Shown here in pieces: positions 1 through 64,000 of a stretch of 64,000 nucleotides of DNA. Both the position numbers and the translations under genes were made by a program. Below the pieces are notes generated by a model. The model was given only the letters and a program-made list of their open reading frames with translations, made no database searches and was not told the origin of the DNA. Every line of letters begins with the position of its first letter. Within the stretch, counting starts at the first letter, position 1. This DNA comes from Rossellomorea vietnamensis (GTDB lineage Bacteria > Bacillota > Bacilli > Bacillales > Bacillaceae_B). The DNA lies in the NCBI RefSeq assembly GCF_025398035.1, contig NZ_CP104558.1, positions 620,001-684,000 of the forward strand, in the 5' to 3' direction.

Positions 1-237
1 TCTGTAAACCCAATAAGCATCCAGTTCTTCAGGTACAGAGTTGAACATTAAAAACCCGACGATTTTATCTTCAAAATAAATGGCGAATGGTTTTAAGGTA
101 GTTTCGAATTTCGATTGAGCAATCGAAATGGCATTAGACTCAATAAATTCCTGTTGCTCCAGGGAAAGTTCCAGTTGACAACATTCGTACCAATTTTCTG
201 CGTTTAATTCTGCGATTTTCACTTGATTCTTCTTCAA
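1..237 (-). CDS. GNAT-family acetyltransferase, N-terminal part (cut by window edge)
   Basis: About 79 residues are visible, and the C-terminal part lies outside the window. The start is best read as TTG at 237: AAAGGGG sits 7 bases upstream, and an in-frame TAG just upstream excludes a longer form. The N-terminus (IAELNAENWYECCQLELS, then a strand ending FAIYFEDKIVGFLMF) matches the spermidine/spermine-type GNAT enzymes of Bacillus (BltD/PaiA-like). These use acetyl-CoA to acetylate a small amine in the cytoplasm. The CoA-binding motif is not visible, so the substrate is inferred only from N-terminal resemblance. Confidence 0.7.
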   Translation of the reverse strand, partial: MKKNQVKIAELNAENWYECCQLELSLEQQEFIESNAISIAQSKFETTLKPFAIYFEDKIVGFLMFNSVPEELDAYWVYR

Positions 238-360
238 GTATGTTCCCCTTTCAATCTATGAAGATCATGTATTTCAGACCCTAGAATCATACCATAAATT
301 CCAAGAAATAAGGAGTGTATTTTCATTTTTAAAAATAAACAGAAAATTCTCCACCTGACA

Positions 361-1104
361 TTAACTCTTGGATAAACGAAGAAACCGCGGATACGCAGCA
401 ATGGCAATCAAGCCACCAGCTACTCCGGCCAAGACCATAATCAAAATATTGAATAAAACATCTAAAGTATCTCCACCCTCTAGAATAATCTCCTTATATC
501 CTTCAATTGCCCAGTATTGAGGCAGTACCTTACTGATTGTTTGCATGAACTCCGGCATCAATTCGACGGGTAACCACAATCCCCCAAGCATTGCGCCACC
601 AAGAGCTATGATCTGGGTAAGGGCAATACCCATATTTTCCGTTTTCACGAGTACGGCGAGTGCCATGCCCCAACCGGTTACGATAAACGCCAAAGAAAGT
701 GATAAAATAATCAGTCCAAGGGGATCCCCTAAAGGAAGGTCATACACAACGACGCCAAATCCAAATAATACAGCAATCTGAATCAACACGATCACCATGA
801 AAGGAATCCATTTCCCGATAAAATAGCTCATGATTGGAAGTGGTGTACTGGCAATCCTCGCAACCATCCCTTTGTCCCGATCCTTCACTAGTCCGATGAC
901 CATTGAAATCATAATATAAAAAGCGAACATGATGGTATAGCCTGGAATGATCTGAGTAACGACTTCTTTGTAACTTGTATTTTCATCACCTGAAAAAATG
1001 GAAACAAAGGCAATGATAAAGACGATCGGTAAGATAAACGTCCAAAACCACAAGCCTTTATCCTGTATATTTTTCTTTAATTCCATTTTGGCAATCGCCC
1101 ACAT
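361..1104 (-). CDS. ABC-2 type transporter permease
   Basis: An integral membrane protein of 247 residues with about six hydrophobic segments. The first lies after a short cytoplasmic start, residues 18-38, and the last near 215-240. The arrangement is that of ABC-2 export permeases (drug, antibiotic or lipid exporters such as the LnrLMN/Nod type). It lies 15 bases downstream of an ABC ATPase gene on the same strand, so the two should form one exporter. GGGGAAG precedes the ATG. Only one permease is present, so a homodimer is likely. The substrate cannot be read from sequence. Confidence 0.85.
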   Translation of the reverse strand: MWAIAKMELKKNIQDKGLWFWTFILPIVFIIAFVSIFSGDENTSYKEVVTQIIPGYTIMFAFYIMISMVIGLVKDRDKGMVARIASTPLPIMSYFIGKWIPFMVIVLIQIAVLFGFGVVVYDLPLGDPLGLIILSLSLAFIVTGWGMALAVLVKTENMGIALTQIIALGGAMLGGLWLPVELMPEFMQTISKVLPQYWAIEGYKEIILEGGDTLDVLFNILIMVLAGVAGGLIAIAAYPRFLRLSKS

Positions 1105-1119
1105 ATCATCTTCCCCTTT

Positions 1120-2031
1120 CTAAGAATCCCGAAGTTGCGTCCCTGTTAATGTGAAAAAGATATCCTCCAGTTTCGGTTGATATAACTCTAGCCTTCTTGG
1201 CAAAATGTTATGGGCGCGGAACTCGGCAATCAATTTTTCCAGCGTCATCAAAGGATCATCACTTTGCAGAATATATCCATTCCCTTTTGATTCGACATCT
1301 CCATGTTTGGATAAACCAACATCATCTAAACCTTCTCCGGAAACAAATAATGACGGTTTATTATATTTTTGTTGCAGCTCATCCATAGTTCCACATTCGA
1401 CTAATGCACCCTTGTCAATCAGTCCGATGCTGTCGCAAAGCTGCTCTACTTCCTCCATATAATGACTCGAATAAATGATTGTACTTCCCTTTTCCTTTAG
1501 CTCATGTATGATGGAAAAAATTGAGTTTCTTGATTGTGGGTCAATTCCCACTGTCGGTTCATCCATGATGATAATGGAAGGATCATGGAGAATGGCACAG
1601 CCAATATTCAACCGGCGCTTCATACCTCCTGAAAAGGTGCTGACTTTGTCTTTCCCTCGTTCTTCTAAACCGATTTGCTGTAACACTTTCCTGGTTCGAT
1701 CTTGAAGGTCTTTTCCTTTCAGTCCATAAAAGCTACCAAAATACAATAAATTATCCTTGGCAGTAAGGGTTTCTTCTAAACAGATTTCTTGAGGTATGTA
1801 ACCGATAAGCTTTTTTACTTTTATTCTTTCTTTCTTGACGGATAGCCCCTGGACATGGATGTCCCCATCAAAGTCGTGCAATACACCGGAAAAGATCTTC
1901 ATCAAGGTGGATTTTCCCGCACCATTAGGTCCTACAAGGCCGAAACAAGACCCTTCTTGAATCGTTAAATGAATGTCGTTAAGAGCTAGAAGTGAATCAT
2001 ATCGCTTACTTATGTTATCAACCGTGATCAT
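1120..2031 (-). CDS. ABC transporter ATP-binding protein
   Basis: This 303-residue ATPase energises the permease encoded just downstream. Walker A (GPNGAGKST) is at residues 34-42, the signature SGGMKRRL at about 134-141 and Walker B (IIIMDEPT) at about 153-160. These are followed by the D-loop and a switch His (YSSHYMEE). The C-terminal 80 residues form the extension typical of CcmA/DrrA-type export ATPases. The start ATG has GAGGAGG upstream. With one permease it forms a two-gene exporter. Linearmycin-type resistance is possible, but the specificity is unproven. Confidence 0.9.
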   Translation of the reverse strand: MITVDNISKRYDSLLALNDIHLTIQEGSCFGLVGPNGAGKSTLMKIFSGVLHDFDGDIHVQGLSVKKERIKVKKLIGYIPQEICLEETLTAKDNLLYFGSFYGLKGKDLQDRTRKVLQQIGLEERGKDKVSTFSGGMKRRLNIGCAILHDPSIIIMDEPTVGIDPQSRNSIFSIIHELKEKGSTIIYSSHYMEEVEQLCDSIGLIDKGALVECGTMDELQQKYNKPSLFVSGEGLDDVGLSKHGDVESKGNGYILQSDDPLMTLEKLIAEFRAHNILPRRLELYQPKLEDIFFTLTGTQLRDS

Positions 2032-2105
2032 GGATAAACCTCCTCAAACTGTTCCTCATAATAAGATGTACGAATCATAGTTGGTAAAAGTTTCAACTAT
2101 TAAGA

Positions 2106-2148
2106 AACGAAAGAAATAGGAGTGGGATTGTCTTCCACTCCTTTCGTT
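2106..2148 (-). terminator. Intrinsic terminator-like hairpin
   Basis: The arms GGAGTGG and CCACTCC, extended by AACGAAA/TTTCGTT, have T-rich flanks. It lies between the pentapeptide-repeat gene and the ABC operon and could stop transcription of the former. Confidence 0.6.
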
Positions 2149-2293
2149 TTTACAATATTTTTTGAATGAATTGACAACGCTAGCCCCTTCAAATTGAAAG
2201 CAGGTAGGTGCAGTTGATACATAGTTATGCCTGCTTGAATCATTTCATACCTTGTACAGGATATAGACGACATGAACAACAACAGTCATTATA

Positions 2294-2941
2294 CTACTCC
2301 TTCACTTTCAATCCCAATAAGGTTGCAAACCCGATCGCCTGCTCAGGTGAAATTTCACAACCGGAAAGATTTTCAAGAGCTACATTGATGCGTGTAAACC
2401 TGCAAGTACTAATATCGATACCCTTGAGGTCAGTTTGAGTGAAGTCAATATCATTAAGATTGCACTGATTAAAGCTGACCTTAAGCAGTTCACAGTCGGC
2501 GTAATTGGCATTTTGTAAAAAGGTCTCGTTAAATGTCACGTGTTTTAATCGTGTTTCAACAAAGTCACTCATATTCGCCAGGCACTCTTCAAAACGGACA
2601 TTTCCTAAATGAGCACCGGTGAAATTCACACCCAATAATTTGCATTCTTTGAAGATGACCCGATGGATGATTCCTTCACTGAAGTTTGCATTCGATAGGT
2701 CACAGTTTTCAAACACCACATCCGTCATGTCGATACGTGGGAAAGATGCACCGGTGAATGAAACATTTTTAAACATTACTTTTGATATCACAAGCTGATC
2801 GATTTCTTCCCGGTCCAATCCTATATTTTCGATCAAACCATTTGATAAAAACGGATCTTCATCATAATAGATGTCTTGAAAATTGGCAGAGCTTAAACGA
2901 GCAGGGATTTTTGGGTCTTCGACTTTAAATTTGTGCGCCAT
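2294..2941 (-). CDS. Pentapeptide-repeat protein
   Basis: From about residue 60 the 215-residue protein is built of five-residue repeats of the A(D/N)LXX type (for example NCDLSNANFSE, ECKLLGVNFTGAHLGN, NQCNLNDIDFTQTDLKGID). These should fold into a right-handed quadrilateral beta helix. Some such proteins (Qnr, MfpA) mimic DNA and protect gyrase, but most have no known role. The ATG at 2941 is preferred over an upstream in-frame ATG because GAGGTG lies 6 bases before it and the upstream extension has no repeats. No secretion signal is present. It has its own terminator and appears monocistronic. Confidence 0.85.
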   Translation of the reverse strand: MAHKFKVEDPKIPARLSSANFQDIYYDEDPFLSNGLIENIGLDREEIDQLVISKVMFKNVSFTGASFPRIDMTDVVFENCDLSNANFSEGIIHRVIFKECKLLGVNFTGAHLGNVRFEECLANMSDFVETRLKHVTFNETFLQNANYADCELLKVSFNQCNLNDIDFTQTDLKGIDISTCRFTRINVALENLSGCEISPEQAIGFATLLGLKVKE

Positions 2942-3154
2942 GATTACACCTCGAATTATGTTCATTTTATATAAAGAAACTATATCATGAAGAAAATTGA
3001 ATAGTAGTCTTGGATTTTTATTAGGTGTGTGTCTCGCCATGATGTTAGTGGTCAAGTCTATAGTATGAAGCATAATTGAGTGAAAATAATCGATTTCCTC
3101 TCTTATATATTTCAAGTACAATAAGGTGGAATAATAAGAAATGGGGTGTTCCTT

Positions 3155-3661
3155 TTGAAAATTACAGAAACAAACCGCCTCTCCCTTAGATGGGTGGAGG
3201 AGTCGGATGCGGAATTTATTTTAACATTATTGAATGAGCCTGGATGGCTTAAATACATTGGAGATAAAGAGGTTTATACTTTGGAAGATGCAAATCGTTA
3301 TATTTTGAATGGTCCGAGAGCCATGTATGAGCAAAATGGATTTGGATTATTCTTGGCAGAACGAAAACTTGATCATACACCAATCGGTTTGTGTGGACTG
3401 ATTAAGCGAGACGGACTGGAAGACGTGGATATTGGATTTGCCTTTCTATCTGACTATCAATCTCAAGGGTATGCGTTTGAAGCAGCTTCCGCTACGGTGG
3501 AGTTTGCTAAGGAACTGGGGATTAAACGCCTCGTAGCGATTACGACAAAAGATAATGACCCTTCCTCTAAACTTCTTGAAAAATTGGATATGAAGCTTGA
3601 AGGATATGTGACATTGCCTAATGATACAGAAGAACTAAAAAAGTACGGATTGAAAATCTAA
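3155..3661 (+). CDS. GNAT-family N-acetyltransferase (RimJ/RimL type)
   Basis: A cytoplasmic acetyltransferase of about 168 residues. The N-terminus (ITETNRLSLRWVEESDAEF) is the signature of the RimJ/RimL-like Acetyltransf_3 subgroup, and the segment around YQSQGYAFEAA replaces the acetyl-CoA loop (Q/RxxGxG/A). The best start is TTG at 3155 with GGGG 8 bases upstream. A GTG at 3146 is also open but has no spaced ribosome binding site. The substrate could be a protein N-terminus or a small amine and cannot be told from sequence. It is followed by a bidirectional terminator. Confidence 0.85.
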   Translation: MKITETNRLSLRWVEESDAEFILTLLNEPGWLKYIGDKEVYTLEDANRYILNGPRAMYEQNGFGLFLAERKLDHTPIGLCGLIKRDGLEDVDIGFAFLSDYQSQGYAFEAASATVEFAKELGIKRLVAITTKDNDPSSKLLEKLDMKLEGYVTLPNDTEELKKYGLKI

Positions 3662-3705
3662 CTAAAAGGAAATGTACTAAACGTAATTCACGTTTTCTCA
3701 TATCG

Positions 3706-3745
3706 AAAAGAGCTGGGTCATAATTAAACCGACAGCTCTTTTCCA
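3706..3745. terminator. Bidirectional terminator
   Basis: Perfect arms AAAAGAGCTG / CAGCTCTTTT lie between the convergent GNAT and NUDIX genes. A and T tracts on either side allow use in both directions. Confidence 0.85.
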
Positions 3746-3768
3746 TACCCTATACCGGGTAATCGTAT

Positions 3769-4332
3769 CTATTCGTATAATTTCTTTAATTCTTCCAAAA
3801 CATAGTTTTCCCTCTTGATCCATCGATTGTTCTCATACTTGTCCATCAGCCTCTCATTCCCGTCGATGGCTTCATCCAAGGTGATCCATCGGGGAGTCAT
3901 CTCCAGCTCTGACTCATATTCTTCTAATTGTTGAGGTATTTTATCCCAGTCTGATAGTTCGCAATGAAAGTAGTGTGAAGTCATTTCGAATATTGTACCT
4001 TCATCATATAGGTCCGGATGCCTTTGTATCACGATACCTACAGGCTCTTTAACCTGACAGTGTATGTAGCCGGTTTCTTCGGCCACTTCCCTCTTCAGGG
4101 CAGAAGACAGACTTTCATTTTCTTCGACTCCGCCTCCTGGGAATTTATAATCTCCCCTGTTGGAATGCATGAGAAGGATTTTACCATTCTGTATTATGAC
4201 TGCCTTAACGGCGGTTCTATATCTCATTTTGTATTCAGTTACCAAGCTCTTAGGTTTTCCTAATACAGTTTCAAACAAGGTTGTCTCTTCCACCCTTCTA
4301 CTATGTTGATTTCCTTCCCTACTTGTTTTCAA
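3769..4332 (-). CDS. NUDIX hydrolase
   Basis: A 187-residue pyrophosphohydrolase. The complete Nudix box (GGGVEENESLSSALKREVAEETG) at about residues 66-88 carries the Mg-binding Glu residues. Such enzymes hydrolyse nucleoside diphosphates linked to another group. The natural substrate is unknown. The first 35 residues are an extension before the usual Nudix start, and an in-frame ATG near residue 36 could be an alternative start. As drawn, the gene overlaps the 3' end of the upstream VOC gene by 14 bases, which suggests translational coupling. Confidence 0.85.
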   Translation of the reverse strand: MKTSREGNQHSRRVEETTLFETVLGKPKSLVTEYKMRYRTAVKAVIIQNGKILLMHSNRGDYKFPGGGVEENESLSSALKREVAEETGYIHCQVKEPVGIVIQRHPDLYDEGTIFEMTSHYFHCELSDWDKIPQQLEEYESELEMTPRWITLDEAIDGNERLMDKYENNRWIKRENYVLEELKKLYE

Positions 4333-4675
4333 TCAATCCAATTCCTACACCGGTGGGGTCCACTAAATAGGCAAGGAAAAAATGCTCGAATTCCATCTTG
4401 TCTCTTACCACCATTGCTCCATTTTCTTTAGCTGCAGAAATGGTTTGTTCAATGGATTCTACTTCAATTTGAATTCGTGTACCGTGTGGATGATCGTGAG
4501 GTCCCTTGCTAATCCCCCCATTTATTCCATCTTTGTGTCCGGTCGTGACTGTGTGGTAGTCCCACTTGGGTTCATCTACTTCCCACCCGAAAACAGATGA
4601 ATAAAATGCTGCTGCTTTTTCTGGAGCCTGACTGCTTATCTCAAAGCCAACCACTTTTCCATTTCGATTTTTCAC
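4319..4675 (-). CDS. VOC-family (glyoxalase/dioxygenase-fold) protein
   Basis: A single vicinal-oxygen-chelate domain of about 119 residues, with two beta-alpha-beta-beta-beta modules (VVGFEISSQAPEKAAAFYSSVFGW and TRIQIEVESIEQTISAAKENGA). The family includes glyoxalases, antibiotic-binding proteins and dioxygenases. The GTG at 4675 has GGAGGG 7 bases upstream. Two in-frame ATGs just before it are too close to, or before, that site. It is upstream of and overlaps a NUDIX gene on the same strand. The metal ligands are not all evident, so the function is unassigned. Confidence 0.8.
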   Translation of the reverse strand: MKNRNGKVVGFEISSQAPEKAAAFYSSVFGWEVDEPKWDYHTVTTGHKDGINGGISKGPHDHPHGTRIQIEVESIEQTISAAKENGAMVVRDKMEFEHFFLAYLVDPTGVGIGLIENK

Positions 4676-4803
4676 ATTCATTCCCTCCACATTTCTAATC
4701 ATTGTAAATTGAACTCTTTTAAAGATAGTCCCTTATACCATTACGCACTATTTACAATTCGACAAAATTTCCCATTGTCCTTCAATACATTAATCAATTC
4801 CTT

Positions 4804-4834
4804 AGAAAAAAACGCTTAGAGGACTCTAAGCGTT
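4804..4834 (-). terminator. Terminator of citA
   Basis: Arms AACGCTTAGA / TCTAAGCGTT are followed on the minus strand by a run of seven T, 20 bases after the citA stop. Confidence 0.9.
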
Positions 4835-4853
4835 CACACAAAACCTGCATCAA

Positions 4854-5945
4854 CTAGACAGAAAGGTTTCGTTTTCCTATATATTCAGATTGAGGCCTGA
4901 ATATAGTATTGTTTTCAGCCTGTTCCAATACATGGGCTGACCAGCCAACGATGCGGGCGGCCGTAAAAGTCGGGGTGAATAGATCGGTTGGCAGATTAAT
5001 CGATTTCATGATAGCTGCTGCATAAAATTCTACATTGGTGTACAGGGATCTTCCCGGCTTCAATTCATCTAAAAGTTCGATTGCCTTCTTCTCAACAAAT
5101 AATGCCAGATCCAAAGAGGAATCCCCCCCTTTATTTTCTAACAGCTTTTTTCTCAAAGCGAGGGCTCTTGGATCATGAGTCTTATATACCCGATGACCAA
5201 ATCCCATCAGCTTCTCACCTTTCACCAGTTTTTCTCTGATGATCGTTTCGGCTCTTTCAGCCACACCTATTTCGTTCATTAAATCAATGACCCCGGATGG
5301 TGCCCCACCGTGAAGTGGACCTTTCATTGTACCGATCGCTGAAGTAATGGCTGAAACAAGATCAGATTCCGTTGAGGCCGTGACTCTTGCCGAGAAGGCA
5401 GAAGCATTCATTCCATGTTCCATCGTAAGTACCATATACGTTTCAAGTGCATCCGCAACTGCCTTAGACGGACTTTTTCCTGTTAGCATGAATAGATAAT
5501 TCTCCACATGGCTTAACTCGGTATCGGCCTCGAGTAGAGGTCGACCCATCAGCATATTAAATCGATCAGCAATGATGGTCGGTGTGACCGCTGTCAATCG
5601 CAAGGATTGCTCTATAGTCGGCTTCCATTTGTATTCTGATCCTCCCAAGGAGGAGATAACCGTTCTTAATACACTCATGATATCCATTTCTTCTGGGAGA
5701 GAATGAAGGATGTCCTTCATTGCAGGTGTCAGGTCTCGATAAGTGCTCAATTTCTTCTTGATTTCCACTGCATCCTCCTCTGTGGGAAGATACCCATACC
5801 ACAACAAGAACGAAGCCTCTTCAAATGACAGATGACTGAGTTCTCCGATTTCATACCCCCTGTAGATGAGGATACCCTCGCTTCCATCTATGTGACTGAT
5901 CGACGTTTGAGCTGCCACTATTCCTTTTAACCCTTCACTAAACAT
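4854..5945 (-). CDS. citA: Citrate synthase (CitA type)
   Basis: This 363-residue enzyme condenses acetyl-CoA with oxaloacetate to form citrate in the cytoplasm. The length and motifs are those of the short Gram-positive citrate synthases. They include GYLPTEEDA near the N-terminus, the His-containing GPLHGGA and MGFGHRVYKTHDPRA segments, and the C-terminal FTPTFTAARIVGW. The divergent LysR-type gene 113 bases away reproduces the B. subtilis citA-citR locus, where CitR represses citA. A 2-methylcitrate synthase cannot be fully excluded by eye. It is transcribed alone and has its own terminator. Confidence 0.9.
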   Translation of the reverse strand: MFSEGLKGIVAAQTSISHIDGSEGILIYRGYEIGELSHLSFEEASFLLWYGYLPTEEDAVEIKKKLSTYRDLTPAMKDILHSLPEEMDIMSVLRTVISSLGGSEYKWKPTIEQSLRLTAVTPTIIADRFNMLMGRPLLEADTELSHVENYLFMLTGKSPSKAVADALETYMVLTMEHGMNASAFSARVTASTESDLVSAITSAIGTMKGPLHGGAPSGVIDLMNEIGVAERAETIIREKLVKGEKLMGFGHRVYKTHDPRALALRKKLLENKGGDSSLDLALFVEKKAIELLDELKPGRSLYTNVEFYAAAIMKSINLPTDLFTPTFTAARIVGWSAHVLEQAENNTIFRPQSEYIGKRNLSV

Positions 5946-6004
5946 TCAGAACATCCCCTTTTTGCTTTATTACAATTATTGTATAATGGATTTATAATTA
6001 AGAA

Positions 6005-6022
6005 AATTAAATATATTTAATT
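6005..6022. promoter_or_regulatory. Perfect 18-bp palindrome in the citA/citR intergenic region
   Basis: AATTAAATATATTTAATT is a perfect palindrome lying between the divergent citA and citR starts. Its position fits a CitR (LysR-type) operator, but its pure AT composition makes chance more likely than usual. Confidence 0.45.
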
Positions 6023-6058
6023 GAATTGATTACATTTTATAATAAAGGGGGCGTCCTA

Positions 6059-6937
6059 ATGGATTTGAATGTCATTAAAACGTTTATTATTGCGGCTGAG
6101 TTCAATCATTTCAGGAAAGCTGCCGAGCGATTATATATCTCACAGCCTACCGTCACGGTACATATTAAACAACTTGAAAAAGAACTTGGAGTGGTCCTAT
6201 TCCAAAGAGAAGGGAAGAAAATCAAGCTGACAGAAGCAGGGAGGTCCTATTTACAGAATGCGAAGAGATTGATTGAGGTGTATGAGGAAGGAATAACAGA
6301 TATTCAATCCTATAGTCAGGGTTACACAACCACACTTAAAATGGCTATCTCCCCCCTGATTGCTGATAATGTCCTGCCTTTTGTATTAAAGCAGTATCTT
6401 GAGAATCATCCCCAGGTGGAAATTTCGGTTGAAATCATTGAATCTGCTGAAATAGAGAAGGCGGTATTGGAAGAAAGGGTGGATATCGGACTTTCCTGTC
6501 TCCCCTGTTTTAGTCCTGAACTTGAACAGACTCTCTTATTCTCAGATAAGGTCATTTTGGTGGCTCCTCATGATGGAAGGGATTTTGAATCAGCACCACC
6601 CCTGGACGAAGAGGAGTTATTGGCATCGAATTACTTATTGACCCACAATCACCCTTCCTATTGGGATGAACTCTGTTATACCATTAAACAAAATTATCCT
6701 ACAACAAGGATGATGAGAGTTTCGCAGACACATATTACGAAACGGTTCATTGCAGAAGGGCTTGGCGTATCCTATCTTCCTTCCTCTTCAGTCAGGAGAG
6801 AGCTGTTGGAAGGGAGGCTGCTAGAGGTCCATACAAGTGCTTTTCCCATGCCGGAAGCTAAGACCTTCGCACTTACAAAATATCAACATAAAACACAAAA
6901 CGAATTTTTACGTTTTCTTTCTCGATTCAGAGTGTAA
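6059..6937 (+). CDS. citR: LysR-family transcriptional regulator CitR
   Basis: A 292-residue LysR regulator. The N-terminal winged helix-turn-helix (MDLNVIKTFIIAAEF, then RLYISQPTVTVHIKQLEKELGVVLF) is followed by an effector-binding domain starting near residue 90. The ATG at 6059 has AAAGGGGG 8 bases upstream, and an earlier in-frame ATG has no such site. By position it is the counterpart of B. subtilis CitR, repressor of the divergent citA. The 18-bp palindrome between the genes is a candidate operator. The gene ends in a terminator shared with the convergent methyltransferase gene. Confidence 0.85.
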   Translation: MDLNVIKTFIIAAEFNHFRKAAERLYISQPTVTVHIKQLEKELGVVLFQREGKKIKLTEAGRSYLQNAKRLIEVYEEGITDIQSYSQGYTTTLKMAISPLIADNVLPFVLKQYLENHPQVEISVEIIESAEIEKAVLEERVDIGLSCLPCFSPELEQTLLFSDKVILVAPHDGRDFESAPPLDEEELLASNYLLTHNHPSYWDELCYTIKQNYPTTRMMRVSQTHITKRFIAEGLGVSYLPSSSVRRELLEGRLLEVHTSAFPMPEAKTFALTKYQHKTQNEFLRFLSRFRV

Positions 6938-6982
6938 AAAAAGATGCCTTGGGCACGATTTAGTGACCATGGCATCCTTTTT
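6938..6982. terminator. Bidirectional terminator
   Basis: Arms AAGATGCC / GGCATCC with an inner CC..GG pairing are flanked by A and T runs, between the convergent citR and methyltransferase genes. Confidence 0.8.
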
Positions 6983-6987
6983 ATCTA

Positions 6988-7692
6988 CTACCTTTTTCGA
7001 AAAAGACCTGTCAGTAAGTCAGATACACCAAACATGTTTTCTGAACCTTTTTTATCGATCATTTTCCTGATTTCAATGGGATTTAATGATTGGAAGACAC
7101 TCATTAAACGTTCTTCTGTATACCCTAATCCGCCCATCAGTGATCCTTTTTTATATACTTCCCAATCAGATAGATCAGATCCTCCTAGTTTACCACCCTT
7201 ATAAAAACACGTTATGCCAAAGTATCCTCCTTTCCTTAATGCTCTTTCAATTAGATTTATGTAACTTATCCTTCTGTGGGGAGCGATATGGTGAAAACAT
7301 CCTGAATCGTATATAAAATCATACTTTTCGATAGGAAGGTCACAATCAAATATATTGTGATGTAGAAAGTTGATGGTCAAATTTCTTTCATCAGCCCGTT
7401 CCCTTGCCCAATCAAGGGACGTTTTGGATAGATCGACTGCGTCAACCTCAAATCCATGTTCTGCTAAAAAAATGGCATTCCTGCCCGGACCGCAGCCAAG
7501 CTCAAGTACCTTGCCCCTTGTGATGATTCCCCGTTCTATATAAGAAACTAAGTTCTCGTCGGGTGCATTTACAAAGATAGGTACTGGTTTCTCGCGGTCA
7601 GAAAAAAACTCATCCCAAAATGGTTCAGGTTCCCGTAAAAATGAATCAAGCATGGTTAGTAAATCATCGTAATTACGAATACTTTCTTGCAT
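6988..7692 (-). CDS. Class I SAM-dependent methyltransferase
   Basis: A cytoplasmic protein of 234 residues with a Rossmann-type methyltransferase core. Motif I (VLELGCGPGRNAIFLAEHGF) binds S-adenosylmethionine and is followed by the acidic motif II residue (VDAVDLS). Further motifs are YDFIYDSGCFHH and a post-motif helix before YFGITCFY. It belongs to the broad Methyltransf_11/25 group, which acts on small molecules. The target is not predictable. The ATG has GGAGGG 6 bases upstream. It is monocistronic, convergent with citR. Confidence 0.85.
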   Translation of the reverse strand: MQESIRNYDDLLTMLDSFLREPEPFWDEFFSDREKPVPIFVNAPDENLVSYIERGIITRGKVLELGCGPGRNAIFLAEHGFEVDAVDLSKTSLDWARERADERNLTINFLHHNIFDCDLPIEKYDFIYDSGCFHHIAPHRRISYINLIERALRKGGYFGITCFYKGGKLGGSDLSDWEVYKKGSLMGGLGYTEERLMSVFQSLNPIEIRKMIDKKGSENMFGVSDLLTGLFRKR

Positions 7693-8024
7693 ATGGTTCC
7701 CTCCTTCATCACCTGATTACAGTATACTTTATTACAAGATTAGGTGGGTTACCACGATTTTACAAATATATTATTTCATGCGTGAATCGACAGTGAAGTT
7801 TATGATTCACTCTGCTTACACGCGCCCAAAACCCCCTTACTAGATGTCCTTCACGCATATCAAAGGTAGGGTATCCAAATGCATATTTATCTAACTGCGT
7901 GGAATCTGATTGTACTGAGGGATATGGTTGAAATCAGTCGGATTATCATCGTTGTCACAATTGTTACAAAAATGAAATAAATAAATGATGCAATCGGTAT
8001 ACTGTACCTCTAATCTTTTTATAA
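7693..8024. other. 332-base gap with nested inverted repeats
   Basis: No supportable gene. ATGCGTGAA (7778-7786) is repeated inverted as TTCACGCAT (7850-7858). Inside it, GTGAATC (7782-7788) pairs with GATTCAC (7804-7810). A 61-codon frame on the minus strand at 7891-8076 runs into the next gene and has no ribosome binding site. Confidence 0.4.
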
Positions 8025-8549
8025 TCAAATCAGGACTTTCTCCATGCGGATATCCGACCACATTTTTCCATTCCAATAGGTAAAGTCAGGGATCCTGGCT
8101 ATTACCTGATAACCCATCTGCCTGTATAGCTTATGTGCCTGGGTGTTAAATTCAAAAACACCAAGTTCTATTCTGGCCAGTCCTTGTTCTTTTATTTCCT
8201 TTTCCAAATACCGAATGGCTTCATACCCTATTCCCTTTCCCCGTGCATCAGGATCGCCAATCGTAATCCCTACCCAGGCAGTTCCCCTCACTTTTTTAAA
8301 TAGATGAGGGGGGTCAATCATATAATTCATTTCCCCTACAAGTTTATTTTCCACGTATATAAGAAACATAGGGTGAGATTCCAATCGATCTTTCAATTCA
8401 TCCATGTCCATGTTCCTGCATTGTTCAAGCTCTTCCCAGTTTCGATTGGGCCGAATGAACGGGACTAAATCGGGATGGTTATCCCATTTATTTAAAGCGT
8501 TAAGAATATCATTGTTTGGGTGGTTTAATTTTTCTATATGAAGATTCAT
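8025..8549 (-). CDS. GNAT-family N-acetyltransferase
   Basis: A 174-residue acetyltransferase. Its acetyl-CoA loop DARGKGIGYEA (R/QxxGxG/A) near the middle and the C-terminal helix FNTQAHKLYRQMGYQ are diagnostic of the GNAT fold. The ATG at 8549 (MNLHIEKLN) has AGAGGAAG at good spacing, so the in-frame ATG seven codons upstream is less likely. The subgroup resembles RimJ/RimL-like enzymes, and no substrate can be assigned. No operon partner is evident. The neighbouring MEDS-domain gene is divergent. Confidence 0.85.
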   Translation of the reverse strand: MNLHIEKLNHPNNDILNALNKWDNHPDLVPFIRPNRNWEELEQCRNMDMDELKDRLESHPMFLIYVENKLVGEMNYMIDPPHLFKKVRGTAWVGITIGDPDARGKGIGYEAIRYLEKEIKEQGLARIELGVFEFNTQAHKLYRQMGYQVIARIPDFTYWNGKMWSDIRMEKVLI

Positions 8550-8712
8550 GTCTCTTCCTCTCTTTCTCATCCTGGAAATATGGTGAAATGACCACGGAAT
8601 TTAGATAATTGTTAGAATATTCAAACTAAAATATGTATAGCTTCATACACGTTTATGTTATGCTTAAAGTAGCATAAAGGCAATAATTTCTTGGGACGAG
8701 AGGTGAGGATAT

Positions 8713-9270
8713 ATGGAAGTGTTAAATGATGTGAAGCTCGGAACGTTACAGAAAGGTCATATTTTCTACCCCTTTCAACAGGAGGAAGCCTACATTCGAA
8801 ATCTGATGTTATTTATTCGGGCAGGCTTGGAAAACAATCAACATATGCTTATTGTTGAAAGCATGCGAAATATCACAAAGGTCAAGCATAGAATGAACAG
8901 ATTGTATACAGAGGAACAGCTCTCATCCATTTCATTAGTTGATAATTTTGACTACTATTTTTTAAACGGGGATTTTAACACTCAGCATATTCTCAACGCT
9001 TTCCAGAAGGATCTCTCTGTCATAAGGAAATTGAACTCTTCCATAAGAACCTGGGGGCATGTCGAATGGATTTCGAAAGAACCGGACGCAAACTTAATCA
9101 AGGAATTTGAATCGATCGCTGATGATTATGTCCTTCAGGAAGGTATGTTATCTATTTGTGCATATCCAAGTCACAGCTTATCAAGTACGTTGACAGAAAC
9201 CTTGGAGATGGTTCATCAGTATGTGTTGACAGATGAGGATCTTCGATTATCCATGACATATAGAAGATAG
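8713..9270 (+). CDS. MEDS-domain sensory protein
   Basis: A soluble 185-residue protein that consists almost entirely of a MEDS (methanogen/methylotroph DcmR sensory) domain. The recognisable segments are the N-terminal GTLQKGHIFYPFQQEEAYIRNLMLFIRAGLENN, the central HMLIVES strand and the terminal CAYPSHSLSS. MEDS domains occur with kinases, HTH domains or alone and are thought to sense small molecules. Here no output domain is fused, so signalling must go through a partner. The RecA-like fold may be inactive because no P-loop is visible. GAGGTGAGG lies before the ATG. Confidence 0.75.
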   Translation: MEVLNDVKLGTLQKGHIFYPFQQEEAYIRNLMLFIRAGLENNQHMLIVESMRNITKVKHRMNRLYTEEQLSSISLVDNFDYYFLNGDFNTQHILNAFQKDLSVIRKLNSSIRTWGHVEWISKEPDANLIKEFESIADDYVLQEGMLSICAYPSHSLSSTLTETLEMVHQYVLTDEDLRLSMTYRR

Positions 9271-9279
9271 TAAACTGTT

Positions 9280-9316
9280 AAGATCCTTCTTTCACGAAGG
9301 GTCTTTTATTTTTGAA
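9280..9316 (+). terminator. Terminator of the MEDS gene
   Basis: AAGATCCTTC / GAAGGGTCTT with a six-base loop is followed by TTATTTTT. Confidence 0.9.
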
Positions 9317-9443
9317 CTGCTCGGTGCTTTTCCATAATGACTTTACCGATAGATAGTCAAGTTCAGTTATCCTTCCCTAATCCTATTATATGATTCTTTA
9401 AAAAAGGATCAGTTGTTTTTTTCTCATGGTTCTATGAGTGACA

Positions 9444-9494
9444 CCCCTCCAATAACTATAACTATAAGGCTTTCTATCTTTATTCCAGGAGGGG
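9444..9494 (+). promoter_or_regulatory. Possible anti-Shine-Dalgarno hairpin
   Basis: CCCCTCC (9444-9450) is exactly complementary to GGAGGGG (9488-9494), the ribosome binding site of the next gene. If transcribed, the 37-base loop could close and hide the start. No known riboswitch pattern was recognised between the arms. Confidence 0.35.
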
Positions 9495-9499
9495 CTCTT

Positions 9500-9955
9500 G
9501 TGAACGGAACCATAAATCCCATCAAATTGAATGAAGTCATTGAGTATGAGGATCTTTTTCATGAAACATATTCCGGAACATCTTTAAAGGCAGGGCGCAT
9601 TGTGCAAATCGTGTACTGGATTAAATCTGGGAAATCTTTTATTACATATGATATCCTGGATCATAAAAAGAAATATGTGAATATTGAAGATTCCCTCTCG
9701 CCCCCATCAATCCAAAGACAGGAAATCAGCTTTGAAACGTTATTTGACTTGAAGCAGCCGGTTGATATTGAGATAGCCGGGGTGAAGAGACCTTCTGTAA
9801 TCGTATCGATCACCATTCATTGGAGTGATGACGGAACCGAGGTTTCTTATGGGGTGACTGATCGGACGGATACCACCTATTTTGGAGTTCGGGAAGAATT
9901 GTTGGTTAATTGGAATCCACATTTACCCGCTAGAAGCTTAAATACATCTCTATAA
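9500..9955 (+). CDS. Hypothetical protein
   Basis: I do not recognise this 151-residue protein. The GTG at 9500 follows AGGAGGGG by five bases. The frame is open 29 codons further up, but without a spaced ribosome binding site. It is soluble, predicted rich in beta strands (ETLFDLKQPVDIEIAG, SVIVSITIHWSDDGTEVSYGV), with no signal peptide or membrane segment. The balanced composition and the strong terminators on both sides argue that it is a real, separately transcribed gene. Confidence 0.65.
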   Translation: MNGTINPIKLNEVIEYEDLFHETYSGTSLKAGRIVQIVYWIKSGKSFITYDILDHKKKYVNIEDSLSPPSIQRQEISFETLFDLKQPVDIEIAGVKRPSVIVSITIHWSDDGTEVSYGVTDRTDTTYFGVREELLVNWNPHLPARSLNTSL

Positions 9956-9958
9956 ATC

Positions 9959-10000
9959 AAAAAGGTACCAGGGTCCCTAATCGGACCCTGGTACCTTTTT
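9959..10000. terminator. Strong bidirectional terminator
   Basis: An 18-bp perfect stem (AAAAAGGTACCAGGGTCC and its complement) with a six-base loop separates two convergent genes. Confidence 0.95.
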
Positions 10001-10006
10001 GATTTC

Positions 10007-10381
10007 TTACTTATAGAACACTTTGTCTACATTATATTTCGCTTGAAGTTTATTGATGATATATGTTTCATAAATGTCACGATCCATTGCGTCCTCTACG
10101 ATGGCTACATCGATTCGGTAGACTTCATCTCTGTGATTACGCAGTGGGGATACAGTATCTTCAAGATGCTTCTTTACTCTTTGTCGCAGCTTTCTGGCTT
10201 TCCCAACGAATAGAAGTTCATCATTGATATTATAAAATAAGATGATGCCGCCCTTATCTCTTGGAATTTCGTGAAGATCGATAAAGCCTTGGATGCTTTT
10301 GATCTTTGGTTCTTCTGAGTCTTTTGCTTGTTTTCGTTCCGTTATGGAAATATCCGCTTGAGGGATTTGAATGTTTATCAT
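10007..10381 (-). CDS. GIY-YIG-like domain protein (UvrC N-terminal type)
   Basis: A 124-residue protein matching the N-terminal nuclease domain of UvrC from about residue 43 to 118 (GGIILFYNINDELLFVGKARKLRQRVKKHL, then YETYIINKLQAKYNV). The usual catalytic tyrosines are altered: GVY becomes G-I-I at 45-47, and YVG becomes F-V-G at 58-60. The Arg of the KLRxR segment and the Glu near 105 remain. Active GIY-YIG enzymes cleave DNA during repair. This variant may be inactive or use a different mechanism. It has a weak, distant ribosome binding site. Confidence 0.75.
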   Translation of the reverse strand: MINIQIPQADISITERKQAKDSEEPKIKSIQGFIDLHEIPRDKGGIILFYNINDELLFVGKARKLRQRVKKHLEDTVSPLRNHRDEVYRIDVAIVEDAMDRDIYETYIINKLQAKYNVDKVFYK

Positions 10382-10507
10382 GTATGGTCACGTCCTTTGT
10401 TTGCTCTAAGAAGTAATGGTAACACAAAAAGGATACAATTACTATACTACGAAGCACTTCCCTTAAAAAAGGATAGCCTCCCCCCGTAAGTTTCCTTATG
10501 TGTATTG

Positions 10508-11395
10508 TTATTTTTGAACGGGAACGAGAATGTTCAGATGTTGTTTCAAATTTTCTATTGTGATAGGGAGTTGGTCTCCCTCGTCCCCATCAACATTGGC
10601 TATCATCTCATAGGTGGAGTTCGCCTGGAGTTTGGTCACTTTCATATAGTGTACATGTTCACTTTCCGCTAATTCACCCAGCAGGATTTTAGGAAGTAAT
10701 AAAAGGAACTTGGGAAGAGCCATATCTTTAATAATGAATACATGAAGCTGTCCATCATTCACCTTGGCTTCCGGTGCGATGGTTTCCATCCCTCCCACAG
10801 AATTGGTCAGGGCAACAAGCATCAGAAGGGCTTCCCCTTCCCAATCATGTTCGGATTGGACCTTAAGCTCGAACGGCTGCTTCTCTTTCATTTTCTTCAT
10901 TCCTTCTATTATATAGGCAAGTGGACCAAGTTTTGATTTCTGTTCAACCGGTGTGGAAAATGAAGCCTCTGCCAATGCTCCGACTGCCACAATATTGATG
11001 AAGTATCGATCATTGATCTTTCCAACGTCGGTTTTCTGGACATGATTTTGTTTAAAGATATCGATTGCTTCTTCAGGTTTCATTGGAATATTGAGAGCGC
11101 GCGCAAAATCATTGACCGTACCAAGCGGGATCAGACCGAATAAAGGACGGTACTCCTGTTCAGCCATCCCGTTAATGGCTTCATTGATCGTGCCATCCCC
11201 TCCCATTGCGGCAAGGAAATCATACCTTTTCTCACAGGCTTCCCTCGCAAATTCCATTGCATCCCCCTCTCCTTTAGTCAATCGTAAAACGGTCTCATAT
11301 CCCATCTCCTTCATCGTTTTAAGTGCATGGTCACTATATTGTTCACCCAATTCCTTCCCAGAAGATGGATTGACGATTAACATGGCTTGCTTCAC
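10508..11395 (-). CDS. Diacylglycerol/lipid kinase (YegS/BmrU family)
   Basis: A 295-residue kinase of the DAGK-catalytic family, which phosphorylates diacylglycerol or a related lipid at the membrane surface. The nucleotide-binding motif GGDGTINEAINGM is at about residues 66-78, preceded by LIVNPSSG at the N-terminus and followed by GLIPLGTVNDFARAL. The C-terminal beta-sandwich domain is intact. The start is GTG at 11395 with GGGAGG upstream. B. subtilis has several paralogs (DgkB, BmrU, YtlR), and which one is closest cannot be decided by eye. It is transcribed alone. Confidence 0.85.
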   Translation of the reverse strand: MKQAMLIVNPSSGKELGEQYSDHALKTMKEMGYETVLRLTKGEGDAMEFAREACEKRYDFLAAMGGDGTINEAINGMAEQEYRPLFGLIPLGTVNDFARALNIPMKPEEAIDIFKQNHVQKTDVGKINDRYFINIVAVGALAEASFSTPVEQKSKLGPLAYIIEGMKKMKEKQPFELKVQSEHDWEGEALLMLVALTNSVGGMETIAPEAKVNDGQLHVFIIKDMALPKFLLLLPKILLGELAESEHVHYMKVTKLQANSTYEMIANVDGDEGDQLPITIENLKQHLNILVPVQK

Positions 11396-11521
11396 GCTAT
11401 TTCCTCCCTTTTACATTATGTATTTATTAGGCTTTACCCTAATTGTAAAGAGAGGAATCCTTTTCCATCGCTAAAAAGCAGGGAAGCGAATTGTAAACCG
11501 ATTTCTATGTCCTCAATATCT

Positions 11522-13678
11522 TTAATGAAACAACCCGGACTCTTTTGATTTCTTCGTAAAAGCTTTTGTCCTTTTACTTAGAGGCCCTTTGAAAAATGTG
11601 CCGAATAGTAAAGCAATGACGCCAAATAAGCTTAGAATTAAAAGATCCCTGTACACTCTCTCCCGAACGATCCCGCCAACCGCTTCCCTCATGAGATCGA
11701 TGCTATAAGAAAATGGAAGGAAGGGATGGATGGTTTGGAAAAAAGTCGGCAAAAGGGGCACTGGATAAGTCCCTCCGGCTCCTGCAATCTGCAGGACCAG
11801 AAGGACGATGGCCATCGCTTTTCCGATATTCCCAAATACCGATACCAACGTATACACCACAATCATAAAAACAATGCTGATGAATAATCCGAAGCCAATA
11901 AACCAACCAGGTTCTGCGATATGAACCCCCAGGATAAAAATGTCTCCAACTGTTACAATCAAGGCTTGTATGAAACCAATACAAATAAACGTCAGGAGTT
12001 TCCCAAAATAAATTTGCCTTTCAGAAAACTCATGTGGAGCGATGACTTCCGTTGCTAATAGTGAGATCAATAAAAGGGCACCTACCCAGATGGCTAACAC
12101 AGTATAAAATGGGGTCATGGCAGCCCCGTAATTTCGGATTGGAAATAAACTATTTTTATTTAATACAACCGGTTCTTCAAAGAAGCTTTTCTCTGCATTG
12201 GGATCATTCCGAAGGAGATCAATGATTTCATTGATATTGGTTTCCCCCTGGATATCCCTGATACGTCCGGCAAGCTGGCTGATTTTGTCTTTTAAATACG
12301 GAAATTGACTTGAAACGCTTTGGAGGGTTTCGGTTCCTTTGTCGATGTTCTTATCTGTATTAGAGAGAATCCTTTCCACTTCCGGAATGGTCCCCTGGAT
12401 GTCTTGAAGGATATTTCTTGCTTCATTCAACGTTCCCTTCGCTTTAGCTACCTCTCCCAATACAGCCGGTTCAATCGTTTGTTTGTATCTTTTTATAAGT
12501 TCATCCATGTCATTATCCGTTTTACGGGCACGATCTTGGATGCCCTTGATCAATTCGTTCACGTCTTGTTGTTTTGTTGCAACGAAATCATTTAGTTTTT
12601 GACCTTCTTTTTGAATTCTTTGCATTTCCAGCTTAACTTTCTCCAGCTGATTTAAGGCATCTTCAATTTGTTTCTGGTTTGTATTTTCTTCATTCTTCTG
12701 TAACGATTGTAAGGATGCTTCAACAGTATCAATCGTCTGGATGGAGGCGCTAAGCTTATCAGCTATTCCCTTGTTAATGGTTTCCGCTCCACTAAGGTCT
12801 ACGGAAGAGGTTTGAATTTGCCCAAGGAACTCATTGACCCTGGCAGCCATTTCCTGTACTTGTTCTAAACCTTCTTGAATGGTTGGAGCCAACTTATTTA
12901 ATTCATTTTCTGCTTTGTTGAGAAAATCCGTTGTACGATCAATTGTATCAAGCCCCTGATTCGTCACACGTTTCACATCTGGAATTTCACCTTGTGCTTT
13001 CTGAATGATCCGCTTGGCGCTCTCGGCATCTGACAAAGATTCATTCAGGGCAGCACCGATTCCCGGTAACTTTCGATCTACTGTAAATACATAATCTTCA
13101 AACCTTTTGATGTCGGGGAGGTCCTTTTGAATCTCAATTCCCAGCTCATTAAACAGTTCAAATATGGTCCCATTGACAGTCGAAATAAACGAACCTGTAA
13201 TTTTATCGACAATCCCACCTGCCCCGGATTCTGTAATTTTCGGGGCGATGGCATTGATCTTTTCGTTTACATAATATTCCAAGGTCGCCTTTTCAGGTTT
13301 ATCCTCTATGACAGTTGCCAACTTCCGTGAGAAGTCGTCGGGAATGATGATGACAGCGAAATACTCCCCGTATTCAACACGGTCCATCGCTTTTTTTCTG
13401 TCAACAAACTTCCAGTTCATATCATCATTTTTCTTTAATTCCTTCACAAGACCCTCCCCGATATTCAGTTTTCCCCCCTTGAGTTCCGCCCCCTTATCTT
13501 CATTCACGACCCCGACCGGAAGCTGATCGGTCTTACTGTAAGGGTCCCAGGAAGCACCGATGTTAAACCAGGCATAAAGAGATGGTAACAACATCAAGCC
13601 TCCTATCCAGAATGCAGCTACCCAGTTCCTGGATACATTTTTTATGTCTCTAAAGAAAATTCTCCAGATGTTTTGCAT
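11522..13678 (-). CDS. yhgE: YhgE/Pip-family membrane protein
   Basis: This 718-residue protein has one N-terminal membrane segment (about residues 18-37) and a long extracellular region with coiled coil (about 190-480). At the C-terminus lies an ABC-2-permease-like group of five or six membrane segments (about 525-700). This is the YhgE/Pip layout (phage infection protein of lactococci, related to EsaA of type VII secretion). Its cellular role is uncertain. AAAGGCGGA precedes the ATG. No type VII secretion genes are nearby, so a role as a phage receptor or envelope protein is only inferred from the family. Confidence 0.9.
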   Translation of the reverse strand: MQNIWRIFFRDIKNVSRNWVAAFWIGGLMLLPSLYAWFNIGASWDPYSKTDQLPVGVVNEDKGAELKGGKLNIGEGLVKELKKNDDMNWKFVDRKKAMDRVEYGEYFAVIIIPDDFSRKLATVIEDKPEKATLEYYVNEKINAIAPKITESGAGGIVDKITGSFISTVNGTIFELFNELGIEIQKDLPDIKRFEDYVFTVDRKLPGIGAALNESLSDAESAKRIIQKAQGEIPDVKRVTNQGLDTIDRTTDFLNKAENELNKLAPTIQEGLEQVQEMAARVNEFLGQIQTSSVDLSGAETINKGIADKLSASIQTIDTVEASLQSLQKNEENTNQKQIEDALNQLEKVKLEMQRIQKEGQKLNDFVATKQQDVNELIKGIQDRARKTDNDMDELIKRYKQTIEPAVLGEVAKAKGTLNEARNILQDIQGTIPEVERILSNTDKNIDKGTETLQSVSSQFPYLKDKISQLAGRIRDIQGETNINEIIDLLRNDPNAEKSFFEEPVVLNKNSLFPIRNYGAAMTPFYTVLAIWVGALLLISLLATEVIAPHEFSERQIYFGKLLTFICIGFIQALIVTVGDIFILGVHIAEPGWFIGFGLFISIVFMIVVYTLVSVFGNIGKAMAIVLLVLQIAGAGGTYPVPLLPTFFQTIHPFLPFSYSIDLMREAVGGIVRERVYRDLLILSLFGVIALLFGTFFKGPLSKRTKAFTKKSKESGLFH

Positions 13679-13775
13679 ATGAATTCCGCCTTTATCACTA
13701 AGCTGTCATTTGAAACTTAGTTTACCCAACCCGTGTTTTGCCACTACGGATGCTTGAAAATAAGTGATGATTTCT

Positions 13776-13816
13776 GAAAAAAAAAGGCCCTGACATTTGA
13801 AGTCAGGTACCCTTTC
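13776..13816 (-). terminator. Terminator of the MerR gene
   Basis: CCTGAC / GTCAGG with a six-base loop, followed on the minus strand by nine T. Confidence 0.85.
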
Positions 13817-13877
13817 CATTTTCATACTATAGGGTCAGTAACATTAATGTATGCTTACCAGCACGAATAAGGGAACT

Positions 13878-14249
13878 TCAACTATCTGATGTGTGTTCCG
13901 CCATAACTCTCTTATACGAACCAATCTTATTGTTCAACATTTCATTAGTAGACAGTAAAGTTTGAAGCTGCTCCTGTATATTTCGTTGATGTTCTTCAAG
14001 TAATGACAATCTTTCTTCCATGGTGTGATCCCCTTCCAGGAACAAAGCGGTATACTTTTTAATGGTTGATATGGGCATTTGAGTCTCCCTTAGTTTCAGC
14101 ACAAATTTCAGCCATTTCATATGGGATTCAGTATATTCTCTTACACCTGATGGTGATCGGTCTGGAGTGATGATTCCTTCTTTTTCATAATAACGAAGGG
14201 AGTGCGGAGTGACCCCCAATTCTGAAGACGCTTCACTAATACTATACAT
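13878..14249 (-). CDS. MerR-family transcriptional regulator
   Basis: A regulator of 123 residues. The N-terminal winged HTH (MYSISEASSELGVTPHSLRYYEKEGII) carries the MerR hallmark LRYYE, and a C-terminal dimerisation coiled coil spans about residues 70-115. No cysteine cluster is present, so it is not a classical metal or thiol sensor. It resembles the AdhR/NmlR-like aldehyde or stress group without the conserved Cys. The ATG at 14249 with GGAGG is preferred over an upstream ATG that overlaps the operator. The divergent SDR gene has a MerR-type promoter and is its probable target. Confidence 0.85.
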   Translation of the reverse strand: MYSISEASSELGVTPHSLRYYEKEGIITPDRSPSGVREYTESHMKWLKFVLKLRETQMPISTIKKYTALFLEGDHTMEERLSLLEEHQRNIQEQLQTLLSTNEMLNNKIGSYKRVMAEHTSDS

Positions 14250-14275
14250 TCCTGTTTCCTCCAATGCATAAACAG

Positions 14276-14306
14276 TTGACTTAGAGTCCACTCTAAGTTT
14301 TAGGAT
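14276..14306 (+). promoter_or_regulatory. MerR-type promoter with 19-bp spacer and operator
   Basis: The -35 box TTGACT (14276-14281) and -10 box TAGGAT (14301-14306) are separated by 19 bp. The perfect 9-2-9 palindrome ACTTAGAGT-CC-ACTCTAAGT (14279-14298) lies across the spacer. This is the hallmark of MerR-activated promoters, and it drives the SDR gene. Confidence 0.85.
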
Positions 14307-14340
14307 TGTAGTGTAACATAAATAGTCAGGAGGAGAAAAT

Positions 14341-15102
14341 ATGAACTATACAGTCATTACCGGAGCAAGCTCGGGAATCGGCTACGAGGCATCACTAGCC
14401 TTCGCAGCCAGAGGGAAGAATATCATAGCTGTTGCCAGACGAGAGGAAAAATTAAGTGAGCTGAAAGATGAGATTAAGGCTGCATACCCAGAGGTTGATG
14501 TCATAATCATGCCTGTCGATTTGTCCATCAGTGAGAACGTCTACCAACTTTATGAAAACTTGAAACAATACCAGATTCAAACGTTGATTAACAATGCCGG
14601 ATTTGGGAACTTCGATTCCATATCTGAGCAGAATCTTACAAAAATCCAAAATATGTTGAACCTTAATATAGAGGCATTGACCTTATTATCTTCCCTATTT
14701 GTAAGAGATTATGAACATGTAGCCGGTACTCAACTGATCAATGTTTCTTCAGGGGGTGGATACACAATTGTTGCGGATGCCGTAACCTATTGTGCTACGA
14801 AGTTCTATGTGAGTGCATTCACCGAAGGGCTCGCACAGGAGCTTGCTTCAAAAGGTTCTCAGATGAAAGCGAAAGTATTGGCACCAGCAGCGACAGAAAC
14901 AGAGTTCGCCCAACGATCATTTGATGTACCTGATTTCAATTATGATGGCACTGTGCCGCAATATCATACAGCAAAGGAAATGGCACAATTCATGTTGGAT
15001 CTGTATGACAGTGACAAAGTGGTGGGGATTGTTAATGGAGAGACATATGAGTTCAATCTAATGGATCCTATTTATCCATATGCCAATCGGACATCTAAAT
15101 AG
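14341..15102 (+). CDS. Short-chain dehydrogenase/reductase (SDR)
   Basis: A 253-residue NAD(P)-dependent oxidoreductase of the classical SDR type. The cofactor motif TGASSGIG is at residues 7-14, NNAG near 83-86, the catalytic Ser in NVSSGGG and the YxxxK pair (YCATK) near 150. VARREEK after the second strand suggests NADP(H). GGAGGAG precedes the ATG. The promoter is of MerR type and shared with the divergent MerR gene, so expression is probably induced by a small toxic compound such as an aldehyde. The exact substrate is unknown. Confidence 0.9.
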   Translation: MNYTVITGASSGIGYEASLAFAARGKNIIAVARREEKLSELKDEIKAAYPEVDVIIMPVDLSISENVYQLYENLKQYQIQTLINNAGFGNFDSISEQNLTKIQNMLNLNIEALTLLSSLFVRDYEHVAGTQLINVSSGGGYTIVADAVTYCATKFYVSAFTEGLAQELASKGSQMKAKVLAPAATETEFAQRSFDVPDFNYDGTVPQYHTAKEMAQFMLDLYDSDKVVGIVNGETYEFNLMDPIYPYANRTSK

Positions 15103-15117
15103 TTACCTAATCTTCTT

Positions 15118-15155
15118 ACAGTATCACGAAGGATTTTCTTCGTGGTACTGTCATT
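15118..15155 (+). terminator. Terminator of the SDR gene
   Basis: ACAGTATCACGAAG pairs with CTTCGTGGTACTGT, then CATTTCTT. The stem is strong and the T run is weak. Confidence 0.75.
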
Positions 15156-15222
15156 TCTTCCCGTAATCATGACATACATAATTCCCCCATTTCCCCTTTG
15201 ATCTATACTTCCTAATTTTATG

Positions 15223-15248
15223 GTTTAGGTAATATTTGATTGGGGTAA
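15223..15248 (+). promoter_or_regulatory. Sigma-B-like promoter
   Basis: GTTTAG (15223-15228), a 14-base spacer and GGGTAA (15243-15248) closely match the general stress sigma-B consensus GTTTAA-N13-15-GGGTAT. It lies 65 bases before a stressosome-type gene. Confidence 0.6.
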
Positions 15249-15312
15249 AAGAGAAGTATTTGACTTAATAATACATAAAAAATCTATTCTGGTATCGATG
15301 GGGGTTAATGTG

Positions 15313-16332
15313 ATGGCAAAGTATGATATTGATGTGAATGGTTCATTATTTGATTGGGATTTGGATAAGGGATCCATAACATTTGAAAATGATGAGGTTG
15401 TATTATTTTGGGTTAATACAGCGTTTAAAACGCTGATCGATTCCATCGAGGAAATAGCCGGGGAAAAAGAGGCAAGATTGGTCCTTGAGACGGCAGGCTA
15501 CCGAACCGGCCTGATCGTCAGTGACTTTTACTTAAAATCCATCGGGAAACCGGAAGAAATCCTGGATAAACTCCCTAACACATATGTAACGGCCGGTTGG
15601 GGAATTACAGAAATCTTATCGTATTCCATTGAAGAAAAAAAGGCAGTCGTGCAATTTTGTAATGGATGGGAGTATAAAGTGAATGTTGCACAGGGGAAAG
15701 AAGAAGAAGGAACATTCATGCCAGGTCATTGGGCTGGTGTGCTGACTGGAATATTCGGCTCCAAAGTTTGGTACCGGGTGGTCAAAAGCCAGATCAGTGG
15801 TGACGACTGTAGCGTATATGAGTTTTTCCCATCCGATATTTCTCCTTCCTTGAATGTCAATGCTCTAATGGAAGAGCAAACCTTAGCAGCCCAAGAAGAA
15901 TTGGATCGCATTACGAAGCAGAGAACCGAAGTGTTATCCGAGATCATCAAAGAAATCTCTTCACCAATCATTCCTGTATTGGACTCGATTCTCGTGGTCC
16001 CTCTTGTAGGTCGCTATAATGAAATTCGAGCTGAAGAATTGCTGAATAAAACACTTCTCAATCTGCCGCGTTACAAAGCTGAATTCCTGATCATCGATTT
16101 GACCAGTCTCAGCAGGGTGGATGATTATACGTTATCTTTCATTCAGAAATTCGTAAGTGCAGCCTCCCTATTGGGAACTAAGTGTCTACTTGTGGGGATT
16201 TCTTCTGAACTGAGTATTAAGGTCACACAGAGGGGCTATCGGATGAACCATATTCCCTGCTTTTCAATCCTGCAACAGGGAATCAACTACGCGCTCGATC
16301 AATTAGGTATGGAGATCATCAAGAAGGTGTAA
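15313..16332 (+). CDS. V4R-STAS protein (RsbR-like stressosome paralog)
   Basis: A 339-residue soluble protein. An N-terminal V4R-type ligand-binding domain (about residues 55-175: DFYLKSIGKPEE, FCNGWEY, MPGHWAG) is joined by a coiled-coil linker (about 185-212) to a C-terminal STAS domain (about 218-335). The layout, sensor plus linker plus STAS, is that of RsbR-family stressosome proteins. In STAS the residue aligned with RsbR Thr205 is Asp271, while a Ser (216/217) sits at the Thr171-like place. ATG 15313 has GGGGG 8 bases upstream. A sigma-B-like promoter precedes it. The ligand is unknown. Confidence 0.8.
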   Translation: MAKYDIDVNGSLFDWDLDKGSITFENDEVVLFWVNTAFKTLIDSIEEIAGEKEARLVLETAGYRTGLIVSDFYLKSIGKPEEILDKLPNTYVTAGWGITEILSYSIEEKKAVVQFCNGWEYKVNVAQGKEEEGTFMPGHWAGVLTGIFGSKVWYRVVKSQISGDDCSVYEFFPSDISPSLNVNALMEEQTLAAQEELDRITKQRTEVLSEIIKEISSPIIPVLDSILVVPLVGRYNEIRAEELLNKTLLNLPRYKAEFLIIDLTSLSRVDDYTLSFIQKFVSAASLLGTKCLLVGISSELSIKVTQRGYRMNHIPCFSILQQGINYALDQLGMEIIKKV

Positions 16333-16333
16333 G

Positions 16334-16368
16334 AGTAAATAGGCAGGATGATTTCCTGCCTTTTACTT
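16334..16368. terminator. Bidirectional terminator
   Basis: AGGCAGGA / TCCTGCCT, extended by AGTAAA / TTTACT, lies between convergent genes. Confidence 0.85.
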
Positions 16369-16373
16369 GTACC

Positions 16374-17216
16374 CTAGCGTTGAATAGGATGTTCCATATT
16401 CTGCTCATTGCAAAGGACTATCACATATTTTAAAAACATTATGGTCTGCTTGACCCGAATCTCATTTGAGTCTGTATTAATTCCTTCCAAGCCTGAACGG
16501 ATGTTCATCGCTTCCCTAATAAGGCTATGCCACTCTTCAGGAATCTCTTGCAATCCATACTGACCGGCACCTTGCTTGGAAATGATCGACGCTTCTTTCA
16601 ATGTGTAAAATTGACGAAGAATACCAAGGACCGACCACTCTATTTCAGCATCAATCATAGAGGTGGGATAATGCTTTACCTCATCTAGAGATTCTTCGAA
16701 GGAACGAAGTCTTCCAGCCCAATACGTATTCATATTATGCAGGACATATTGGTACAATTCTTCTGAGGATGGTCCTGAAAAAGTTGAAGGGATTTCAGGT
16801 CCTACAATCCTCAACTCGTTATGCTTCACTAAATACCATGTGACAGGGTTAAAATTGAAATATTCTCCAAAGTTCAATTCACCATTATTATAGTATGCAT
16901 ATAGTTCGGTATCATCTTCACAGGTTGGACCCCTATTCCCGAAATCTTCTTTTAAAATATATACCCCGTCCATTTCCGGTTTTGGAAACGTTTGCTGTAG
17001 TGTTAAATGAATATGATTAAGTGCCTCCGAATCCTCTGTGGTTAGTCGACGGTTGGTGACGGTAATAAAATCTATATCACTCGAATCATTCACAAATGCT
17101 CCCAGGGCAATGGACCCGTGTAAATACATTCCTTCGAGGGTTTCCGGCAAATATGTATTGAATAATCGAATATACTCCTCCAGTACGCTTTGTACGATTC
17201 TCGGTACGTTTGTCAT
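16374..17216 (-). CDS. AadA-like nucleotidyltransferase domain protein
   Basis: A protein of about 280 residues with the nucleotidyltransferase motif GSIALGAFVNDSSDIDF near residue 34 (GS plus two metal-binding Asp). Behind it is a helical DUF4111-type C-terminal domain like that of aminoglycoside adenylyltransferases (AadA/ANT(3'')-9). Chromosomal members in soil Bacillaceae are often of unknown substrate, and resistance should not be assumed. The ATG at 17216 (MTNVPRIVQSVLEEY) has GGGGG about 10 bases upstream. The longer frame adds 20 residues of low-quality sequence. Confidence 0.8.
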   Translation of the reverse strand: MTNVPRIVQSVLEEYIRLFNTYLPETLEGMYLHGSIALGAFVNDSSDIDFITVTNRRLTTEDSEALNHIHLTLQQTFPKPEMDGVYILKEDFGNRGPTCEDDTELYAYYNNGELNFGEYFNFNPVTWYLVKHNELRIVGPEIPSTFSGPSSEELYQYVLHNMNTYWAGRLRSFEESLDEVKHYPTSMIDAEIEWSVLGILRQFYTLKEASIISKQGAGQYGLQEIPEEWHSLIREAMNIRSGLEGINTDSNEIRVKQTIMFLKYVIVLCNEQNMEHPIQR

Positions 17217-17352
17217 GTCATGTTTTCCCCCATTGAATGATTTTGTGCAAGGAGCTCTGGAATCTCCATTCCCCAATAACCAATTATTTCAAATATTGGA
17301 AGGGTATTCAATAGATACTTTCATTTTGTTGATAATTATATTTTTGAACTTC

Positions 17353-17387
17353 AAAAGAAGCTTGACCTCTCTGAGGTCAAGCTTCTT
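17353..17387 (-). terminator. Terminator overlapping the end of hemY
   Basis: AAGAAGCTTGACCT pairs perfectly with AGGTCAAGCTTCTT across a five-base loop. It begins within the stop codon of hemY. The T run on the minus strand is short. Confidence 0.75.
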
Positions 17388-18774
17388 ACATGAAGTCTTC
17401 TATTATCGATTCAGCTGTTTTCTTCCCGTTCTGAATACAGGCGCCTATCCCCACGCCGTAGTAGGAGGCTCCTGCCAGTTTCACTCTTGGCATTTTAGTT
17501 GAGAGCATCTGCTCCAAAGCCTGTACGGCCTGATTATGCGAAAGATGATAATTCGGCATTAATTCTTTCCAATCGGTCACTTCCACTGAAATGGGATCTG
17601 CATTGATTCCGACGCTCTTCTTTATATCATCCAGTGCCACCCTGGTCAGTTCGTCCTCTTTCAAATTCTTTAACTGCTCGTAATGAGTACTCGTGCTCTT
17701 ATAAAAGAGTCTTACCAGGAGATTGTGTTTCCGGGATGTGTGTTTCCATTTCCGGCTCGTCCATGTACATGCATCGCACTTCACTTCACTGCCTTTGGAA
17801 ACAATAAACCCTGTACCATCAGCCGGTAGCTCTTCGTCAGGAACATTGAATCCCAGATAAATCGAGATCAAGGAAGAGTTCCTTAGAGTATTAAAATCAT
17901 TGTCTAAATAATTGTGATTTAGGATCTGTTGAGTCACATCATGTGGTGTTGCAAATATGACCGCATCTGCTTGGATGCTTTCATGACCTTTTAACGTGAG
18001 CTCATATTTGTCAGCACTCATATGGAGATTTTTTGTCTCAGTTCCTTTTAGGATCGTGGCATCAGCGCACTTTTCTTCCAGACGGTCGATAATGGTGGAT
18101 AGTCCATGTCTAAAGGAAATAAACTTTTTATTGGAAGACCCTTTGAATCTCTGCTTGTTCGCAGATAATCCTTTGATAATGCTTCCATATTCATTTTTAT
18201 AATCAAGAAGATATGGAAGAGTCGAAGCCATGGTCAGTTTATACAAGTTACCCGAATAAACTCCTGATAATACAGGTGCAATTTGATTTTCCACAAGTTC
18301 CTTTCCGAGAAATGCTTCCAGAAATTCTCCGATGGAACTTTCCTTCGTGAATACAGTATTTTCCGTCTCCAGGTCAGAAAGAGCCGCTTTCTTTCCGGCT
18401 TCAGAAATCAGTGTGCTTTCATTAAGTGCTTCTACGCTCATGGGAATACCGAAGATCGTGTCAGGAGGTATTCTATGCAGTTCGCCATTTGTGTATATGT
18501 AAGATGTTCCTGTTTCGTTATAGACGAGTTCGTTTTGAAGTTGAAGTTCATCAACCAATGGAAGTACTCCCTCATTACGGGCTACAATGGAATCTGCGCC
18601 AGCTTCCATAATAAAGTCACCTTCCGTTACCGTCCTGATCTTACCACCGAGCTGTTGATCCCGTTCAATTAACACGGACTCAATATCCAGGTTTTGTTCC
18701 CTGGACATTTTTTGCAGGTAATAGAGAGCTGTTAAGCCTGTAATGCCCCCACCTACGATAACCACTTTCTTCAT
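17386..18774 (-). CDS. hemY: Coproporphyrinogen III / protoporphyrinogen oxidase HemY (CgoX)
   Basis: A 462-residue FAD enzyme of haem synthesis. In Gram-positive bacteria it oxidises coproporphyrinogen III to coproporphyrin III. The dinucleotide motif KKVVIVGGGITGLTALYYL is at the N-terminus. LGGKIRT, MEAGADSIVARNE and the C-terminal VKLAGASYYGVGIGACI are HemY signatures, and the length fits. The ATG at 18774 has GGAGTG 6 bases upstream. In B. subtilis the gene lies in hemEHY, but here neither hemE nor hemH is adjacent. It is either relocated or a second copy. It is transcribed alone. Confidence 0.9.
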   Translation of the reverse strand: MKKVVIVGGGITGLTALYYLQKMSREQNLDIESVLIERDQQLGGKIRTVTEGDFIMEAGADSIVARNEGVLPLVDELQLQNELVYNETGTSYIYTNGELHRIPPDTIFGIPMSVEALNESTLISEAGKKAALSDLETENTVFTKESSIGEFLEAFLGKELVENQIAPVLSGVYSGNLYKLTMASTLPYLLDYKNEYGSIIKGLSANKQRFKGSSNKKFISFRHGLSTIIDRLEEKCADATILKGTETKNLHMSADKYELTLKGHESIQADAVIFATPHDVTQQILNHNYLDNDFNTLRNSSLISIYLGFNVPDEELPADGTGFIVSKGSEVKCDACTWTSRKWKHTSRKHNLLVRLFYKSTSTHYEQLKNLKEDELTRVALDDIKKSVGINADPISVEVTDWKELMPNYHLSHNQAVQALEQMLSTKMPRVKLAGASYYGVGIGACIQNGKKTAESIIEDFM

Positions 18775-18921
18775 ACCATCCACTCCATTAATTACGTGTA
18801 TGTATACAGATTATCATGTTTTAAACGGATTAGAAAAAGAAACTGTGTCGGAAAAAGGAATATGGCATGTAATTAGGATATGGCATCATTCATTGACCCT
18901 AGCTTCATGTCTAATTCAAAG

Positions 18922-18949
18922 TTGACAACTAGGAATAGTTTGATATAAC
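18922..18949 (+). promoter_or_regulatory. Promoter of the S-box leader
   Basis: A perfect TTGACA, a 16-base spacer and TATAAC, about 30 bases before the riboswitch P1 stem. Confidence 0.6.
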
Positions 18950-18979
18950 ATATAATAGAATTCTGATAACCACATAGCC

Positions 18980-19085
18980 ACTTATCCAGAGAGGTAGAGG
19001 GACTGGCCCGATGATACCTCAGCAACAGATTCTATTTTCTAGAAAACTGTGCTAATTCCACAAGCGTTAAGCTTGAAAGATAAGT
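18980..19085 (+). ncRNA. SAM-I (S-box) riboswitch aptamer
   Basis: The conserved S-box core is complete. The P1 arms are ACTTATC (18980-18986) and GATAAGT (19079-19085). Between them are CCAGAGAGGTAGAGGGACTGG, CCCGATGATACCTCAGCAAC, a variable P3, GTGCTAATTCC, AAGCGTTAAGCTT and GAAAGATAAG. S-boxes bind S-adenosylmethionine and normally switch off methionine and cysteine metabolism genes. Here it sits in front of a small FbpA-like gene. Confidence 0.93.
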
Positions 19086-19134
19086 TGAAGTTTTCCATTC
19101 AAGCCTTCTTCTTATCTTACTAGGAAGTAGGCTT
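19077..19134 (+). promoter_or_regulatory. Expression platform: mutually exclusive antiterminator and terminator-like stems
   Basis: AAGCCT-t-CTTC (19101-19111) pairs with GAAG-t-AGGCTT (19124-19134). In the alternative fold AAGATAAG..GAAG (3' side of P1) pairs with CTTC..CTTATCTT inside that hairpin. The T tract after the hairpin is poor. CCTCT (19156-19160) can also pair with the AGAGG of the ribosome binding site (19177-19181), so control may be partly translational. Confidence 0.6.
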
Positions 19135-19191
19135 AATTACATTAAAAAGTCTCTTCCTCTGTTTATTTACATTATAAGAGGAGTGATCATA

Positions 19192-19407
19192 ATGGGAGAA
19201 AATCTCCAAGAAGCAATCAATAAAAAAAGAAATGAGTTAATTAACAAATTGATTGTCCATAACATTTTCAAAAAAGGTAATAAACAATTATTTGAGCTGA
19301 CACTTAGAGAACTTGAGGATGAATATCACTTTATTCAGAAGGATTGCCATCCTCATAGTGATGTCGGCTCTATTCACTGGAAGAATTGCACGAATCTAAC
19401 CAGTTAG
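19192..19407 (+). CDS. FbpA-like small basic protein (Fur_reg_FbpA family)
   Basis: A 71-residue protein whose first 45 residues match the Fur-regulated basic protein FbpA family (NLQEAINKKRNELINKLIVHNIF, then LFELTLRELEDEYHF). In B. subtilis FbpA is induced by iron starvation and helps iron-sparing regulation, with a poorly known mechanism. This copy has a C-terminal tail with Cys and His residues (CHPHSDVGSIHWKNC) that could bind metal. The ATG at 19192 follows AGGAG by 8 bases. The surprise is control by an S-box instead of, or besides, Fur. No clear Fur box was seen. Confidence 0.7.
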   Translation: MGENLQEAINKKRNELINKLIVHNIFKKGNKQLFELTLRELEDEYHFIQKDCHPHSDVGSIHWKNCTNLTS

Positions 19408-19440
19408 AAGCCTGGTTTATCTTCTCGGAAATCGCCAAAC

Positions 19441-19476
19441 AAAAAAATGACGCGGGCCTATGGCTCACGTCATTTC
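19441..19476. terminator. Bidirectional terminator
   Basis: AAATGACG / CGTCATTT with inner GGGCC / GGCTC pairing lies between the FbpA-like and spoIIP genes, with A and T runs outside. Confidence 0.8.
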
Positions 19477-19481
19477 TATAG

Positions 19482-20648
19482 TTATTGAGCATTTACCTCA
19501 ACAGCATCCTTCTTATAATAAGCTGCAAAGATTTCCGCAAATGCTTCGGTGGAATTATATAATTCCACTAAGTTATTTTCGACCCCACCAAACTCAAGGA
19601 GCATAGCCCGTTCTGTTAAATCCTGATTATAAACCCCGTTTCCTTCTGCTTTTGTTTTAACGAAAACCCCCCTGCTGATACCAGGGTACTTCTCCTCTAA
19701 TTTAGCATTCAATTCTTTCGCGATTTTCAGGTTCTTTTCAAAGTTCTTATTTTCTTTTCCTACAATGAAGAATAGTCGGGCGTAGTTCTTACCATTGATC
19801 GTTTTGGTCGTAATGTTTCGAGGCTGGGAATCCCGGTGAATATCTATTAAATAGGTTAGATTGTCATCTTGCGCGAGGGCTTCCTGAACCAGTCCCCTGG
19901 TTAACTTGTAGGATTCAAAATATGTCCATGATTTATTTTTTAACGCTTGGTTTACATCTGTCTTATCCTGGACCGCCCCGATTCCTCTTGATTCGAGTTC
20001 CTGTTTCAATTTGGAACCAACCGCAATGACATTGACTTTTTCATTGGTACTGGCCGGATCTTTTGAATCATTGTTTTTGATCAGTGGGCTAAAGGCTTCC
20101 CAGCTGTGGGAGTGATAAATGAACACGGACTTTTCTTCGATTTCCTGCACACCGTCACCTGAATTGTGATTGGCTTGATCGACTTGGTTCTGATCGATTT
20201 CCTGATCCTTCAGCTGGTCCTCCGTTGGCGCTGGCGACTCATTAGGTAAATTGGTAATGTCCGTCCCTTTTCCGGCAACGGCTATATGCGTATGATAATT
20301 TTCGATTCCAGGGATTTCCCTTCCAAATAGACTCCTGGGGTCAAGCAGAGATACATTCGTCACGCTTTCCAACCAATCAAAGTCGGTATTCATGGCCTCT
20401 TTATTCTCGATGCGCAAACCCGTCATTTCCTGTGACAGAAGCATAAGGAATGTCTCTTTCGGAACAAGCTCTGATACCGAAGTATAGAAAAGGCTGTCCA
20501 CCCTCAATTTAATGGCCGTCGATGAAATCAGCCACACCATTACATACATCATGATGATCCCTATCAACACTACCCGGATTACGGCTTTCATAGATACGAA
20601 TACTAGTGGGACTAAGCTATTATTATTTCGAGACTTATACGACATCAT
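19482..20648 (-). CDS. spoIIP: Stage II sporulation protein P (SpoIIP family)
   Basis: A 388-residue membrane-anchored cell-wall hydrolase. In sporulation SpoIIP, with SpoIID and SpoIIM, degrades septal peptidoglycan during engulfment and has amidase and endopeptidase activity. One membrane segment lies at about residues 22-45, a low-complexity stalk near 135-165 and the catalytic domain from about 170 (FIYHSHSWEAFSP, YLIDIHRDSQPR, LLEFGGVENN, with His and Glu as likely zinc ligands). The gene is monocistronic and not next to gpr, the usual neighbour, so it could be a paralog. Confidence 0.85.
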   Translation of the reverse strand: MMSYKSRNNNSLVPLVFVSMKAVIRVVLIGIIMMYVMVWLISSTAIKLRVDSLFYTSVSELVPKETFLMLLSQEMTGLRIENKEAMNTDFDWLESVTNVSLLDPRSLFGREIPGIENYHTHIAVAGKGTDITNLPNESPAPTEDQLKDQEIDQNQVDQANHNSGDGVQEIEEKSVFIYHSHSWEAFSPLIKNNDSKDPASTNEKVNVIAVGSKLKQELESRGIGAVQDKTDVNQALKNKSWTYFESYKLTRGLVQEALAQDDNLTYLIDIHRDSQPRNITTKTINGKNYARLFFIVGKENKNFEKNLKIAKELNAKLEEKYPGISRGVFVKTKAEGNGVYNQDLTERAMLLEFGGVENNLVELYNSTEAFAEIFAAYYKKDAVEVNAQ

Positions 20649-20786
20649 CAGTACCCCTATATAAAGTATTTAATAGTTAACTTTATGCAGAGTGTCGATA
20701 GAGTAGAAGGTTTTTTCAGGATTCGGTCTGATTTCCTATAGGACAGGACATAAATGGAAAATCACTTTTCTAAAACGACCTGAACG

Positions 20787-20816
20787 AAAAAAAACGCATG
20801 ATGAGATGCGTTTTTG
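20787..20816. terminator. Terminator
   Basis: AAAACGCAT / ATGCGTTTTT with a six-base loop, directly after the amine oxidase stop on the minus strand. Confidence 0.9.
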
Positions 20817-20818
20817 GT

Positions 20819-22294
20819 TTATCGCCCATTCACTTCATGTGCAGCCCTTATACCGGACTCCACCGCACCTTCTATCCAACCATGAAAAGAAGAGGTGTGT
20901 TCCCCTGCAAAATGGATCCTTCCTTCGGGTGTCCGGACATAATCGCCGATGTCAGCTGCCTGACCCGGTGTATATAGAGTGAAACATCCTGCCGAGAAAG
21001 GATTTCTGCTCCAATTATAAACAAAATAATTCAGTAGTTCTGTATAAACCCGATTTCCATAAACCCTGGATAGATCCTTCAACACTTCTGAAATGATTGC
21101 TTCCTTCGATTTACTATTCCATAAGAGAGCGTTTTGACCCCAACTGTAGCTTGCCAGCATCACACCAGGTTTGCTGCTCCCTATGTCATGACTGGGCATA
21201 TAAGTAAATCGGGTGGGAAGATCGGATACAATGTTTCCGTAATTCATTTCCTCCCAGAAGCGACTTCTGAACTCGATACCGATTTTTACAGAAGGAATAT
21301 TGGTCACTTCACGGATCGCCTGCCATTTTTTGAAAGAAATCGAGTTATAGGGGACGACATCAATAAATTGAAATACGGTAAAAGGAACAGTGACAATCAC
21401 ATAGTCAGCTTGATACTCCCTCCCCGTTCCGTCCAAGGGGTTAACCGTTTGAACGACGACACCTGATTCAGACTGAATAATACGGGTCACTTTTTGATTC
21501 ATGAAAATATTGGACTGTAGCTCATCCATTAATGAATACGGCAATCGGTCATTCCCACCTCTTATTTCATAAAACTTCGTCTCTTTTCTAAAGATAGGAA
21601 ATATAATATCTTTTAATATATCAACAAATGAAAACTCCGGAAATCCTTCGATCCCGAGGATGACATTTATTTTCCGGATGGCATTCAACGATAAGGATTT
21701 TCCGAACGGGTTGTTGGACAGGAATTGCCCTACTGAATAATTCGAGTATTGCTTAATTAATTTCAACTGTTCACTGTGTTCACTGTTATTATATAAATCT
21801 ATAAAAGGCTTGGTAGCTTTAAGAAAGAGCTCAGAAGCGGTTTTCCCCCTTTCACTTTCGGGGAGAGGATATTGCAGAATATCCGGATCAGCTTCGTACT
21901 GTTTTCTCGTCACTAAAATGTTATTTACTAAAAACAGGTCTTTTGAAGAGGAATTTTGAAATGGTTGAAATGCCAATTTGAATTTACGTATATACTCAAA
22001 TACCAATCGATGGTTATCAGGGATCCTCATGGCACCGACATCCATATAATTCCCGGAGGTAAATGGCTTCCGAACGGTATAAACCCTTCCCCCGATCCTT
22101 TTGTTTCCTTCAAGAATCACGATATCATGCCCTGCCTCTTTTAATGTCGAGGCTGCAACCAGTCCACTCATCCCGGCACCTATGATGATGATCCGTTTGG
22201 ATGTAAAGGGCTTTAATCCCTCTCGAATGATGGAAAGCATATCATCCGGATACTTCAATTCAGAAGGGGAATCCCTCATTAATCGATCGTCCAT
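20819..22294 (-). CDS. Flavin-dependent amine oxidase
   Basis: A 491-residue FAD enzyme of the monoamine/L-amino-acid oxidase family. The FAD-binding motif RIIIIGAGMSGLVAASTLKEAGHDIVILEG starts at about residue 34, GGRVYT follows, and the C-terminal FAD motif GRIHFAGEHTSSFHGWIEGAVESG closes the domain. It oxidises an amine or amino acid, giving imine and hydrogen peroxide. No signal peptide is seen, so it is probably cytoplasmic. It resembles B. subtilis YobN, but I cannot decide orthology. The gene stands alone with its own terminator. Confidence 0.85.
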   Translation of the reverse strand: MDDRLMRDSPSELKYPDDMLSIIREGLKPFTSKRIIIIGAGMSGLVAASTLKEAGHDIVILEGNKRIGGRVYTVRKPFTSGNYMDVGAMRIPDNHRLVFEYIRKFKLAFQPFQNSSSKDLFLVNNILVTRKQYEADPDILQYPLPESERGKTASELFLKATKPFIDLYNNSEHSEQLKLIKQYSNYSVGQFLSNNPFGKSLSLNAIRKINVILGIEGFPEFSFVDILKDIIFPIFRKETKFYEIRGGNDRLPYSLMDELQSNIFMNQKVTRIIQSESGVVVQTVNPLDGTGREYQADYVIVTVPFTVFQFIDVVPYNSISFKKWQAIREVTNIPSVKIGIEFRSRFWEEMNYGNIVSDLPTRFTYMPSHDIGSSKPGVMLASYSWGQNALLWNSKSKEAIISEVLKDLSRVYGNRVYTELLNYFVYNWSRNPFSAGCFTLYTPGQAADIGDYVRTPEGRIHFAGEHTSSFHGWIEGAVESGIRAAHEVNGR

Positions 22295-22497
22295 TCTACA
22301 CCTACCTCCCTTGCTATTTCATCATATGAATTCAATTATGGGGGTATACATTTGTTTCCTGTGACATAATGATCATTTCCAGTTGTTTTCAGAACGCATG
22401 TTTCTATTTTCCCTGTTTTATGTTATACTTAAGGTTCATTGGGTCTACGAGACTGTATTTAGTCAATCCCTCTAGCAGTAGAAGGGAGACATGTTAT

Positions 22498-22734
22498 ATG
22501 TCACTAGAAAATATCGTAACCATGCTCAAGACTCTTAAGGAATTCAAGGAAAGTGAGATTGTTCATACGATTTCTGACCATGAGCACTCACCTGTTATGA
22601 CTGTTACTTACCATCTGGACACGGAATGTTTTCGCATTACTTATGTGGATACAATGAAAGTGGAAGAATTTACTGATATCAGCCTATTGGCGTCGACTAT
22701 AGAAAGTGTAGTACTGCTTGAACCTTCAAGATAA
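22498..22734 (+). CDS. Small YkuJ-like (DUF1797) protein
   Basis: A 78-residue soluble protein. The pattern of a short helix (LENIVTMLKTLKEF), three beta strands (MTVTYHLDTECFRITYV) and a C-terminal acidic helix (DISLLASTIESVVLL) resembles YkuJ, a small Bacillus protein of known structure but unknown role. The ATG at 22498 follows AAGGGAG by 9 bases. The upstream part of the open frame is hydrophobic, Cys-rich and overlaps promoter-like sequence, so it is not used. It has its own terminator. Confidence 0.6.
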   Translation: MSLENIVTMLKTLKEFKESEIVHTISDHEHSPVMTVTYHLDTECFRITYVDTMKVEEFTDISLLASTIESVVLLEPSR

Positions 22735-22743
22735 CGTGAAACG

Positions 22744-22777
22744 AACTGCCTTTACTCCGGTAATGGCAGTTTTTTGT
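22744..22777 (+). terminator. Terminator
   Basis: CTGCCtTTAC / GTAAtGGCAG with a TCCG loop, followed by six T. Confidence 0.95.
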
Positions 22778-22828
22778 ATATGTATCATGATCCTTTATGG
22801 TACTCTAAAGATAAAAAGGAGCTAGACC

Positions 22829-23590
22829 ATGTCGTTTTATCACCAACCTTACATACGGTCAGTGTCGCTCAAGAGAGAAGACCTCCCCTCATTACACTCT
22901 TATCCTTTTAATATTCCAAGTATACGTTACTTAAAGGATCTTTCCCTTCATCCAAATGTCACGTTCATCGTCGGAGAAAATGGAATGGGTAAATCCACGT
23001 TATTAGAAGCCATTGCCATGGCCATTGGATTTAACCCTGAGGGAGGGTCGCTTAATTTTACTTTTTCTACGTATGATTCCTACTCAAACCTGGATCAATA
23101 CATGAAGGTGGTAAGGGGGATCGATCGTCCTCAAGACGGTTTTTTCCTAAGGGCGGAAAGCTTTTATAATGTAGCGACGAATATTGAAGAAATGGACCGG
23201 GACCCTTTAACAGCTCCAAAGGTAATCGACTCGTTTGGAGGGAAATCCCTGCATGAGCAATCTCACGGGGAAGCATTCTTTTCGACCTTCATGAACAGAT
23301 TTCGAGGAAAAGGTCTTTATATTCTGGATGAGCCGGAAGCTGCACTTTCTCCTTTGAGGCAACTATCCATGCTTTCCCGCATACATGAACTGGTCAATGA
23401 TCATTCTCAATTTATTATCGCTACTCATTCTCCCATCTTAATGGCCTATCCTTCATCTAACCTCATTCAGCTAACAGATAATGGGTTAAGTGAAGCAAAT
23501 CTTGAGGACACAAGTCACTATCAGATCATGAAGCAATTTTTTGAAGATCGGGAACGAATGCTGTTCCATTTATTAAAGGTGGAAGAATGA
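22829..23590 (+). CDS. AAA-family ATPase (ABC/SMC-like, single domain)
   Basis: A soluble 253-residue ATPase with a complete ABC-type core. Walker A (GENGMGKST) is near residues 52-60, a signature-like SHGE near 145, Walker B (LYILDEPEAALSP) near 165 and the switch His (ATHSP). No membrane partner is nearby, and the layout matches predicted ATPases of the COG3910 type. These are not transporters and may act in repair, defence or unknown roles. GGAG precedes the ATG. It stands alone with a strong terminator. Confidence 0.85.
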   Translation: MSFYHQPYIRSVSLKREDLPSLHSYPFNIPSIRYLKDLSLHPNVTFIVGENGMGKSTLLEAIAMAIGFNPEGGSLNFTFSTYDSYSNLDQYMKVVRGIDRPQDGFFLRAESFYNVATNIEEMDRDPLTAPKVIDSFGGKSLHEQSHGEAFFSTFMNRFRGKGLYILDEPEAALSPLRQLSMLSRIHELVNDHSQFIIATHSPILMAYPSSNLIQLTDNGLSEANLEDTSHYQIMKQFFEDRERMLFHLLKVEE

Positions 23591-23604
23591 GAGGTCCGTC
23601 CCTC
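23591..23604. repeat. Half-copy of the GGGACGGACC repeat
   Basis: GAGGTCCGTCCCTC directly follows the stop codon of the ATPase gene, without the opposite arm. It is one arm of the dispersed hairpin family seen at 30.9, 32.3, 34.4, 46.7 and 56.0 kb. Confidence 0.8.
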
Positions 23605-23605
23605 A

Positions 23606-23643
23606 CAAACAAGCATACCCTATTATTGGGTATGCTTGTTTTT
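23606..23643. terminator. Strong bidirectional terminator
   Basis: AAACAAGCATACCC / GGGTATGCTTGTTT with a seven-base loop lies between convergent genes. Confidence 0.95.
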
Positions 23644-23647
23644 CGCC

Positions 23648-23962
23648 TTAAAATGAAGGAAGTTCACTGAGATTATTTTCTTTCAGTCCGTCCGGCTCAC
23701 TCCGTAAGACATCCCTGCCATAGCGATGAATCACATCGACATGGGCGATCTTTCCGGCTTTTGCCTCTTCTAAAGCGGTTATATAATCCAGTTCCCTACC
23801 ACTCTCAGTCTTGAAGGCGATAAGGTCATCGTCACTATTTCTTCTAACAGCAATAATTTGTTCTGCTCCTGTAGAAAGTTCATCAGCCATCTCAATTTTA
23901 GCCTGGACCTTCCCTTGTTGCTTGTATTCTTCAAAAATTTGTTCAAAATTCTTTTTTTCCAT
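23648..23962 (-). CDS. DUF3892 family protein
   Basis: A soluble protein of 104 residues. The region from about 35 to 104 (IIAVRRNSDDDLIAFKTESGRELDYITALEEAKAGKIAHVDVI, ending LRSEPDGLKENNLSELP) is the DUF3892 domain, whose function is unknown. The ATG at 23962 is preferred over the GTG three codons upstream, because that GTG forms part of the GGAGGTG ribosome binding site. No operon partner is evident. Confidence 0.8.
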   Translation of the reverse strand: MEKKNFEQIFEEYKQQGKVQAKIEMADELSTGAEQIIAVRRNSDDDLIAFKTESGRELDYITALEEAKAGKIAHVDVIHRYGRDVLRSEPDGLKENNLSELPSF

Positions 23963-24045
23963 TGTACTCACCTCCCGAACATACGTTTAGTATTTGCGAC
24001 TCGTTCCATACATATTTACGGACTGAATAATGCGTTTATTTATTG

Positions 24046-24081
24046 TAAAAAAATGAAGAGTGCCGACCATTCAGCACTCTC
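24046..24081 (-). terminator. Terminator of the amidase gene
   Basis: GAGTGC / GCACTC with flanking pairing is followed on the minus strand by CATTTTTTT. Confidence 0.8.
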
Positions 24082-24088
24082 TTTCAGC

Positions 24089-25501
24089 CTAATTCAATTT
24101 ATCCAGCGCATTAATCAGCAATACTTTCTGACTTTCAATAGATTTTATGGCATCTTCAATATTTCTTTTATAAATAGAAAGAATGCTTTGACCATAGGTA
24201 GTTCCTGGAACAGCCCACTTCCCATTCAGGTCCGTCCAGTTCTTTGCAGAACCTCTGGTGACCAGTGAAAATCGCGGGTCGACAAGTGGTGCACCATCAG
24301 GGAGTGGTTCAGTTGAGGCATATGCGTAAAGGTGTTGAATATGAGCAAGTACCCCTTGTTCAGGCGTGGCGAATGAAGCCCCATCATTTCCGGGTCCGGT
24401 TGTACCGATCCCTGCATAGTTATTTTGAGAAGGTTTCACTTGTCCTGTGAATCTGAAATAATTGGTTTCATGAATGGCTTGTGCATATGCGATATCTCCC
24501 CGGATGCCGTAAAGGTTTCCATAGAAAGTGTAAAATTTCCCCACTTTGGGTGCGGAAGGATTCACGTTTTTCACAAATTCATCTAATTGCTGGGCTTGGA
24601 TAATAGATGTTCCCATAATGGAATAATCAATACCAGGCGGCTGTGGGGGCTTGGTAGGTTCTGGTGGATCGGTTGGTGGAGGATCCGTCGGCACAGGAGC
24701 TGGCGCAGCCTCTTCTCTTAGAAGGAAGGCATCGATCCCGAGCCTGCTTAATGCTATTATTTGATCTTCCGCATTTTCCCTCACAGAAAAAGCCCCTGTT
24801 TGAACCCTGTAATACGTTTTCCCTGAAACGACTACCGCATCTATAAACGATTCAAATGAAACAGCTTTCAACTCTTTCACCCGGTCTTCTGCATTCTTCC
24901 GTTCTGTAAATGACCCGGCAATCACTCTGAAAAGTGGCTTATTTCCCGACTCTTTTGCCGGAAGTGCAAGTGCTTTGGCAACTCCTTTTGCAAGCGAAAT
25001 TCCTACTGCCTTTCTGAACTTTGTATCATTCAAGAGTGCAACGTCCTTTGGAGTATCAATAAACAACACTTCCACCAACACCGATGGCATTTTTGTTTCA
25101 CGGAGCACATGAAAATTTGCTCTCTTTTTCCCTCTGTCTGTTACATTGAATGGCTGAAGTGCTTCTATAACTTCTTCGTGGATCATTTTTTGATATGATA
25201 AAGTCTGTGTCGGAACATTTCCATTGTATACATAGCTTTCAAACCCTGTCCCTCCACCTGCATTATGGTGGATGGATAAAAACAAATCCAGATTCGAGCG
25301 ATTGGCAAGGTTGGATCGATCCGTAAGAGATAAGGTTTGATCCCCGGTCCTCGTCATTAACACCTTCACACTGTAATTCGACACTAAATAGTCCCTGACC
25401 ACAACGGCCGTCAAAAGATTGAAGTTCTTTTCTTCGTTTCCTTTATATGTGGCACCAGGATCAGATCCCCCATGTCCCGGATCAATCATGATGGTTTTCA
25501 A
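24089..25501 (-). CDS. N-acetylmuramoyl-L-alanine amidase with SPOR repeats and glucosaminidase-type domain
   Basis: A 470-residue cell-wall hydrolase. Residues 1-180 form an Amidase_3 domain (IDPGHGGSDPGA, SIHHNAGG and a late catalytic Glu in SVLVEVLF). Two SPOR-type repeats follow (about 188-262), then a Pro-rich linker (about 268-295). The C-terminal domain (about 300-450) is of the glucosaminidase type (YAQAIHETNYFRFTG). There is no signal peptide, as in CwlC, which acts in mother-cell lysis. The start is TTG with AGGAGG. The combination suggests cleavage of both peptide and glycan bonds. Confidence 0.85.
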   Translation of the reverse strand: MKTIMIDPGHGGSDPGATYKGNEEKNFNLLTAVVVRDYLVSNYSVKVLMTRTGDQTLSLTDRSNLANRSNLDLFLSIHHNAGGGTGFESYVYNGNVPTQTLSYQKMIHEEVIEALQPFNVTDRGKKRANFHVLRETKMPSVLVEVLFIDTPKDVALLNDTKFRKAVGISLAKGVAKALALPAKESGNKPLFRVIAGSFTERKNAEDRVKELKAVSFESFIDAVVVSGKTYYRVQTGAFSVRENAEDQIIALSRLGIDAFLLREEAAPAPVPTDPPPTDPPEPTKPPQPPGIDYSIMGTSIIQAQQLDEFVKNVNPSAPKVGKFYTFYGNLYGIRGDIAYAQAIHETNYFRFTGQVKPSQNNYAGIGTTGPGNDGASFATPEQGVLAHIQHLYAYASTEPLPDGAPLVDPRFSLVTRGSAKNWTDLNGKWAVPGTTYGQSILSIYKRNIEDAIKSIESQKVLLINALDKLN

Positions 25502-25822
25502 TTAACTTCCTCCTAAGAGTTTGACATATAGTACTATATTCTCAAACGGACAAGCATGCTTGGACAATTTCCTATCGCCACCTCTTTTCAATATAAAAAA
25601 GGTTCCCTGCCAAGGAACAGGAAACACTTTTTCACGCACAATTCTATATTCATGGAGGGGACTTTCTTATAGGGTTTAGTTTTTCTTTCTCTCTATTGTA
25701 TTGCGAAAAACACGTTCTTATTCACTTTATTCATTATCATTGTATTTCTCGACCGGCGGAGTTCCATACTGTGTTCGCTTCGATTTTTTCAGTATGAACT
25801 GTTGATCTTATAATCATTGTTT
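25502..25822. other. Gap without a supported gene; contains a minus-strand terminator
   Basis: No convincing coding region. Frames of 26 and 12 codons on the minus strand lack good ribosome binding sites. A terminator at 25593-25625 shows that something is transcribed leftward through here, most simply the 45-residue gene at 25823-25960. Confidence 0.5.
25593..25625 (-). terminator. Minus-strand terminator downstream of a small ORF
   Basis: GTTTCCTG pairs with CAGGGAAC (one G-U) across an 8-base loop, followed by CTTTTTTATA on the minus strand. Confidence 0.65.
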
Positions 25823-25960
25823 CTATACCTTAATATGGGGCCTAAGGGTTACCCCAAACTGTGCAACGTACGGATTCGAGAGGGAAGGAGATCCCATTTC
25901 TAAATTGGCATGAGTTACGGATCGACTGAGAAAAAGATATTGTAGTATTTTTCTTGCCAA
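25823..25960 (-). CDS. Small hypothetical protein, 45 residues
   Basis: Too short for common gene finders. A TTG start at 25960 sits 5 bases after a near-perfect GGAGGTG. The product begins MARKILQYLFLSRSVTHANL and ends QFGVTLRPHIKV. It is basic, with an amphipathic N-terminal helix and no clear membrane segment or signal peptide. I recognise no family. A downstream terminator on the same strand would give a transcript of roughly 0.4 kb with a long 3' tail, so a dual-function small RNA is also possible. Confidence 0.5.
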   Translation of the reverse strand: MARKILQYLFLSRSVTHANLEMGSPSLSNPYVAQFGVTLRPHIKV

Positions 25961-26141
25961 TGCATCACCTCCATAGAACACTTTATGTCAGAAGTGTCGG
26001 GTTGGTGAGGACAAGCAACTCAATTTTTTAAAAAATGGACAACTTTATTCAGGTTATCATTTCTTACCATCAATCTTATTGAATGTTTTTCTTAGATAAA
26101 CGAATGATAAATATAGAACAATTATGATGGGAGGTATTCAG

Positions 26142-26768
26142 TTGAAAAAATATGCGGTTTTATTGTTAGTTGTGATGGCGTCACTCTTTTCACTACCTGG
26201 AATGGCAGCAGCCAAGCAGGATTCCTGTATAAGCGAAGCGAGTATGAAGGCCCGGGAAGATATGAGGACTTTATGGACCGATCATGTCTTCTACACAAGG
26301 AATTTCATCATTGGTGCAGTGGATGGGTTGGAAGACACCGATGTAGTACTGGCAAGGTTGCTTCAGAACCAGAAAGATATCGGAAATGCAATAAAACCCT
26401 ATTATGGGGAAAAAGCAGGTAACAAATTAGCGGATTTATTGACAGAACATATTGTACTTGCGGGAAAAATCGTAGAAGCTGCAAAAGATGGCAAATCGGC
26501 TGAAGTAGAACAGCTTAATAAAGAATGGTATCGAAATGCCGACGATATTGCCAGATTCTTAGCAAGCGCCAATCCCTATTGGCCTGAAAAAATATTAAAA
26601 GATTTGCTATACATGCATCTACAGTTCGTGACCGATGAAGCAGTGGCACGGATTAATAAAGATTGGAAAGCTAATATCAAAAGCTTTGATGATGGTAAAG
26701 CACATATCCTTCATTTATCTGATGCCCTATCTGATGGAATCGTGAAGCAGTTTCCTGATAAATTTTAA
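26142..26768 (+). CDS. Secreted helical protein of unknown function
   Basis: A protein of 208 residues with a clear Sec signal peptide: KK, a hydrophobic core (about residues 4-19) and AAA-K near 25. The mature part is all helical (MKAREDMRTLWTDHVFYTRNFIIGAVDGLEDTDVVLARLLQNQKDIGNAIKPYYG and a similar second half). It looks like a four-helix bundle with conserved Trp, His and Asn. Similar proteins occur in Bacillus with inconsistent names, and I assign no activity. The start is TTG at 26142, 7 bases after GGGAGG. It is monocistronic with a strong terminator. Confidence 0.75.
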   Translation: MKKYAVLLLVVMASLFSLPGMAAAKQDSCISEASMKAREDMRTLWTDHVFYTRNFIIGAVDGLEDTDVVLARLLQNQKDIGNAIKPYYGEKAGNKLADLLTEHIVLAGKIVEAAKDGKSAEVEQLNKEWYRNADDIARFLASANPYWPEKILKDLLYMHLQFVTDEAVARINKDWKANIKSFDDGKAHILHLSDALSDGIVKQFPDKF

Positions 26769-26769
26769 T

Positions 26770-26806
26770 GAAAGGAGCTGGGAGTATCGTTTCCCAGCTC
26801 CTTTTA
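26770..26806. terminator. Bidirectional terminator
   Basis: AAAGGAGCTGGGA / TCCCAGCTCCTTT lies between convergent genes. Confidence 0.95.
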
Positions 26807-26823
26807 CTATCATATTCCTGCCA

Positions 26824-27396
26824 TTATCTTTTCTCTTCCAATTCAATTTCCTTGATGATGCGGGCAGGATTACCACCAATCACTACGTTGGATGGAACGT
26901 CTTTTGTCACAACCGCACCAGAAGCAATGACTACATTATCCCCAATGCTCACCCCTGGATTAATGATTGCCCCGCCGCCTATCCAGCAGTTGTCCCCGAT
27001 GGAAACAGGCTTTCCAAATTCAGGCCCCTTATTACGCTCGATGGGATTTAAAGGATGAGTTGCGGTATATATATGTACCCCGGGTGCCAGCATACAATTA
27101 TTTCCGATACTGACTTTGCACACATCCAATATCACGCAGTCAAAATTAGCAAAGAAATTGTCTCCTACGTGAATGTTATATCCATAATCGCATCGAAAGT
27201 TTGGTTCTAAATAAACGGTTTCTCCCGTTGAACCGAATAGCTGTTTTAGTGTAGAAACTCTCTTTTCCCCTTCTTCCTCCGTTGTAAGATTTAACATTCG
27301 CGTTAAATAGCGGGCTCTTTTTCTCTCTTCGATTAATTGTGGATCCCAGGGTTCATAAAGTTCACCCTGGAGCATTTTTTGTTTTTCCGTTTTCAT
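26824..27396 (-). CDS. maa: Maltose/galactoside O-acetyltransferase (left-handed beta helix)
   Basis: A 190-residue hexapeptide-repeat acetyltransferase that acetylates sugars with acetyl-CoA in the cytoplasm. The N-terminal Mac domain ([27 protein letters not shown]) and the repeats with the catalytic loop ([12 protein letters not shown], then [35 protein letters not shown]) are typical of Maa/LacA. The length matches B. subtilis Maa. The ATG at 27396 has GGAGG 5 bases upstream. Loss of sugar specificity is common in the family, so the substrate is tentative. Confidence 0.85.
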
Positions 27397-27526
27397 GTAG
27401 ACCTCCATCAATAAGAAGTTTTAGTTTTATATTATCTAATCTTTTTGTAATGTGCAAACGATTGCATCTTTGCTGAATTATTCTACCCCTTTTGACTTGT
27501 TGGCAGGTTTGACTAGACGATAAATT

Positions 27527-27557
27527 GGCTATCTCATTAACAAGTAAAGAGATAGCC
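27527..27557 (-). terminator. Hairpin after the M20 hydrolase gene
   Basis: GGCTATCTC / GAGATAGCC with a 13-base loop. The flanking T run is weak, so termination is only probable. Confidence 0.45.
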
Positions 27558-27626
27558 TGGCAAAATGAATAGATACCTTTTGTCGTTAAAGGACAACTGA
27601 CAAAAGTACATTCGAATATTTACCCT

Positions 27627-28919
27627 TTAGTTATTATCCACGGAAGAATATCCGACTTTATCCTGAACAAGATCATCGACTCTTTTTTCCTGACAAATTC
27701 GCAGGGCAGAGGCGTATAGGAGCTGCACACCTTTTTCGATATCATCCATCTCGGCAAACTCTAAAGGGTTGTGACTGATCCCTTTTTCACAGCGGACAAA
27801 AATCATTCCATAATCACTGATATAGGACATAATCAGGGCATCATGGAACGGTCCGCTCATCAAGGTAGGAGAATCGAAACCGAGCTTCTCGTCTTCTTCT
27901 TTCATGACTTTTTTGATCCAATCTGCACAATACCTCGGTTCACTTCTTGTATCTTCCTTGATATCGTATTTGAGATGATAAGTAGAAGAAGTTTCTTCGA
28001 TCAGTTGATAAAGTTTTTGCTCGAGTCTGGTCCGTGCTTCAAGATCGATATCACGGAGATCAATTGTAAACTCTACCTTTTCAGCAATAATATTTCTGGA
28101 ATTTGGAAACACCTGCATACTTCCCACTGTCCCAACCGTTGTATCGGTTCCTTCTTCTTTAACCAGTTCATCGAATTTGCGAATAATTTCTGATGCACCG
28201 ACAAGAGCATCCTGTCTCATCTTCATCGGAACGGATCCTGCATGGCCGGCAAATCCTTCGAGTGTTACAGTCAACCAAATCGGCCCTGAAATTCCTGAAA
28301 CAATTCCTACCGGCTTATCTTTTCCTTCAAGCACCGGTCCTTGTTCGATATGAAGCTCCAGGAAGGCGGTGATATCCCCCTTCTTATATACAGGGCTTTG
28401 TGTCAGGTCTGTATCGACACCAAACTCCTTCAGTGCTTCCCTTCTTGTAACCCCAGCTTTGTCTTTTCGCTCAAGTTCACCCTCCTCAAGCATCCCTGCC
28501 AAAGCCCTTACGCCAAAGATGCCTTTATTGAAACGGCTTCCTTCTTCATCAGAAAAACATATCACTTCAATGGTTCGCTCAGGAATGATTCCATTGTCCA
28601 TCATGGTATGAACCACTTCGATTGCTCCAAGGGCCCCTGCCGTCCCATCGAATCTGCCCCCATAAGGCTGTGAATCGATGTGTGATCCAAGAATAAGGAT
28701 TGGTTTAGTATTATCCTTTCCTTCAATCCTGCCAATCAGATTACCAAATCCATCAACCTTTGTCGTTAAACCAGCCTCTTCCATCCACTCTTTAACTTTG
28801 TCCACGCCCTGCCGATCCTCTTTCGAGTGAGCCAGGCGACAAACGCCAGTTTCTCCAATTTTTCCGATTTCAGCTAACTCTTGCAGATGAAGGTTTAATC
28901 TTTTTCGATTAATCGTCAA
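27627..28919 (-). CDS. M20-family amidohydrolase (N-carbamoyl-L-amino acid hydrolase / allantoate amidohydrolase type)
   Basis: A metallohydrolase of 430 residues. The metal ligands lie in LGSHIDSQPYGGRFDGTAG, the EE pair in CFSDEEGSRF, ELHIEQGP and the C-terminal GISHNPLEF. These are the hallmarks of the hydantoinase/carbamoylase (HyuC/AmaB) and AllC group, which cleaves carbamoyl or ureido bonds. The dimerisation domain (about 210-330) is present. TTG at 28919 has AAAGG at good spacing. No hydantoinase or purine-degradation genes are nearby, so carbamoyl amino acid or allantoate remains open. Confidence 0.85.
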   Translation of the reverse strand: MTINRKRLNLHLQELAEIGKIGETGVCRLAHSKEDRQGVDKVKEWMEEAGLTTKVDGFGNLIGRIEGKDNTKPILILGSHIDSQPYGGRFDGTAGALGAIEVVHTMMDNGIIPERTIEVICFSDEEGSRFNKGIFGVRALAGMLEEGELERKDKAGVTRREALKEFGVDTDLTQSPVYKKGDITAFLELHIEQGPVLEGKDKPVGIVSGISGPIWLTVTLEGFAGHAGSVPMKMRQDALVGASEIIRKFDELVKEEGTDTTVGTVGSMQVFPNSRNIIAEKVEFTIDLRDIDLEARTRLEQKLYQLIEETSSTYHLKYDIKEDTRSEPRYCADWIKKVMKEEDEKLGFDSPTLMSGPFHDALIMSYISDYGMIFVRCEKGISHNPLEFAEMDDIEKGVQLLYASALRICQEKRVDDLVQDKVGYSSVDNN

Positions 28920-29109
28920 TAGAATCATCCTTTGCTAATAAATTTTAGACTTATTACCATTGTAAGGTCTATTGTCCCGCTAATCATTAGACAGAGTGTC
29001 AATAAATAATGACGCCAGATAGGAGCGATAAGGATCAATACTCACTTCAGATCTTCCTTATAAAAATAGGTTCTATGCCTTGTCAACTTTATCCTTCTTC
29101 CTTTTAAAA

Positions 29110-29143
29110 ATAAAAAAAGAGAGGGGAATCCCCTCTCCAAAAA
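29110..29143 (-). terminator. Terminator of the TauE-family gene
   Basis: GAGAGGGG / CCCCTCTC with a three-base loop, then TTTTTTTATTTTT on the minus strand. Confidence 0.95.
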
Positions 29144-29151
29144 TTGCCTCG

Positions 29152-30000
29152 TCAGTAGTTTGCTGTCCTTTTGGATTGCTGAACTGAATAAATCAACATT
29201 CCGAAGAAAACGAGTACCGCTCCCAGAATCAAACCGAGTGAGACAGTTGCGATTGATAGCATCTTGAAGAAGACACTCACTGCAACGACCATATAAAGTA
29301 CGGCAAGCATCCGTTTGACGATGACGCCTGAGAATCGTTTGAGCTGGATGGAACCGATTGGTGTCCCGATCAACGCACCGATGATCAGCAAAATTCCGTG
29401 GCGATAGTCAAGTGACTCCCCTGTGTACATATATGAGGTGATCCCGGACAATACGATAATGGAAGCAGCAGATATACTGGTTCCAATTGCTTTGTTCAGA
29501 TCAAGTTTGAGCCATTTCGTAAGTAAGGGAGTCATGACAAATCCCCCGCTGACACCCATAAGGGAGGAAATCATTCCCGTAAATAAACCTATGACGGGAG
29601 CTGCAAAGATCCCTTTAGGCTTCGAGTCCTGTTGTCGTTTGCTTAAAAACTGGTAAGAAAACCAGCTTAATATACCAATATAGACAATTGAGATGAACGT
29701 CGATGCACCGTTGATGGCGTCAAGCCATTTTACAAATGGTACGGTTACTACAGAGCCTATTACTCCGAAAACCCCTAGGAAAACCGCTAACTTCTTGGAC
29801 ACATTCTTTAAACGCAGATGTGACAGGGTACCCGTCACCGTAGATCCCAGAGTAAGCATCAAGGATAAGATGATGGCCTGACTAGGTTCATATCCTAGGA
29901 CCAGTAAGGTAGGAGTCAGAACAATCCCGCCCCCTATACCGAAAAAACCTGAGATGACACCGATGACTGCGCCACCTATCATAAATAAAATCCATTCCAT
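29152..30000 (-). CDS. TauE/SafE-family anion exporter
   Basis: A membrane protein of 282 residues with eight predicted segments and the duplicated family motif (GVISGFFGIGGGIVLTPTLL near the N-terminus and TGMISSLMGVSGGFVMTPLL in the middle). Members export sulfite, sulfoacetate or other organosulfur anions, and many are uncharacterised. The ATG at 30000 has GGAAGTG upstream, and one seven codons earlier is less well placed. A divergent LysR gene starts about 100 bases away and is the likely regulator, which suggests inducible sulfur-anion export. Confidence 0.85.
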   Translation of the reverse strand: MEWILFMIGGAVIGVISGFFGIGGGIVLTPTLLVLGYEPSQAIILSLMLTLGSTVTGTLSHLRLKNVSKKLAVFLGVFGVIGSVVTVPFVKWLDAINGASTFISIVYIGILSWFSYQFLSKRQQDSKPKGIFAAPVIGLFTGMISSLMGVSGGFVMTPLLTKWLKLDLNKAIGTSISAASIIVLSGITSYMYTGESLDYRHGILLIIGALIGTPIGSIQLKRFSGVIVKRMLAVLYMVVAVSVFFKMLSIATVSLGLILGAVLVFFGMLIYSVQQSKRTANY

Positions 30001-30103
30001 GTCGTACGTCACTTCCTTCATAGAACATTATACCTCTATATAAGTTATAATAGAAATGAATAATGATAATACAGTCGATTACGTTTATTAATGGAGGTAT
30101 ATG

Positions 30104-30943
30104 ATGCAACTGGATTGGATCCGTACGTTTGTTACTCTTGCCCAACTTCAGCATTTCACTAAGACAAGTGAATACCTGAATTTATCTCAACCTACCGTCA
30201 GCGTCCACATTAAAAAGTTGGAACAAGCCCTTGGTGTAGCACTTATTCACCGGTCCTCCACCAATCAGCTGTTTGAATTGACTCCTGCAGGAGAACGGGT
30301 ATTTGAGCAGGGAAAAAAGATGCTGGAACTATGGAGGACCATGGAACAAGTGGATCAAAAAAAGCAGGAAATTCAGTTGCGGATTGGGTCTACTCACACA
30401 GTCAGTGATGTTCTGCTTCCCGATTTCGTCAAAAAGATCAAGGTCTTATACCCTCAAGTCCGTTTACAATTGATGATTCACAATCACGAAACGATAGTTG
30501 AAGCATTGAATTCAAACAATCTCGATCTAGCCCTCGTAGAAGGCACAAAAGGATTAGAGCCCTTTCATGTAGAGGTGATCAGTCGTGATGAGCTCCGCTT
30601 CTTCGCAAGCAAAAGGATGAACCTGCACTCCTCCCCCTTCATCCTCAGGGAAAAAGGATCAGGGACGAGGGAATATGCGGATGAGTTCTTAAAGTCGGAG
30701 CGCATCGTACCGGTTGAAGTCCTCGAAGCAAGCAGTCATTTCTTAATCAAACAACTTGCTGTAAGGGGACTAGGGATCGCATTTCTTTCAAGCTCCATGG
30801 TCAAAGACGAAGTGCTCCAGGGAAAACTCGTCCCCCTTGAACCACATGTTGTCCACCGCCCCATCTATGCAGTTCATCCTGAAACTGCCACTTCAGATCC
30901 CGTCATAAAGGAACTGATATCCTTGATTGAGCATCCGAATTAA
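30104..30943 (+). CDS. LysR-family transcriptional regulator
   Basis: A regulator of 279 residues. The N-terminal HTH (MQLDWIRTFVTLAQLQHFTKTSEYLNLSQPTVSVHIKKLEQALGV) is classical LysR, followed by a substrate-binding-protein-like effector domain (about 88-279). It resembles the CysL/YwfK branch, which responds to sulfur metabolites. The divergent TauE/SafE gene supports a role in sulfur-anion handling, but this is inference. The second of two adjacent ATGs is better spaced from GGAGG. A dispersed repeat hairpin follows the stop directly. Confidence 0.85.
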   Translation: MQLDWIRTFVTLAQLQHFTKTSEYLNLSQPTVSVHIKKLEQALGVALIHRSSTNQLFELTPAGERVFEQGKKMLELWRTMEQVDQKKQEIQLRIGSTHTVSDVLLPDFVKKIKVLYPQVRLQLMIHNHETIVEALNSNNLDLALVEGTKGLEPFHVEVISRDELRFFASKRMNLHSSPFILREKGSGTREYADEFLKSERIVPVEVLEASSHFLIKQLAVRGLGIAFLSSSMVKDEVLQGKLVPLEPHVVHRPIYAVHPETATSDPVIKELISLIEHPN

Positions 30944-30983
30944 AAAGAGGGACGGACCTTGTTTTCAAGGTCCGTCCCTCTTT
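30944..30983. repeat. Dispersed hairpin repeat (perfect copy, terminator-like)
   Basis: A 17-bp perfect inverted repeat AAAGAGGGACGGACCTT / AAGGTCCGTCCCTCTTT with loop GTTTTC begins immediately after the LysR stop and lies between convergent genes. It probably acts as a bidirectional terminator. Confidence 0.9.
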
Positions 30984-30992
30984 CGTAACAAT

Positions 30993-32216
30993 TTAGCCGT
31001 TTCTTTCTTCAGCCCGATCTACGACAGCTGCACCGACAATGTCGCCGGTTACGTTAGAGGCCGTTCCACCCATTCCAATAATGGCATCGACTCCTGCAAT
31101 GAGGGCGACTATTTCGAGCGGTAAGCCGAACATCGTTAAGACCGCAGATAATGTAACCAACCCTGCAGCTGGAACTCCAGATGTTCCTATAGATAGTAAA
31201 GTCCCGACCAGCACGATCATCAACAGGTCTGTAACGGAAAGATGCAGATTCGTCACATTTGCCGCGAATACAATCGATACACCCATTCGTAAAGCTCCAC
31301 CGTCTGAATTAAAGATAGCGCCTAAAGGCAATGCGAAATTCGCCGTTTTCTCAGAGATCCCCGCTTTTTTGGCAGACTGAATGGCTACCGGCAAGGATGC
31401 GATGCTGCTGGATGTAAAGAATGCAGTGCTGTATGCTTCTTTCGTCTGCTTGAAGAAACTGATGACAGAGTTACCCGTCAGCTTCAGGAATCCAGCATAT
31501 ACGACAACCCAAAGAAGAAGAAGTCCAAGGTAAAAGACCCCGACAAACTTCAGTAGGGATTGGATCGTTTCCCACCCCTGCTGACCAAATGTAGCCGCAC
31601 TGATGGCAAACACCCCGATGGGAGCATAAGCCAACACCCCTCTAAGAAGGATATAAAACATTTCGTTAAAGGCTGTGAAAACTTTATCCAATAGTCCCCC
31701 ATATTCCTGCATCTTACTATCTGCAGAAAATTTCATCCATGAAATAGCTATCCCCATGATGATGGCCAGGAACATAATGGCCAGTGTATCTCCCCCGGCA
31801 AAAGCCTGAAACAGGTTATCAGGAATGATTTGCAGCAAAACATCCCCAAACTGCGGTGCTTTCGGTTCTTCCACTTGTGTATTAGGCAATTCCAAATTGG
31901 TTCCAGGGTTGAACAGGAACGCCAAACCAAGACCGATGAAGACAGCGGCTGCCGTGGTGGCTGCATAATAAAGAATCAGCTTCCACCCCATCCGGCCAAG
32001 CTGCCGCATACTCATTTTGTTCACTGCTTGAACCACGGTGAGGAATATCACTGGAATGGCAATCAAGCTAAGAAGGTGAATAAGCACCGTCCCAAATGGT
32101 CTCAGGATCTCAGCATCTGATTTAAAGACAAGACCGACGATGATCCCTAAAAGGAACCCGACGGACATCTTCAAAACAAAAGGCACTTTCATATATTGCT
32201 TCCATATGTACTTCAT
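30993..32216 (-). CDS. SDF/DAACS-family sodium-coupled symporter (atypical binding site)
   Basis: A membrane carrier of 407 residues with the GltPh-type fold. HP1 (SSSIAS at 269-274), the TM7 motif (NSDGG at 303-307, for NMDGT), HP2 (GTSGVPAAG at 344-352) and TM8 (GMGGTASN at 381-388) are visible. In amino acid carriers TM8 reads DMGRTxxN, where Asp and Arg bind the amino and side-chain groups. Here both are Gly, while Thr385 and Asn388 are kept. It is therefore unlikely to be an ordinary glutamate/aspartate carrier. It may move a dicarboxylate or another solute. Repeat hairpins flank the gene. Confidence 0.85.
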   Translation of the reverse strand: MKYIWKQYMKVPFVLKMSVGFLLGIIVGLVFKSDAEILRPFGTVLIHLLSLIAIPVIFLTVVQAVNKMSMRQLGRMGWKLILYYAATTAAAVFIGLGLAFLFNPGTNLELPNTQVEEPKAPQFGDVLLQIIPDNLFQAFAGGDTLAIMFLAIIMGIAISWMKFSADSKMQEYGGLLDKVFTAFNEMFYILLRGVLAYAPIGVFAISAATFGQQGWETIQSLLKFVGVFYLGLLLLWVVVYAGFLKLTGNSVISFFKQTKEAYSTAFFTSSSIASLPVAIQSAKKAGISEKTANFALPLGAIFNSDGGALRMGVSIVFAANVTNLHLSVTDLLMIVLVGTLLSIGTSGVPAAGLVTLSAVLTMFGLPLEIVALIAGVDAIIGMGGTASNVTGDIVGAAVVDRAEERNG

Positions 32217-32275
32217 TTCATCTACGTCCTTACCTATATTTTTTTCAGATATTCATTATATCACTTTTACAGGAG

Positions 32276-32309
32276 GAGGGACGGACCTTGTTTTCAAGGT
32301 CCGTCCCTC
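32276..32309. repeat. Dispersed hairpin repeat (perfect copy)
   Basis: GAGGGACGGACCTT-GTTTTC-AAGGTCCGTCCCTC is identical in arms and loop to the copy at 30947-30980. It lies just downstream of the ABC-F stop and upstream of the symporter gene. Confidence 0.9.
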
Positions 32310-32324
32310 ACAATTAAAAGTCTC

Positions 32325-33998
32325 TTACTCTTTTCTCCGCATTTCCATTTCTCTTTTATAATCATCATAGTTGCCACTGTAGCTTTTTAATGTGTAATCT
32401 TCAACGGCGATGATCCTTTGTGCCATTCTATTGATAAAATAGCGGTCGTGGGAGATAAAAAAGATGGTTCCACTGAATTCTTCCAGGGCTTCCTCAATTG
32501 TTTCAATCGAATCGATATCCAAGTGATTCGTCGGCTCATCCAAGATCAACATATTGATATCCTGGAACAATAACATCGCCAGTTTTAGTCGAATCCGTTC
32601 TCCCCCTGAAAGGTGTTTTACTTTCTTGAACACACTTCCTTTGTAAAACATGAACTTTGAAAGGTATTCCCGCGCCTTTCCTTCCAGAATAAAGATGTCT
32701 TCCCGGAAAGCATCTAGAACTGTGGCTTCTTCGTACTTAAATGTAACGATTTGAGGTAAATAGGCCGATTTTACATTTCCCCCAAACTGGATGACGCCTT
32801 CATCAGGTTGATCTTCGCCGATAAGCATCTTTAGGAAAGTGGTTTTTCCGCATCCATTTGGCCCCAGCAGTCCCACTCTTTCTCCGTGACGCACCATGAT
32901 ATCAGTATTGGTAAATATCAATTTATCCCCAAACTGTTTCGACAATCCAACTCCTTTAATGGTCTCTTTACCCGATCTTCCCGAAGCTTTCACATCAAGC
33001 TGCATGTTCCTTCTTTCAAAAACGGGTTTATCGATATGCTCCATCTTGGATAACTTTTTCTGAACGCTTGCAGCTCTTTTGAAGAACTTCGTATTATCTG
33101 CCCTCATTGCCCAATCCCGTAAGCTAATAACCGTATTTTCCATACGTTTGATCTTCTTTTGTTGCTCTTTGAAATGTTCGTATTGGATTCTCATATTCTC
33201 TTCTTTTTGACTCACAAAAGAACTGTAATTCCCCTTATAGGAAATCGATTTTTTATCTTCAATTTCCACAATTTTCGTGACTACATTATCTAAGAAATAG
33301 CGATCATGGGAAACAATGAGGACCATACCTTTATAGCTCTTCAGGTAACCCTCCAGCCATTCGATCGATGACATATCCAGGTGATTCGTCGGTTCATCCA
33401 GGAGCAGTATGTCCGGCTGATGGATCAACAACTTCCCTAACCCGACGGTTGTTTTTTCTCCTCCGCTTAACAAGTCAAAGTCACGCTCCAACAGGCTTTC
33501 TGTAAGCTGCAGTCCCGTACAGACCTTGCTTACCTTCTCATCCCGCTCATAACCTCCCTTCACTTCAAATAATTGAATGAGGTTACTATATCGGTTTAAA
33601 GCTCTAGCAAGGTCGTTCCCTTCCAACACACTCATGTCATTTTCCAATTTGCGCATATCTGATTCAATTCGATCCACTTCCTCAAATGCTGAATAAAGGA
33701 CATCCCTCGCCTTCAATCCTGCGGGGTATTTTGGCGATTGTTCAAGGTAGGCACTGGTTGCGCCATTCGAGATGTGGATGAGACCTTCATCGTATCCGTA
33801 GCTTGAAGTCTGCGGGTACCCAGGATAATAATTCATCGGCTCTATGCCTGCAATCACCTTTAAGACTGTACTTTTTCCAGATCCATTCTCCCCGACAATC
33901 CCAACTTTGTCTCCTTGAAAAATTTCAAGAGAAACATCTTCAACAACAAGTGTCGCTTCCATATATTTTTTGATTCCATTTACTTTTAACTCCAACAT
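32325..33998 (-). CDS. ABC-F family ATPase (ribosome-protection type)
   Basis: A soluble protein of 557 residues with two ABC domains and no membrane segment. Walker A motifs are GENGSGKST near residue 40 and GPNGCGKTT near 375. Signatures are LSGGEK and LSGGER, and each half has LLLDEPTNHLD or LILDEPTNHLD. The interdomain linker of about 80 residues (QKEENMRIQYEHFKEQQKKIKRMEN...) would reach the ribosomal peptidyl-transferase centre. Family members eject antibiotics from ribosomes or aid translation. The ATG at 33998 has GAAGGGA upstream. The attenuator leader supports a drug-responsive role. Confidence 0.88.
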   Translation of the reverse strand: MLELKVNGIKKYMEATLVVEDVSLEIFQGDKVGIVGENGSGKSTVLKVIAGIEPMNYYPGYPQTSSYGYDEGLIHISNGATSAYLEQSPKYPAGLKARDVLYSAFEEVDRIESDMRKLENDMSVLEGNDLARALNRYSNLIQLFEVKGGYERDEKVSKVCTGLQLTESLLERDFDLLSGGEKTTVGLGKLLIHQPDILLLDEPTNHLDMSSIEWLEGYLKSYKGMVLIVSHDRYFLDNVVTKIVEIEDKKSISYKGNYSSFVSQKEENMRIQYEHFKEQQKKIKRMENTVISLRDWAMRADNTKFFKRAASVQKKLSKMEHIDKPVFERRNMQLDVKASGRSGKETIKGVGLSKQFGDKLIFTNTDIMVRHGERVGLLGPNGCGKTTFLKMLIGEDQPDEGVIQFGGNVKSAYLPQIVTFKYEEATVLDAFREDIFILEGKAREYLSKFMFYKGSVFKKVKHLSGGERIRLKLAMLLFQDINMLILDEPTNHLDIDSIETIEEALEEFSGTIFFISHDRYFINRMAQRIIAVEDYTLKSYSGNYDDYKREMEMRRKE

Positions 33999-34080
33999 AT
34001 ACGTCCCTTCTTTCATTATCATGAAGTTACGCTAGTTATGGACAGGTTAAAAAAAGGCTTACTTATATTCATATATTCAA

Positions 34081-34120
34081 TAAAAAAAGACCATAAGAAG
34101 GGAATCCTTCCTACAGTCTT
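34081..34120 (-). terminator. Attenuator terminator in the ABC-F leader
   Basis: A 15-bp stem starting AAGACTGTAGGAAGG, loop ATTC, ends in seven T on the minus strand. It lies about 90 bases upstream of the ABC-F start and just after a short upstream ORF, the layout of transcription attenuators of antibiotic-inducible ABC-F genes. Confidence 0.8.
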
Positions 34121-34129
34121 GTATCATGA

Positions 34130-34183
34130 TCAACATCTAATCCATAAAGAAGACAGCGAAGTCATACAAGTTGCTGCTGACAC
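34130..34183 (-). CDS. Probable leader peptide (17 residues) of the ABC-F gene
   Basis: GTG at 34183 is placed 6 bases after AGAGG. The peptide is MSAATCMTSLSSLWIRC, followed by TGA only 10 bases before the attenuator stem. Stalling of a ribosome here by a drug could change folding of the leader and prevent termination. An alternative overlapping frame from ATG 34188 gives eight codons. Upstream at 34216-34250, ATCAGG..CCTGAT and AAGGAAA..TTTCCT can form competing stems. Confidence 0.55.
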   Translation of the reverse strand: MSAATCMTSLSSLWIRC

Positions 34184-34420
34184 CGCATACCTCTTCACGA
34201 AAATATTATCTTGATATCAGGAAAGTAAGTTTCCTTCTAATTGCCTGATCCCATAAAGAGCATAACAAATAAACCCATCTTCCATAGGCGCTTTTAGCTC
34301 ATTACAAAATCCGTATTAATTTAAAAATAAATTAATCAGCAATTAGTTGGTTCCATAAACTTACTATCCCTCCCCGCAACATTTTCATTATTATCTCATT
34401 ATTAGATAATTTTGTAAACA

Positions 34421-34461
34421 GAGGGACGGACCTATATTTCTAAAAGTCAGGTCCGTCCCTC
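34421..34461. repeat. Dispersed hairpin repeat
   Basis: The arms GAGGGACGGACCT and AGGTCCGTCCCTC, with a 15-base loop, lie between the ABC-F leader and an SDR gene remnant. Confidence 0.88.
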
Positions 34462-34471
34462 TCTAAAGTCA

Positions 34472-34564
34472 TCACTTGCTTATAAAACCGCCTTCTGATT
34501 TGATCAATTGTCCTGTGATCCATCTGGATTCTTCACTGGCGAGGAAAAGATACTCGTTAGTCAC
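34472..34564 (-). pseudogene. C-terminal remnant of a short-chain dehydrogenase gene
   Basis: Thirty codons in one frame read VTNEYLFLASEESRWITGQL then IKSEGGFISK and a stop. This is the universally recognisable C-terminus of SDR enzymes (FLASDEASWITGQ..xxGG). The rest of the gene is missing: the fragment begins immediately after the stop codon of the VOC gene, so a deletion joined the two. It is not expected to encode a functional protein. Confidence 0.75.
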
Positions 34565-34945
34565 CTAAATATTTTCATAGATTTCCAGTAGTGCCCCCTC
34601 TGGATCACGAAAATGAGCGACCTTCATCCCCCACTCCAATTTCTCCATGGGACAGGTGATGAATTCTACCTTTTCTTTCAGTTTTTCATATGTATCATCG
34701 ACACTCGCCACCTCAAAAATTAAAGCAAAACGTTCACCTTGCTCCCCTCCTACAATGTATCCGGAGTTGAGGGCATCCGTCATCTGTTTCCTCTCAAATA
34801 TCCCTAGGTGTGTTTGTCCAACTTTAAATTGTCCATACAAGGAGTTTTCATCTCCCCATGATACTTCAAAGCCCAGGACATCTCTGTAAAAAAGAAAGCA
34901 TTTTCTATAATTGTCCACCAATAATCTGGTATGTGTTAATTTCAA
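34565..34945 (-). CDS. VOC-family protein (glyoxalase/bleomycin-resistance fold)
   Basis: A single VOC domain of 126 residues (KLTHTRLLVDNYRKCFLFYRDVLGFEVSWGDENSLYGQF, ending HFRDPEGALLEIYENI). The terminal Glu of LLEIYE and the early His match metal-binding positions of the fold. TTG at 34945 lies 8 bases after GGAGG, and the ATGs further up overlap the ribosome binding site. The role is unknown, and dioxygenase, glyoxalase and drug-binding are all possible. Downstream it abuts an SDR remnant. Confidence 0.85.
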   Translation of the reverse strand: MKLTHTRLLVDNYRKCFLFYRDVLGFEVSWGDENSLYGQFKVGQTHLGIFERKQMTDALNSGYIVGGEQGERFALIFEVASVDDTYEKLKEKVEFITCPMEKLEWGMKVAHFRDPEGALLEIYENI

Positions 34946-35078
34946 TTCAAAAACCTCCATTAACAATCTATTTCTACCAATTATTTCAAATCACTTCACT
35001 TATGACAATCTTTTTATTTTTTAAGAAGGGGAGAGTATTTGAAAAGTGAAGAATTAGATAAAGCAGGTAATAGAATTA

Positions 35079-35111
35079 CAAAAAGCCCAGTCAACCTAAA
35101 CTGGACTTTTC
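35079..35111. terminator. Bidirectional terminator
   Basis: AAAAGcCCAGT / ACTGGaCTTTT with a nine-base loop. Confidence 0.75.
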
Positions 35112-35147
35112 TGAAATGGTGAGAGTTTCAAGTTTACCAGGGTCCCA

Positions 35148-35330
35148 TCATTGCCCTGTCCCTCCACCTGAATCGCGTCCGCCTCCCATGGTGTAGTTAC
35201 GGTCTTCCCCTGGTTTCGCTCCAGGATCTATCCCTGGTGTGTGCCGGTCGTTCCTTCTTCGCTTGCGTCTGATGTCAATGGCTAACGCAAATAATAAGGT
35301 TCCTGCAATTAAAACAACAAACCACAGCAT
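35148..35330 (-). CDS. Small single-span membrane protein
   Basis: A 60-residue protein with one N-terminal membrane helix (LWFVVLIAGTLLFALAI), a very basic stop-transfer segment (DIRRKRRRNDRH) and a flexible Gly/Pro-rich tail (MGGGRDSGGGTGQ). GGGGGAG lies 6 bases before the ATG, and a terminator follows, so it is a real small gene. I recognise no family. Orientation should place the tail in the cytoplasm by the positive-inside rule. Confidence 0.7.
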   Translation of the reverse strand: MLWFVVLIAGTLLFALAIDIRRKRRRNDRHTPGIDPGAKPGEDRNYTMGGGRDSGGGTGQ

Positions 35331-35490
35331 TTATATCTCCCCCCTATGATCATATGTTGAAGATGAAATTCAAATACAACCCTCTTTTCAGATATAATCA
35401 GACAGTTAAATGGGTTTTAAATTCATTGCGTACTTGAAAAAATGAAATCTGATTTAAAAAGTGTGGTCGTGACGTGTCCTAAAAATCGTC

Positions 35491-35910
35491 TTAATGCTCC
35501 GCAAAGGTCTTTCTGAATCCATAAAACGGTCTGTATCCTTTTTGTTCATAATAGGTATGAGAAGACGTGTTGGTCAGCATTTCGATTCTCGTCTTTGGAA
35601 ACAGCTCATGAACGTATTTCAACATAGCATCTCCGATTCCCAACCCGCGGAAATCTGCGTGGACCAGTAGTTCACAAATAAACAAAGTTACAGATTGATC
35701 CGTAAGTCCTCGGATATAGCCGAGGACATGCCCATTAAACTCTGCTACATATGCAATGTTCGAATGCTCCCACGCATCCTTTGTACTTTCCATATTTTCC
35801 ACAAGATTATTCCATTTTTCTTCTCTATTTAAAGTATGTATACTGATAAAGTCCTCCGTTTCGTATGCTCTTATTTCTATGAGGTCTTCATTTTTTAAGC
35901 GTATTTGCAT
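35491..35910 (-). CDS. GNAT-family N-acetyltransferase
   Basis: A 139-residue acetyltransferase with a compact GNAT domain: ELLVHADFRGLGIGDAMLKYVHELF carries the acetyl-CoA motif RGLGIG, and SHTYYEQKGYRPFYGFRKTF is the usual C-terminal part. GGAGG lies 9 bases before the ATG. No substrate can be assigned and there is no operon partner. The right-hand neighbour is a sigma factor gene with its own terminator. Confidence 0.88.
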   Translation of the reverse strand: MQIRLKNEDLIEIRAYETEDFISIHTLNREEKWNNLVENMESTKDAWEHSNIAYVAEFNGHVLGYIRGLTDQSVTLFICELLVHADFRGLGIGDAMLKYVHELFPKTRIEMLTNTSSHTYYEQKGYRPFYGFRKTFAEH

Positions 35911-36046
35911 CTTGGATATCCTCCCATTTTCTAGTCCAATAAAATTTCTCTAACTCTCTACCAAAATACTTCATTCCAAAGTTCACAAAAAAAAGAAAGT
36001 TATGACTTTACTTTAACATAATTATCCATCCACTCGGATGTTTTTT

Positions 36047-36083
36047 AAAAAAGAAGCTCAATCATCAGATTGGCTTCTTTTAC
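36047..36083 (-). terminator. Terminator of the ECF sigma gene
   Basis: AAAAGAAGCtCAATC / GATTGGCTTCTTTT with an ATCA loop and a T run on the minus strand. Confidence 0.9.
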
Positions 36084-36088
36084 TTCTA

Positions 36089-37018
36089 TCAATTCCATTC
36101 CACTACAGGCTTGTCGATTTGAGGTCGAATGCCCAATTCTTCACCAGCAGCAAAAATCAATTCTTTTCTAAAGTAGTAACTAATATGGTGCACAATCTTC
36201 CCATTCTCCACTTCCTGGTACTGGATATCATGGATTTCAGGTTCATTCGTTCCCTCAGAAAGCATGACGATGACATTACGGCCCCATAAGCAGTATTCCA
36301 CAGCCCTCATACCAGGGAGACCATATTTCATGGATCCGGAACGCATCTCCCCCTTGCTGTATTCCTGGAAACCAAGGGCAGCCTCATTGTGGGCTTCTTC
36401 ACTGACTAATGTCATAACGGCTTCAATATCACCTTCATTCATTGCATTCAGGTAGGCTTGGATGACAGGATGAGTGTCAGACACCGGATGTTGAGACCTG
36501 CTCTCGAGAAGGTCGACAGATTGCAACTTCTTCTTCATTCGAAGGACCGTTGCATAGACCGCTCCCGGAGTGGTCCTTACCATACCTGCCACTTCCCTTG
36601 CATCGAATCTGAACACTTCTTTTAACAAAAAGACCGCCACCTGCCTCGGGTAAAAAAGATCAAAAAGGATGTGTAATGCTTCCTCTGCCTCCAGACCATC
36701 TGTGAAGTTTTCTTGAGGAAGTTCATCTTCCTCAAGGAGACCGACATGTCTTTTATCTTTGCGACACTGGTCAATCCAAGTCGTTGTCGCCATTCGATAC
36801 AAATAGGCTTTCGGGTTAGTCGGGTGCCACCGCTGGTAATAGCCTCCGAAAGCTTTTAGCATGGTATCTTGAAATAAATCCTCTCCATCCCAGGGTGAGC
36901 CCGTTAAATAACGGCAATACCTCCACAAGCCTTCTTTGAATTCTTCCATGATGGCATTGAATTCACCTGCCAATTCCCTGTTTTTTTCCGTAAACGATTC
37001 CGTCATTTTTTCCTGCAT
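36089..37018 (-). CDS. ECF-type RNA polymerase sigma factor with C-terminal SnoaL-like domain
   Basis: A 309-residue sigma factor. Region 2 lies at about residues 25-95 (WRYCRYLTGSPWDGEDLFQDTMLKAF, then PKAYLYRMATTTWIDQCRKDKR). Region 4 lies at about 115-165 (LLKEVFRFDAREVAGMVRTTPGAVYATVLRMKKKL). A SnoaL/NTF2-like domain follows (about 185-300). This layout is that of ECF41/SigJ-like groups, in which the C-terminal domain, not a separate anti-sigma factor, controls activity. No anti-sigma gene is adjacent. The ATG at 37018 has GGGGG 6 bases upstream. Target genes are unknown. Confidence 0.88.
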   Translation of the reverse strand: MQEKMTESFTEKNRELAGEFNAIMEEFKEGLWRYCRYLTGSPWDGEDLFQDTMLKAFGGYYQRWHPTNPKAYLYRMATTTWIDQCRKDKRHVGLLEEDELPQENFTDGLEAEEALHILFDLFYPRQVAVFLLKEVFRFDAREVAGMVRTTPGAVYATVLRMKKKLQSVDLLESRSQHPVSDTHPVIQAYLNAMNEGDIEAVMTLVSEEAHNEAALGFQEYSKGEMRSGSMKYGLPGMRAVEYCLWGRNVIVMLSEGTNEPEIHDIQYQEVENGKIVHHISYYFRKELIFAAGEELGIRPQIDKPVVEWN

Positions 37019-37155
37019 GTCCATCCCCCTCTATTTGATTGTTCATATGTAAAACGTTTTAACAATGCAAAATTATACGGAAACAACCAAAATATTTTTG
37101 AAAAATCTATATATCCCTCTATATTTTACCATAATATTCAAAATGCCAGCATAAT

Positions 37156-37190
37156 AGAAAAAGAGGACTCCCCTTTTAGGAAATCCTCTT
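37156..37190 (-). terminator. Terminator
   Basis: AAGAGGA(TT)TCC / GGGGAGTCCTCTT, followed by TTTTC on the minus strand, after the small two-gene unit at 37.2-37.7 kb. Confidence 0.8.
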
Positions 37191-37217
37191 ATAAACATTA
37201 GTACTTAATAAGCACTT

Positions 37218-37475
37218 TCAATTCTTCCGTTCATTTCCTCTTTTAAAATTCCCGGTCACTTTTGCCATGATTAACTGCATCTCTTTTTCATCACGGGCAT
37301 CTTTCATTTTCTTCAAGAATTTATCCGCTTCTCTTCCTTTTAAGGTTTTAACCTGCTTACCTTCATACTCGATAAATACGGTTTTATCTTTGAGAACCCG
37401 GAAATGAAAAGGAGAATCATCCAGTCGGTTTCGTTTATCAATATTGTCCATCCCTTGTTTTTCCCTTCTTTTCAT
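37218..37475 (-). CDS. Small basic hypothetical protein, coupled to the upstream gene
   Basis: A soluble 85-residue protein, highly charged, with a short beta part (FHFRVLKDKTVFIEYEGKQVKTL) and a basic C-terminal helix (ADKFLKKMKDARDEKEMQLIMAKVTGNFKRGN). Its ATG overlaps the TGA of the upstream membrane-protein gene (ATGA), a sign of translational coupling and of related function. I recognise no family. The fold could be nucleic-acid binding, but this is a guess from charge. Confidence 0.7.
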   Translation of the reverse strand: MKRREKQGMDNIDKRNRLDDSPFHFRVLKDKTVFIEYEGKQVKTLKGREADKFLKKMKDARDEKEMQLIMAKVTGNFKRGNERKN

Positions 37476-37666
37476 AATTGTATGTGTTGCTTCTTAGCAG
37501 CCTGCCAAGTACGGATCATACTCGGTACACCTACTGACATGCTTACCACGAAGCTCCACATCACGTACATCCATTGACCGGTGTAAAGTGCTACGCATAT
37601 GAAGAACAATAGTTGACCCAATAGGGCAAACCATGAAGCGATCCAGGATAAATTTAATACTGCCAT
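37472..37666 (-). CDS. Small two-span membrane protein
   Basis: A protein of 64 residues with two hydrophobic helices (LNLSWIASWFALLGQLLFFICVALY and MYVMWSFVVSMSVGVPSMI) and a basic end (RTWQAAKKQHIQL). The ATG at 37666 is preferred. A TTG eight codons upstream is open but has no ribosome binding site. It overlaps the next gene by four bases, and the two form a small operon. The family is unknown. Confidence 0.65.
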   Translation of the reverse strand: MAVLNLSWIASWFALLGQLLFFICVALYTGQWMYVMWSFVVSMSVGVPSMIRTWQAAKKQHIQL

Positions 37667-37729
37667 TTTATTCCCGACCAGCTTAGTCAAAGTTTTTTTC
37701 AGCTTTAAGACTAACCATACAATGCATTA

Positions 37730-37771
37730 CAGAAAAAATTTGAAACAATCACTTGTTGAAAGAAGTGATTG
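37730..37771 (-). terminator. Terminator of natAB
   Basis: CAATCACTT / AAGTGATTG with an eight-base loop, then TTTCAAATTTTTT on the minus strand. Confidence 0.8.
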
Positions 37772-37783
37772 CTTCCTTCCTCT

Positions 37784-38941
37784 TTAGTTCATCACCCATT
37801 TATCCTTCAAAAAAAGAACTCTGCCAATGGCAAAGATGATCAGCATAATTACCAGATTGCTACCTATCGTAATCGCGATGTGTTGATAATCGACCACACC
37901 CATCAACAATTCTTTGAATTGGCTGAATAGGTTAAGAATCGGGATGGCAAAATGTTTAAAGTTGAGTTCATTTAATCCGACATTTGTGATAATCATGCCT
38001 GGAAAAGCCGCAAGCATCATAATCGGTGCACTGTAGCTACCGGCTTCTTTAACGGTTTTTCCCAGGATGCTTGTAATCATCTGCAGGGAAGCGATAAACA
38101 CGGCATATACAATGGTAAGCAGAAGAGAAATCCCTATTATCACATAGACATTATCACCAAAGGATACTGCGTCTTTCAGGTTTTCTGTGAATAGCGTAAT
38201 CTCAATAGCCAGGACAATGAGCGTGACAAGACCTGTAATGACACCTACAGAAGCAATAGTCAACCATTTGGAAAGCATCAATGTGGAACGTTTGACAGGT
38301 GTCATGAGCAATGCTTCCATCGTTTTTTTCTCTTTTTCACCTGCGAATAAGTCTGCAGCCGATGGAGAGGTTCCCACTCCTATGGATATCGCCAGGATAA
38401 GAGGTACAAGAAAAGATAACAGGAACATACTCCCCTCGTCATCTGACACTTCCTGTTTGGTGATGGTGAATGGCTGGATGATAGAAAGGTCCGTCCCTTC
38501 AGCTCTCAACCTTTCTGATGTAACTTCTTTCTCAAAGGCGGTGAGGGAATTTGTAGCTGCATTCATCAGGTTGCTGGAGTTCTGGCTGAAGGAATCTCCG
38601 ATCAAGGTGATATCGGCTTGCTTCCCTTCATTGATGTTTTGAATGAAATCACTGCTAACAATCATGGCAACAAGTGCCTCTCCCTCTTCTACGGCTTTTC
38701 TGGGATTGTCTGTTTTCACTAATTCAATCGCTTCGTTTCCTGAGAAAATTTGTAAGACGTCCTTACTGACATTGGAGTCGACTGCCAGTGCATACGTTTC
38801 ACCTTCTCCACTTGAAACCATATTTTCATAGAAAAAAACAAGTCCACTCATCATAAAAATCGGAAGAAAGACGGTCAATAGAAGAGTTCTCCTGTCTCTG
38901 AAGCTGTCTTTTAATTCTTTTAAATAGATACTAAGAAGCAT
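37784..38941 (-). CDS. natB: ABC sodium-efflux permease NatB
   Basis: A permease of 385 residues. One membrane segment is near the N-terminus (about 20-38), then an extracellular domain (about 40-175), then five or six segments from about 178. This is the NatB/YhaP/ABC-2 layout with the cytoplasmic motif FAGEKEKKTMEALLMTPVKRSTLMLSKW. With NatA it exports Na+ in B. subtilis. The ATG at 38941 has AGGAG 9 bases upstream and the gene overlaps natA by 11 bases. A 14-base stretch at 38487-38500 resembles a dispersed repeat arm. Confidence 0.9.
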   Translation of the reverse strand: MLLSIYLKELKDSFRDRRTLLLTVFLPIFMMSGLVFFYENMVSSGEGETYALAVDSNVSKDVLQIFSGNEAIELVKTDNPRKAVEEGEALVAMIVSSDFIQNINEGKQADITLIGDSFSQNSSNLMNAATNSLTAFEKEVTSERLRAEGTDLSIIQPFTITKQEVSDDEGSMFLLSFLVPLILAISIGVGTSPSAADLFAGEKEKKTMEALLMTPVKRSTLMLSKWLTIASVGVITGLVTLIVLAIEITLFTENLKDAVSFGDNVYVIIGISLLLTIVYAVFIASLQMITSILGKTVKEAGSYSAPIMMLAAFPGMIITNVGLNELNFKHFAIPILNLFSQFKELLMGVVDYQHIAITIGSNLVIMLIIFAIGRVLFLKDKWVMN

Positions 38942-39683
38942 AGTGTTCATCTCCTCTCACTAGTTTACTCATAAAGATATAATTAAGATCCCTGCTCTTT
39001 TCAGTCTTATATAACTCTTCGATCTCCCCCTGGTACACCAATTCCCCTTTATGCATCATGGCTACTTTGTCACATAGCATGGAGACTTCTTCCATGATGT
39101 GACTGGAGAAGAGGATGGTCTTTCCTTCTCGTTTCAATTGATGTACAAGTTGGCGGAATACATTGGATGAAGTAATGTCGAGACCGGTAGTCGGTTCGTC
39201 AAACAAAATGATCTCGGGATTATGAATCAGTGTTCTGGCAATGGCAACCTTCTGACGCATGCCTTTGGAGAAACCTCCCACCCGCCTGTCAAGATAGTCC
39301 CTCATCCCGAACATCCTGGAGAGGTCGTCGATTCTCACCTTTGTTTCATGTTTGCTTAATCCGTATAAACGAGCAAAGTATTGAAGATTCTCCCTAGCAG
39401 TTAATCGGTCATACAAACCGGTTTCCCCTCCAAATAAAACACCGATCTTGGTTTTGATTTCGTTTGGTTCCTTTAGGGTATCGTGACCAGCGACTTCAAT
39501 TGATCCCTCGGTTGGTGTCAATAAGGTTGCAATCGTCCTAAGAAGCGTCGTCTTTCCGGCACCATTTTCACCTAACAGCCCGACCACATCACCTTTTGGA
39601 ATCGAAAGAGAAACGCGTTTTAGTGCGGTTACATACTTTTGCTTATCTTTAAACTGTTTTGTGACTTCATGTATATGAATCAA
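38931..39683 (-). CDS. natA: ABC sodium-efflux ATP-binding protein NatA
   Basis: A 250-residue ATPase. Walker A (GENGAGKTT), signature FSKGMRQKVAIA and Walker B (IILFDEPTTGLD) are present, with the switch His in FSSHIMEE. With the overlapping natB it forms the Na+ exporter known from B. subtilis. The TTG at 39683 follows GAGGTG by 6 bases, and the 14 extra codons upstream are unsupported. A divergent LytTR response regulator and kinase gene pair matches the NatK-NatR system that activates natAB. Three 21-bp-spaced repeats lie between them. Confidence 0.9.
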   Translation of the reverse strand: MIHIHEVTKQFKDKQKYVTALKRVSLSIPKGDVVGLLGENGAGKTTLLRTIATLLTPTEGSIEVAGHDTLKEPNEIKTKIGVLFGGETGLYDRLTARENLQYFARLYGLSKHETKVRIDDLSRMFGMRDYLDRRVGGFSKGMRQKVAIARTLIHNPEIILFDEPTTGLDITSSNVFRQLVHQLKREGKTILFSSHIMEEVSMLCDKVAMMHKGELVYQGEIEELYKTEKSRDLNYIFMSKLVRGDEHYAS

Positions 39684-39752
39684 TATTCTCACCTCATTAA
39701 GTATTAATGTATTTTCATCATACAAATAATTGGAGGTAGATTCTTTACTTAT

Positions 39753-39806
39753 GTCGTGAAATGTCCTTTTCTTGTCGTGAAAATGCCAAATTCTTCATGA
39801 AAGATG
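39753..39806. promoter_or_regulatory. Three direct repeats at exact 21-bp spacing (candidate NatR/LytTR sites)
   Basis: GTCGTGAAA at 39753 and 39774 and TTCATGAAA at 39795 are each followed by A/ATG and spaced 21 bp start to start. LytTR regulators bind direct repeats about two helical turns apart. The block lies between natA and natR. Confidence 0.65.
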
Positions 39807-39848
39807 GTAAAATGAAGGAGAACTTCAGAAGATGCGAGGGGAATGGAA

Positions 39849-40547
39849 ATGAAGATTGGTCTCGTAGACGATCGAATGATTGACTTAGATAAATTAAATG
39901 GCATCGTTTCCCGTTGCGAGGGTCTGGAAATCGTCTTTTCCACCACCTCCGCCGAGGAAGCCTATGACCAAATCAAGAAAGAAACCATCGACGTACTGAT
40001 TGCAGATATTGAGATGCCCCACCTATCTGGATATGAATTGGCAGACATCATCCACTCACACGCACTTAACATATCGGTGATCTTCGTGACGGCAAACAGT
40101 GGATACGCTGTCCACGCCTTTGAATTGAACGTCCATGATTATATTATGAAGCCCTATACAAATGACCGTCTAATGAAATCCATCGAGCGACTAATGGAAA
40201 AGTCGAGAACGGCAGAACTGAAGGGCCGCCTCTATTTAAAGCAGAAAAATGATATACATATCGTTCAAAAGAAAGATATCGTCTTCATTGAAAGGTCTGG
40301 CAGATCAACGACGATTTACACGAAAGAGGAAAGGATCAAAACCTATCTGACCTTGAATGAATTAGAAGGAGAATTACGGGAAAGGGATTTCATCCGTTCC
40401 CATCGTTCCTTCATCATCAACATACACTATGTAAAGAATTTCTCTCTCTATGCGAAGAATTCATATGTGATTTCATTTGAAGGAATCGACGCACAGGCAA
40501 TGATCACAAAGGAAAAAGTAGAATACCTTCAACAACATTATTTTTAA
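39849..40547 (+). CDS. natR: LytTR-type response regulator NatR
   Basis: A 232-residue response regulator. The receiver domain (about 1-118) has acidic residues at 7-8, phosphoacceptor Asp53 in LIADIEMP and the Lys in IMKPY. A LytTR DNA-binding domain follows (about 130-232: IVFIERSGRSTTIYT, FIRSHRSFIINIHYVKNF). The ATG at 39849 has AGGGG 7 bases upstream. It is followed by a kinase gene 15 bases on. Together with divergent natAB it matches the B. subtilis nat locus, where NatR activates natAB. Confidence 0.88.
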   Translation: MKIGLVDDRMIDLDKLNGIVSRCEGLEIVFSTTSAEEAYDQIKKETIDVLIADIEMPHLSGYELADIIHSHALNISVIFVTANSGYAVHAFELNVHDYIMKPYTNDRLMKSIERLMEKSRTAELKGRLYLKQKNDIHIVQKKDIVFIERSGRSTTIYTKEERIKTYLTLNELEGELRERDFIRSHRSFIINIHYVKNFSLYAKNSYVISFEGIDAQAMITKEKVEYLQQHYF

Positions 40548-40562
40548 AAGGTGGAGCCAGTT

Positions 40563-41540
40563 GTGAAACAAATGAAAATTTATTGGTTAATTCTTTCCCT
40601 AGTTGCCTTTATACATATACACGCATTATTTACGAACCTACAATGGGATCTGCCTCTTTATTTCACTTATGCAGCAGTCTTTTTCGTAACATATCTGTGT
40701 TATAAAAAAACGAAAATACCGTCTTTTGGATTCGATCAGAAATGGAGTAACCTGCTTTCCCTCTCACAACTATTTCTGTTACTTCCGTATTTGATCATTG
40801 GATCAACATGGTTACCAGCGGTCTTTTTCATGATTTTTATCGGGATTGAGTGGGTCAGATGGGATGTTTCCACCAAATTTAATGGGCTTCAGAATGATGT
40901 TGAGCAGTTCGAAATGGAACGACTTCATTTATCCGAAACATTTCGGGTTGTACGAAGTGAACGGCATGATTTTCTCAAACATATTTCTTCGATCCACTAT
41001 ATGCTCGAACATCACCATCACGAAGAGGCAGCTGCCTATTTAGACGATTTGGTGGACGGTTATGAAGAAACCAACCTTTCTATTAAAGGGGAACGTGGAA
41101 GTGTGGCCGGAATTCTCCACCAAATGTACAATCGAGGAAAGGCTTGCGGGGTAACGCTGATATATGATGTGGATATGCCCCTTTCCACGTTGCCCCTTCC
41201 AGATAAGAAGATTGTGACACTCCTTGGGAATCTGTTGTCCAATAGTATAGAGGCTTCCGCCGAATGGCTTGAACATTATGGTAATCAAGCAAGCGTCAGC
41301 CTTCAGTTTTATAAACGAAGCGGCCTATATATGCTGGTTTGCAAGAACCCTTCCCTCCCGATATCACCACCGATCCTTGATAAGCTTTACCAAAGCTACG
41401 GACATACGACAAAGGAAGGCCACGAAGGTCTAGGCACCAAGATCATTCAAGAAACCGTGAAAGAATACAATGGTTATCTGGATTTTGTTTATAAGGAAGA
41501 AGAATTCACGGTGAAAATTAAAATTCCGGCGATTCATTAG
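40563..41540 (+). CDS. natK: Sensor histidine kinase NatK
   Basis: A 325-residue kinase. Four membrane segments lie in the first 100 residues (LILSLVAFIHIHALF, LYFTYAAVFFVTYLCY, LLSLSQLFLLLPYLIIGS, WLPAVFFMIFIGIEW). Then come a Spo0B-type phosphoacceptor helix (RSERHDFLKHISSIHYML) and a GHKL ATPase domain (LLGNLLSNSIEAS N-box, HEGLGTKIIQETV G-box). GTG at 40563 follows GGTGGAG by 6 bases. It pairs with natR in one operon. The inducing signal is unknown; in B. subtilis ethanol and uncouplers have been linked to natAB induction. Confidence 0.85.
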   Translation: MKQMKIYWLILSLVAFIHIHALFTNLQWDLPLYFTYAAVFFVTYLCYKKTKIPSFGFDQKWSNLLSLSQLFLLLPYLIIGSTWLPAVFFMIFIGIEWVRWDVSTKFNGLQNDVEQFEMERLHLSETFRVVRSERHDFLKHISSIHYMLEHHHHEEAAAYLDDLVDGYEETNLSIKGERGSVAGILHQMYNRGKACGVTLIYDVDMPLSTLPLPDKKIVTLLGNLLSNSIEASAEWLEHYGNQASVSLQFYKRSGLYMLVCKNPSLPISPPILDKLYQSYGHTTKEGHEGLGTKIIQETVKEYNGYLDFVYKEEEFTVKIKIPAIH

Positions 41541-41675
41541 AGAAATACTATGGATGCTTGACGAAATCGTAAAAGTTTTATCACCGATCTTTATTCGTAT
41601 CAAAACACATTCTTACGTTTCAGAAAACTCATTGCAGGGAATATTCTTATGAATGAATCGAGAGGAGGAACCTCA

Positions 41676-41795
41676 ATGAGTGGAGCATCCGGAGCTGTTT
41701 TGTTTATAATTATTCCTCTATTAATCATTGCGGTCATAATTGGAATAACGATTGGTTACTTTAGAAAAAAAGCGAGAAAAAATAGAAATTTCTAG
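41676..41795 (+). CDS. Small membrane protein, 39 residues
   Basis: A short gene with a strong ribosome binding site (GAGAGGAGG, 6 bases before the ATG) and its own terminator. The product has one membrane helix (AVLFIIIPLLIIAVIIGITIGYF) and a strongly basic C-terminus (RKKARKNRNF). It lies about 135 bases after natK on the same strand. No family is recognised. The length and charge resemble small regulatory membrane peptides, but that is only a resemblance. Confidence 0.65.
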   Translation: MSGASGAVLFIIIPLLIIAVIIGITIGYFRKKARKNRNF

Positions 41796-41817
41796 GACTG
41801 GTTGTTTTATTGACTTG

Positions 41818-41850
41818 AGAAAAAGGCTCGGAAGTTCGAGCCTTTTTTTA
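41818..41850. terminator. Terminator
   Basis: AAAAAGGCTCG / CGAGCCTTTTTTT with a six-base loop, after the 39-residue gene. Confidence 0.95.
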
Positions 41851-41924
41851 TTTCATATCGACGTGGACCTAAAGAGACATATTTATGATGGTATCATTTA
41901 TCGATGACCATCCCTGCGCGCTTG

Positions 41925-42938
41925 CTAATAATATGCTCTGTATACTTCACCAACGAGCCCCTTTAGCTGATGGACACCTGTGTCTGTATTCGTCATGATG
42001 ACCAGACCTGCCCCTTCATTTGGATATGCAACCATCATACCTTGAAAGCCGACTCCCCATCCCAGTGAGGAAACTTCTATCCCTATCTCATGAGTATCAC
42101 GAAAGGCACCAAGCCCCATCCACTCTTTTTCAAATTGAGGTGTTAACAACTCTTTAGCATTGATTGTAGAAAATAGATTACTTTTTCCTTTGATTGCATT
42201 CATCCATTCAATCACCAATAGAGCCACATCCGTTGGGGTGGTCCATAATCCTGAAGCTGCAGGATAGGGGTATATTGGGTATTTTCCAGCTACCAAGCCA
42301 CCATCCTTGGTATGACCGTAGGAGAACTGATCTTTGGAAGCCGGCAGCTGAAAAGAACTATTATTTAATTGTAGGGGCAGGAATAAATATTTTTCCATTA
42401 CCTCTTCAAATGATTTCCCCATAATATCCTCTATTACAAGCTGGATGACGCAGAAGCCGGCATCGGAATATGAAAATTCGCTTCCAGGCTTATATTTCAC
42501 TTCGATTGGAATCTCACAATAGGGTGTTTTCCCTTCCAATATTTCGACCATGGAAGGGGTATCAGACATAGATAAGATTTCAGAAAAAGAGCCTTCCGGA
42601 TCCACAATCCCTGAATGGTGACTGAGTAAATGCCTCAATGTTATGATTCCGAGAGAATTCAAGGGAACTTTCCATGATGACAGGCACTCATTAATATCTC
42701 TATCTATATCCAGAATGCCCTGTTCAGATAGAGTCATCACTAATATGGAGGTGAAAAACTTACTGATTGAACACGCATGAAAGATTGAGTCATGTTCCAC
42801 TCGTCTATTTGTTCCTGCCTCAAGGAAACCGAAGCAGTCGGTTTTACTGATGCAGGCGCCTTCAATTGTAGCCATGCTGACTCCGACTATTTGATAATCT
42901 TTCAATTTTTTTTCAAAGTTGATCGTTTGTGGTTTCAT
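41925..42938 (-). CDS. Serine hydrolase of the beta-lactamase (class C) family
   Basis: A 337-residue hydrolase. The SxxK motif (SISK, residues 57-60) holds the catalytic Ser and Lys. The second motif reads YSD (in FSYSDAGF) where YxN is usual. A C-terminal strand with a G-rich segment completes the fold. No signal peptide is present, so it is probably a cytoplasmic esterase or peptidase rather than a true beta-lactamase. AGGGGGG lies before the ATG. There is no operon partner; the DinB gene upstream is separated by about 90 bases. Confidence 0.85.
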   Translation of the reverse strand: MKPQTINFEKKLKDYQIVGVSMATIEGACISKTDCFGFLEAGTNRRVEHDSIFHACSISKFFTSILVMTLSEQGILDIDRDINECLSSWKVPLNSLGIITLRHLLSHHSGIVDPEGSFSEILSMSDTPSMVEILEGKTPYCEIPIEVKYKPGSEFSYSDAGFCVIQLVIEDIMGKSFEEVMEKYLFLPLQLNNSSFQLPASKDQFSYGHTKDGGLVAGKYPIYPYPAASGLWTTPTDVALLVIEWMNAIKGKSNLFSTINAKELLTPQFEKEWMGLGAFRDTHEIGIEVSSLGWGVGFQGMMVAYPNEGAGLVIMTNTDTGVHQLKGLVGEVYRAYY

Positions 42939-43026
42939 AGGACCCCCCTATTCATATCTATACAGTTTGAGCGCCAGCGTATACTATCACATCACCGATA
43001 GATCTGACCAAATCACAATAACTGGA

Positions 43027-43548
43027 TTAAAATTCATTCTTTTCAGAGAGCATCCTTCTGATCAACCGGATCTGGCCCCTGTGATTGATCTCATCTTCGA
43101 ATACATGAAACCAGATGAAGTAATGGTTAGAGGGCTGGTTATCCCATAATCTGCTTTCAAAGAGCCATTCATCATTACGCTCGGAAAACTCCTGGTACGT
43201 TTTCTTACTGACCTCCTCAAGTTTTTTCAGATAAAATTCTAAAGGATTCCCCTTTATATTCTTTCGACCTTCTTCTCCAAGACTATAGGCCGCACCCCAT
43301 TCAGCCACTTCATGTTCGTTTGGCCTTCTCCCATCAAAAAGTTCTATTTGAAACCCTTTTTCTACCGCCGCCATATGGAGCAATAGAGCCCCTATACTGT
43401 TGGCACCTTCGCACGGTAAAAAATCCAGTTCAGATGGGGTTAATCCTCTCACACTGTCCAATGTCGTTTTTCTGGCATAGTCCATCTGGGAGACCAGGTA
43501 ACTGATTTGCGGACTATAACTCTTTCTTGTGTCTATTTTATATTCCAT
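43027..43548 (-). CDS. DinB-family four-helix protein
   Basis: A 173-residue four-helix bundle. The metal-binding His positions of DinB/YfiT-like proteins are visible in LLLHMAAVE and in the last helix FHVFEDEINHRGQIRLIRRML. Members act as thiol-dependent S-transferases (bacillithiol or mycothiol) or have unknown roles. Bacillithiol use would fit a Bacillaceae host. AAGGTG lies 9 bases before the ATG. It is transcribed in the same direction as the metallophosphoesterase gene 29 bases upstream, so they may form an operon. Confidence 0.82.
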   Translation of the reverse strand: MEYKIDTRKSYSPQISYLVSQMDYARKTTLDSVRGLTPSELDFLPCEGANSIGALLLHMAAVEKGFQIELFDGRRPNEHEVAEWGAAYSLGEEGRKNIKGNPLEFYLKKLEEVSKKTYQEFSERNDEWLFESRLWDNQPSNHYFIWFHVFEDEINHRGQIRLIRRMLSEKNEF

Positions 43549-43577
43549 AGATTATCGCACCTTATCTGTCATATTGA

Positions 43578-44702
43578 TTAAACAACGGAAACCGAGTCCC
43601 GTTGTTTCACTGGGAGAACGTCTTTAGGTACCCATCCCTCTTTCCCATTTTTCTTGATGAGGTCATATCCTGTGCAACTACTGTCTACAACCGATATGAT
43701 ATCTCCAATATCCACAGAAATCTGCGCACATGAAAGATCCGTTTTTGCCGAATAGGTTCCCTTTTCACTTTCATGAATGTACTCATTTTTAACATATAAT
43801 AGATCATCCGTTCCAACTTGTTTGCACAGTGTAAAATGCTCAGATGGTTGAAGGGGGATCAATTCGTAGTTTGGGTAGGAAATAGACCCCGACATGATTG
43901 TTTCTGATATGTAGCCCTTCACCACTTCACATGTTAAGTGATGATCAGTATAGATTTTGGAAAAGCTGTCCCCGTTCTTGGTTCTATGTATGATAAATGC
44001 ATTTAACTGACCTGTCGATTTAATGACATTCCCGCCGTCAATGGAGATGATTTTCTTATCTTTACTTACAACCGGATTATTGGACGGAATGTCACTCGCA
44101 TAATTGACAACAGGCCAATGGCCGACAATGACATATTTCCCTGTTCGATGTGATTTCTCCATGAAAGCAGGCATCGTGATCGCAGATATTCGATCCGTTT
44201 CTCTCCAATCCTTACAATCATCAAGACCAGCATGGACGAAAATATAGTCGTCTGTTTCGATTGCAGTTGGTAATTCCATCAGCCACTTGATTTCATGGGA
44301 GAAATGTTGTGTAAGGATATCTTTCACCTCCTGAACCGTAGTATCTTCTTTAAGTTCAAACCCTACTTCATCAAGCCACTCTTTCAAGATGGAATGTTTT
44401 CTTGATCTGATGTAGTTCATCAATTTGGGATTCTCTTCAAGAAGATCTTCTACCACAGTGTCGCAATTCCCTTCCGTTACATGAACGTTCGGGTTCCTCT
44501 TTGTTAAATCCATGATATATCGGACAGTCCCTTTACTATTGCTTCCTTTTTCACAAAGATCACCGTTGATAAATAGATGGTCTTCTGAACTGAAATTTAC
44601 TTTTTGTAACAGTTTGATAAAAAGATTCAGTTCTCCGTGTATGTCCGAGATGACTATGACTCTGCCTTGACTTGGTAAGGTCACTCTTTTAATTTTCTTC
44701 AA
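43578..44702 (-). CDS. Metallophosphoesterase with C-terminal SH3-like region
   Basis: A 374-residue protein. Residues 1-240 are a calcineurin-type phosphoesterase of the PrpE/ApaH group: ISDIHGE (Asp20, His22), NGDLCEKG, GNCD where GNHE is usual, IFVHAGLDD and GHWPV. The C-terminal 130 residues contain an SH3-like stretch (GDIISVVDSSCTGYDLIKKNGKEGWVPKDVL). Possible activities are Ser/Thr phosphatase or dinucleoside polyphosphate hydrolase. TTG start with GAAGGAG. It lies 27 bases after a deoxyribosyltransferase-like gene, so an operon with nucleotide-related function is possible. Confidence 0.8.
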   Translation of the reverse strand: MKKIKRVTLPSQGRVIVISDIHGELNLFIKLLQKVNFSSEDHLFINGDLCEKGSNSKGTVRYIMDLTKRNPNVHVTEGNCDTVVEDLLEENPKLMNYIRSRKHSILKEWLDEVGFELKEDTTVQEVKDILTQHFSHEIKWLMELPTAIETDDYIFVHAGLDDCKDWRETDRISAITMPAFMEKSHRTGKYVIVGHWPVVNYASDIPSNNPVVSKDKKIISIDGGNVIKSTGQLNAFIIHRTKNGDSFSKIYTDHHLTCEVVKGYISETIMSGSISYPNYELIPLQPSEHFTLCKQVGTDDLLYVKNEYIHESEKGTYSAKTDLSCAQISVDIGDIISVVDSSCTGYDLIKKNGKEGWVPKDVLPVKQRDSVSVV

Positions 44703-44729
44703 TGTGGTCTCCTTCCTCGAGCATCACTC

Positions 44730-45137
44730 TTATTCATTTAGGCTGAAAATTCGGCTTTCTAAAACATATTCCAATAATTCCTCTATTCTCCCCGAACACT
44801 TTTTCACCTCGGGTAAGTGGTAAAACGTAGTCGTGTTTGCAAGATCATGTACCTCATCATTGGGGGAATACAAGATGATCCGTTTTCCAAGTCCCAGCGC
44901 TATTCCCAGTTCGACGTGACTTCCTTTTCCACCAGGGAGTATGATGACCACCACATCTGATTCCGTGATGGCATCTTTTTCATTCTGTCCGATGTACTGA
45001 AGGTCTTTCACTGTTGATGCGCGATCGTTCCTGGTCCAATCAAATGTGTGGATATAGCCTTTCTGTTCAAGCCGATCACTTACATGCCGCACAAGTTCCT
45101 TATTTGCAAAGCTTGAGCCGATATAAAACTTCATCAT
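44730..45137 (-). CDS. Nucleoside 2-deoxyribosyltransferase-like protein
   Basis: A small Rossmann-like protein of about 135 residues. MKFYIGSSFANKELVRHVSDRL, the central AITESDVVVIILPGGKGSHVELGIALGLGKRIILYSP and the acidic ends match the nucleoside deoxyribosyltransferase / DUF4062-like superfamily. The Glu in SHVELG corresponds to the catalytic nucleophile. It may act on nucleotides or nucleosides. The start is one of two adjacent ATGs (45137 or 45134) after AGAGGG. The in-frame region further upstream is unlikely to be coding. Confidence 0.75.
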   Translation of the reverse strand: MMKFYIGSSFANKELVRHVSDRLEQKGYIHTFDWTRNDRASTVKDLQYIGQNEKDAITESDVVVIILPGGKGSHVELGIALGLGKRIILYSPNDEVHDLANTTTFYHLPEVKKCSGRIEELLEYVLESRIFSLNE

Positions 45138-45228
45138 TAACACCCTCTTCCTAAATACAGCTATTGAGAATCCGAACACACATTCTAATTATTCCAAATT
45201 ATTTAATAAAACACAATCCTTTCCAAAA

Positions 45229-45266
45229 TAAAAAGGTGCCACCCAAATGTAAGGGTTGACACCTTC
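45229..45266 (-). terminator. Terminator of the DUF421 gene
   Basis: AAAGGTGcCACCC / GGGTTGaCACCTT with a T-rich flank on the minus strand. Confidence 0.75.
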
Positions 45267-45267
45267 T

Positions 45268-45969
45268 CTACTCCTTCAACCGGTCCCGACGCCGATCAAT
45301 GTAAAGTGTTCCATTTTCCTGCAACTCAACATAAAATGCATCTTGAAGTTTCACTTGGAAGTAGTTCAGCTGATTTCGAAGCCACTCTTCAGATATGCCC
45401 ACTTCCTTTAAATTCTGATACAGGATGTTCCCATCAACGATTAATTCTGTTGGGAAGTATGTAGGTTTACCGGTAATGATATCCTGATCCTTTTTGGTTA
45501 AAGGTTGATTGCCGGATTTTAAAAACACGGTCAATTTCCCATCAGGTTCGAAGATGGCCGTATCAACTTCGTTAGTAGAAAAAACATTTTTTTCTCTTAG
45601 TAGCATGCTTAAATCATCCATATTCAGATGATGCTTTCCTAACGTATCTTCAAGAATTTTACCATCCTTCATGACAATGACCGGCTGCCCATCCATCACT
45701 ACCCGTGCTCTCGGTGATTTGAGTCCGATATATCCAACCAGGAGCGTTAGAACACTCCACCAGATAAGGCTCGTCAATCCTTCAAAAAAAGGCGTCTTCG
45801 ATTCACCTGCAATATCTGCTGCAATGGAACCGATGGTGATCCCGGTTATATAGTTAAAAAAAGTTAATTGGCTCAATTGTTTCCTTCCGAGCAAACGGGC
45901 GACAAGGAGGAGAACCAGGAAGCTTGCTGTTGAACGTGCAATCATTTCAAAGTAATCCACGTGAATCAA
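45268..45969 (-). CDS. DUF421-family membrane protein (YetF/YrbG type)
   Basis: A 233-residue protein with three N-terminal membrane segments (about 8-85) followed by the conserved cytoplasmic DUF421 domain (about 90-230). Motifs are RLLGRKQLSQLTFFNYI, SPRARVVMDGQPVIVMKDG, and MLREKNVFSTNEVDTAIFEPDGKLTVF. The role is unknown, and several paralogs occur in each Bacillus genome, some linked to sporulation. TTG start at 45969, 9 bases after AGGAGT. It is monocistronic. Confidence 0.88.
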   Translation of the reverse strand: MIHVDYFEMIARSTASFLVLLLVARLLGRKQLSQLTFFNYITGITIGSIAADIAGESKTPFFEGLTSLIWWSVLTLLVGYIGLKSPRARVVMDGQPVIVMKDGKILEDTLGKHHLNMDDLSMLLREKNVFSTNEVDTAIFEPDGKLTVFLKSGNQPLTKKDQDIITGKPTYFPTELIVDGNILYQNLKEVGISEEWLRNQLNYFQVKLQDAFYVELQENGTLYIDRRRDRLKE

Positions 45970-46072
45970 TTCGGTTCGACTCCTACAGGTATTTTCTATT
46001 AGTATTGTTTAATAAGTATCTAATATACTTTCCCCCGTCAACATGCATTTGAATTATCCCCCTACCACCCAC

Positions 46073-46666
46073 TTATGAAGTTATCATGATATCTGCCGAT
46101 TCCGCAGGATGATACCGATTGATATAATAATCTTCTGCTTTCCAATATCTATTTTCGAATTTTGACCTATTCTTTTTCGTTTCATTAGATTCGCGGTTAA
46201 ACCTCGTCTCCCTCGGGCAGTCCAAATAGATAATCTTGTCAAAAAAATGTTTCCATTCCTCCCGCTGAAGAAATACTCCCTCTATGATGATCAATCCTTC
46301 CTTTGGCAGCGGAATGGTCCTCTTTTCATGATTGTCCTTTGCCCCGTCATAAAAAGGGAGAGTGACTTGTTCTACTCTTTTCAGCTTTTTAAAGAAGTGA
46401 TTTGAAAGCCAGTCGACATCCCATTGCAAATGAAAATATTCATGCCATTCTTCTGAACCAGTATAATAACGGCGTGCCCGTTCAACGATAAAATCATCCA
46501 GATGAAAAATTTGAAAGGGACGATCTTCTTTCTCTAATGCAAAGCGTAATTGTTGAACCACAGTAGTTTTCCCCGAACGACTTAATCCATCTATCCCCAA
46601 CAAAAATCTCGAATCATCATGCTGGGCACCCATATTCCTCAACAAATCCATATAGGAATTCATCAT
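46073..46666 (-). CDS. P-loop kinase (uridine kinase-like)
   Basis: A soluble kinase of 197 residues. The P-loop GIDGLSRSGKTT is near residue 26, a substrate-binding FHLDDFIVERARRYYTG is near 55 and the Walker B-like LIIIEGVFLQREEW is near 125. It resembles uridine kinase/phosphoribulokinase-type proteins found singly in Bacillus genomes, whose substrate is mostly unproven. GGGGAG precedes adjacent ATGs at 46666 and 46663. It ends before an AT-rich gap. A composite repeat hairpin lies upstream of the gene. Confidence 0.78.
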   Translation of the reverse strand: MMNSYMDLLRNMGAQHDDSRFLLGIDGLSRSGKTTVVQQLRFALEKEDRPFQIFHLDDFIVERARRYYTGSEEWHEYFHLQWDVDWLSNHFFKKLKRVEQVTLPFYDGAKDNHEKRTIPLPKEGLIIIEGVFLQREEWKHFFDKIIYLDCPRETRFNRESNETKKNRSKFENRYWKAEDYYINRYHPAESADIMITS

Positions 46667-46725
46667 ATCCACTCCCCTACCTCTTTGAAAGCTTCACATC
46701 ATATTTTACCATTATTTTCATAAAA

Positions 46726-46801
46726 GAGGGACGGACCTCTCTTTCCAGAGCAAAATCCTTTTGTATAGGGATTCTTTCTGAAATATGGAGGTCCGTCCCT
46801 C
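46726..46801. repeat. Long composite member of the dispersed hairpin family
   Basis: Outer arms GAGGGACGGACCTC (46726-46739) and GAGGTCCGTCCCTC (46788-46801) enclose 48 bases. These can pair further through TTTCCAGA / TCTGAAA and AATCC / GGATT. It ends 3 bases before the helD stop and probably terminates it. Confidence 0.88.
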
Positions 46802-46804
46802 ATT

Positions 46805-49099
46805 CTATACTTCAATGAAGTGGGTTGGTTTGCCAATGGTGTAGAGCTTTAGTTCGTGCATGGCTCGTGTGCATGCGGTGTAGAATAGTCTTCGTAGACT
46901 TTCTTCATCGTATGTTTGGGAGGATGCGTCGTAAATGATGACAGCGTCGAATTCGATTCCTTTGGCTAAATAGGCAGGTATGACGACAACGCCTTGTTCA
47001 TATTCGAGGGATACGCTCTTCATGAGTTTGAGGTTCTCCACATGGTGTAATGAACCAAATACCCGCTCACTTTCTGCAGCCGTTTTGCATATGACGGCGA
47101 TGGAATGGTACCCATGTGCCTTCCATTTCTCAATTGTTTTGGTAATGTGATCATGCAGGTCATCATGGTCTGTGACTGCCGTTATGACAGGAACTGCTCC
47201 GTCCCGTTCGAAAGCGGAGATATGTTCCCCGCCGGGAACCAGTCTTCGTGTAAAATCTATGATTGGTTTAGTGGACCGGTAGCTCTCGGTCAGGTTGATC
47301 TGATCTGTTTCATCCGGACCATACAATTCTGTCAGATTACTGAAATCAACATGTTCATTTGCATGAGCAAAGATCGCCTGATTAAAATCTCCTAAGACGG
47401 TCAATTTGGCTGAAGGAAACAGCCTCTTGATGAATTCAAATTGAAACGGAGAATAATCCTGAGCTTCGTCGATGAGTACATGCTTAATGGATGTATTTGT
47501 TTGGAAACCGAGAATCAGCTCTTTTAATAGTAAGAACGGCGTCGCGTCTTCGTAATACAATTGCTCTTCGTCAAGCATTCTCAACGTCAAACGGCAAATA
47601 TATTCCCATTTCCCTGGTGTATTCCTACTCATTAAAGAACGAATCATCAGAGGATCTGTAAAGAGCTGCTGATAAACACCTTTCACATCCACATACTGGA
47701 GTGTTTTGATCCATTTACGGAGCTTCTTGAACCTTTTACGTACAACCAATCTTCTCAGCGCTTCGTACTCTACTTCATAATCATCGGGGATATTTCTCTT
47801 CCTAAAGTACTTACGTGCCTTATGATATTGCTCATTGCTCATCAATTCAATGGCTTCTTCCACCCAGGACTCCATCCGTTCACGTTTCTCCGCCTGATCT
47901 ATTTGACTATTAAGCCATTCAGTCAGCTTTTCAAGCCTATTATGAAAGCGAAGTGATGTTTCACATGAATAAAAACGTTCGGTAATCTCTTCAGCCGTAA
48001 GAATCGTCCTTCCCCTGAACATAATTCCTTTGAACTTCATCCCTGATCCCTCTAAGGATTTCCTATATGATTTGATTGCTTCAAAGAAATCGGTGGATGC
48101 CTTGAATTGGATGCTCGCCGTACGTGTTTCATACATTTGGCGGTTACCTTCCTTCCTCAACACGTACTCGAGTTGATCATAAGGGCCCTCCACCTGGAAT
48201 TCCATGCTTAATCGGTGGTCCAAATACTCCTGGAAAGTCACCTGCTCCATGTTTTCTTCCCCAAGTTCAGGTAGAACTTGAGAAACATAGCTGTTGAACA
48301 TAGAGTTAGGTGAGAATAAAACGATTTGATCCGCTTTCAACGTTTCCCTATATTTATATAGTAAGTACGCGATACGCTGCAGGGCAGCAGATGTTTTCCC
48401 GCTTCCTGCTGCTCCTTGAACAATGAGAAGCCTGCCGTGGTCATGCCTGATAATCTGATTCTGTTTCTGTTGAATCGTGGCGACGATGCTATGCATGTGA
48501 TTGTCTGTTCTTTTCCCAAGTACTTCCTGTAATATCTCATCGCCAATCGTCAGGCTCGTGTCGAACATGGACTGAATCACACCATCCCTGATGAGATACT
48601 GCCACTTGCTTTCCACGATCCCACGGATGACGCCACCAGGGGTCGTATATTCTGCTGGCCCTGGTGGATAATCATAATAAACACTTGAAATGGGTGCCCG
48701 CCAATCGTAAACAAGAAAGTCATCACATGTTTGATCAGTCAGGGTCGATATCCCGATATAAACCCTTTCAGTGGGTTCTCCTTCTTCCGTGAAATCGATG
48801 CGCCCGAAATAGGGCTTCCCTTTCATACTGTGCAATGCTGATAATTTTTTTTGTGCCTGTTTGTGAGTACTCTCCGAAACCGTCAACGATTGCGCCTGCT
48901 GCCTTAAAGCAATAACGGTTTCAAGAAAATCATCGAAGGTATCTGTATTTACCTTTACCTCATCCCAGAAATGATTTCGGGTCTCCGCCACTTCCTCCAT
49001 GCGCCTTCCTGTTTCGGTTTCCAGGGTTTCGATCTGTCGCATGATGGTATCAATCACATCGTCCACTCGTTTTTGCTCATGCCTAATGTCAGATTTCAT
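46805..49099 (-). CDS. helD: RNA polymerase recycling ATPase HelD (UvrD-like)
   Basis: A 764-residue superfamily-1 helicase-like protein that binds RNA polymerase and releases it from nucleic acid. An N-terminal coiled coil (about 1-75) reaches into the polymerase channel. Motif I (GAAGSGKTSA) is near residue 230, motif II (VLIDEAQDYSPFQF) near 545, and later motifs include LTESYRST and the C-terminal FYTACTRAMHELKLY. AAGGAG precedes the ATG. The gene is alone, with a -35/-10 pair TTGCCT-N17-CATAAT on the minus strand overlapping a plus-strand promoter. Confidence 0.9.
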   Translation of the reverse strand: MKSDIRHEQKRVDDVIDTIMRQIETLETETGRRMEEVAETRNHFWDEVKVNTDTFDDFLETVIALRQQAQSLTVSESTHKQAQKKLSALHSMKGKPYFGRIDFTEEGEPTERVYIGISTLTDQTCDDFLVYDWRAPISSVYYDYPPGPAEYTTPGGVIRGIVESKWQYLIRDGVIQSMFDTSLTIGDEILQEVLGKRTDNHMHSIVATIQQKQNQIIRHDHGRLLIVQGAAGSGKTSAALQRIAYLLYKYRETLKADQIVLFSPNSMFNSYVSQVLPELGEENMEQVTFQEYLDHRLSMEFQVEGPYDQLEYVLRKEGNRQMYETRTASIQFKASTDFFEAIKSYRKSLEGSGMKFKGIMFRGRTILTAEEITERFYSCETSLRFHNRLEKLTEWLNSQIDQAEKRERMESWVEEAIELMSNEQYHKARKYFRKRNIPDDYEVEYEALRRLVVRKRFKKLRKWIKTLQYVDVKGVYQQLFTDPLMIRSLMSRNTPGKWEYICRLTLRMLDEEQLYYEDATPFLLLKELILGFQTNTSIKHVLIDEAQDYSPFQFEFIKRLFPSAKLTVLGDFNQAIFAHANEHVDFSNLTELYGPDETDQINLTESYRSTKPIIDFTRRLVPGGEHISAFERDGAVPVITAVTDHDDLHDHITKTIEKWKAHGYHSIAVICKTAAESERVFGSLHHVENLKLMKSVSLEYEQGVVVIPAYLAKGIEFDAVIIYDASSQTYDEESLRRLFYTACTRAMHELKLYTIGKPTHFIEV

Positions 49100-49130
49100 C
49101 TCAGCACTCCTTCAGCTATAAAATTCAGGG

Positions 49131-49160
49131 TTGACTAATGAGGGTATTATGTTATATAAT
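49131..49160 (+). promoter_or_regulatory. Plus-strand promoter, divergent from helD
   Basis: TTGACT, an 18-base spacer and a perfect TATAAT, with nothing coding in its path before the terminator at 49254-49293. Confidence 0.6.
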
Positions 49161-49166
49161 TATTAT

Positions 49167-49293
49167 TGAGGCAATGTGAATATTTTCGCCCGCGTAAAAA
49201 GTGTTTCTGTATTAATTTATCATAATCACAAGACATTTACAATAACAAAATGAAACCTGCACCTACTATTTAACATAGTGGTGCAGGTTTTTG
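49167..49293 (+). ncRNA. Candidate small RNA
   Basis: A promoter-like pair at 49131-49160 and a strong terminator (CCTGCACCtACTAT / ATAGTGGTGCAGG then TTTTT, ending about 49293) bracket about 127 bases. No open frame here has a ribosome binding site. The terminator may also serve the convergent SnoaL gene, so transcription needs to be shown. Confidence 0.4.
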
Positions 49294-49318
49294 TGTATAT
49301 ATATGCTGCTCCCTCGTT

Positions 49319-49714
49319 CTAAAAAACCCCATTCTCGTTCAAGGGGTCTTCCGGAATCGGTTGACCTATATCCCATAATTCTACGATTTTTCCATGTTCA
49401 AATCGAAAAATATGGACAACCACTGCCCCTGGATCATCGGGGTTCTGCCTTACATGGGAATGAACTGCTACTGTCTCTTCATCTGCCATCGCTCGTTTCA
49501 CTTCAAACCTCTTATCGGGATTTTTCACGGCATTGTCTTCCATGGCGAGCATGAGCGATTCCGGCTCACCACGAAAATAGGGGTTGTGATGACAAAAATC
49601 ATTTCCTGTGTAATCCTTAAACGCTCCACGGACATCCCCTGACGCAACCCGCTCCAGAAACGAAACGGCTATTTCTTTATTGGACCTTGTATATGATTCA
49701 GACACTTCCATCAC
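49319..49714 (-). CDS. SnoaL-like / NTF2-fold protein
   Basis: A protein of about 130 residues in the SnoaL polyketide-cyclase-like group of the NTF2 fold. It has an N-terminal helix pair (NKEIAVSFLERVASGDVRGAFKDY), HHNPYF, and the strands VAVHSHVRQNP and VVHIFRFEHGKIVELWDIGQPIP. Such small proteins are usually of unknown activity, sometimes isomerases or hydrolases. GTG or the following ATG can be the start. It is alone on its transcript. Confidence 0.85.
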   Translation of the reverse strand: MMEVSESYTRSNKEIAVSFLERVASGDVRGAFKDYTGNDFCHHNPYFRGEPESLMLAMEDNAVKNPDKRFEVKRAMADEETVAVHSHVRQNPDDPGAVVVHIFRFEHGKIVELWDIGQPIPEDPLNENGVF

Positions 49715-49742
49715 CCTTTCACTCTATATTGAACACTCTTCA

Positions 49743-49943
49743 CTAACTCACTAGTACATCATAAAAAGTCCCGTTAAAAAATAAAGTGATGTCCCCTATC
49801 GTTCCAATGCAAAAAAAGGTGAAATAATAGGTTGCCTTTGTCACTTCTTTTTTGAAAAGCTCTTTAAATGCTTGAATAAAAAGTCGATCAAATTTAAACC
49901 AACTGAGTATCCAGGCAATGATAAGGAAACTGGCGATTGTCAT
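49743..49943 (-). CDS. Small membrane protein
   Basis: A protein of 66 residues with two hydrophobic stretches (MTIASFLIIAWILSWF and ATYYFTFFCIGTIGDITLFF) separated by a basic loop (FKDRLFIQAFKELFKKEVTK region). The ATG at 49943 follows GGAGGG by 7 bases. It starts 36 bases after the peptidase gene stop, so the two are probably cotranscribed. I recognise no family. Confidence 0.6.
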   Translation of the reverse strand: MTIASFLIIAWILSWFKFDRLFIQAFKELFKKEVTKATYYFTFFCIGTIGDITLFFNGTFYDVLVS

Positions 49944-49979
49944 TTTCCATCCCTCCCGACCTGCTGATGACATGACCCA

Positions 49980-50687
49980 CTATACCGTCATCTTCCAACT
50001 GGTACTTGCCAGCCATTTCTCTTTCTCTTTATAATCAGGTACAATCTTCCCAACCAGCCTCCAGAAAGATCGATCGTGGTTGAGGTGGATCATATGGCAC
50101 ATTTCATGGACAACGACATAATCGATGACCTCCTGGGGTGCCATGGCCAATTTCCAATTAAAATTCAGCTGCCTTCTACCGTCGCATGTCCCCCATGTCT
50201 TTTGACTATCCGAAATACGTACCGACCTGGGCTTGTTCTTAAAATGATGCTGATGATTAGCAATGCTGCTCTCTACCAGGGACTTGCACCTCTTGTAGTA
50301 AAAACGTTTCAACGCCTGCTTTATCCGTTCATCTTCAAGCTCTCTGACCTGTATTTTTAGCGCATCCCCGCTAAAAGTGACAGCGTCTTTCGTGATGTCA
50401 GGGGTATGAAGAACTTCAATGGGGAAGCTTTTCCCTAGATACAGGAAAGGCTCTCCATGCTGATAGGACTTCATCTGAGGGCCATTTAAGCGCTCCTTCA
50501 TTTCATTCGATTTCTGTAGGACCCCATCCCAGTGTTTCTCCAGCAATCGAATGACAGATTCTTCATCCGTCCCTTTAGGTGCTTGGACTTCAATATTTCC
50601 ATAGCTATCTAGGAAAATGCCGATTGATTTACGGTTTTTATATTTGAGCTGGAATTGAATCGTCTTTCCTGAATACGTATGATTCAT
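49980..50687 (-). CDS. YgjP-like zinc metallopeptidase (DUF45)
   Basis: A 235-residue soluble protein. The zinc motif HExxH (VVHEMCHMIHLNHDRSFW, with a third His) is near residue 190. SQKTWGTCDGRRQLNFNWKLAMAP upstream is the family signature of YgjP/UTP-pyrophosphatase-like M48-related hydrolases. Physiological substrates are unproven. AGGAG before the ATG lies inside the intergenic bases after the DUF1456 gene, only three bases away, so these two form an operon. Confidence 0.88.
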   Translation of the reverse strand: MNHTYSGKTIQFQLKYKNRKSIGIFLDSYGNIEVQAPKGTDEESVIRLLEKHWDGVLQKSNEMKERLNGPQMKSYQHGEPFLYLGKSFPIEVLHTPDITKDAVTFSGDALKIQVRELEDERIKQALKRFYYKRCKSLVESSIANHQHHFKNKPRSVRISDSQKTWGTCDGRRQLNFNWKLAMAPQEVIDYVVVHEMCHMIHLNHDRSFWRLVGKIVPDYKEKEKWLASTSWKMTV

Positions 50688-50690
50688 CTC

Positions 50691-51203
50691 CTAACCCCTA
50701 TATCGGATTGCCAATCCCTTTAAGAAGTTCCGCGCGTAGCGATCGCCGCAAATGCGGTAATTTTTATGGCCTTCTCTTCGTAAAATCGCACCTAATTCCC
50801 CTTTTGTGATATGAACGTCAGCTAATTCCAGGATCTCAATCATATCCTCACTGGTTAAGGAAAGGGCAATCTTAACTTTCTTTAAAAGAAGATTATTCAC
50901 ATGTTCATACGTTAATTCCGGTCTTTCTTCTTGTCCAGGCTTAGGTTCACGCTTCCCTCTTTTGAACGTGATAAAGCCATTTAAAAAGGATTCGAACATT
51001 TCATCGTCACAATGGATGTGATCATCTTCTTTATTCATCCCATCTTCTGATTCTTCATGCTCCATTGACTTCGTCAGCACTTTCATGACTTCATCTTTAG
51101 ATAATTCTATTCCGCCAAGCTTGAAGATGTCTACCATTTCTGTATTTTTAAGATCGAGAGCGTAACGCAATCGAATTAAGATATCGTTATTATCAATATT
51201 CAT
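50691..51203 (-). CDS. DUF1456 family protein (YehS-like)
   Basis: A soluble 170-residue protein made of two copies of the DUF1456 helical domain: NDILIRLRYALDLKNTEMVDIFKLGGIELSKDEVMKVL, and LLLKKVKIALSLTSEDMIEILELADVHITKGELGAIL. An acidic linker between them contains His and Cys. The function is unknown, although the family is widespread. GGAGG precedes the ATG, and the gene lies directly upstream of the YgjP-type peptidase gene in one transcript. Confidence 0.88.
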   Translation of the reverse strand: MNIDNNDILIRLRYALDLKNTEMVDIFKLGGIELSKDEVMKVLTKSMEHEESEDGMNKEDDHIHCDDEMFESFLNGFITFKRGKREPKPGQEERPELTYEHVNNLLLKKVKIALSLTSEDMIEILELADVHITKGELGAILRREGHKNYRICGDRYARNFLKGLAIRYRG

Positions 51204-51340
51204 CTGTATACCTCCTGTGAATTTGCGTTTACTAATTCATTAGCTTACCATTTTAACGGGATAAAAAGAAGCTTGCAGGCTAAGATTCTTACATGCATAG
51301 ATAAAATTGAAATCTTTCTCATTCATTGAGAACAAAATGA

Positions 51341-51370
51341 AAGGTCCGTCCCTCGAAGAGAACAGACCTT
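51341..51370 (-). repeat. Degenerate copy of the dispersed hairpin, used as terminator
   Basis: AAGGTCCGTCCCTC (51341-51354) faces a degenerate arm ending AGACCTT. Read on the minus strand it forms AAGGTCTGTTCTC / GAGGGACGGACCTT with G-U pairs and TTTCATTTT behind, 5 bases after the HAD gene stop. Confidence 0.75.
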
Positions 51371-51374
51371 ACTT

Positions 51375-51992
51375 CTAAAAGATGTTCAATAATTCATCAA
51401 ATGATTGAATCCGGTAGTCATATGATTCTACTTTTCCAAATCCATATGATGCATATACAAAGGGGATGCCTGCATCTTTGGCTGCTTTACGATCGCCTTC
51501 TGTATCTCCAATATAGACAGGATCCTTTAATTGGTTTCGGTCGATGATGAGTTTAATGTTTTCCCCTTTTGAAAGACCAGTCCTCCCTGGGTTCTCGTAA
51601 TCGATGAAATGCCTGTCCAGTCCATGATACTCATAGAATGCTTCGATATAACCGTCCTGACAGTTGCTGACGATGAATAATTTGTATTTCTCTGAAAGCT
51701 TTTCCAGAATTTTCTCTACATGGTCATATAATTGACCGCCGTTTTTACTCAGGTGGGGAATTTCACGACGGGAAAGGTCTTTCAATAATTGCTCCCTCTC
51801 CTCTTCATTCAACTCCGGGAACAACTTCTTACCAATTTCCTTCATTTGAAGCCCCATGGTCCCTGCCAGGTGCTTTCTGGTGATTCCTTGCTTCAGTCCT
51901 TCATGATCTATGATTGTCTTATTCCATGCTTCCAGTACCGATTCGATCGGGTCCCACAAGGTACCATCCAGATCAAAGATGATGCTGTCCAT
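51375..51992 (-). CDS. HAD-superfamily hydrolase (phosphoglycolate phosphatase type)
   Basis: A 205-residue phosphatase. The catalytic DxD is in MDSIIFDLDGTLWDP (Asp7, Asp9). Motif II is the Ser in LFIVSNCQDG, motif III the Lys in GLSKGENI, and motif IV is YIGDTEGDRKAAKDAG. A helical cap between motifs I and II places it with the Gph/PgmB-like subfamily. It dephosphorylates a small phosphorylated metabolite that cannot be identified from sequence. GGAGG precedes the ATG. It is monocistronic with a repeat-type terminator. Confidence 0.9.
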   Translation of the reverse strand: MDSIIFDLDGTLWDPIESVLEAWNKTIIDHEGLKQGITRKHLAGTMGLQMKEIGKKLFPELNEEEREQLLKDLSRREIPHLSKNGGQLYDHVEKILEKLSEKYKLFIVSNCQDGYIEAFYEYHGLDRHFIDYENPGRTGLSKGENIKLIIDRNQLKDPVYIGDTEGDRKAAKDAGIPFVYASYGFGKVESYDYRIQSFDELLNIF

Positions 51993-52075
51993 ATTTCCAT
52001 CCTCCAGATTCTTTGTATTTTCTGATTAGCGGGAATTGAAAATCTTTACAAGCGGATGATCACCATTTCTCTCAT

Positions 52076-52627
52076 CTAATTATGAATGATCTTCATCTCC
52101 TTAACCGGCCAATAGACAATATTTGTCGTTCCCACTACTTTATCGATGGGGATCGAGCCGATCTGGCGACTGTCCTTACTGAATCTCCTGTTGTCACCCA
52201 TGACAAATAATTCACCTTCCGGAACCGTCAGTTGTTTTAATGGGGTATCCTGCAAAGTAAAATCAGGGGTTAACGCCCCTACCGTCACTTCCTTTTGTTC
52301 ATCCAGGTAAGGCTCATCATATGCTTCACCATTTATGTATAACGTATCATTTTTATATTCAATCTTGTCACCAGGCAGTCCGATTACACGTTTAATATAA
52401 TCTTCCGTTTTGGTTGCGTGAAATACGATGATATCAAAGCGCTCGGGTTCATCCATTTTATTTACGATCATGCGATCATGATCCAGTAAAGTGGTATTCA
52501 TCGATGCTCCTTCAACTACGATGGGTATGACGATAAAGGAACGAATAATGACGGCTAACGCTATCCCAATGATCAAAGGCTGTGCCCATCCCATAATCTT
52601 TTTGCTTTTATTCACGAATCGATTCAT
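52076..52627 (-). CDS. sipS: Signal peptidase I
   Basis: A 183-residue type I signal peptidase that removes signal peptides at the outer face of the membrane. One N-terminal membrane anchor (about 15-36) is followed by the catalytic Ser42 in GASMNTTL and Lys79 in DYIKRVIGLPGDK. Box E is MGDNRRFSKDSRQIG. Bacillus species have several paralogs (SipS, SipT, SipU, SipV), and the symbol is used for the type only. The start is ATG with a tightly placed GAGAGG, which is unusual, and an upstream start is not available in frame. Confidence 0.9.
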   Translation of the reverse strand: MNRFVNKSKKIMGWAQPLIIGIALAVIIRSFIVIPIVVEGASMNTTLLDHDRMIVNKMDEPERFDIIVFHATKTEDYIKRVIGLPGDKIEYKNDTLYINGEAYDEPYLDEQKEVTVGALTPDFTLQDTPLKQLTVPEGELFVMGDNRRFSKDSRQIGSIPIDKVVGTTNIVYWPVKEMKIIHN

Positions 52628-52738
52628 CCTCTCACTTGCAAACTTTCATTCTATTCATCCTCACTGCTTCATTTTAACATATAATTCCTGATTTTTTCTG
52701 TAAATATTAAAGAGATGGAACAGGCAGTTTCATTTATA

Positions 52739-52776
52739 AGGATGTCGAATCATTCCGATTCCACATCCTTTTTATT
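52739..52776 (-). terminator. Terminator of the ferritin-like/cupin gene
   Basis: AAGGATGT(C)GAATC / GATTC(C)ACATCCTT with a T run. Confidence 0.85.
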
Positions 52777-52785
52777 CCGGTATGT

Positions 52786-53688
52786 TTACTGACTGCTGTG
52801 CTCTTCCTCTGCCGCAATCGCGTCAGCCTTGGTGGTGTGGACCGTTCCCCGAGGATGATGAGGAGGTGCATATATCGAGTACAACTTGATAGGCGTATTT
52901 CCGGTATTGGTGACGTTATGCCATGTGCCGGCTGGTATCATGATGGCAAAGTCCTGCTTCACCTCTTTCTCATAGGTTAAGTTATCCTGACGATCACCCA
53001 TTCTCACAATTCCTTCTCCTTGTTCAAGACGAAGGAATTGATCAGTATTGGGGTGAATTTCCAAACCGATGTCTTCCCCGGGATTGATGCTCATAAGCGT
53101 AACCTGTAAATGTTCACCCGTCCATAAAGCCGTACGGAACGTCTCATTAGCAACCGTCACCTCATCGATGTTCACGGAATACGGGTATGGCCCATAATCC
53201 TTTGACATCATCCGATTGTCTTCTTCTGCACCTAACACACTCAATCTTTCGGCATGCCCCCACTCATCCCTGCACGTATTCACAAGGACTTCGTATACCG
53301 TGGAATGCTGTGCCTGCATGCTGCAAATCCGATATAGTTCATAATCTTCAAGCTCAGCTTCATACCCTCTTTGCAGGCCATCCCGATAGGAATGAAAAGG
53401 AATTCGTTCTACTTGATAAGAAGGCTGGGTATCGGTAAGGGAGGTGTATAAATGGGTTAACTCCCACCAATGCCTTTCCTCGTCTTCCTTCATTCGCATT
53501 AGATTTAGACGTTCCTCACTAGTTGGTGCGGCCCAGGCCAATCGATCATATAAGTCTGCTGTAGATGCTTTTCTGCTTATACCGTTAAGCAGGGTATTCA
53601 CTAGGTGCTGAGGAGTATCTTCACTTCTTGGGGCAGAGTTTGCAAAGGTGTGGGGGTATGATGAATAAGTCATCGGCACATTGTACAT
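52786..53688 (-). CDS. Ferritin-like domain fused to a cupin
   Basis: A 300-residue fusion. The first half (about 20-150) is a helical ferritin-like domain. It contains carboxylate/His motifs of diiron proteins (LMRMKEDEERHWWELTHLY, ELEDYELYRICSM, NTCRDEWGHAERLSVLG). The second half (about 175-275) is a cupin barrel (GLEIHPNTDQFLRLEQGEGIVRMG, PAGTWHNVTNTG). The ATG at 53688 has AAGGGA upstream. It may sense or handle metal or oxygen species, but I know of no assigned function. It is divergent from nothing and lies 80 bases after dsdA on the same strand. Confidence 0.8.
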   Translation of the reverse strand: MYNVPMTYSSYPHTFANSAPRSEDTPQHLVNTLLNGISRKASTADLYDRLAWAAPTSEERLNLMRMKEDEERHWWELTHLYTSLTDTQPSYQVERIPFHSYRDGLQRGYEAELEDYELYRICSMQAQHSTVYEVLVNTCRDEWGHAERLSVLGAEEDNRMMSKDYGPYPYSVNIDEVTVANETFRTALWTGEHLQVTLMSINPGEDIGLEIHPNTDQFLRLEQGEGIVRMGDRQDNLTYEKEVKQDFAIMIPAGTWHNVTNTGNTPIKLYSIYAPPHHPRGTVHTTKADAIAAEEEHSSQ

Positions 53689-53777
53689 TCTGATCATTCC
53701 CTTCTGCTTTTTACCACGATATCATATGCGTGGATTCAGAAGGTGTGCATCCGCCTAGTTCCATGCTACCCGGCAAC

Positions 53778-55082
53778 TCAGCCAACCAAAAAAACCTTGC
53801 CTTTTTTCACGTACTCATCCTTGATGGCTTCCGGCACTAGACTTCCTCCCGTGGCCCATACTACATGGGTGGCATGTGATAATTCCACGTCAATAGAGGA
53901 AAGGTGTTCCTGCACATCCGGCAGGAAGGGACCAAACATCCCCGCCACTGCCGACGGCTCGACGAAGATGGATTCTGACTGATGCAGCAAAGTAAGCAAT
54001 TTGAATAGATTCTTATCGCTTACCGTATATACCCCGTTCACCAGTTCGTTAATCATTCTACCTGCAAGGGCAGAGGGTCTGCCCACCGCCAAACCATCCG
54101 CTTCCGTACGATTGCTCAATCCAATATCCTGGACTGAAATCCCTTCATGTCTGCCTGATGCAAGTCCAAGGAGCATACAAGGGGAATTGACAGGTTCTGC
54201 AAAATAACAATGAACATGTTCACCGAATACATGCTTCAAACCATAGGTCACCCCACCTGGACCACCGCCCACCCCGCATGGCAGGTAAACAATCAAAGGG
54301 TGGTCATGATCTACAAGGATCCCCTCTACCTCAAACTGTTTCTTAAGCCTGAGTGCCGCAACTGCATAGCCCATGAATAAATCCTTTGAATTTTCATCAT
54401 CAATGAAGAAACAATCTGGATCCAACTCACACTGCTTTCTTCCTTCAGCAACCGCATGGGAGAAGTCTTGTTCATGTTCTATAACGTTAACCCCCTTTTC
54501 TCTCAAGAGCTCCTTCTTCCACCCTCTCGCATCCCGGGACATATGTACAGTGACCTTGAAACCTAGCGCCGCCCCCATTATTCCTATACTTAATCCAAGG
54601 TTTCCCGTGGAACCGACAGCGATGGAATACCTTGAATAGAAATTCCTGAAGCGACTCGATGCCAGCACCGTATAGTCGTCTGTCTCTTGGATCCAGTTCT
54701 GTTCCAAAGCAACCGTTTCCGCAATTTTCAATACTTCATAAATGCCTCCCCTGGCTTTGATCGAACCTGCAATCGGGAGCTCGTTGTCACATTTGAGGAG
54801 CAGCTGACCTTTTATCGTTGTTTGAAAATAATCTTGAAGCGCAATTTCCATGTTTCCCAGCCGCTTGATTGGGGACTCGATCATTCCGTTTGCCGCTTCT
54901 GGGAAGACCTTTTTTATATAGGGAGCAAAACGGGCGAACCGCTGCTCCGCGTCAAAGATTTCCCGGAGACCGCCCTCTGGGATATCACCCGATTGGATTA
55001 ACGGGTTTGTCCATAACGTTTCTTTTTGCGACTGTAAATCCGATAATAATTTCGGATCCATGCCGTGGAGATTTTGAGACAA
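53778..55082 (-). CDS. dsdA: D-serine ammonia-lyase (dehydratase)
   Basis: A 434-residue PLP enzyme that converts D-serine to pyruvate and ammonia. The PLP lysine is in GSIKARGGIYEVLK, and the phosphate-binding loop is GSTGNLGLSIG. PCGVGGGPGGVTYGLKH and the C-terminal WATGGSLVPE are the usual DsdA signatures. The length fits the family. TTG start, 8 bases after AGGGGG. A divergent ycsI-type gene starts about 115 bases away. Together they suggest D-amino acid catabolism (D-serine, D-glutamate). Confidence 0.93.
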   Translation of the reverse strand: MSQNLHGMDPKLLSDLQSQKETLWTNPLIQSGDIPEGGLREIFDAEQRFARFAPYIKKVFPEAANGMIESPIKRLGNMEIALQDYFQTTIKGQLLLKCDNELPIAGSIKARGGIYEVLKIAETVALEQNWIQETDDYTVLASSRFRNFYSRYSIAVGSTGNLGLSIGIMGAALGFKVTVHMSRDARGWKKELLREKGVNVIEHEQDFSHAVAEGRKQCELDPDCFFIDDENSKDLFMGYAVAALRLKKQFEVEGILVDHDHPLIVYLPCGVGGGPGGVTYGLKHVFGEHVHCYFAEPVNSPCMLLGLASGRHEGISVQDIGLSNRTEADGLAVGRPSALAGRMINELVNGVYTVSDKNLFKLLTLLHQSESIFVEPSAVAGMFGPFLPDVQEHLSSIDVELSHATHVVWATGGSLVPEAIKDEYVKKGKVFLVG

Positions 55083-55198
55083 ATTCGATTCCCCCTAACT
55101 GAAATGATTAATTACTGATAACGTAGCACAAATATATGATAAGATGGATACCAATCTTCAGACTATTAAAATTTCATTTTAAAGGAGAGCCTGTTTCC

Positions 55199-55975
55199 AT
55201 GTTACCTTCAGAACTAAGAACGAGCATCAGATGCGGAAAGCACCAAACTCACACTTCAGGTGTCTGCCAGGATTATGTACAAGCGAACCTGGTTGTTCTT
55301 CCTAAGGAATATGCCTTTGACTTTTTATTATTCACCATGCGCAACCCAAAATCCTGTCCGATCGTCGAAGTGTTGGAACCAGGGCAATTCCAATCCAAGT
55401 ATGGTAAAAATTCAGATATTCGCACTGACATCCCTTTGTATCACGTGTATGAAGATGGCCAATTAGTTGATAAGAAGCAGCGGATCGATGAAATATGGAG
55501 CGAGGATCTGGTAAGCTTCCTAATCGGATGCAGTTTCACATTCGAGAGTCAGCTTATTAAGGGGGACATCCCTCTGCGTCATATTGAGGAAAATAAAAAT
55601 GTAGCCATGTATCAGACCGATATTCAGACGGAAAAAGCCGGAGTATTTGAAGGGCCCATGGTCGTTTCCATGAGACCAATACCTGATTCACTCGTACAGA
55701 AAGCAGCAGAAATAACCGCACTTTTCCCAAAAATGCACGGTGCTCCTGTCCATATCGGCGATCCCGCTGAAATCGGCATACAGGATATCACGAAACCGGA
55801 TTACGGCGACTTTGTCGGAATAAGGGATGGAGAGACTCCCATGTTCTGGGCTTGCGGGGTTACCCCTCAGGCAGTGGCCCTTCATGCGAAAATCCCCTAC
55901 ATGCTCACCCATTCCCCGGGATGTATGTTCGTTACCGACTGGAAAAACGAAGAGTATTTGCAGGAAGGGAAATAA
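55199..55975 (+). CDS. ycsI: D-glutamate cyclase-type hydro-lyase (DUF1445/YcsI)
   Basis: A 258-residue protein of the DUF1445 family. SGVCQDYVQANLVVLPKEYAFDFLLF, FLIGCSFTFESQL and HIGDPAEIGIQDI...PMFWACGVTPQ are typical. Its mitochondrial relative is D-glutamate cyclase (DGLUCY), which makes 5-oxo-D-proline. In bacteria the family is usually named putative hydro-lyase. ATG 55199 has AAAGGAG about 10 bases upstream. It is divergent from dsdA, which supports a D-amino acid role. A repeat hairpin follows the stop. Confidence 0.85.
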   Translation: MLPSELRTSIRCGKHQTHTSGVCQDYVQANLVVLPKEYAFDFLLFTMRNPKSCPIVEVLEPGQFQSKYGKNSDIRTDIPLYHVYEDGQLVDKKQRIDEIWSEDLVSFLIGCSFTFESQLIKGDIPLRHIEENKNVAMYQTDIQTEKAGVFEGPMVVSMRPIPDSLVQKAAEITALFPKMHGAPVHIGDPAEIGIQDITKPDYGDFVGIRDGETPMFWACGVTPQAVALHAKIPYMLTHSPGCMFVTDWKNEEYLQEGK

Positions 55976-55978
55976 AAT

Positions 55979-56015
55979 GAGGGACGGACCTGGCATGTGA
56001 CCAGGTCCGTCCCTC
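55979..56015. repeat. Dispersed hairpin repeat (perfect copy)
   Basis: A 15-bp arm pair GAGGGACGGACCTGG / CCAGGTCCGTCCCTC with loop CATGTGA, 3 bases after the ycsI stop and 7 bases from the convergent MFS stop, works as a shared terminator. Confidence 0.92.
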
Positions 56016-56022
56016 TATTTCA

Positions 56023-57438
56023 TCAGGCATTACTTCTAACTCTCGCTGGTCGCCCGCTTTTTATGAAAAAGGAGAGAACGAGTCCAGCAATTGCCGTAAT
56101 GCCGGCAACGATGAATGAGACATTGACGCCATGAATCATCCCTTCCAGTCCTCTTCCGGGATCGGCACTCGTTGTCATCACAGTTACTAGAAGTGCAGTT
56201 CCGACGGCACCTGAGACTTGTCTCATCGTATTGTTCATAGCTGTGCCGTGTGGGATCAGACTCCTATCCAACTGATTCAGCCCGGCAGTGGTTACCGGCA
56301 TCATGACCATGGCAACCCCGAACATCCTGACGGCATTGACCGTTGCCAGATACATAAACGAGGTGTCTGATGATAAATTCGTAAACATAAACGTCGTGAC
56401 TGTGAGAATGGTCAACCCGATAATGGCAAGCCACCGGGCTCCGAACTTATCAAAGATCCTCCCGGTAATAGGGTTCATCAGCCCCATCAAAAGTGCCCCG
56501 GGAAGGAGCATAAGGCCTGATTCAAAGGCGGAGAACCCCAGCATATTCTGCATAAGAAGAGGAAGGACCGTAGCCGCTCCGATCATCGCGATAAACACGA
56601 CCATCCCCAGCACTGTCGTTAATGTGAACATCTTATTTTGAAACACACGGAATTCGAGAATCGGCTGCTTCAACTTAAACTGTCTTGTGATGAACCAGAA
56701 GAGTGTCACACTTCCCACAATCATCGATACAATGACCTGAACACTCCCCCACCCTTGGCTTCCTGCAATACTGAAGCCATACAATAATCCACCAAATCCA
56801 AGTGAAGAAAGAATGATGGAAAGAATATCGAGTTTCGGATACGTTTGTTTGGTCACATTCTTTAAAATGAAATACGCGACGATAAAATCCACGATGACGA
56901 TCGGTAAAATCACATAGAACAAGCTTCTCCAAGGGAATTGTTCAACAAGCCAGCCAGAAAGGGTCGGTCCGATTGCCGGAGCGAATGAAATGACCAGTCC
57001 GAACATTCCCATGGCCGCTCCTCTTTTCTCAACAGGATAAATAAGAAAGAGGATGGTTTGCATAAGTGGCATGATGATACCTGCTCCCGAAGCCTGGATG
57101 ATTCTTCCGACCATCAAGAAGCCGAAGTTAGGTGCAACAGCACATATGAGCGTCCCGCCTGCAAATAAGCCCATGGCACTCAGGAATAAAGCCCTTGTCG
57201 TGAAGCGCTCGATCAGGAATGCCGTAATCGGGATCATCACCCCGTTCACGAGCATAAAGATCGACGTAAGCCACTGGGCGGTACTCGCATCAAGATTCAG
57301 ATCCGTCATGATATGAGGGAGAGCCGTCCCAAGCAACGTTTGATTGAGTATGGCTGCGAACGCGCCTGATATGAGGACTATGAGCAATGGTGTTTTGTTA
57401 AAGGTTTCGGATTGGGTATTGGAATTTGTGTTATTCAT
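56023..57438 (-). CDS. MFS multidrug exporter (DHA2, 14-segment type)
   Basis: A 471-residue drug:proton antiporter with about 14 hydrophobic segments. The DHA2 motifs are LNQTLLGTALPHIMTDL (motif D1), QWLTSIFMLVNGVMIPITAFL and the motif C stretch GLVISFAPAIGPTLSGWLVE. It follows the TetR gene by 22 bases in one transcript, and the promoter carries two TetR-type operators, so expression should be induced by a ligand of the repressor. It resembles LmrB-like pumps of Bacillus, but I cannot decide orthology. AAGGGAG precedes the ATG. Confidence 0.9.
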   Translation of the reverse strand: MNNTNSNTQSETFNKTPLLIVLISGAFAAILNQTLLGTALPHIMTDLNLDASTAQWLTSIFMLVNGVMIPITAFLIERFTTRALFLSAMGLFAGGTLICAVAPNFGFLMVGRIIQASGAGIIMPLMQTILFLIYPVEKRGAAMGMFGLVISFAPAIGPTLSGWLVEQFPWRSLFYVILPIVIVDFIVAYFILKNVTKQTYPKLDILSIILSSLGFGGLLYGFSIAGSQGWGSVQVIVSMIVGSVTLFWFITRQFKLKQPILEFRVFQNKMFTLTTVLGMVVFIAMIGAATVLPLLMQNMLGFSAFESGLMLLPGALLMGLMNPITGRIFDKFGARWLAIIGLTILTVTTFMFTNLSSDTSFMYLATVNAVRMFGVAMVMMPVTTAGLNQLDRSLIPHGTAMNNTMRQVSGAVGTALLVTVMTTSADPGRGLEGMIHGVNVSFIVAGITAIAGLVLSFFIKSGRPARVRSNA

Positions 57439-57460
57439 GTTCTCCCTTCTTTCTATTCAA

Positions 57461-58081
57461 TTATGAAGAGGATTTACACAATCCTCTTTTAATCATGTTT
57501 ATTTCCTTATCGTATTTTCCCAGGGCTTCTTCAAGAGTCAATTCGTCAGCAATGCTCTGAACAAGGTTATGGAATGTGACCGCTGAAAGGATTTGCAATA
57601 CATGATACAAATCCGATTTATTATCAATGGCAAATTGATCTTTATTTACTAAGAGGAAGATTTCTTCATAGCGCTGATCGATAGTTTCCCTGGTTAACGT
57701 CTGAGTGAACGTTTTTTCTATTTTGTAATTCATATTCAAGAGGACGTTCCGAATAAAATTATTTTGTCCATTCTCATAGGAAAACGCCAGCATTGTATGA
57801 AACATGACCCTTGTCGCTTCGAACAAATCCCCATCATGGGTTTCCAACAAAGCAATAAAGGTTTCAAACCGTTTCCGGGCATGCTCACCAACGAGGTAGA
57901 AAAAGGCATCCTCTTTATTTTCAAAGTACTGATAGAAGCTTCCCCTTGGGATTCCAGCGGTCTTCAGGATGTTTGCAATGGAGGCATCATATAGGGATAC
58001 CCTGGAAAACTCCTTCTTGGCTGCTTCCACCAAAACGTTCCTTTTCTCTTCCTTCAAATTGAAGAATGTAGGTTTAGGCAA
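57461..58081 (-). CDS. TetR-family repressor of the MFS operon
   Basis: A 206-residue repressor. The N-terminal HTH (EEKRNVLVEAAKKEFSRVSLYDASIANILKTAGIPRGSFYQYFENKEDAFFYLV) is classical TetR, and the C-terminal part is a ligand-binding helical domain. It is the first gene of the operon with the exporter, so it should repress itself and the pump. Two inverted near-identical 17-bp operators overlap its promoter. TTG start, 9 bases after AGGAGG. Confidence 0.9.
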   Translation of the reverse strand: MPKPTFFNLKEEKRNVLVEAAKKEFSRVSLYDASIANILKTAGIPRGSFYQYFENKEDAFFYLVGEHARKRFETFIALLETHDGDLFEATRVMFHTMLAFSYENGQNNFIRNVLLNMNYKIEKTFTQTLTRETIDQRYEEIFLLVNKDQFAIDNKSDLYHVLQILSAVTFHNLVQSIADELTLEEALGKYDKEINMIKRGLCKSSS

Positions 58082-58103
58082 TTTTGCATTCCTCCTTCAA
58101 AAA

Positions 58104-58161
58104 ATGACACCGCGTCACATGGAACATTCCCCACTTTATGTGACACGGTGTCATATGTCAA
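58104..58161 (-). promoter_or_regulatory. Promoter with paired TetR operators
   Basis: Minus strand: TTGACA (58156-58161), 17-base spacer, TAAAGT (58133-58138). Operator 1 (ATGTGACACGGTGTCAT on the plus strand, 58138-58154) fills the spacer. Operator 2 (58104-58120) is its inverted copy with one change. Both are imperfect palindromes. Confidence 0.8.
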
Positions 58162-58191
58162 ACGATAGTGTTTAAAACATCCATTCTTCTT

Positions 58192-58929
58192 TTAGAACTT
58201 GATGCTTTTTAACTTGTCTGAGTGTTGGACTGCATATTGATGGATCTGATGATTATAGTAATGCCTGATCGCAGTCACTTCCCTTTTCATTTGGTCAGGA
58301 TGCTTACTCGTTCCGGAGTCAGGGTGCGACCGATATTTGAGCAGGACTTCATCCAAATAGTAAATGACATAGCCTTTCATCAGCATACGGCACCACATTT
58401 CATAGTCTTGAGTGAATTTCAGATTCGGACTGAAATAACCAATATTCTTAAATACATCTCTGTGAACCATCACAGAGCACCCGTTAATGGGGTTGATACG
58501 CGTGATTGAACGGTAGATTTCTTCTGCATTTGAAAACCTTTTCCCTACGAACGGAAGCAATATTTCATTGTCTTTATTTATATAATCATAATTATGAAAA
58601 CTTGCTTTGGCGCCTTTACTAATCATGTAATTCAATTGTTTTTCTACTTTTTGTTTATGAAAGTGATCATCCGAACTCAACCAGACGATATATTCACCAC
58701 TGGATTTTTTGATCCCTTCATTAACGGCGGTTGCTGTCCCTCCGTTTTCTTTTTTTATATACGTAATTCTGTTCAGGAAAGGGGTCAATCTTTCCAACTC
58801 TCTTGTAGAGCCATCATCCACGACAATGACTTCAGTATTCAGGTACGTTTGGTTTAAGGCGCTTCGAATGGCCTGATCCACGTAAGTACAGTTATAAAAA
58901 GGGATCACTATTGATACAGTCGGTTTCAT
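58192..58929 (-). CDS. Family 2 glycosyltransferase
   Basis: A soluble 245-residue GT-A type transferase. The N-terminal PTVSIVIPFYNCTYVDQAIRSALNQTYLNTEVIVVDDGS binds the nucleotide sugar, WLSSDDHFH carries the DXD-like metal site near residue 92, and LKFTQDYEMWCRMLMKGY holds the ED of the catalytic base region. It transfers a sugar onto an unknown acceptor, probably a surface polysaccharide or a teichoic-type polymer. No polysaccharide cluster is nearby, so it is an isolated gene. GGAGG precedes the ATG. Confidence 0.88.
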   Translation of the reverse strand: MKPTVSIVIPFYNCTYVDQAIRSALNQTYLNTEVIVVDDGSTRELERLTPFLNRITYIKKENGGTATAVNEGIKKSSGEYIVWLSSDDHFHKQKVEKQLNYMISKGAKASFHNYDYINKDNEILLPFVGKRFSNAEEIYRSITRINPINGCSVMVHRDVFKNIGYFSPNLKFTQDYEMWCRMLMKGYVIYYLDEVLLKYRSHPDSGTSKHPDQMKREVTAIRHYYNHQIHQYAVQHSDKLKSIKF

Positions 58930-59039
58930 CTTCTATTCCTCCAATATTGCCTTGGTCAAGACGTCAATACTATAGAGTATTCATTTTCCGGCGTTCTGAT
59001 TAGACAGAAAAGCTATACTGGTAATTTATAACAAAAAAG

Positions 59040-59076
59040 AAATAGGACTGAACCACAATCGGTCCAGTCCTATTAA
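59040..59076 (-). terminator. Terminator of the osmolyte ABC operon
   Basis: AATAGGACTG / CAGTCCTATT with inner ACC / GGT pairing, then TTTCTTTTTTG on the minus strand. Confidence 0.88.
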
Positions 59077-59085
59077 GCTCTTATA

Positions 59086-59991
59086 TCAATCTTTTATTAA
59101 GTCATTTTCCACCAGCCAATCATGGGCCACAACGGATACACTATTTCCTTCAATATCCACTTTGTAATTCAGTTCCCGCATAATATCACTGTTTAGTTTA
59201 TCTGCCAATTTCCCAGTGATTTCTTTGATTTCGGGATACTTTTTATATACTTCTTTGTTAATACTGACAGCTGCCCTGTAAGGCGGGAAGAAATTTTTAT
59301 CATCCTTTAAAGTGACAAGATCATAATCCACGATCGTTGCATCCGTTTCAAAGGCAACCGATACGTCCACCTGATGGTTATTCAAAGCTCTTTGAGTCAA
59401 GCCAAGATCCATCTGCTTTATCTGTCCCGAACCGAATTTGAAGCCGTATTTCTCCTCCACACCTGGAAGTCCATCGGCACGATTAGCAAATTCAGCATCA
59501 GATGCCATTGTCAATTCACCAGGATGACTATTAACGTATTGAGCTAGATCACTGATTGATTCGATTCCCAACTCCCTTGCCTCGTCTTTATTCATGGCAA
59601 GGGCGTATGTGTTATTCACATTGGACATATTCATCCAGTGAATTCCTTTTTTTGAATCAAGCTCTTTCACTTTTTCAAACGTTTTCTCGGGATCTGACAT
59701 CGGTTCCTGCCCCATATAGGTGATCAAGGCTGTTCCCGTGTATTCCCACATCAGATCCACCTGCTCATTTTCCAGTGCCTTACGGACGACGGTACTTCCA
59801 AGATTGTTCATCTGCTTGACTTTAAACCCCTCTTCTTTTAAAAGAAAGGCCGTCATCTCAGAAAGCAGGTATTGCTCGGTAAAGTTCTTGCCACCGACGG
59901 ATATTTGCTTGCCGCCTATCCCAACGTTCGAACATGCGGTAAGCATAAGTATAAGGGTCACCATCCCAACCCATTTCAGCTTCTGTTTCAT
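59086..59991 (-). CDS. opuCC: Osmoprotectant ABC transporter, substrate-binding lipoprotein (OpuCC type)
   Basis: A lipoprotein of 301 residues. The signal peptide ends in the lipobox LTAC (Cys20), followed by an OpuAC-type binding domain (KQISVGGKNFTEQYLLSEMTAFLLKEEGFKV, MWEYTGTALITY). It captures glycine betaine, choline or carnitine outside the membrane for the permeases encoded upstream. ATG 59991 with GGAGGTG, 24 bases after the second permease gene. It is the last gene of a four-gene operon. Confidence 0.88.
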   Translation of the reverse strand: MKQKLKWVGMVTLILMLTACSNVGIGGKQISVGGKNFTEQYLLSEMTAFLLKEEGFKVKQMNNLGSTVVRKALENEQVDLMWEYTGTALITYMGQEPMSDPEKTFEKVKELDSKKGIHWMNMSNVNNTYALAMNKDEARELGIESISDLAQYVNSHPGELTMASDAEFANRADGLPGVEEKYGFKFGSGQIKQMDLGLTQRALNNHQVDVSVAFETDATIVDYDLVTLKDDKNFFPPYRAAVSINKEVYKKYPEIKEITGKLADKLNSDIMRELNYKVDIEGNSVSVVAHDWLVENDLIKD

Positions 59992-60015
59992 GAATGTCAC
60001 CTCCTGCTTCAACCA

Positions 60016-60753
60016 TTACATTTCCAATGTTTGTTTCGTGCCTTTAGGAACGACCAGCCGCTCAATGAGTCTCAATAATAAATCTACGAGAATGGCGAGT
60101 ATCGTTACCGGAATAGCTCCTGAAATCAGATAGCCATTATCGAATAGTTGAATCCCAGTAAATATCCAGACACCTAACCCGCCTCCTCCAACGACGTACG
60201 CCAGAGCGGCAGTTCCTATGTTAAGTACGACAGCTGTCCTGATCCCTGCAAGGATCGAGTAAGCTGCATTCGGCAATTCAATACGGAAAAGGATTTGATG
60301 AGGTTTCATCCCCATCCCTCTTGCTGCATCAATGAGATTCTCATCAATCGAGTCGATACCTGCAACTGTATTTCGGTAAATCGGTAAAAGGGAATAAATA
60401 AACAGAGCGAATATGGCTGTTTTAAACCCGATGCCCAAAATACTGATCATCAGGGCAAGTACAGCCAGACTTGGAATGGTTTGGCCAAAATTAACTGTAT
60501 TCGACACAATCCACTCAGCCCTCCTGAACTGCTTTCGGGTAATCAAGATCCCCACTGGAACCGCCACCACAAGAGCAAGCAACGAAGACACCAGGACCAG
60601 CTGAAGATGCTGTTTCAATAAATGGAGAAATGTATTGGATTGACTAAACATATAATCAAAATAATGATTTTTTATCGCCCAGCCAAAGAAAAGGATGACA
60701 AGTGCATACACTACATACCGGACAATATTACTGACTATCTTCTTGGTATTCAC
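60016..60753 (-). CDS. opuCD: Osmoprotectant ABC transporter permease (OpuCD type)
   Basis: A permease of 245 residues with six membrane segments and the inner-membrane component motif EAARGMGM-like (DAARGMGMKPHQILFRIELPNAAYSILAGIRTAVVLNIGTAALA). GTG 60753 lies 4 bases after the ATPase stop, with AAAGGAT upstream inside the ATPase gene; the longer frame that overlaps the ATPase is unlikely. With the other permease it forms the channel for glycine betaine, carnitine or choline uptake. Confidence 0.85.
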   Translation of the reverse strand: MNTKKIVSNIVRYVVYALVILFFGWAIKNHYFDYMFSQSNTFLHLLKQHLQLVLVSSLLALVVAVPVGILITRKQFRRAEWIVSNTVNFGQTIPSLAVLALMISILGIGFKTAIFALFIYSLLPIYRNTVAGIDSIDENLIDAARGMGMKPHQILFRIELPNAAYSILAGIRTAVVLNIGTAALAYVVGGGGLGVWIFTGIQLFDNGYLISGAIPVTILAILVDLLLRLIERLVVPKGTKQTLEM

Positions 60754-60757
60754 CGTA

Positions 60758-61750
60758 TCATCCTTTCTGAACCACGTTCGATTTTCCTTTGATTTCATAA
60801 TGAAGATACTTCTGAACTAGATCGATGGTGATTGCGCCTAATTTATTCCCACCATCATCCGTCACGATCACTTGATCAGCTTCCTGATTCAAGAGCATCG
60901 ACAACGTATTTCTGAGATCGTGACGCACATTGATGGTCTTCGTATCAGGAATCGATTCATCAAAATCTGCCAATCCAATAATATTCTTCAAATCGGATAT
61001 CGTATGTAGACTGAGGCTCTTTATGGCACGGTCTTTCCCGAAGAACTCATATACAAAGTCACTCTTAGGACGGACAAGCATCTCTGAGGGAGTATCATAC
61101 TGCATGATTTCCCCTCCCCGTAATAATACAATCTTGTCTGCCATCTTGATTGCTTCATCGATATCATGACTTACAAACAAGATGGTTTTCTTCACTTCCC
61201 GTTGAATCTGCAGGAATTCATCCTGTATCTTCTCACGGATGATCGGATCGAGTGCCCCGAACGGCTCATCCATCAACATGACGGGAGGATCTGCTGCCAG
61301 CGCACGAATGACACCGATTCTTTGCTGCTGTCCCCCGGATAGTTCATGGGGATATCGTTTTCCGAATTTATCCCCGCTCAGCCCGATCATATCCATCAAT
61401 TTGTTGAAGCGTTCCTTTTTCTCTTTCTTTCCCCACCCTAACATGTCAGGAACAATCATGACGTTCTCTTCTATCGTCATATTCGGAAAGAGTCCGTTGC
61501 TTTGGATGACGTAACCGATTTTTCTGCGAAGCTCAATCTGGTTTAATTCCATTGAATCCTGTCCGTCGATGATGATTTTCCCATCGGTAATCGACTCCAG
61601 TCGATTCACCATTCGTAATAAAGTCGTCTTACCGCAGCCCGAAGGTCCAAGCAGTACGATGATATGACCTTTTTCCACGGTAAAGTCGACACCTTTAACC
61701 GCTGTCACATCGCCTTCGTATGTCTTAGTAGTCTGATCAAATGTAATCAT
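60758..61750 (-). CDS. opuCA: Osmoprotectant ABC transporter ATP-binding protein with one CBS domain (OpuCA type)
   Basis: A 330-residue ATPase. Walker A (GPSGCGKTT) is near residues 35-43, the signature LSGGQQQR near 137 and Walker B (VMLMDEPFGALDP) near 157. After residue 240 comes a C-terminal segment with one clear CBS motif (DTKTINVRHDLRNTLSMLLNQEADQVIVTDDGGNKLGAITIDLVQKYL). OpuCA and OpuA proteins commonly carry two CBS units that sense ionic strength or cyclic-di-AMP, so this version may be shortened. It is the second gene of the operon. Confidence 0.87.
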   Translation of the reverse strand: MITFDQTTKTYEGDVTAVKGVDFTVEKGHIIVLLGPSGCGKTTLLRMVNRLESITDGKIIIDGQDSMELNQIELRRKIGYVIQSNGLFPNMTIEENVMIVPDMLGWGKKEKKERFNKLMDMIGLSGDKFGKRYPHELSGGQQQRIGVIRALAADPPVMLMDEPFGALDPIIREKIQDEFLQIQREVKKTILFVSHDIDEAIKMADKIVLLRGGEIMQYDTPSEMLVRPKSDFVYEFFGKDRAIKSLSLHTISDLKNIIGLADFDESIPDTKTINVRHDLRNTLSMLLNQEADQVIVTDDGGNKLGAITIDLVQKYLHYEIKGKSNVVQKG

Positions 61751-61768
61751 CTCTTCACCTCTTTCACT

Positions 61769-62419
61769 TTATGCAATGCTTTTTGGTGTATAGCGTTTTT
61801 GTATCCACAACAAGATGGCGTCAGCGATCATGGCAAGTATTGCCACTGCCACAGAACCACTGATGATCAGGTAGTTGTCCCCTCTCGAAATCCCCTGTGT
61901 GATGAGGACACCAAGCCCACCGGCCCCTATGTAAGCCGCTATGACACCGATTCCGATATTCATGACGACTGCCGTACGTATGCCTGCCATTATAACCGGA
62001 AAGGCATTTGGAATTTCGACTCTCAGTAGACGCTGATGAGTCTTCATCCCAACCCCCTTTGCCGCATCTCGCATCTCCGGGCTCACATTCCGTATCGCTG
62101 TATATGTATTTCGTATGATCGGCAGCTGAGAATAGAGTACCAGTGCCACAAAGGCAGGAACAAAGCCAATTCCCTGATTGATGATAGAGAATATCGGAAT
62201 CATCACTCCAAATAAGGCAATACTCGGAATCGTCAGCATGACAGAGGCAATCTGCAACACCGTCTCAGCAAGATAATCGTTTGTCGTTAAATAAATTCCC
62301 AAAGGTACCCCGATCAGTAAAGCGACGATGATCGCAAGACCCACGAGAACCGCATGCTCTATCGTCAGATCAAGAATCCGAGGTGCATTCACCTCTAGAA
62401 ATTCCATCCATTTCTCCAC
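61769..62419 (-). CDS. opuCB: Osmoprotectant ABC transporter permease (OpuCB type)
   Basis: The first gene of the operon, a 216-residue permease with about six membrane segments. The conserved cytoplasmic motif is RDAAKGVGMKTHQRLLRVEIPNAFPVIMAGIRTAVVMNIG. GTG start, 7 bases after GGAGGG. The gene order permease, ATPase, permease, binding protein differs from B. subtilis opuC (ATPase first). Upstream are a leader terminator and a sigma-B-like promoter, both on this strand. Confidence 0.85.
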   Translation of the reverse strand: MEKWMEFLEVNAPRILDLTIEHAVLVGLAIIVALLIGVPLGIYLTTNDYLAETVLQIASVMLTIPSIALFGVMIPIFSIINQGIGFVPAFVALVLYSQLPIIRNTYTAIRNVSPEMRDAAKGVGMKTHQRLLRVEIPNAFPVIMAGIRTAVVMNIGIGVIAAYIGAGGLGVLITQGISRGDNYLIISGSVAVAILAMIADAILLWIQKRYTPKSIA

Positions 62420-62451
62420 AGGTACACCCTCCTTTATCTATGTATTTTTGG

Positions 62452-62492
62452 CCAAAATAAAAGTCGTCCAGGATCTTGTATAATCCTGACGA
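62452..62492 (-). terminator. Terminator in the leader of the osmolyte operon
   Basis: GTCGTCAGGAT / ATCCTGGACGAC with an 8-base loop, followed by TTTTATTTT on the minus strand, 33 bases before the first start codon. It could be an attenuator or end a separate short transcript. Confidence 0.7.
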
Positions 62493-62534
62493 CCCACGGA
62501 ATTAGTATTACCGTATAAATGCGCCAACATTCTT

Positions 62535-62560
62535 ATACCCTTCTTGTCGAAATTTAAAAC
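62535..62560 (-). promoter_or_regulatory. Sigma-B-like promoter of the osmolyte operon
   Basis: On the minus strand GTTTTA (62555-62560), a 14-base spacer and a perfect GGGTAT (62535-62540) match the sigma-B consensus. Confidence 0.65.
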
Positions 62561-62652
62561 AATTTGTCATGAAATAGAAATGAGAATGGAATAAATTGAC
62601 CATCGGTTCTATCGAATTGGCACAGAGAATCGCCCAGAAAATGCTTCCTTCA

Positions 62653-62686
62653 CAAAAAAACTCCTTCCCATTCACACGGGAAGGAG
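62653..62686 (-). terminator. Terminator built into the end of the TetR gene
   Basis: CTCCTTCCC / GGGAAGGAG with the TGA stop codon in its loop, then TTTTTTTG on the minus strand. Confidence 0.92.
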
Positions 62687-63544
62687 CTGTCTTTCTAATT
62701 CTTCAGCTTCGATTCTTAACTCTTCCGAATCCATCAGTAATCGGAATAATCCCTTCAAGATCAATTTGTCCGGCTCCGATTCACGGCATTCCTCAGAAAT
62801 CCGATTCGCTATGACCATATAATCTCTACCATTATCCATCCCCTTGATCTTCCCATACAGGGATCTCCAAGCGTTCTCCCTGTTCTCAAACGATATGAAA
62901 GCACCTTCCTTGTCCATACTGACAGAAAAGGATTTCATCATGTCGTCATTCAATTGCGGAGAGCTATTTCCACTTAGGAAGTCATTAGCAAGAAGCGTAA
63001 TCTGCCTTACTAAATGTGCTCCCAGCCTTGAGGGATCAAGAGTGTCATCATGAGATATCATCAGCATCATATAAGACGCATAGATGGATTGGGTCATCCA
63101 CATCAGATCCCATTTGTAAGGTCTTATTTCTTCTCCATACACCTCGAGGAGATTCTGTTCAAGCCAGCTGAACAGACGCCCCCTCATACGATGCTCCATA
63201 GCCGCCAGTTTTTCACTATTTTTCGTGGATTCCCCTCGCATGTGCATCTTCATATAAGACTTGTACTCCAATATCCCTTCGAATTGTACTTGGAACTGTT
63301 TTGCAAATCTCTCCATCGGAGGCAGATTCCCATCCAATCCTACAACGAATGCCCGTTCAAATACAAGCTGTTGATAATGTTCGTAAATCGATATGATCAA
63401 ATCTTCCTTTGATTGAAAATATGAGTAAAGGGAGCCTTTTGATATGCCGACACTTTCGGCGATTTGCTGCATGGACGTCTGATTGTAACCGTGAGCTCCA
63501 AAGAGTTCAACTGCTGATTCGAGTATTGCATTCCGCTTATCCAT
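62672..63544 (-). CDS. yerO: TetR-family regulator (YerO-like), divergent from an RND pump
   Basis: A 290-residue regulator with the classical N-terminal HTH (MDKRNAILESAVELFGAHGYNQTSMQQIAESVGISKGSLYSYFQSKEDLIISIY) and an unusually long C-terminal ligand domain. The divergent SwrC/AcrB-type gene makes it the counterpart of B. subtilis YerO, repressor of swrC. A palindrome TGACT-N4-AGTCA overlaps the pump promoter. GAGGTG precedes the ATG. The terminator overlaps the stop codon. Confidence 0.85.
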   Translation of the reverse strand: MDKRNAILESAVELFGAHGYNQTSMQQIAESVGISKGSLYSYFQSKEDLIISIYEHYQQLVFERAFVVGLDGNLPPMERFAKQFQVQFEGILEYKSYMKMHMRGESTKNSEKLAAMEHRMRGRLFSWLEQNLLEVYGEEIRPYKWDLMWMTQSIYASYMMLMISHDDTLDPSRLGAHLVRQITLLANDFLSGNSSPQLNDDMMKSFSVSMDKEGAFISFENRENAWRSLYGKIKGMDNGRDYMVIANRISEECRESEPDKLILKGLFRLLMDSEELRIEAEELERQLLPV

Positions 63545-63625
63545 TTTCTACACCTCTATATCCAGAGAAAACTATCCCCTTCTCATTTTAACCATTCCCG
63601 GTAAAAATGAGAAGAGCATTAATTC

Positions 63626-63666
63626 TTGACTAGATGATTTTTTTAGGTAAAATGACTAGTGAGTCA
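63626..63666 (+). promoter_or_regulatory. Promoter of the RND pump gene with palindromic operator
   Basis: TTGACT (63626-63631), a 16-base spacer and TAAAAT (63648-63653). The operator-like palindrome TGACT-AGTG-AGTCA (63653-63666) covers the start region. A further TGACT follows at about 63676. Confidence 0.65.
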
Positions 63667-63757
63667 ACTAAATATATGACTGATATATCAATGATTAAAC
63701 ACTTACAGAAAAAATGAATGACCCACAAGTCAAACATTATCAAAGGAGGATGAAACC

Positions 63758-64000
63758 ATGTTAAAAGCTATTTTGAATCGTTCAAAAATCGTCCTGATCT
63801 TCATCTTATTATTTGTGATCATCGGAATTTTCACCTTTATTCAATTGCCACAACGTGAAATACCGGAAACGAGTGTCAACATCGGTACAGTCACAACTGT
63901 ATATCCCGGGGCTACCGTTGATTCCGTTGAAAGGACCATTACAAATCCGATAGAATCTTCTCTCCAATCAATCGGAGGCATTAAAGAAATCAGTTCTTCT
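63758..64000 (+). CDS. swrC: RND-family efflux transporter, N-terminal part (SwrC/AcrB type; cut by window edge)
   Basis: The first 81 residues are visible: a cytoplasmic start (MLKAILNRSKIVLIFILLF), the first membrane segment (about 10-28) and the beginning of the periplasmic-type porter domain (QLPQREIPETSVNIGTVTTVYPGATVDSVERTITNPIE). These are the strict RND signatures (PxVE-like start, YPGAxxxxVExxVTxPIE). In Bacillus SwrC exports surfactin and other compounds. GGAGG lies 7 bases before the ATG. The rest of the gene is outside the window. Confidence 0.9.
   Translation, partial: MLKAILNRSKIVLIFILLFVIIGIFTFIQLPQREIPETSVNIGTVTTVYPGATVDSVERTITNPIESSLQSIGGIKEISSS

What the first reader, a model, noticed from the sequence alone, without database searches (positions are those of the whole stretch)
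18922..19407. S-box (SAM) riboswitch in front of an FbpA-like iron-sparing small protein
Seen: a complete S-box core with P1 18980-19085, a consensus promoter upstream, and the 71-residue gene directly downstream. S-boxes are known to control methionine, cysteine and SAM genes, while FbpA is known as a Fur-controlled iron-response protein. A SAM-controlled FbpA paralog would link sulfur/methyl supply to iron or FeS handling. The Cys/His-rich tail is also not standard for the family.
Basis: partly seen in the sequence, partly recalled or inferred. Interest (0 to 1): 0.78.

Follow-up and report, generated by a model that had tools for sequence, protein, structure and literature searches.

The report
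Sulfur-starvation switch on FbpA gene
A small gene from a family named for iron starvation sits directly behind an RNA element of the SAM-sensing class, here and in relatives spread over ten bacterial families, so it is likely switched on by sulfur shortage rather than by iron shortage.

Summary
A complete S-box (RF00162, 85.3 bits, window 18979-19086) precedes a 71-residue protein of Pfam Fur_reg_FbpA (50.9 bits, cut-off 22). The genome is a Rossellomorea relative. The pairing is not local: 21 of 24 matches to this protein in 36 genus genomes have the S-box, and so do 22 of 58 FbpA loci examined outside the genus, ten GTDB families in all. In one genus genome gene and aptamer are decayed together. 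New here: the promoter carries a near-palindrome (18912-18936) that matches the box before the yrrT-mtnN-mccA-mccB operon of the same genome, an operon that CymR represses in B. subtilis. Two sulfur signals, cysteine and SAM, are therefore predicted to control the gene. No Fur box (9 of 14 letters; a relative scores 14); the protein is not basic (pI 7.0). Of 21 genus leaders the window alone has lost the terminator U-run (longest T run 2 against 4-7); a helix over the ribosome site is predicted to carry the switch. What the protein does is unknown; a sulfur-sparing helper is inference.

The parts
18912..18936 (+). Near-palindromic operator TAATTCAAAGTTGACAACTAGGAAT over the -35; predicted CymR site
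   Evidence: Core AGTTGACAACT..GAATA invariant in six aligned genus leaders; same box before yrrT in the same genome; weak likeness to the B. subtilis cysK CymR site quoted in PMC11487621
18922..18949 (+). Promoter: TTGACA, 16 bases, TATAAC (second hexamer by eye)
18979..19086 (+). SAM-I riboswitch aptamer (S-box, RF00162)
   Evidence: 85.3 bits, E 9.4e-19
19077..19118 (+). Predicted antiterminator helix, arms 19077-19090 and 19105-19118; competes with P1 and with the terminator helix
19101..19134 (+). Terminator-type hairpin, arms 19101-19112 and 19123-19134; of 21 genus leaders only this one lacks a U-run
   Evidence: helix supported by covariation; longest T run 2 here, 4-7 in the 20 others
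19122..19158 (+). Predicted anti-occluder hairpin, arms 19122-19136 and 19145-19158
   Evidence: folds; covariation inconclusive
19149..19187 (+). Predicted helix that covers the ribosome-binding site, arms 19149-19160 and 19177-19187
19192..19407 (+). FbpA-family gene, 71 aa (PF13076) with HPH...SIxW tail
   Evidence: 50.9 bits; orthologs
19445..19475 (.). Hairpin AAATGACGCGGGCC-TAT-GGCTCACGTCATTT between fbpA and the convergent spoIIP; probable terminator for fbpA
   Evidence: by eye

Best explanation
A SAM-type riboswitch stands directly before an FbpA-family gene in this genome and in relatives from ten GTDB families (its own included), and the gene is predicted to be turned on when SAM is low (riboswitch) and when cysteine is low (a likely CymR operator at the promoter), so that its small protein likely serves in sulfur starvation. 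Predicted working: (1) with cysteine plentiful, CymR with CysK sits on 18912-18936 and blocks the -35; (2) when transcription starts, SAM closes P1 of the aptamer, which leaves the terminator-type hairpin and the helix over the ribosome-binding site free to form, and expression is off; (3) without SAM the P1 strand pairs instead with 19105-19118, which opens the terminator hairpin, whose released arm pairs with 19145-19158 and uncovers the ribosome-binding site. In relatives step 2 would end transcription at a U-run; in the window strain that run is lost and the ribosome-site helix is predicted to carry the control. (4) The protein, by analogy with B. subtilis Fbp proteins, likely helps an RNA-based or protein-based response that spares costly sulfur or Fe-S proteins. 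Shown: the elements and their conservation. Predicted: steps 1-3. Inferred, weak: step 4.
For: S-box and FbpA at these coordinates. Genus: protein found in 23 of 36 genomes, 24 matches; S-box over the cut-off before 20 of the 20 relatives plus the window, 0 of the 3 (L046 a relic; L047, L048). Outside the genus: S-box before 11 of 19 loci, 8 of 19 and 3 of 20, that is 22 of 58, in nine further GTDB families (labels). Joint decay in one genus genome: aptamer down to 32.5 bits with many broken pairs, gene broken by a TAA. On a tree of 84 FbpA proteins the S-box label needs 12 changes against about 28 when shuffled. Operator: the best score in 420 shuffled bases reaches 16 of 23 with frequency 0.009; 30 of 41 S-box members reach it and 7 of 45 others; none of the other 13 S-box genes of this genome does, in the 210 bases checked. 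A box of the same form stands before yrrT in 29 of the 30 genus loci fetched, the 30th being cut and unread. CymR represses yrrT-mtnN-mccAB in B. subtilis (PMC3519770, passages); mtnN and mccB recognised here. In L085 the next long frames after fbpA are cysJ and cysI, with an S-box of their own between. Folding: ribosome-site letters unpaired 0.02 with P1 forced, 0.41 with P1 barred. Of 10 other S-box target genes scanned (of 13), 7 match methionine/SAM families, 6 of them over a curated cut-off, 3 match nothing.
Against: The operator pattern with up to 3 mismatches gives fewer sites (39) than its reversed control (79), so no genome-wide CymR regulon was recovered; cymR itself was not searched for. 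Likeness to the cysK site is weak: 14 of 27 letters for the window site (shuffled mean 8.6, P 0.018), and another register nearby scores 15. The operator consensus was made from some of the loci scored. The 58 outside loci were picked from the top of the list, which favours S-box relatives. The anti-occluder helix has weak covariation support (79 of 500 shuffles reach its percentage paired, 19 of 500 its covariation score). The predicted gain in ribosome-site access exceeds 0.10 in 10 of 21 leaders only; it is 0.10 or less in 6 (L029, L035, L038, L039, L042, L043) and reversed in 5 (L037, L040, L041, L044, L045). A covered ribosome site is not special to this gene: of 10 other S-box leaders folded, L002, L003 and L009 stay at or below about 0.12 and L008, L011, L013 below 0.29. 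No evidence on protein function: model of low confidence (pLDDT 68), no fold match.
Confidence: 0.57

Rival explanations
1. The protein acts on sulfur or methionine enzymes directly, for example as a small regulator or metal chaperone of sulfite reductase, and has nothing to do with RNA or with sparing.
For: cysJ-cysI follow fbpA in L085; HPH...SIxW tail invariant in 23 aligned orthologs; for FbpB no experimental evidence of RNA binding, and the Fbp functions are called unresolved (PMC7430163, passages).
Against: No conserved operon partner: in the genus the neighbours are protoporphyrinogen oxidase and, in most loci, spoIIP, in the outside loci looked at they differ. The tail is absent in 10 of 41 S-box members.
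Confidence: 0.25
2. It is an ordinary iron-sparing FbpA whose control has merely been rewired; its targets are still the FsrA-type iron targets and SAM is a proxy for Fe-S demand.
For: Same Pfam family as the Fur-type FbpA genes; FbpA/B/C are proposed to support FsrA in B. subtilis (PMC12871923, passages).
Against: No Fur box; not basic; the own genome keeps two other PF13076 genes without S-box that could fill an iron role, although no Fur box was seen before those either (8 and 9 of 14); a clear Fur-type FbpA exists apart from the S-box type (L185, 14 of 14).
Confidence: 0.2
3. In the window strain the riboswitch is losing its function: without the U-run the leader is read through constitutively.
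For: Longest T run 2 against 4-7 in 20 genus relatives; 12 of the 13 other S-box leaders of this genome show a run of four or more T after a hairpin, by reading (L005 was not shown there).
Against: Aptamer intact at 85.3 bits; the ribosome-site helix is still predicted to switch; where the gene is lost the aptamer has visibly decayed (L046).
Confidence: 0.15
4. FbpA is a distant cousin of the Spo0E two-helix phosphatases and acts on a phosphorylated regulator.
For: The only PDB sequence match of the family profile up to E 10 is 2bzb (E 1.1), recalled to be a Spo0E-like protein.
Against: hhalign probability 1.2% against five Spo0E-like proteins of this genome, a shallow profile; no fold match.
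Confidence: 0.03

Closest known systems
S-box / SAM-I riboswitch (RF00162)
   Same: Aptamer full length, over cut-off; in genus relatives the usual antiterminator/terminator platform
   Different: Target is an FbpA-family gene, not a methionine/SAM gene; window copy lacks the U-run and has a further predicted helix over the ribosome site
B. subtilis FbpA/FbpB/FbpC (iron-sparing response, proposed helpers of sRNA FsrA)
   Same: PF13076 domain as in FbpA, small size
   Different: No Fur box, not basic, HPH...SIxW tail, sulfur-type control elements
CymR regulon (cysteine metabolism repressor, Rrf2 family)
   Same: Promoter box of the same form as before yrrT in the same genome
   Different: CymR binding untested; no regulon recovered by pattern; combined with a riboswitch
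Clostridium acetobutylicum ubiG operon (T-box plus S-box antisense)
   Same: Cysteine and SAM signals meet on one sulfur locus (PMC2940859, passages)
   Different: There by T-box and antisense RNA; here a predicted operator and a leader in series

Membership tests
SAM-I riboswitch RF00162 | Covariance-model match over gathering score with the full aptamer | tested here: met
   85.3 bits, positions 1-108
SAM-I riboswitch RF00162 | Expression platform with exclusive helices | tested here: inconclusive
   Terminator helix supported, U-run lost in the window, anti-occluder helix weakly supported
SAM-I riboswitch RF00162 | Binds SAM and changes expression | not testable with these tools
   needs probing or reporters
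Pfam Fur_reg_FbpA PF13076 | Profile score over the curated cut-off | tested here: met
   50.9 against 22 bits
Fur-regulated basic protein (functional class) | Fur box at the promoter | tested here: not met
   best 9 of 14 letters, the commonest value in shuffles; L185 scores 14 of 14 in the same scan
Fur-regulated basic protein (functional class) | Basic protein | tested here: not met
   pI 6.96, net charge 0
Fur-regulated basic protein (functional class) | Works with an FsrA-type sRNA | not testable with these tools
   no expression data
CymR regulon | CymR-type box overlapping the promoter | tested here: inconclusive
   same box form as yrrT in the same genome, but only 14 of 27 letters shared with the cysK site and no regulon by pattern
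CymR regulon | CymR binding and derepression on cysteine loss | not testable with these tools
   needs a shift assay
CymR regulon | cymR gene in the genome | not tested
Spo0E-like PF09388 | Profile similarity | tested here: not met
   hhalign probability 1.2%

The most novel reading that the evidence does not exclude
Bacillales own a sulfur-sparing arm built like the iron-sparing one: FbpA-family small proteins put under two sulfur sensors in series, CymR for cysteine at the promoter and an S-box for SAM in the leader, which retune translation of sulfur-rich or Fe-S proteins when sulfur runs out. The leader passes the SAM signal down a chain of five mutually exclusive helices to both termination and ribosome access, and the window strain is a natural allele caught in the change from termination control to translation control.
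Probability: 0.28. Interest if true: 0.82.

Novelty: new variant of a known kind. Interest (0 to 1): 0.64.

Why it matters
Databases label these proteins 'Fur-regulated basic protein FbpA', yet many of the loci examined here carry an S-box, and the one in hand no Fur box. That makes the unsolved role of the Fbp proteins (called unresolved in PMC7430163 and PMC12871923, passages seen) testable from a new side, sulfur starvation. It would also tie SAM and cysteine supply to a family described in those passages only for iron sparing, and it offers a natural series of leaders in which riboswitch output may move between termination and translation.

Tried and rejected
Fur box for this gene: 28 upstream regions scanned (own gene 9 of 14), repeated with a positive control. 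A first operator pattern built on the palindrome and a half-site pattern gave few useful sites, of those most inside long frames; the box shared with yrrT came from reading. A relic S-box before L069, suspected by eye, has no covariance-model support and is dropped. Spo0E kinship: not supported. AlphaFold model (pLDDT 68) and PDB fold search (best E 4.5): uninformative. The idea that a covered ribosome site is special to fbpA among the S-box genes of this genome was rejected.

Rows dropped or picked: the 39 loci were chosen by hand from the top of the list, passing over some tandem copies and near-duplicate genomes; lower matches were not examined. L074 was misread in the table (wrong anchor) and does not enter; L046 is too short for them; L026, L041 and L048 were left out of the tree as well; the window itself is not among the 41. 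L241 was cut and not read for the yrrT box; L232 was misread and recovered; one search prints 'of 17' where the maximum is 18. In one search the hit reported for the window is the anti-occluder hairpin, not the terminator helix, so the count there is 35 of 43 rather than 36.

Print check: none of the titles and abstract starts listed shows a link of S-box and FbpA; the lists were capped (for example 20 of 111, 3 of 3) and the library holds open-licence papers only. Even 2006 on CymR is not held. PMC3766115 has no 'FbpA' in its main text and PMC4342826 no 'Fur-regulated'; supplements were not read.

Full report
What is there. The window (620001-684000 of a 4.52-Mb one-contig genome) holds one Rfam match over threshold: a SAM-I riboswitch at 18979-19086 + (85.3 bits). 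After 105 bases begins a 71-residue gene that matches Fur_reg_FbpA. The named relatives found are Rossellomorea species and one Bacillus sp.. The gene stands alone: protoporphyrinogen oxidase diverges upstream, spoIIP converges downstream, and a hairpin at 19445-19475 lies between (by eye).

Conservation in the genus. The protein is found in 23 of 36 genus genomes, 24 matches. The 20 relatives given to all have the S-box on the same strand upstream; the window makes 21 of 24. The three others are L046, L047 and L048. L046 is telling: at 32.5 bits its aptamer is below the cut-off with many broken pairs, and its gene is broken by a TAA, while protoporphyrinogen oxidase and spoIIP are still in place. 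Gene and switch have decayed together there.

Conservation outside. A profile search of 397 genomes of the order found the family in 113. I examined 58 loci outside the genus, picked from the top of that list. S-boxes over threshold precede 11 of 19, 8 of 19 and 3 of 20. They lie in GTDB families f11, f15, f20, f22, f23, f26, f41, f43 and f47; with f1 of the window that makes ten. By equal contig lengths, three are Heyndrickxia acidiproducens, Caldibacillus lycopersici and a Sporolactobacillus (inference). On a tree of 84 FbpA proteins the S-box label needs 12 changes, at least 4 by well-supported branches, against a shuffled mean of about 28; the tree is poorly resolved. The link was thus gained or lost several times; some genomes keep an S-box copy beside a copy without one (G358, G395).

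Promoter. The -35 lies inside TAATTCAAAGTTGACAACTAGGAAT (18912-18936). Its core is invariant in six genus leaders. The same 16 fixed letters with the same spacing stand 56 bases before yrrT of the yrrT-mtnN-mccA-mccB operon of the same genome, and these two are the only exact matches in 4.52 Mb. The pattern was made from the two, so its exactness is built in; that no third place matches is not. A box of this form stands before yrrT in 29 of 30 genus loci fetched, the 30th unread. In B. subtilis CymR represses this operon (PMC3519770, passages), so I predict CymR control. Against: likeness to the CymR site of cysK quoted in PMC11487621 is weak, 14 of 27 letters for the window site (shuffled mean 8.6, P 0.018) and 13 for yrrT, and another register in the window scores 15; L067 shares 17 of 27. 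With 3 mismatches the pattern is rarer than its reversed control (39 against 79), so no regulon emerges; one 2-mismatch site (L195) precedes what looks like a TauE/SafE exporter (name recalled). L163, L186 and L047 carry a similar box (17 to 20 of 23) without an S-box.

Leader. Five helices exclude each other in a chain: P1, antiterminator, terminator hairpin, anti-occluder, and a helix over the ribosome site. With P1 forced, the ribosome-site letters of the window are unpaired with probability 0.02, with P1 barred 0.41; the terminator goes from 0.99 to 0.27 and the antiterminator from 0.00 to 0.73. Of 21 leaders, 10 gain more than 0.10 in access, 6 gain less, 5 lose. The terminator helix is supported by covariation (0 of 500 shuffles reach its score); the anti-occluder is not decided. 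The window alone lost the U-run: longest T run 2 against 4-7 in the 20 others. By my hairpin-plus-U test, 7 of 43 S-box-fbpA leaders besides the window have no terminator (L070, L077, L080, L152, L153, L158, L166); in L070, L077 and L080, by eye, the ribosome site GGAGAG faces the CCTCTTC strand, which would be translational control. A covered ribosome site is predicted for other S-box genes too, so it is no mark of fbpA.

Protein. HPH, S60-I61 and W63 are invariant in 23 aligned sequences, the cysteines are not. An HPH/HPQ-type tail occurs in 31 of 41 S-box members and 9 of 45 others. The window protein has pI 6.96. The model (helices 3-22 and 38-52, pLDDT 68) says little, and no PDB fold matches it. 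L185, an FbpA gene without S-box, has a perfect Fur box: the iron type and the sulfur type exist side by side in the family.

Function. The Fbp proteins of B. subtilis are proposed, not shown, to be RNA chaperones of FsrA (PMC7430163 and PMC12871923, passages). Sulfur-type control, the company of cysJ-cysI in L085 and the fellow S-box targets point to sulfur starvation: of 10 scanned, 7 match methionine/SAM families (MetN under its cut-off; homoserine dehydrogenase, homocysteine synthase/OAH sulfhydrylase, a methionine-biosynthesis PLP enzyme, mtnW, mtnK and metK over one), 3 match nothing. That the protein spares sulfur or Fe-S cost is inference.

Verdict. A real and widely kept regulatory link that none of the paper listings I saw describes (capped lists, open papers only). 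Its parts are of known kinds; their combination and target appear new.

Noticed in passing
L072:1421-1441 and L079:1287-1307: Two HPH-tail fbpA genes without S-box share a leader block CGACTGG(A/T)TCAC(C/T)AGAGGCTC followed by a hairpin; no Rfam match over threshold. Possibly another attenuator.
   Followed up: partly
L088:3664-3960 (-) and L089:394-720 (+): Small protein (98 aa in L088, no Pfam match) with its own S-box, next to the S-box fbpA in two f22 genomes.
   Followed up: partly
L166:74-176 and 272-369: Two S-boxes in tandem before an fbpA gene, the second weak (60.3 bits).
   Followed up: no
G300:C1:464624-464740, G378, G359 and other f21 genomes: FbpA match inside an open frame of about 218 residues: perhaps a fused form.
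   Followed up: no
L008:1684-1839 (+): S-box before a 51-residue protein with no NCBIfam match in the window's genome.
   Followed up: partly
L012:1706-2782 (+): S-box before a lipoprotein that looks like an ABC substrate-binding protein; no NCBIfam match at 1e-40.
   Followed up: partly
L094:3245-3694 (-): An Rrf2-family regulator lies about 1.3 kb from an S-box fbpA, and a small sulfite/nitrite reductase domain protein (L094:6420-7046) on the other side.
   Followed up: partly
L185, about 30-45 bases before the gene: An fbpA without S-box with a perfect Fur box TGATAATGATTATCA: the iron type beside the sulfur type.
   Followed up: partly
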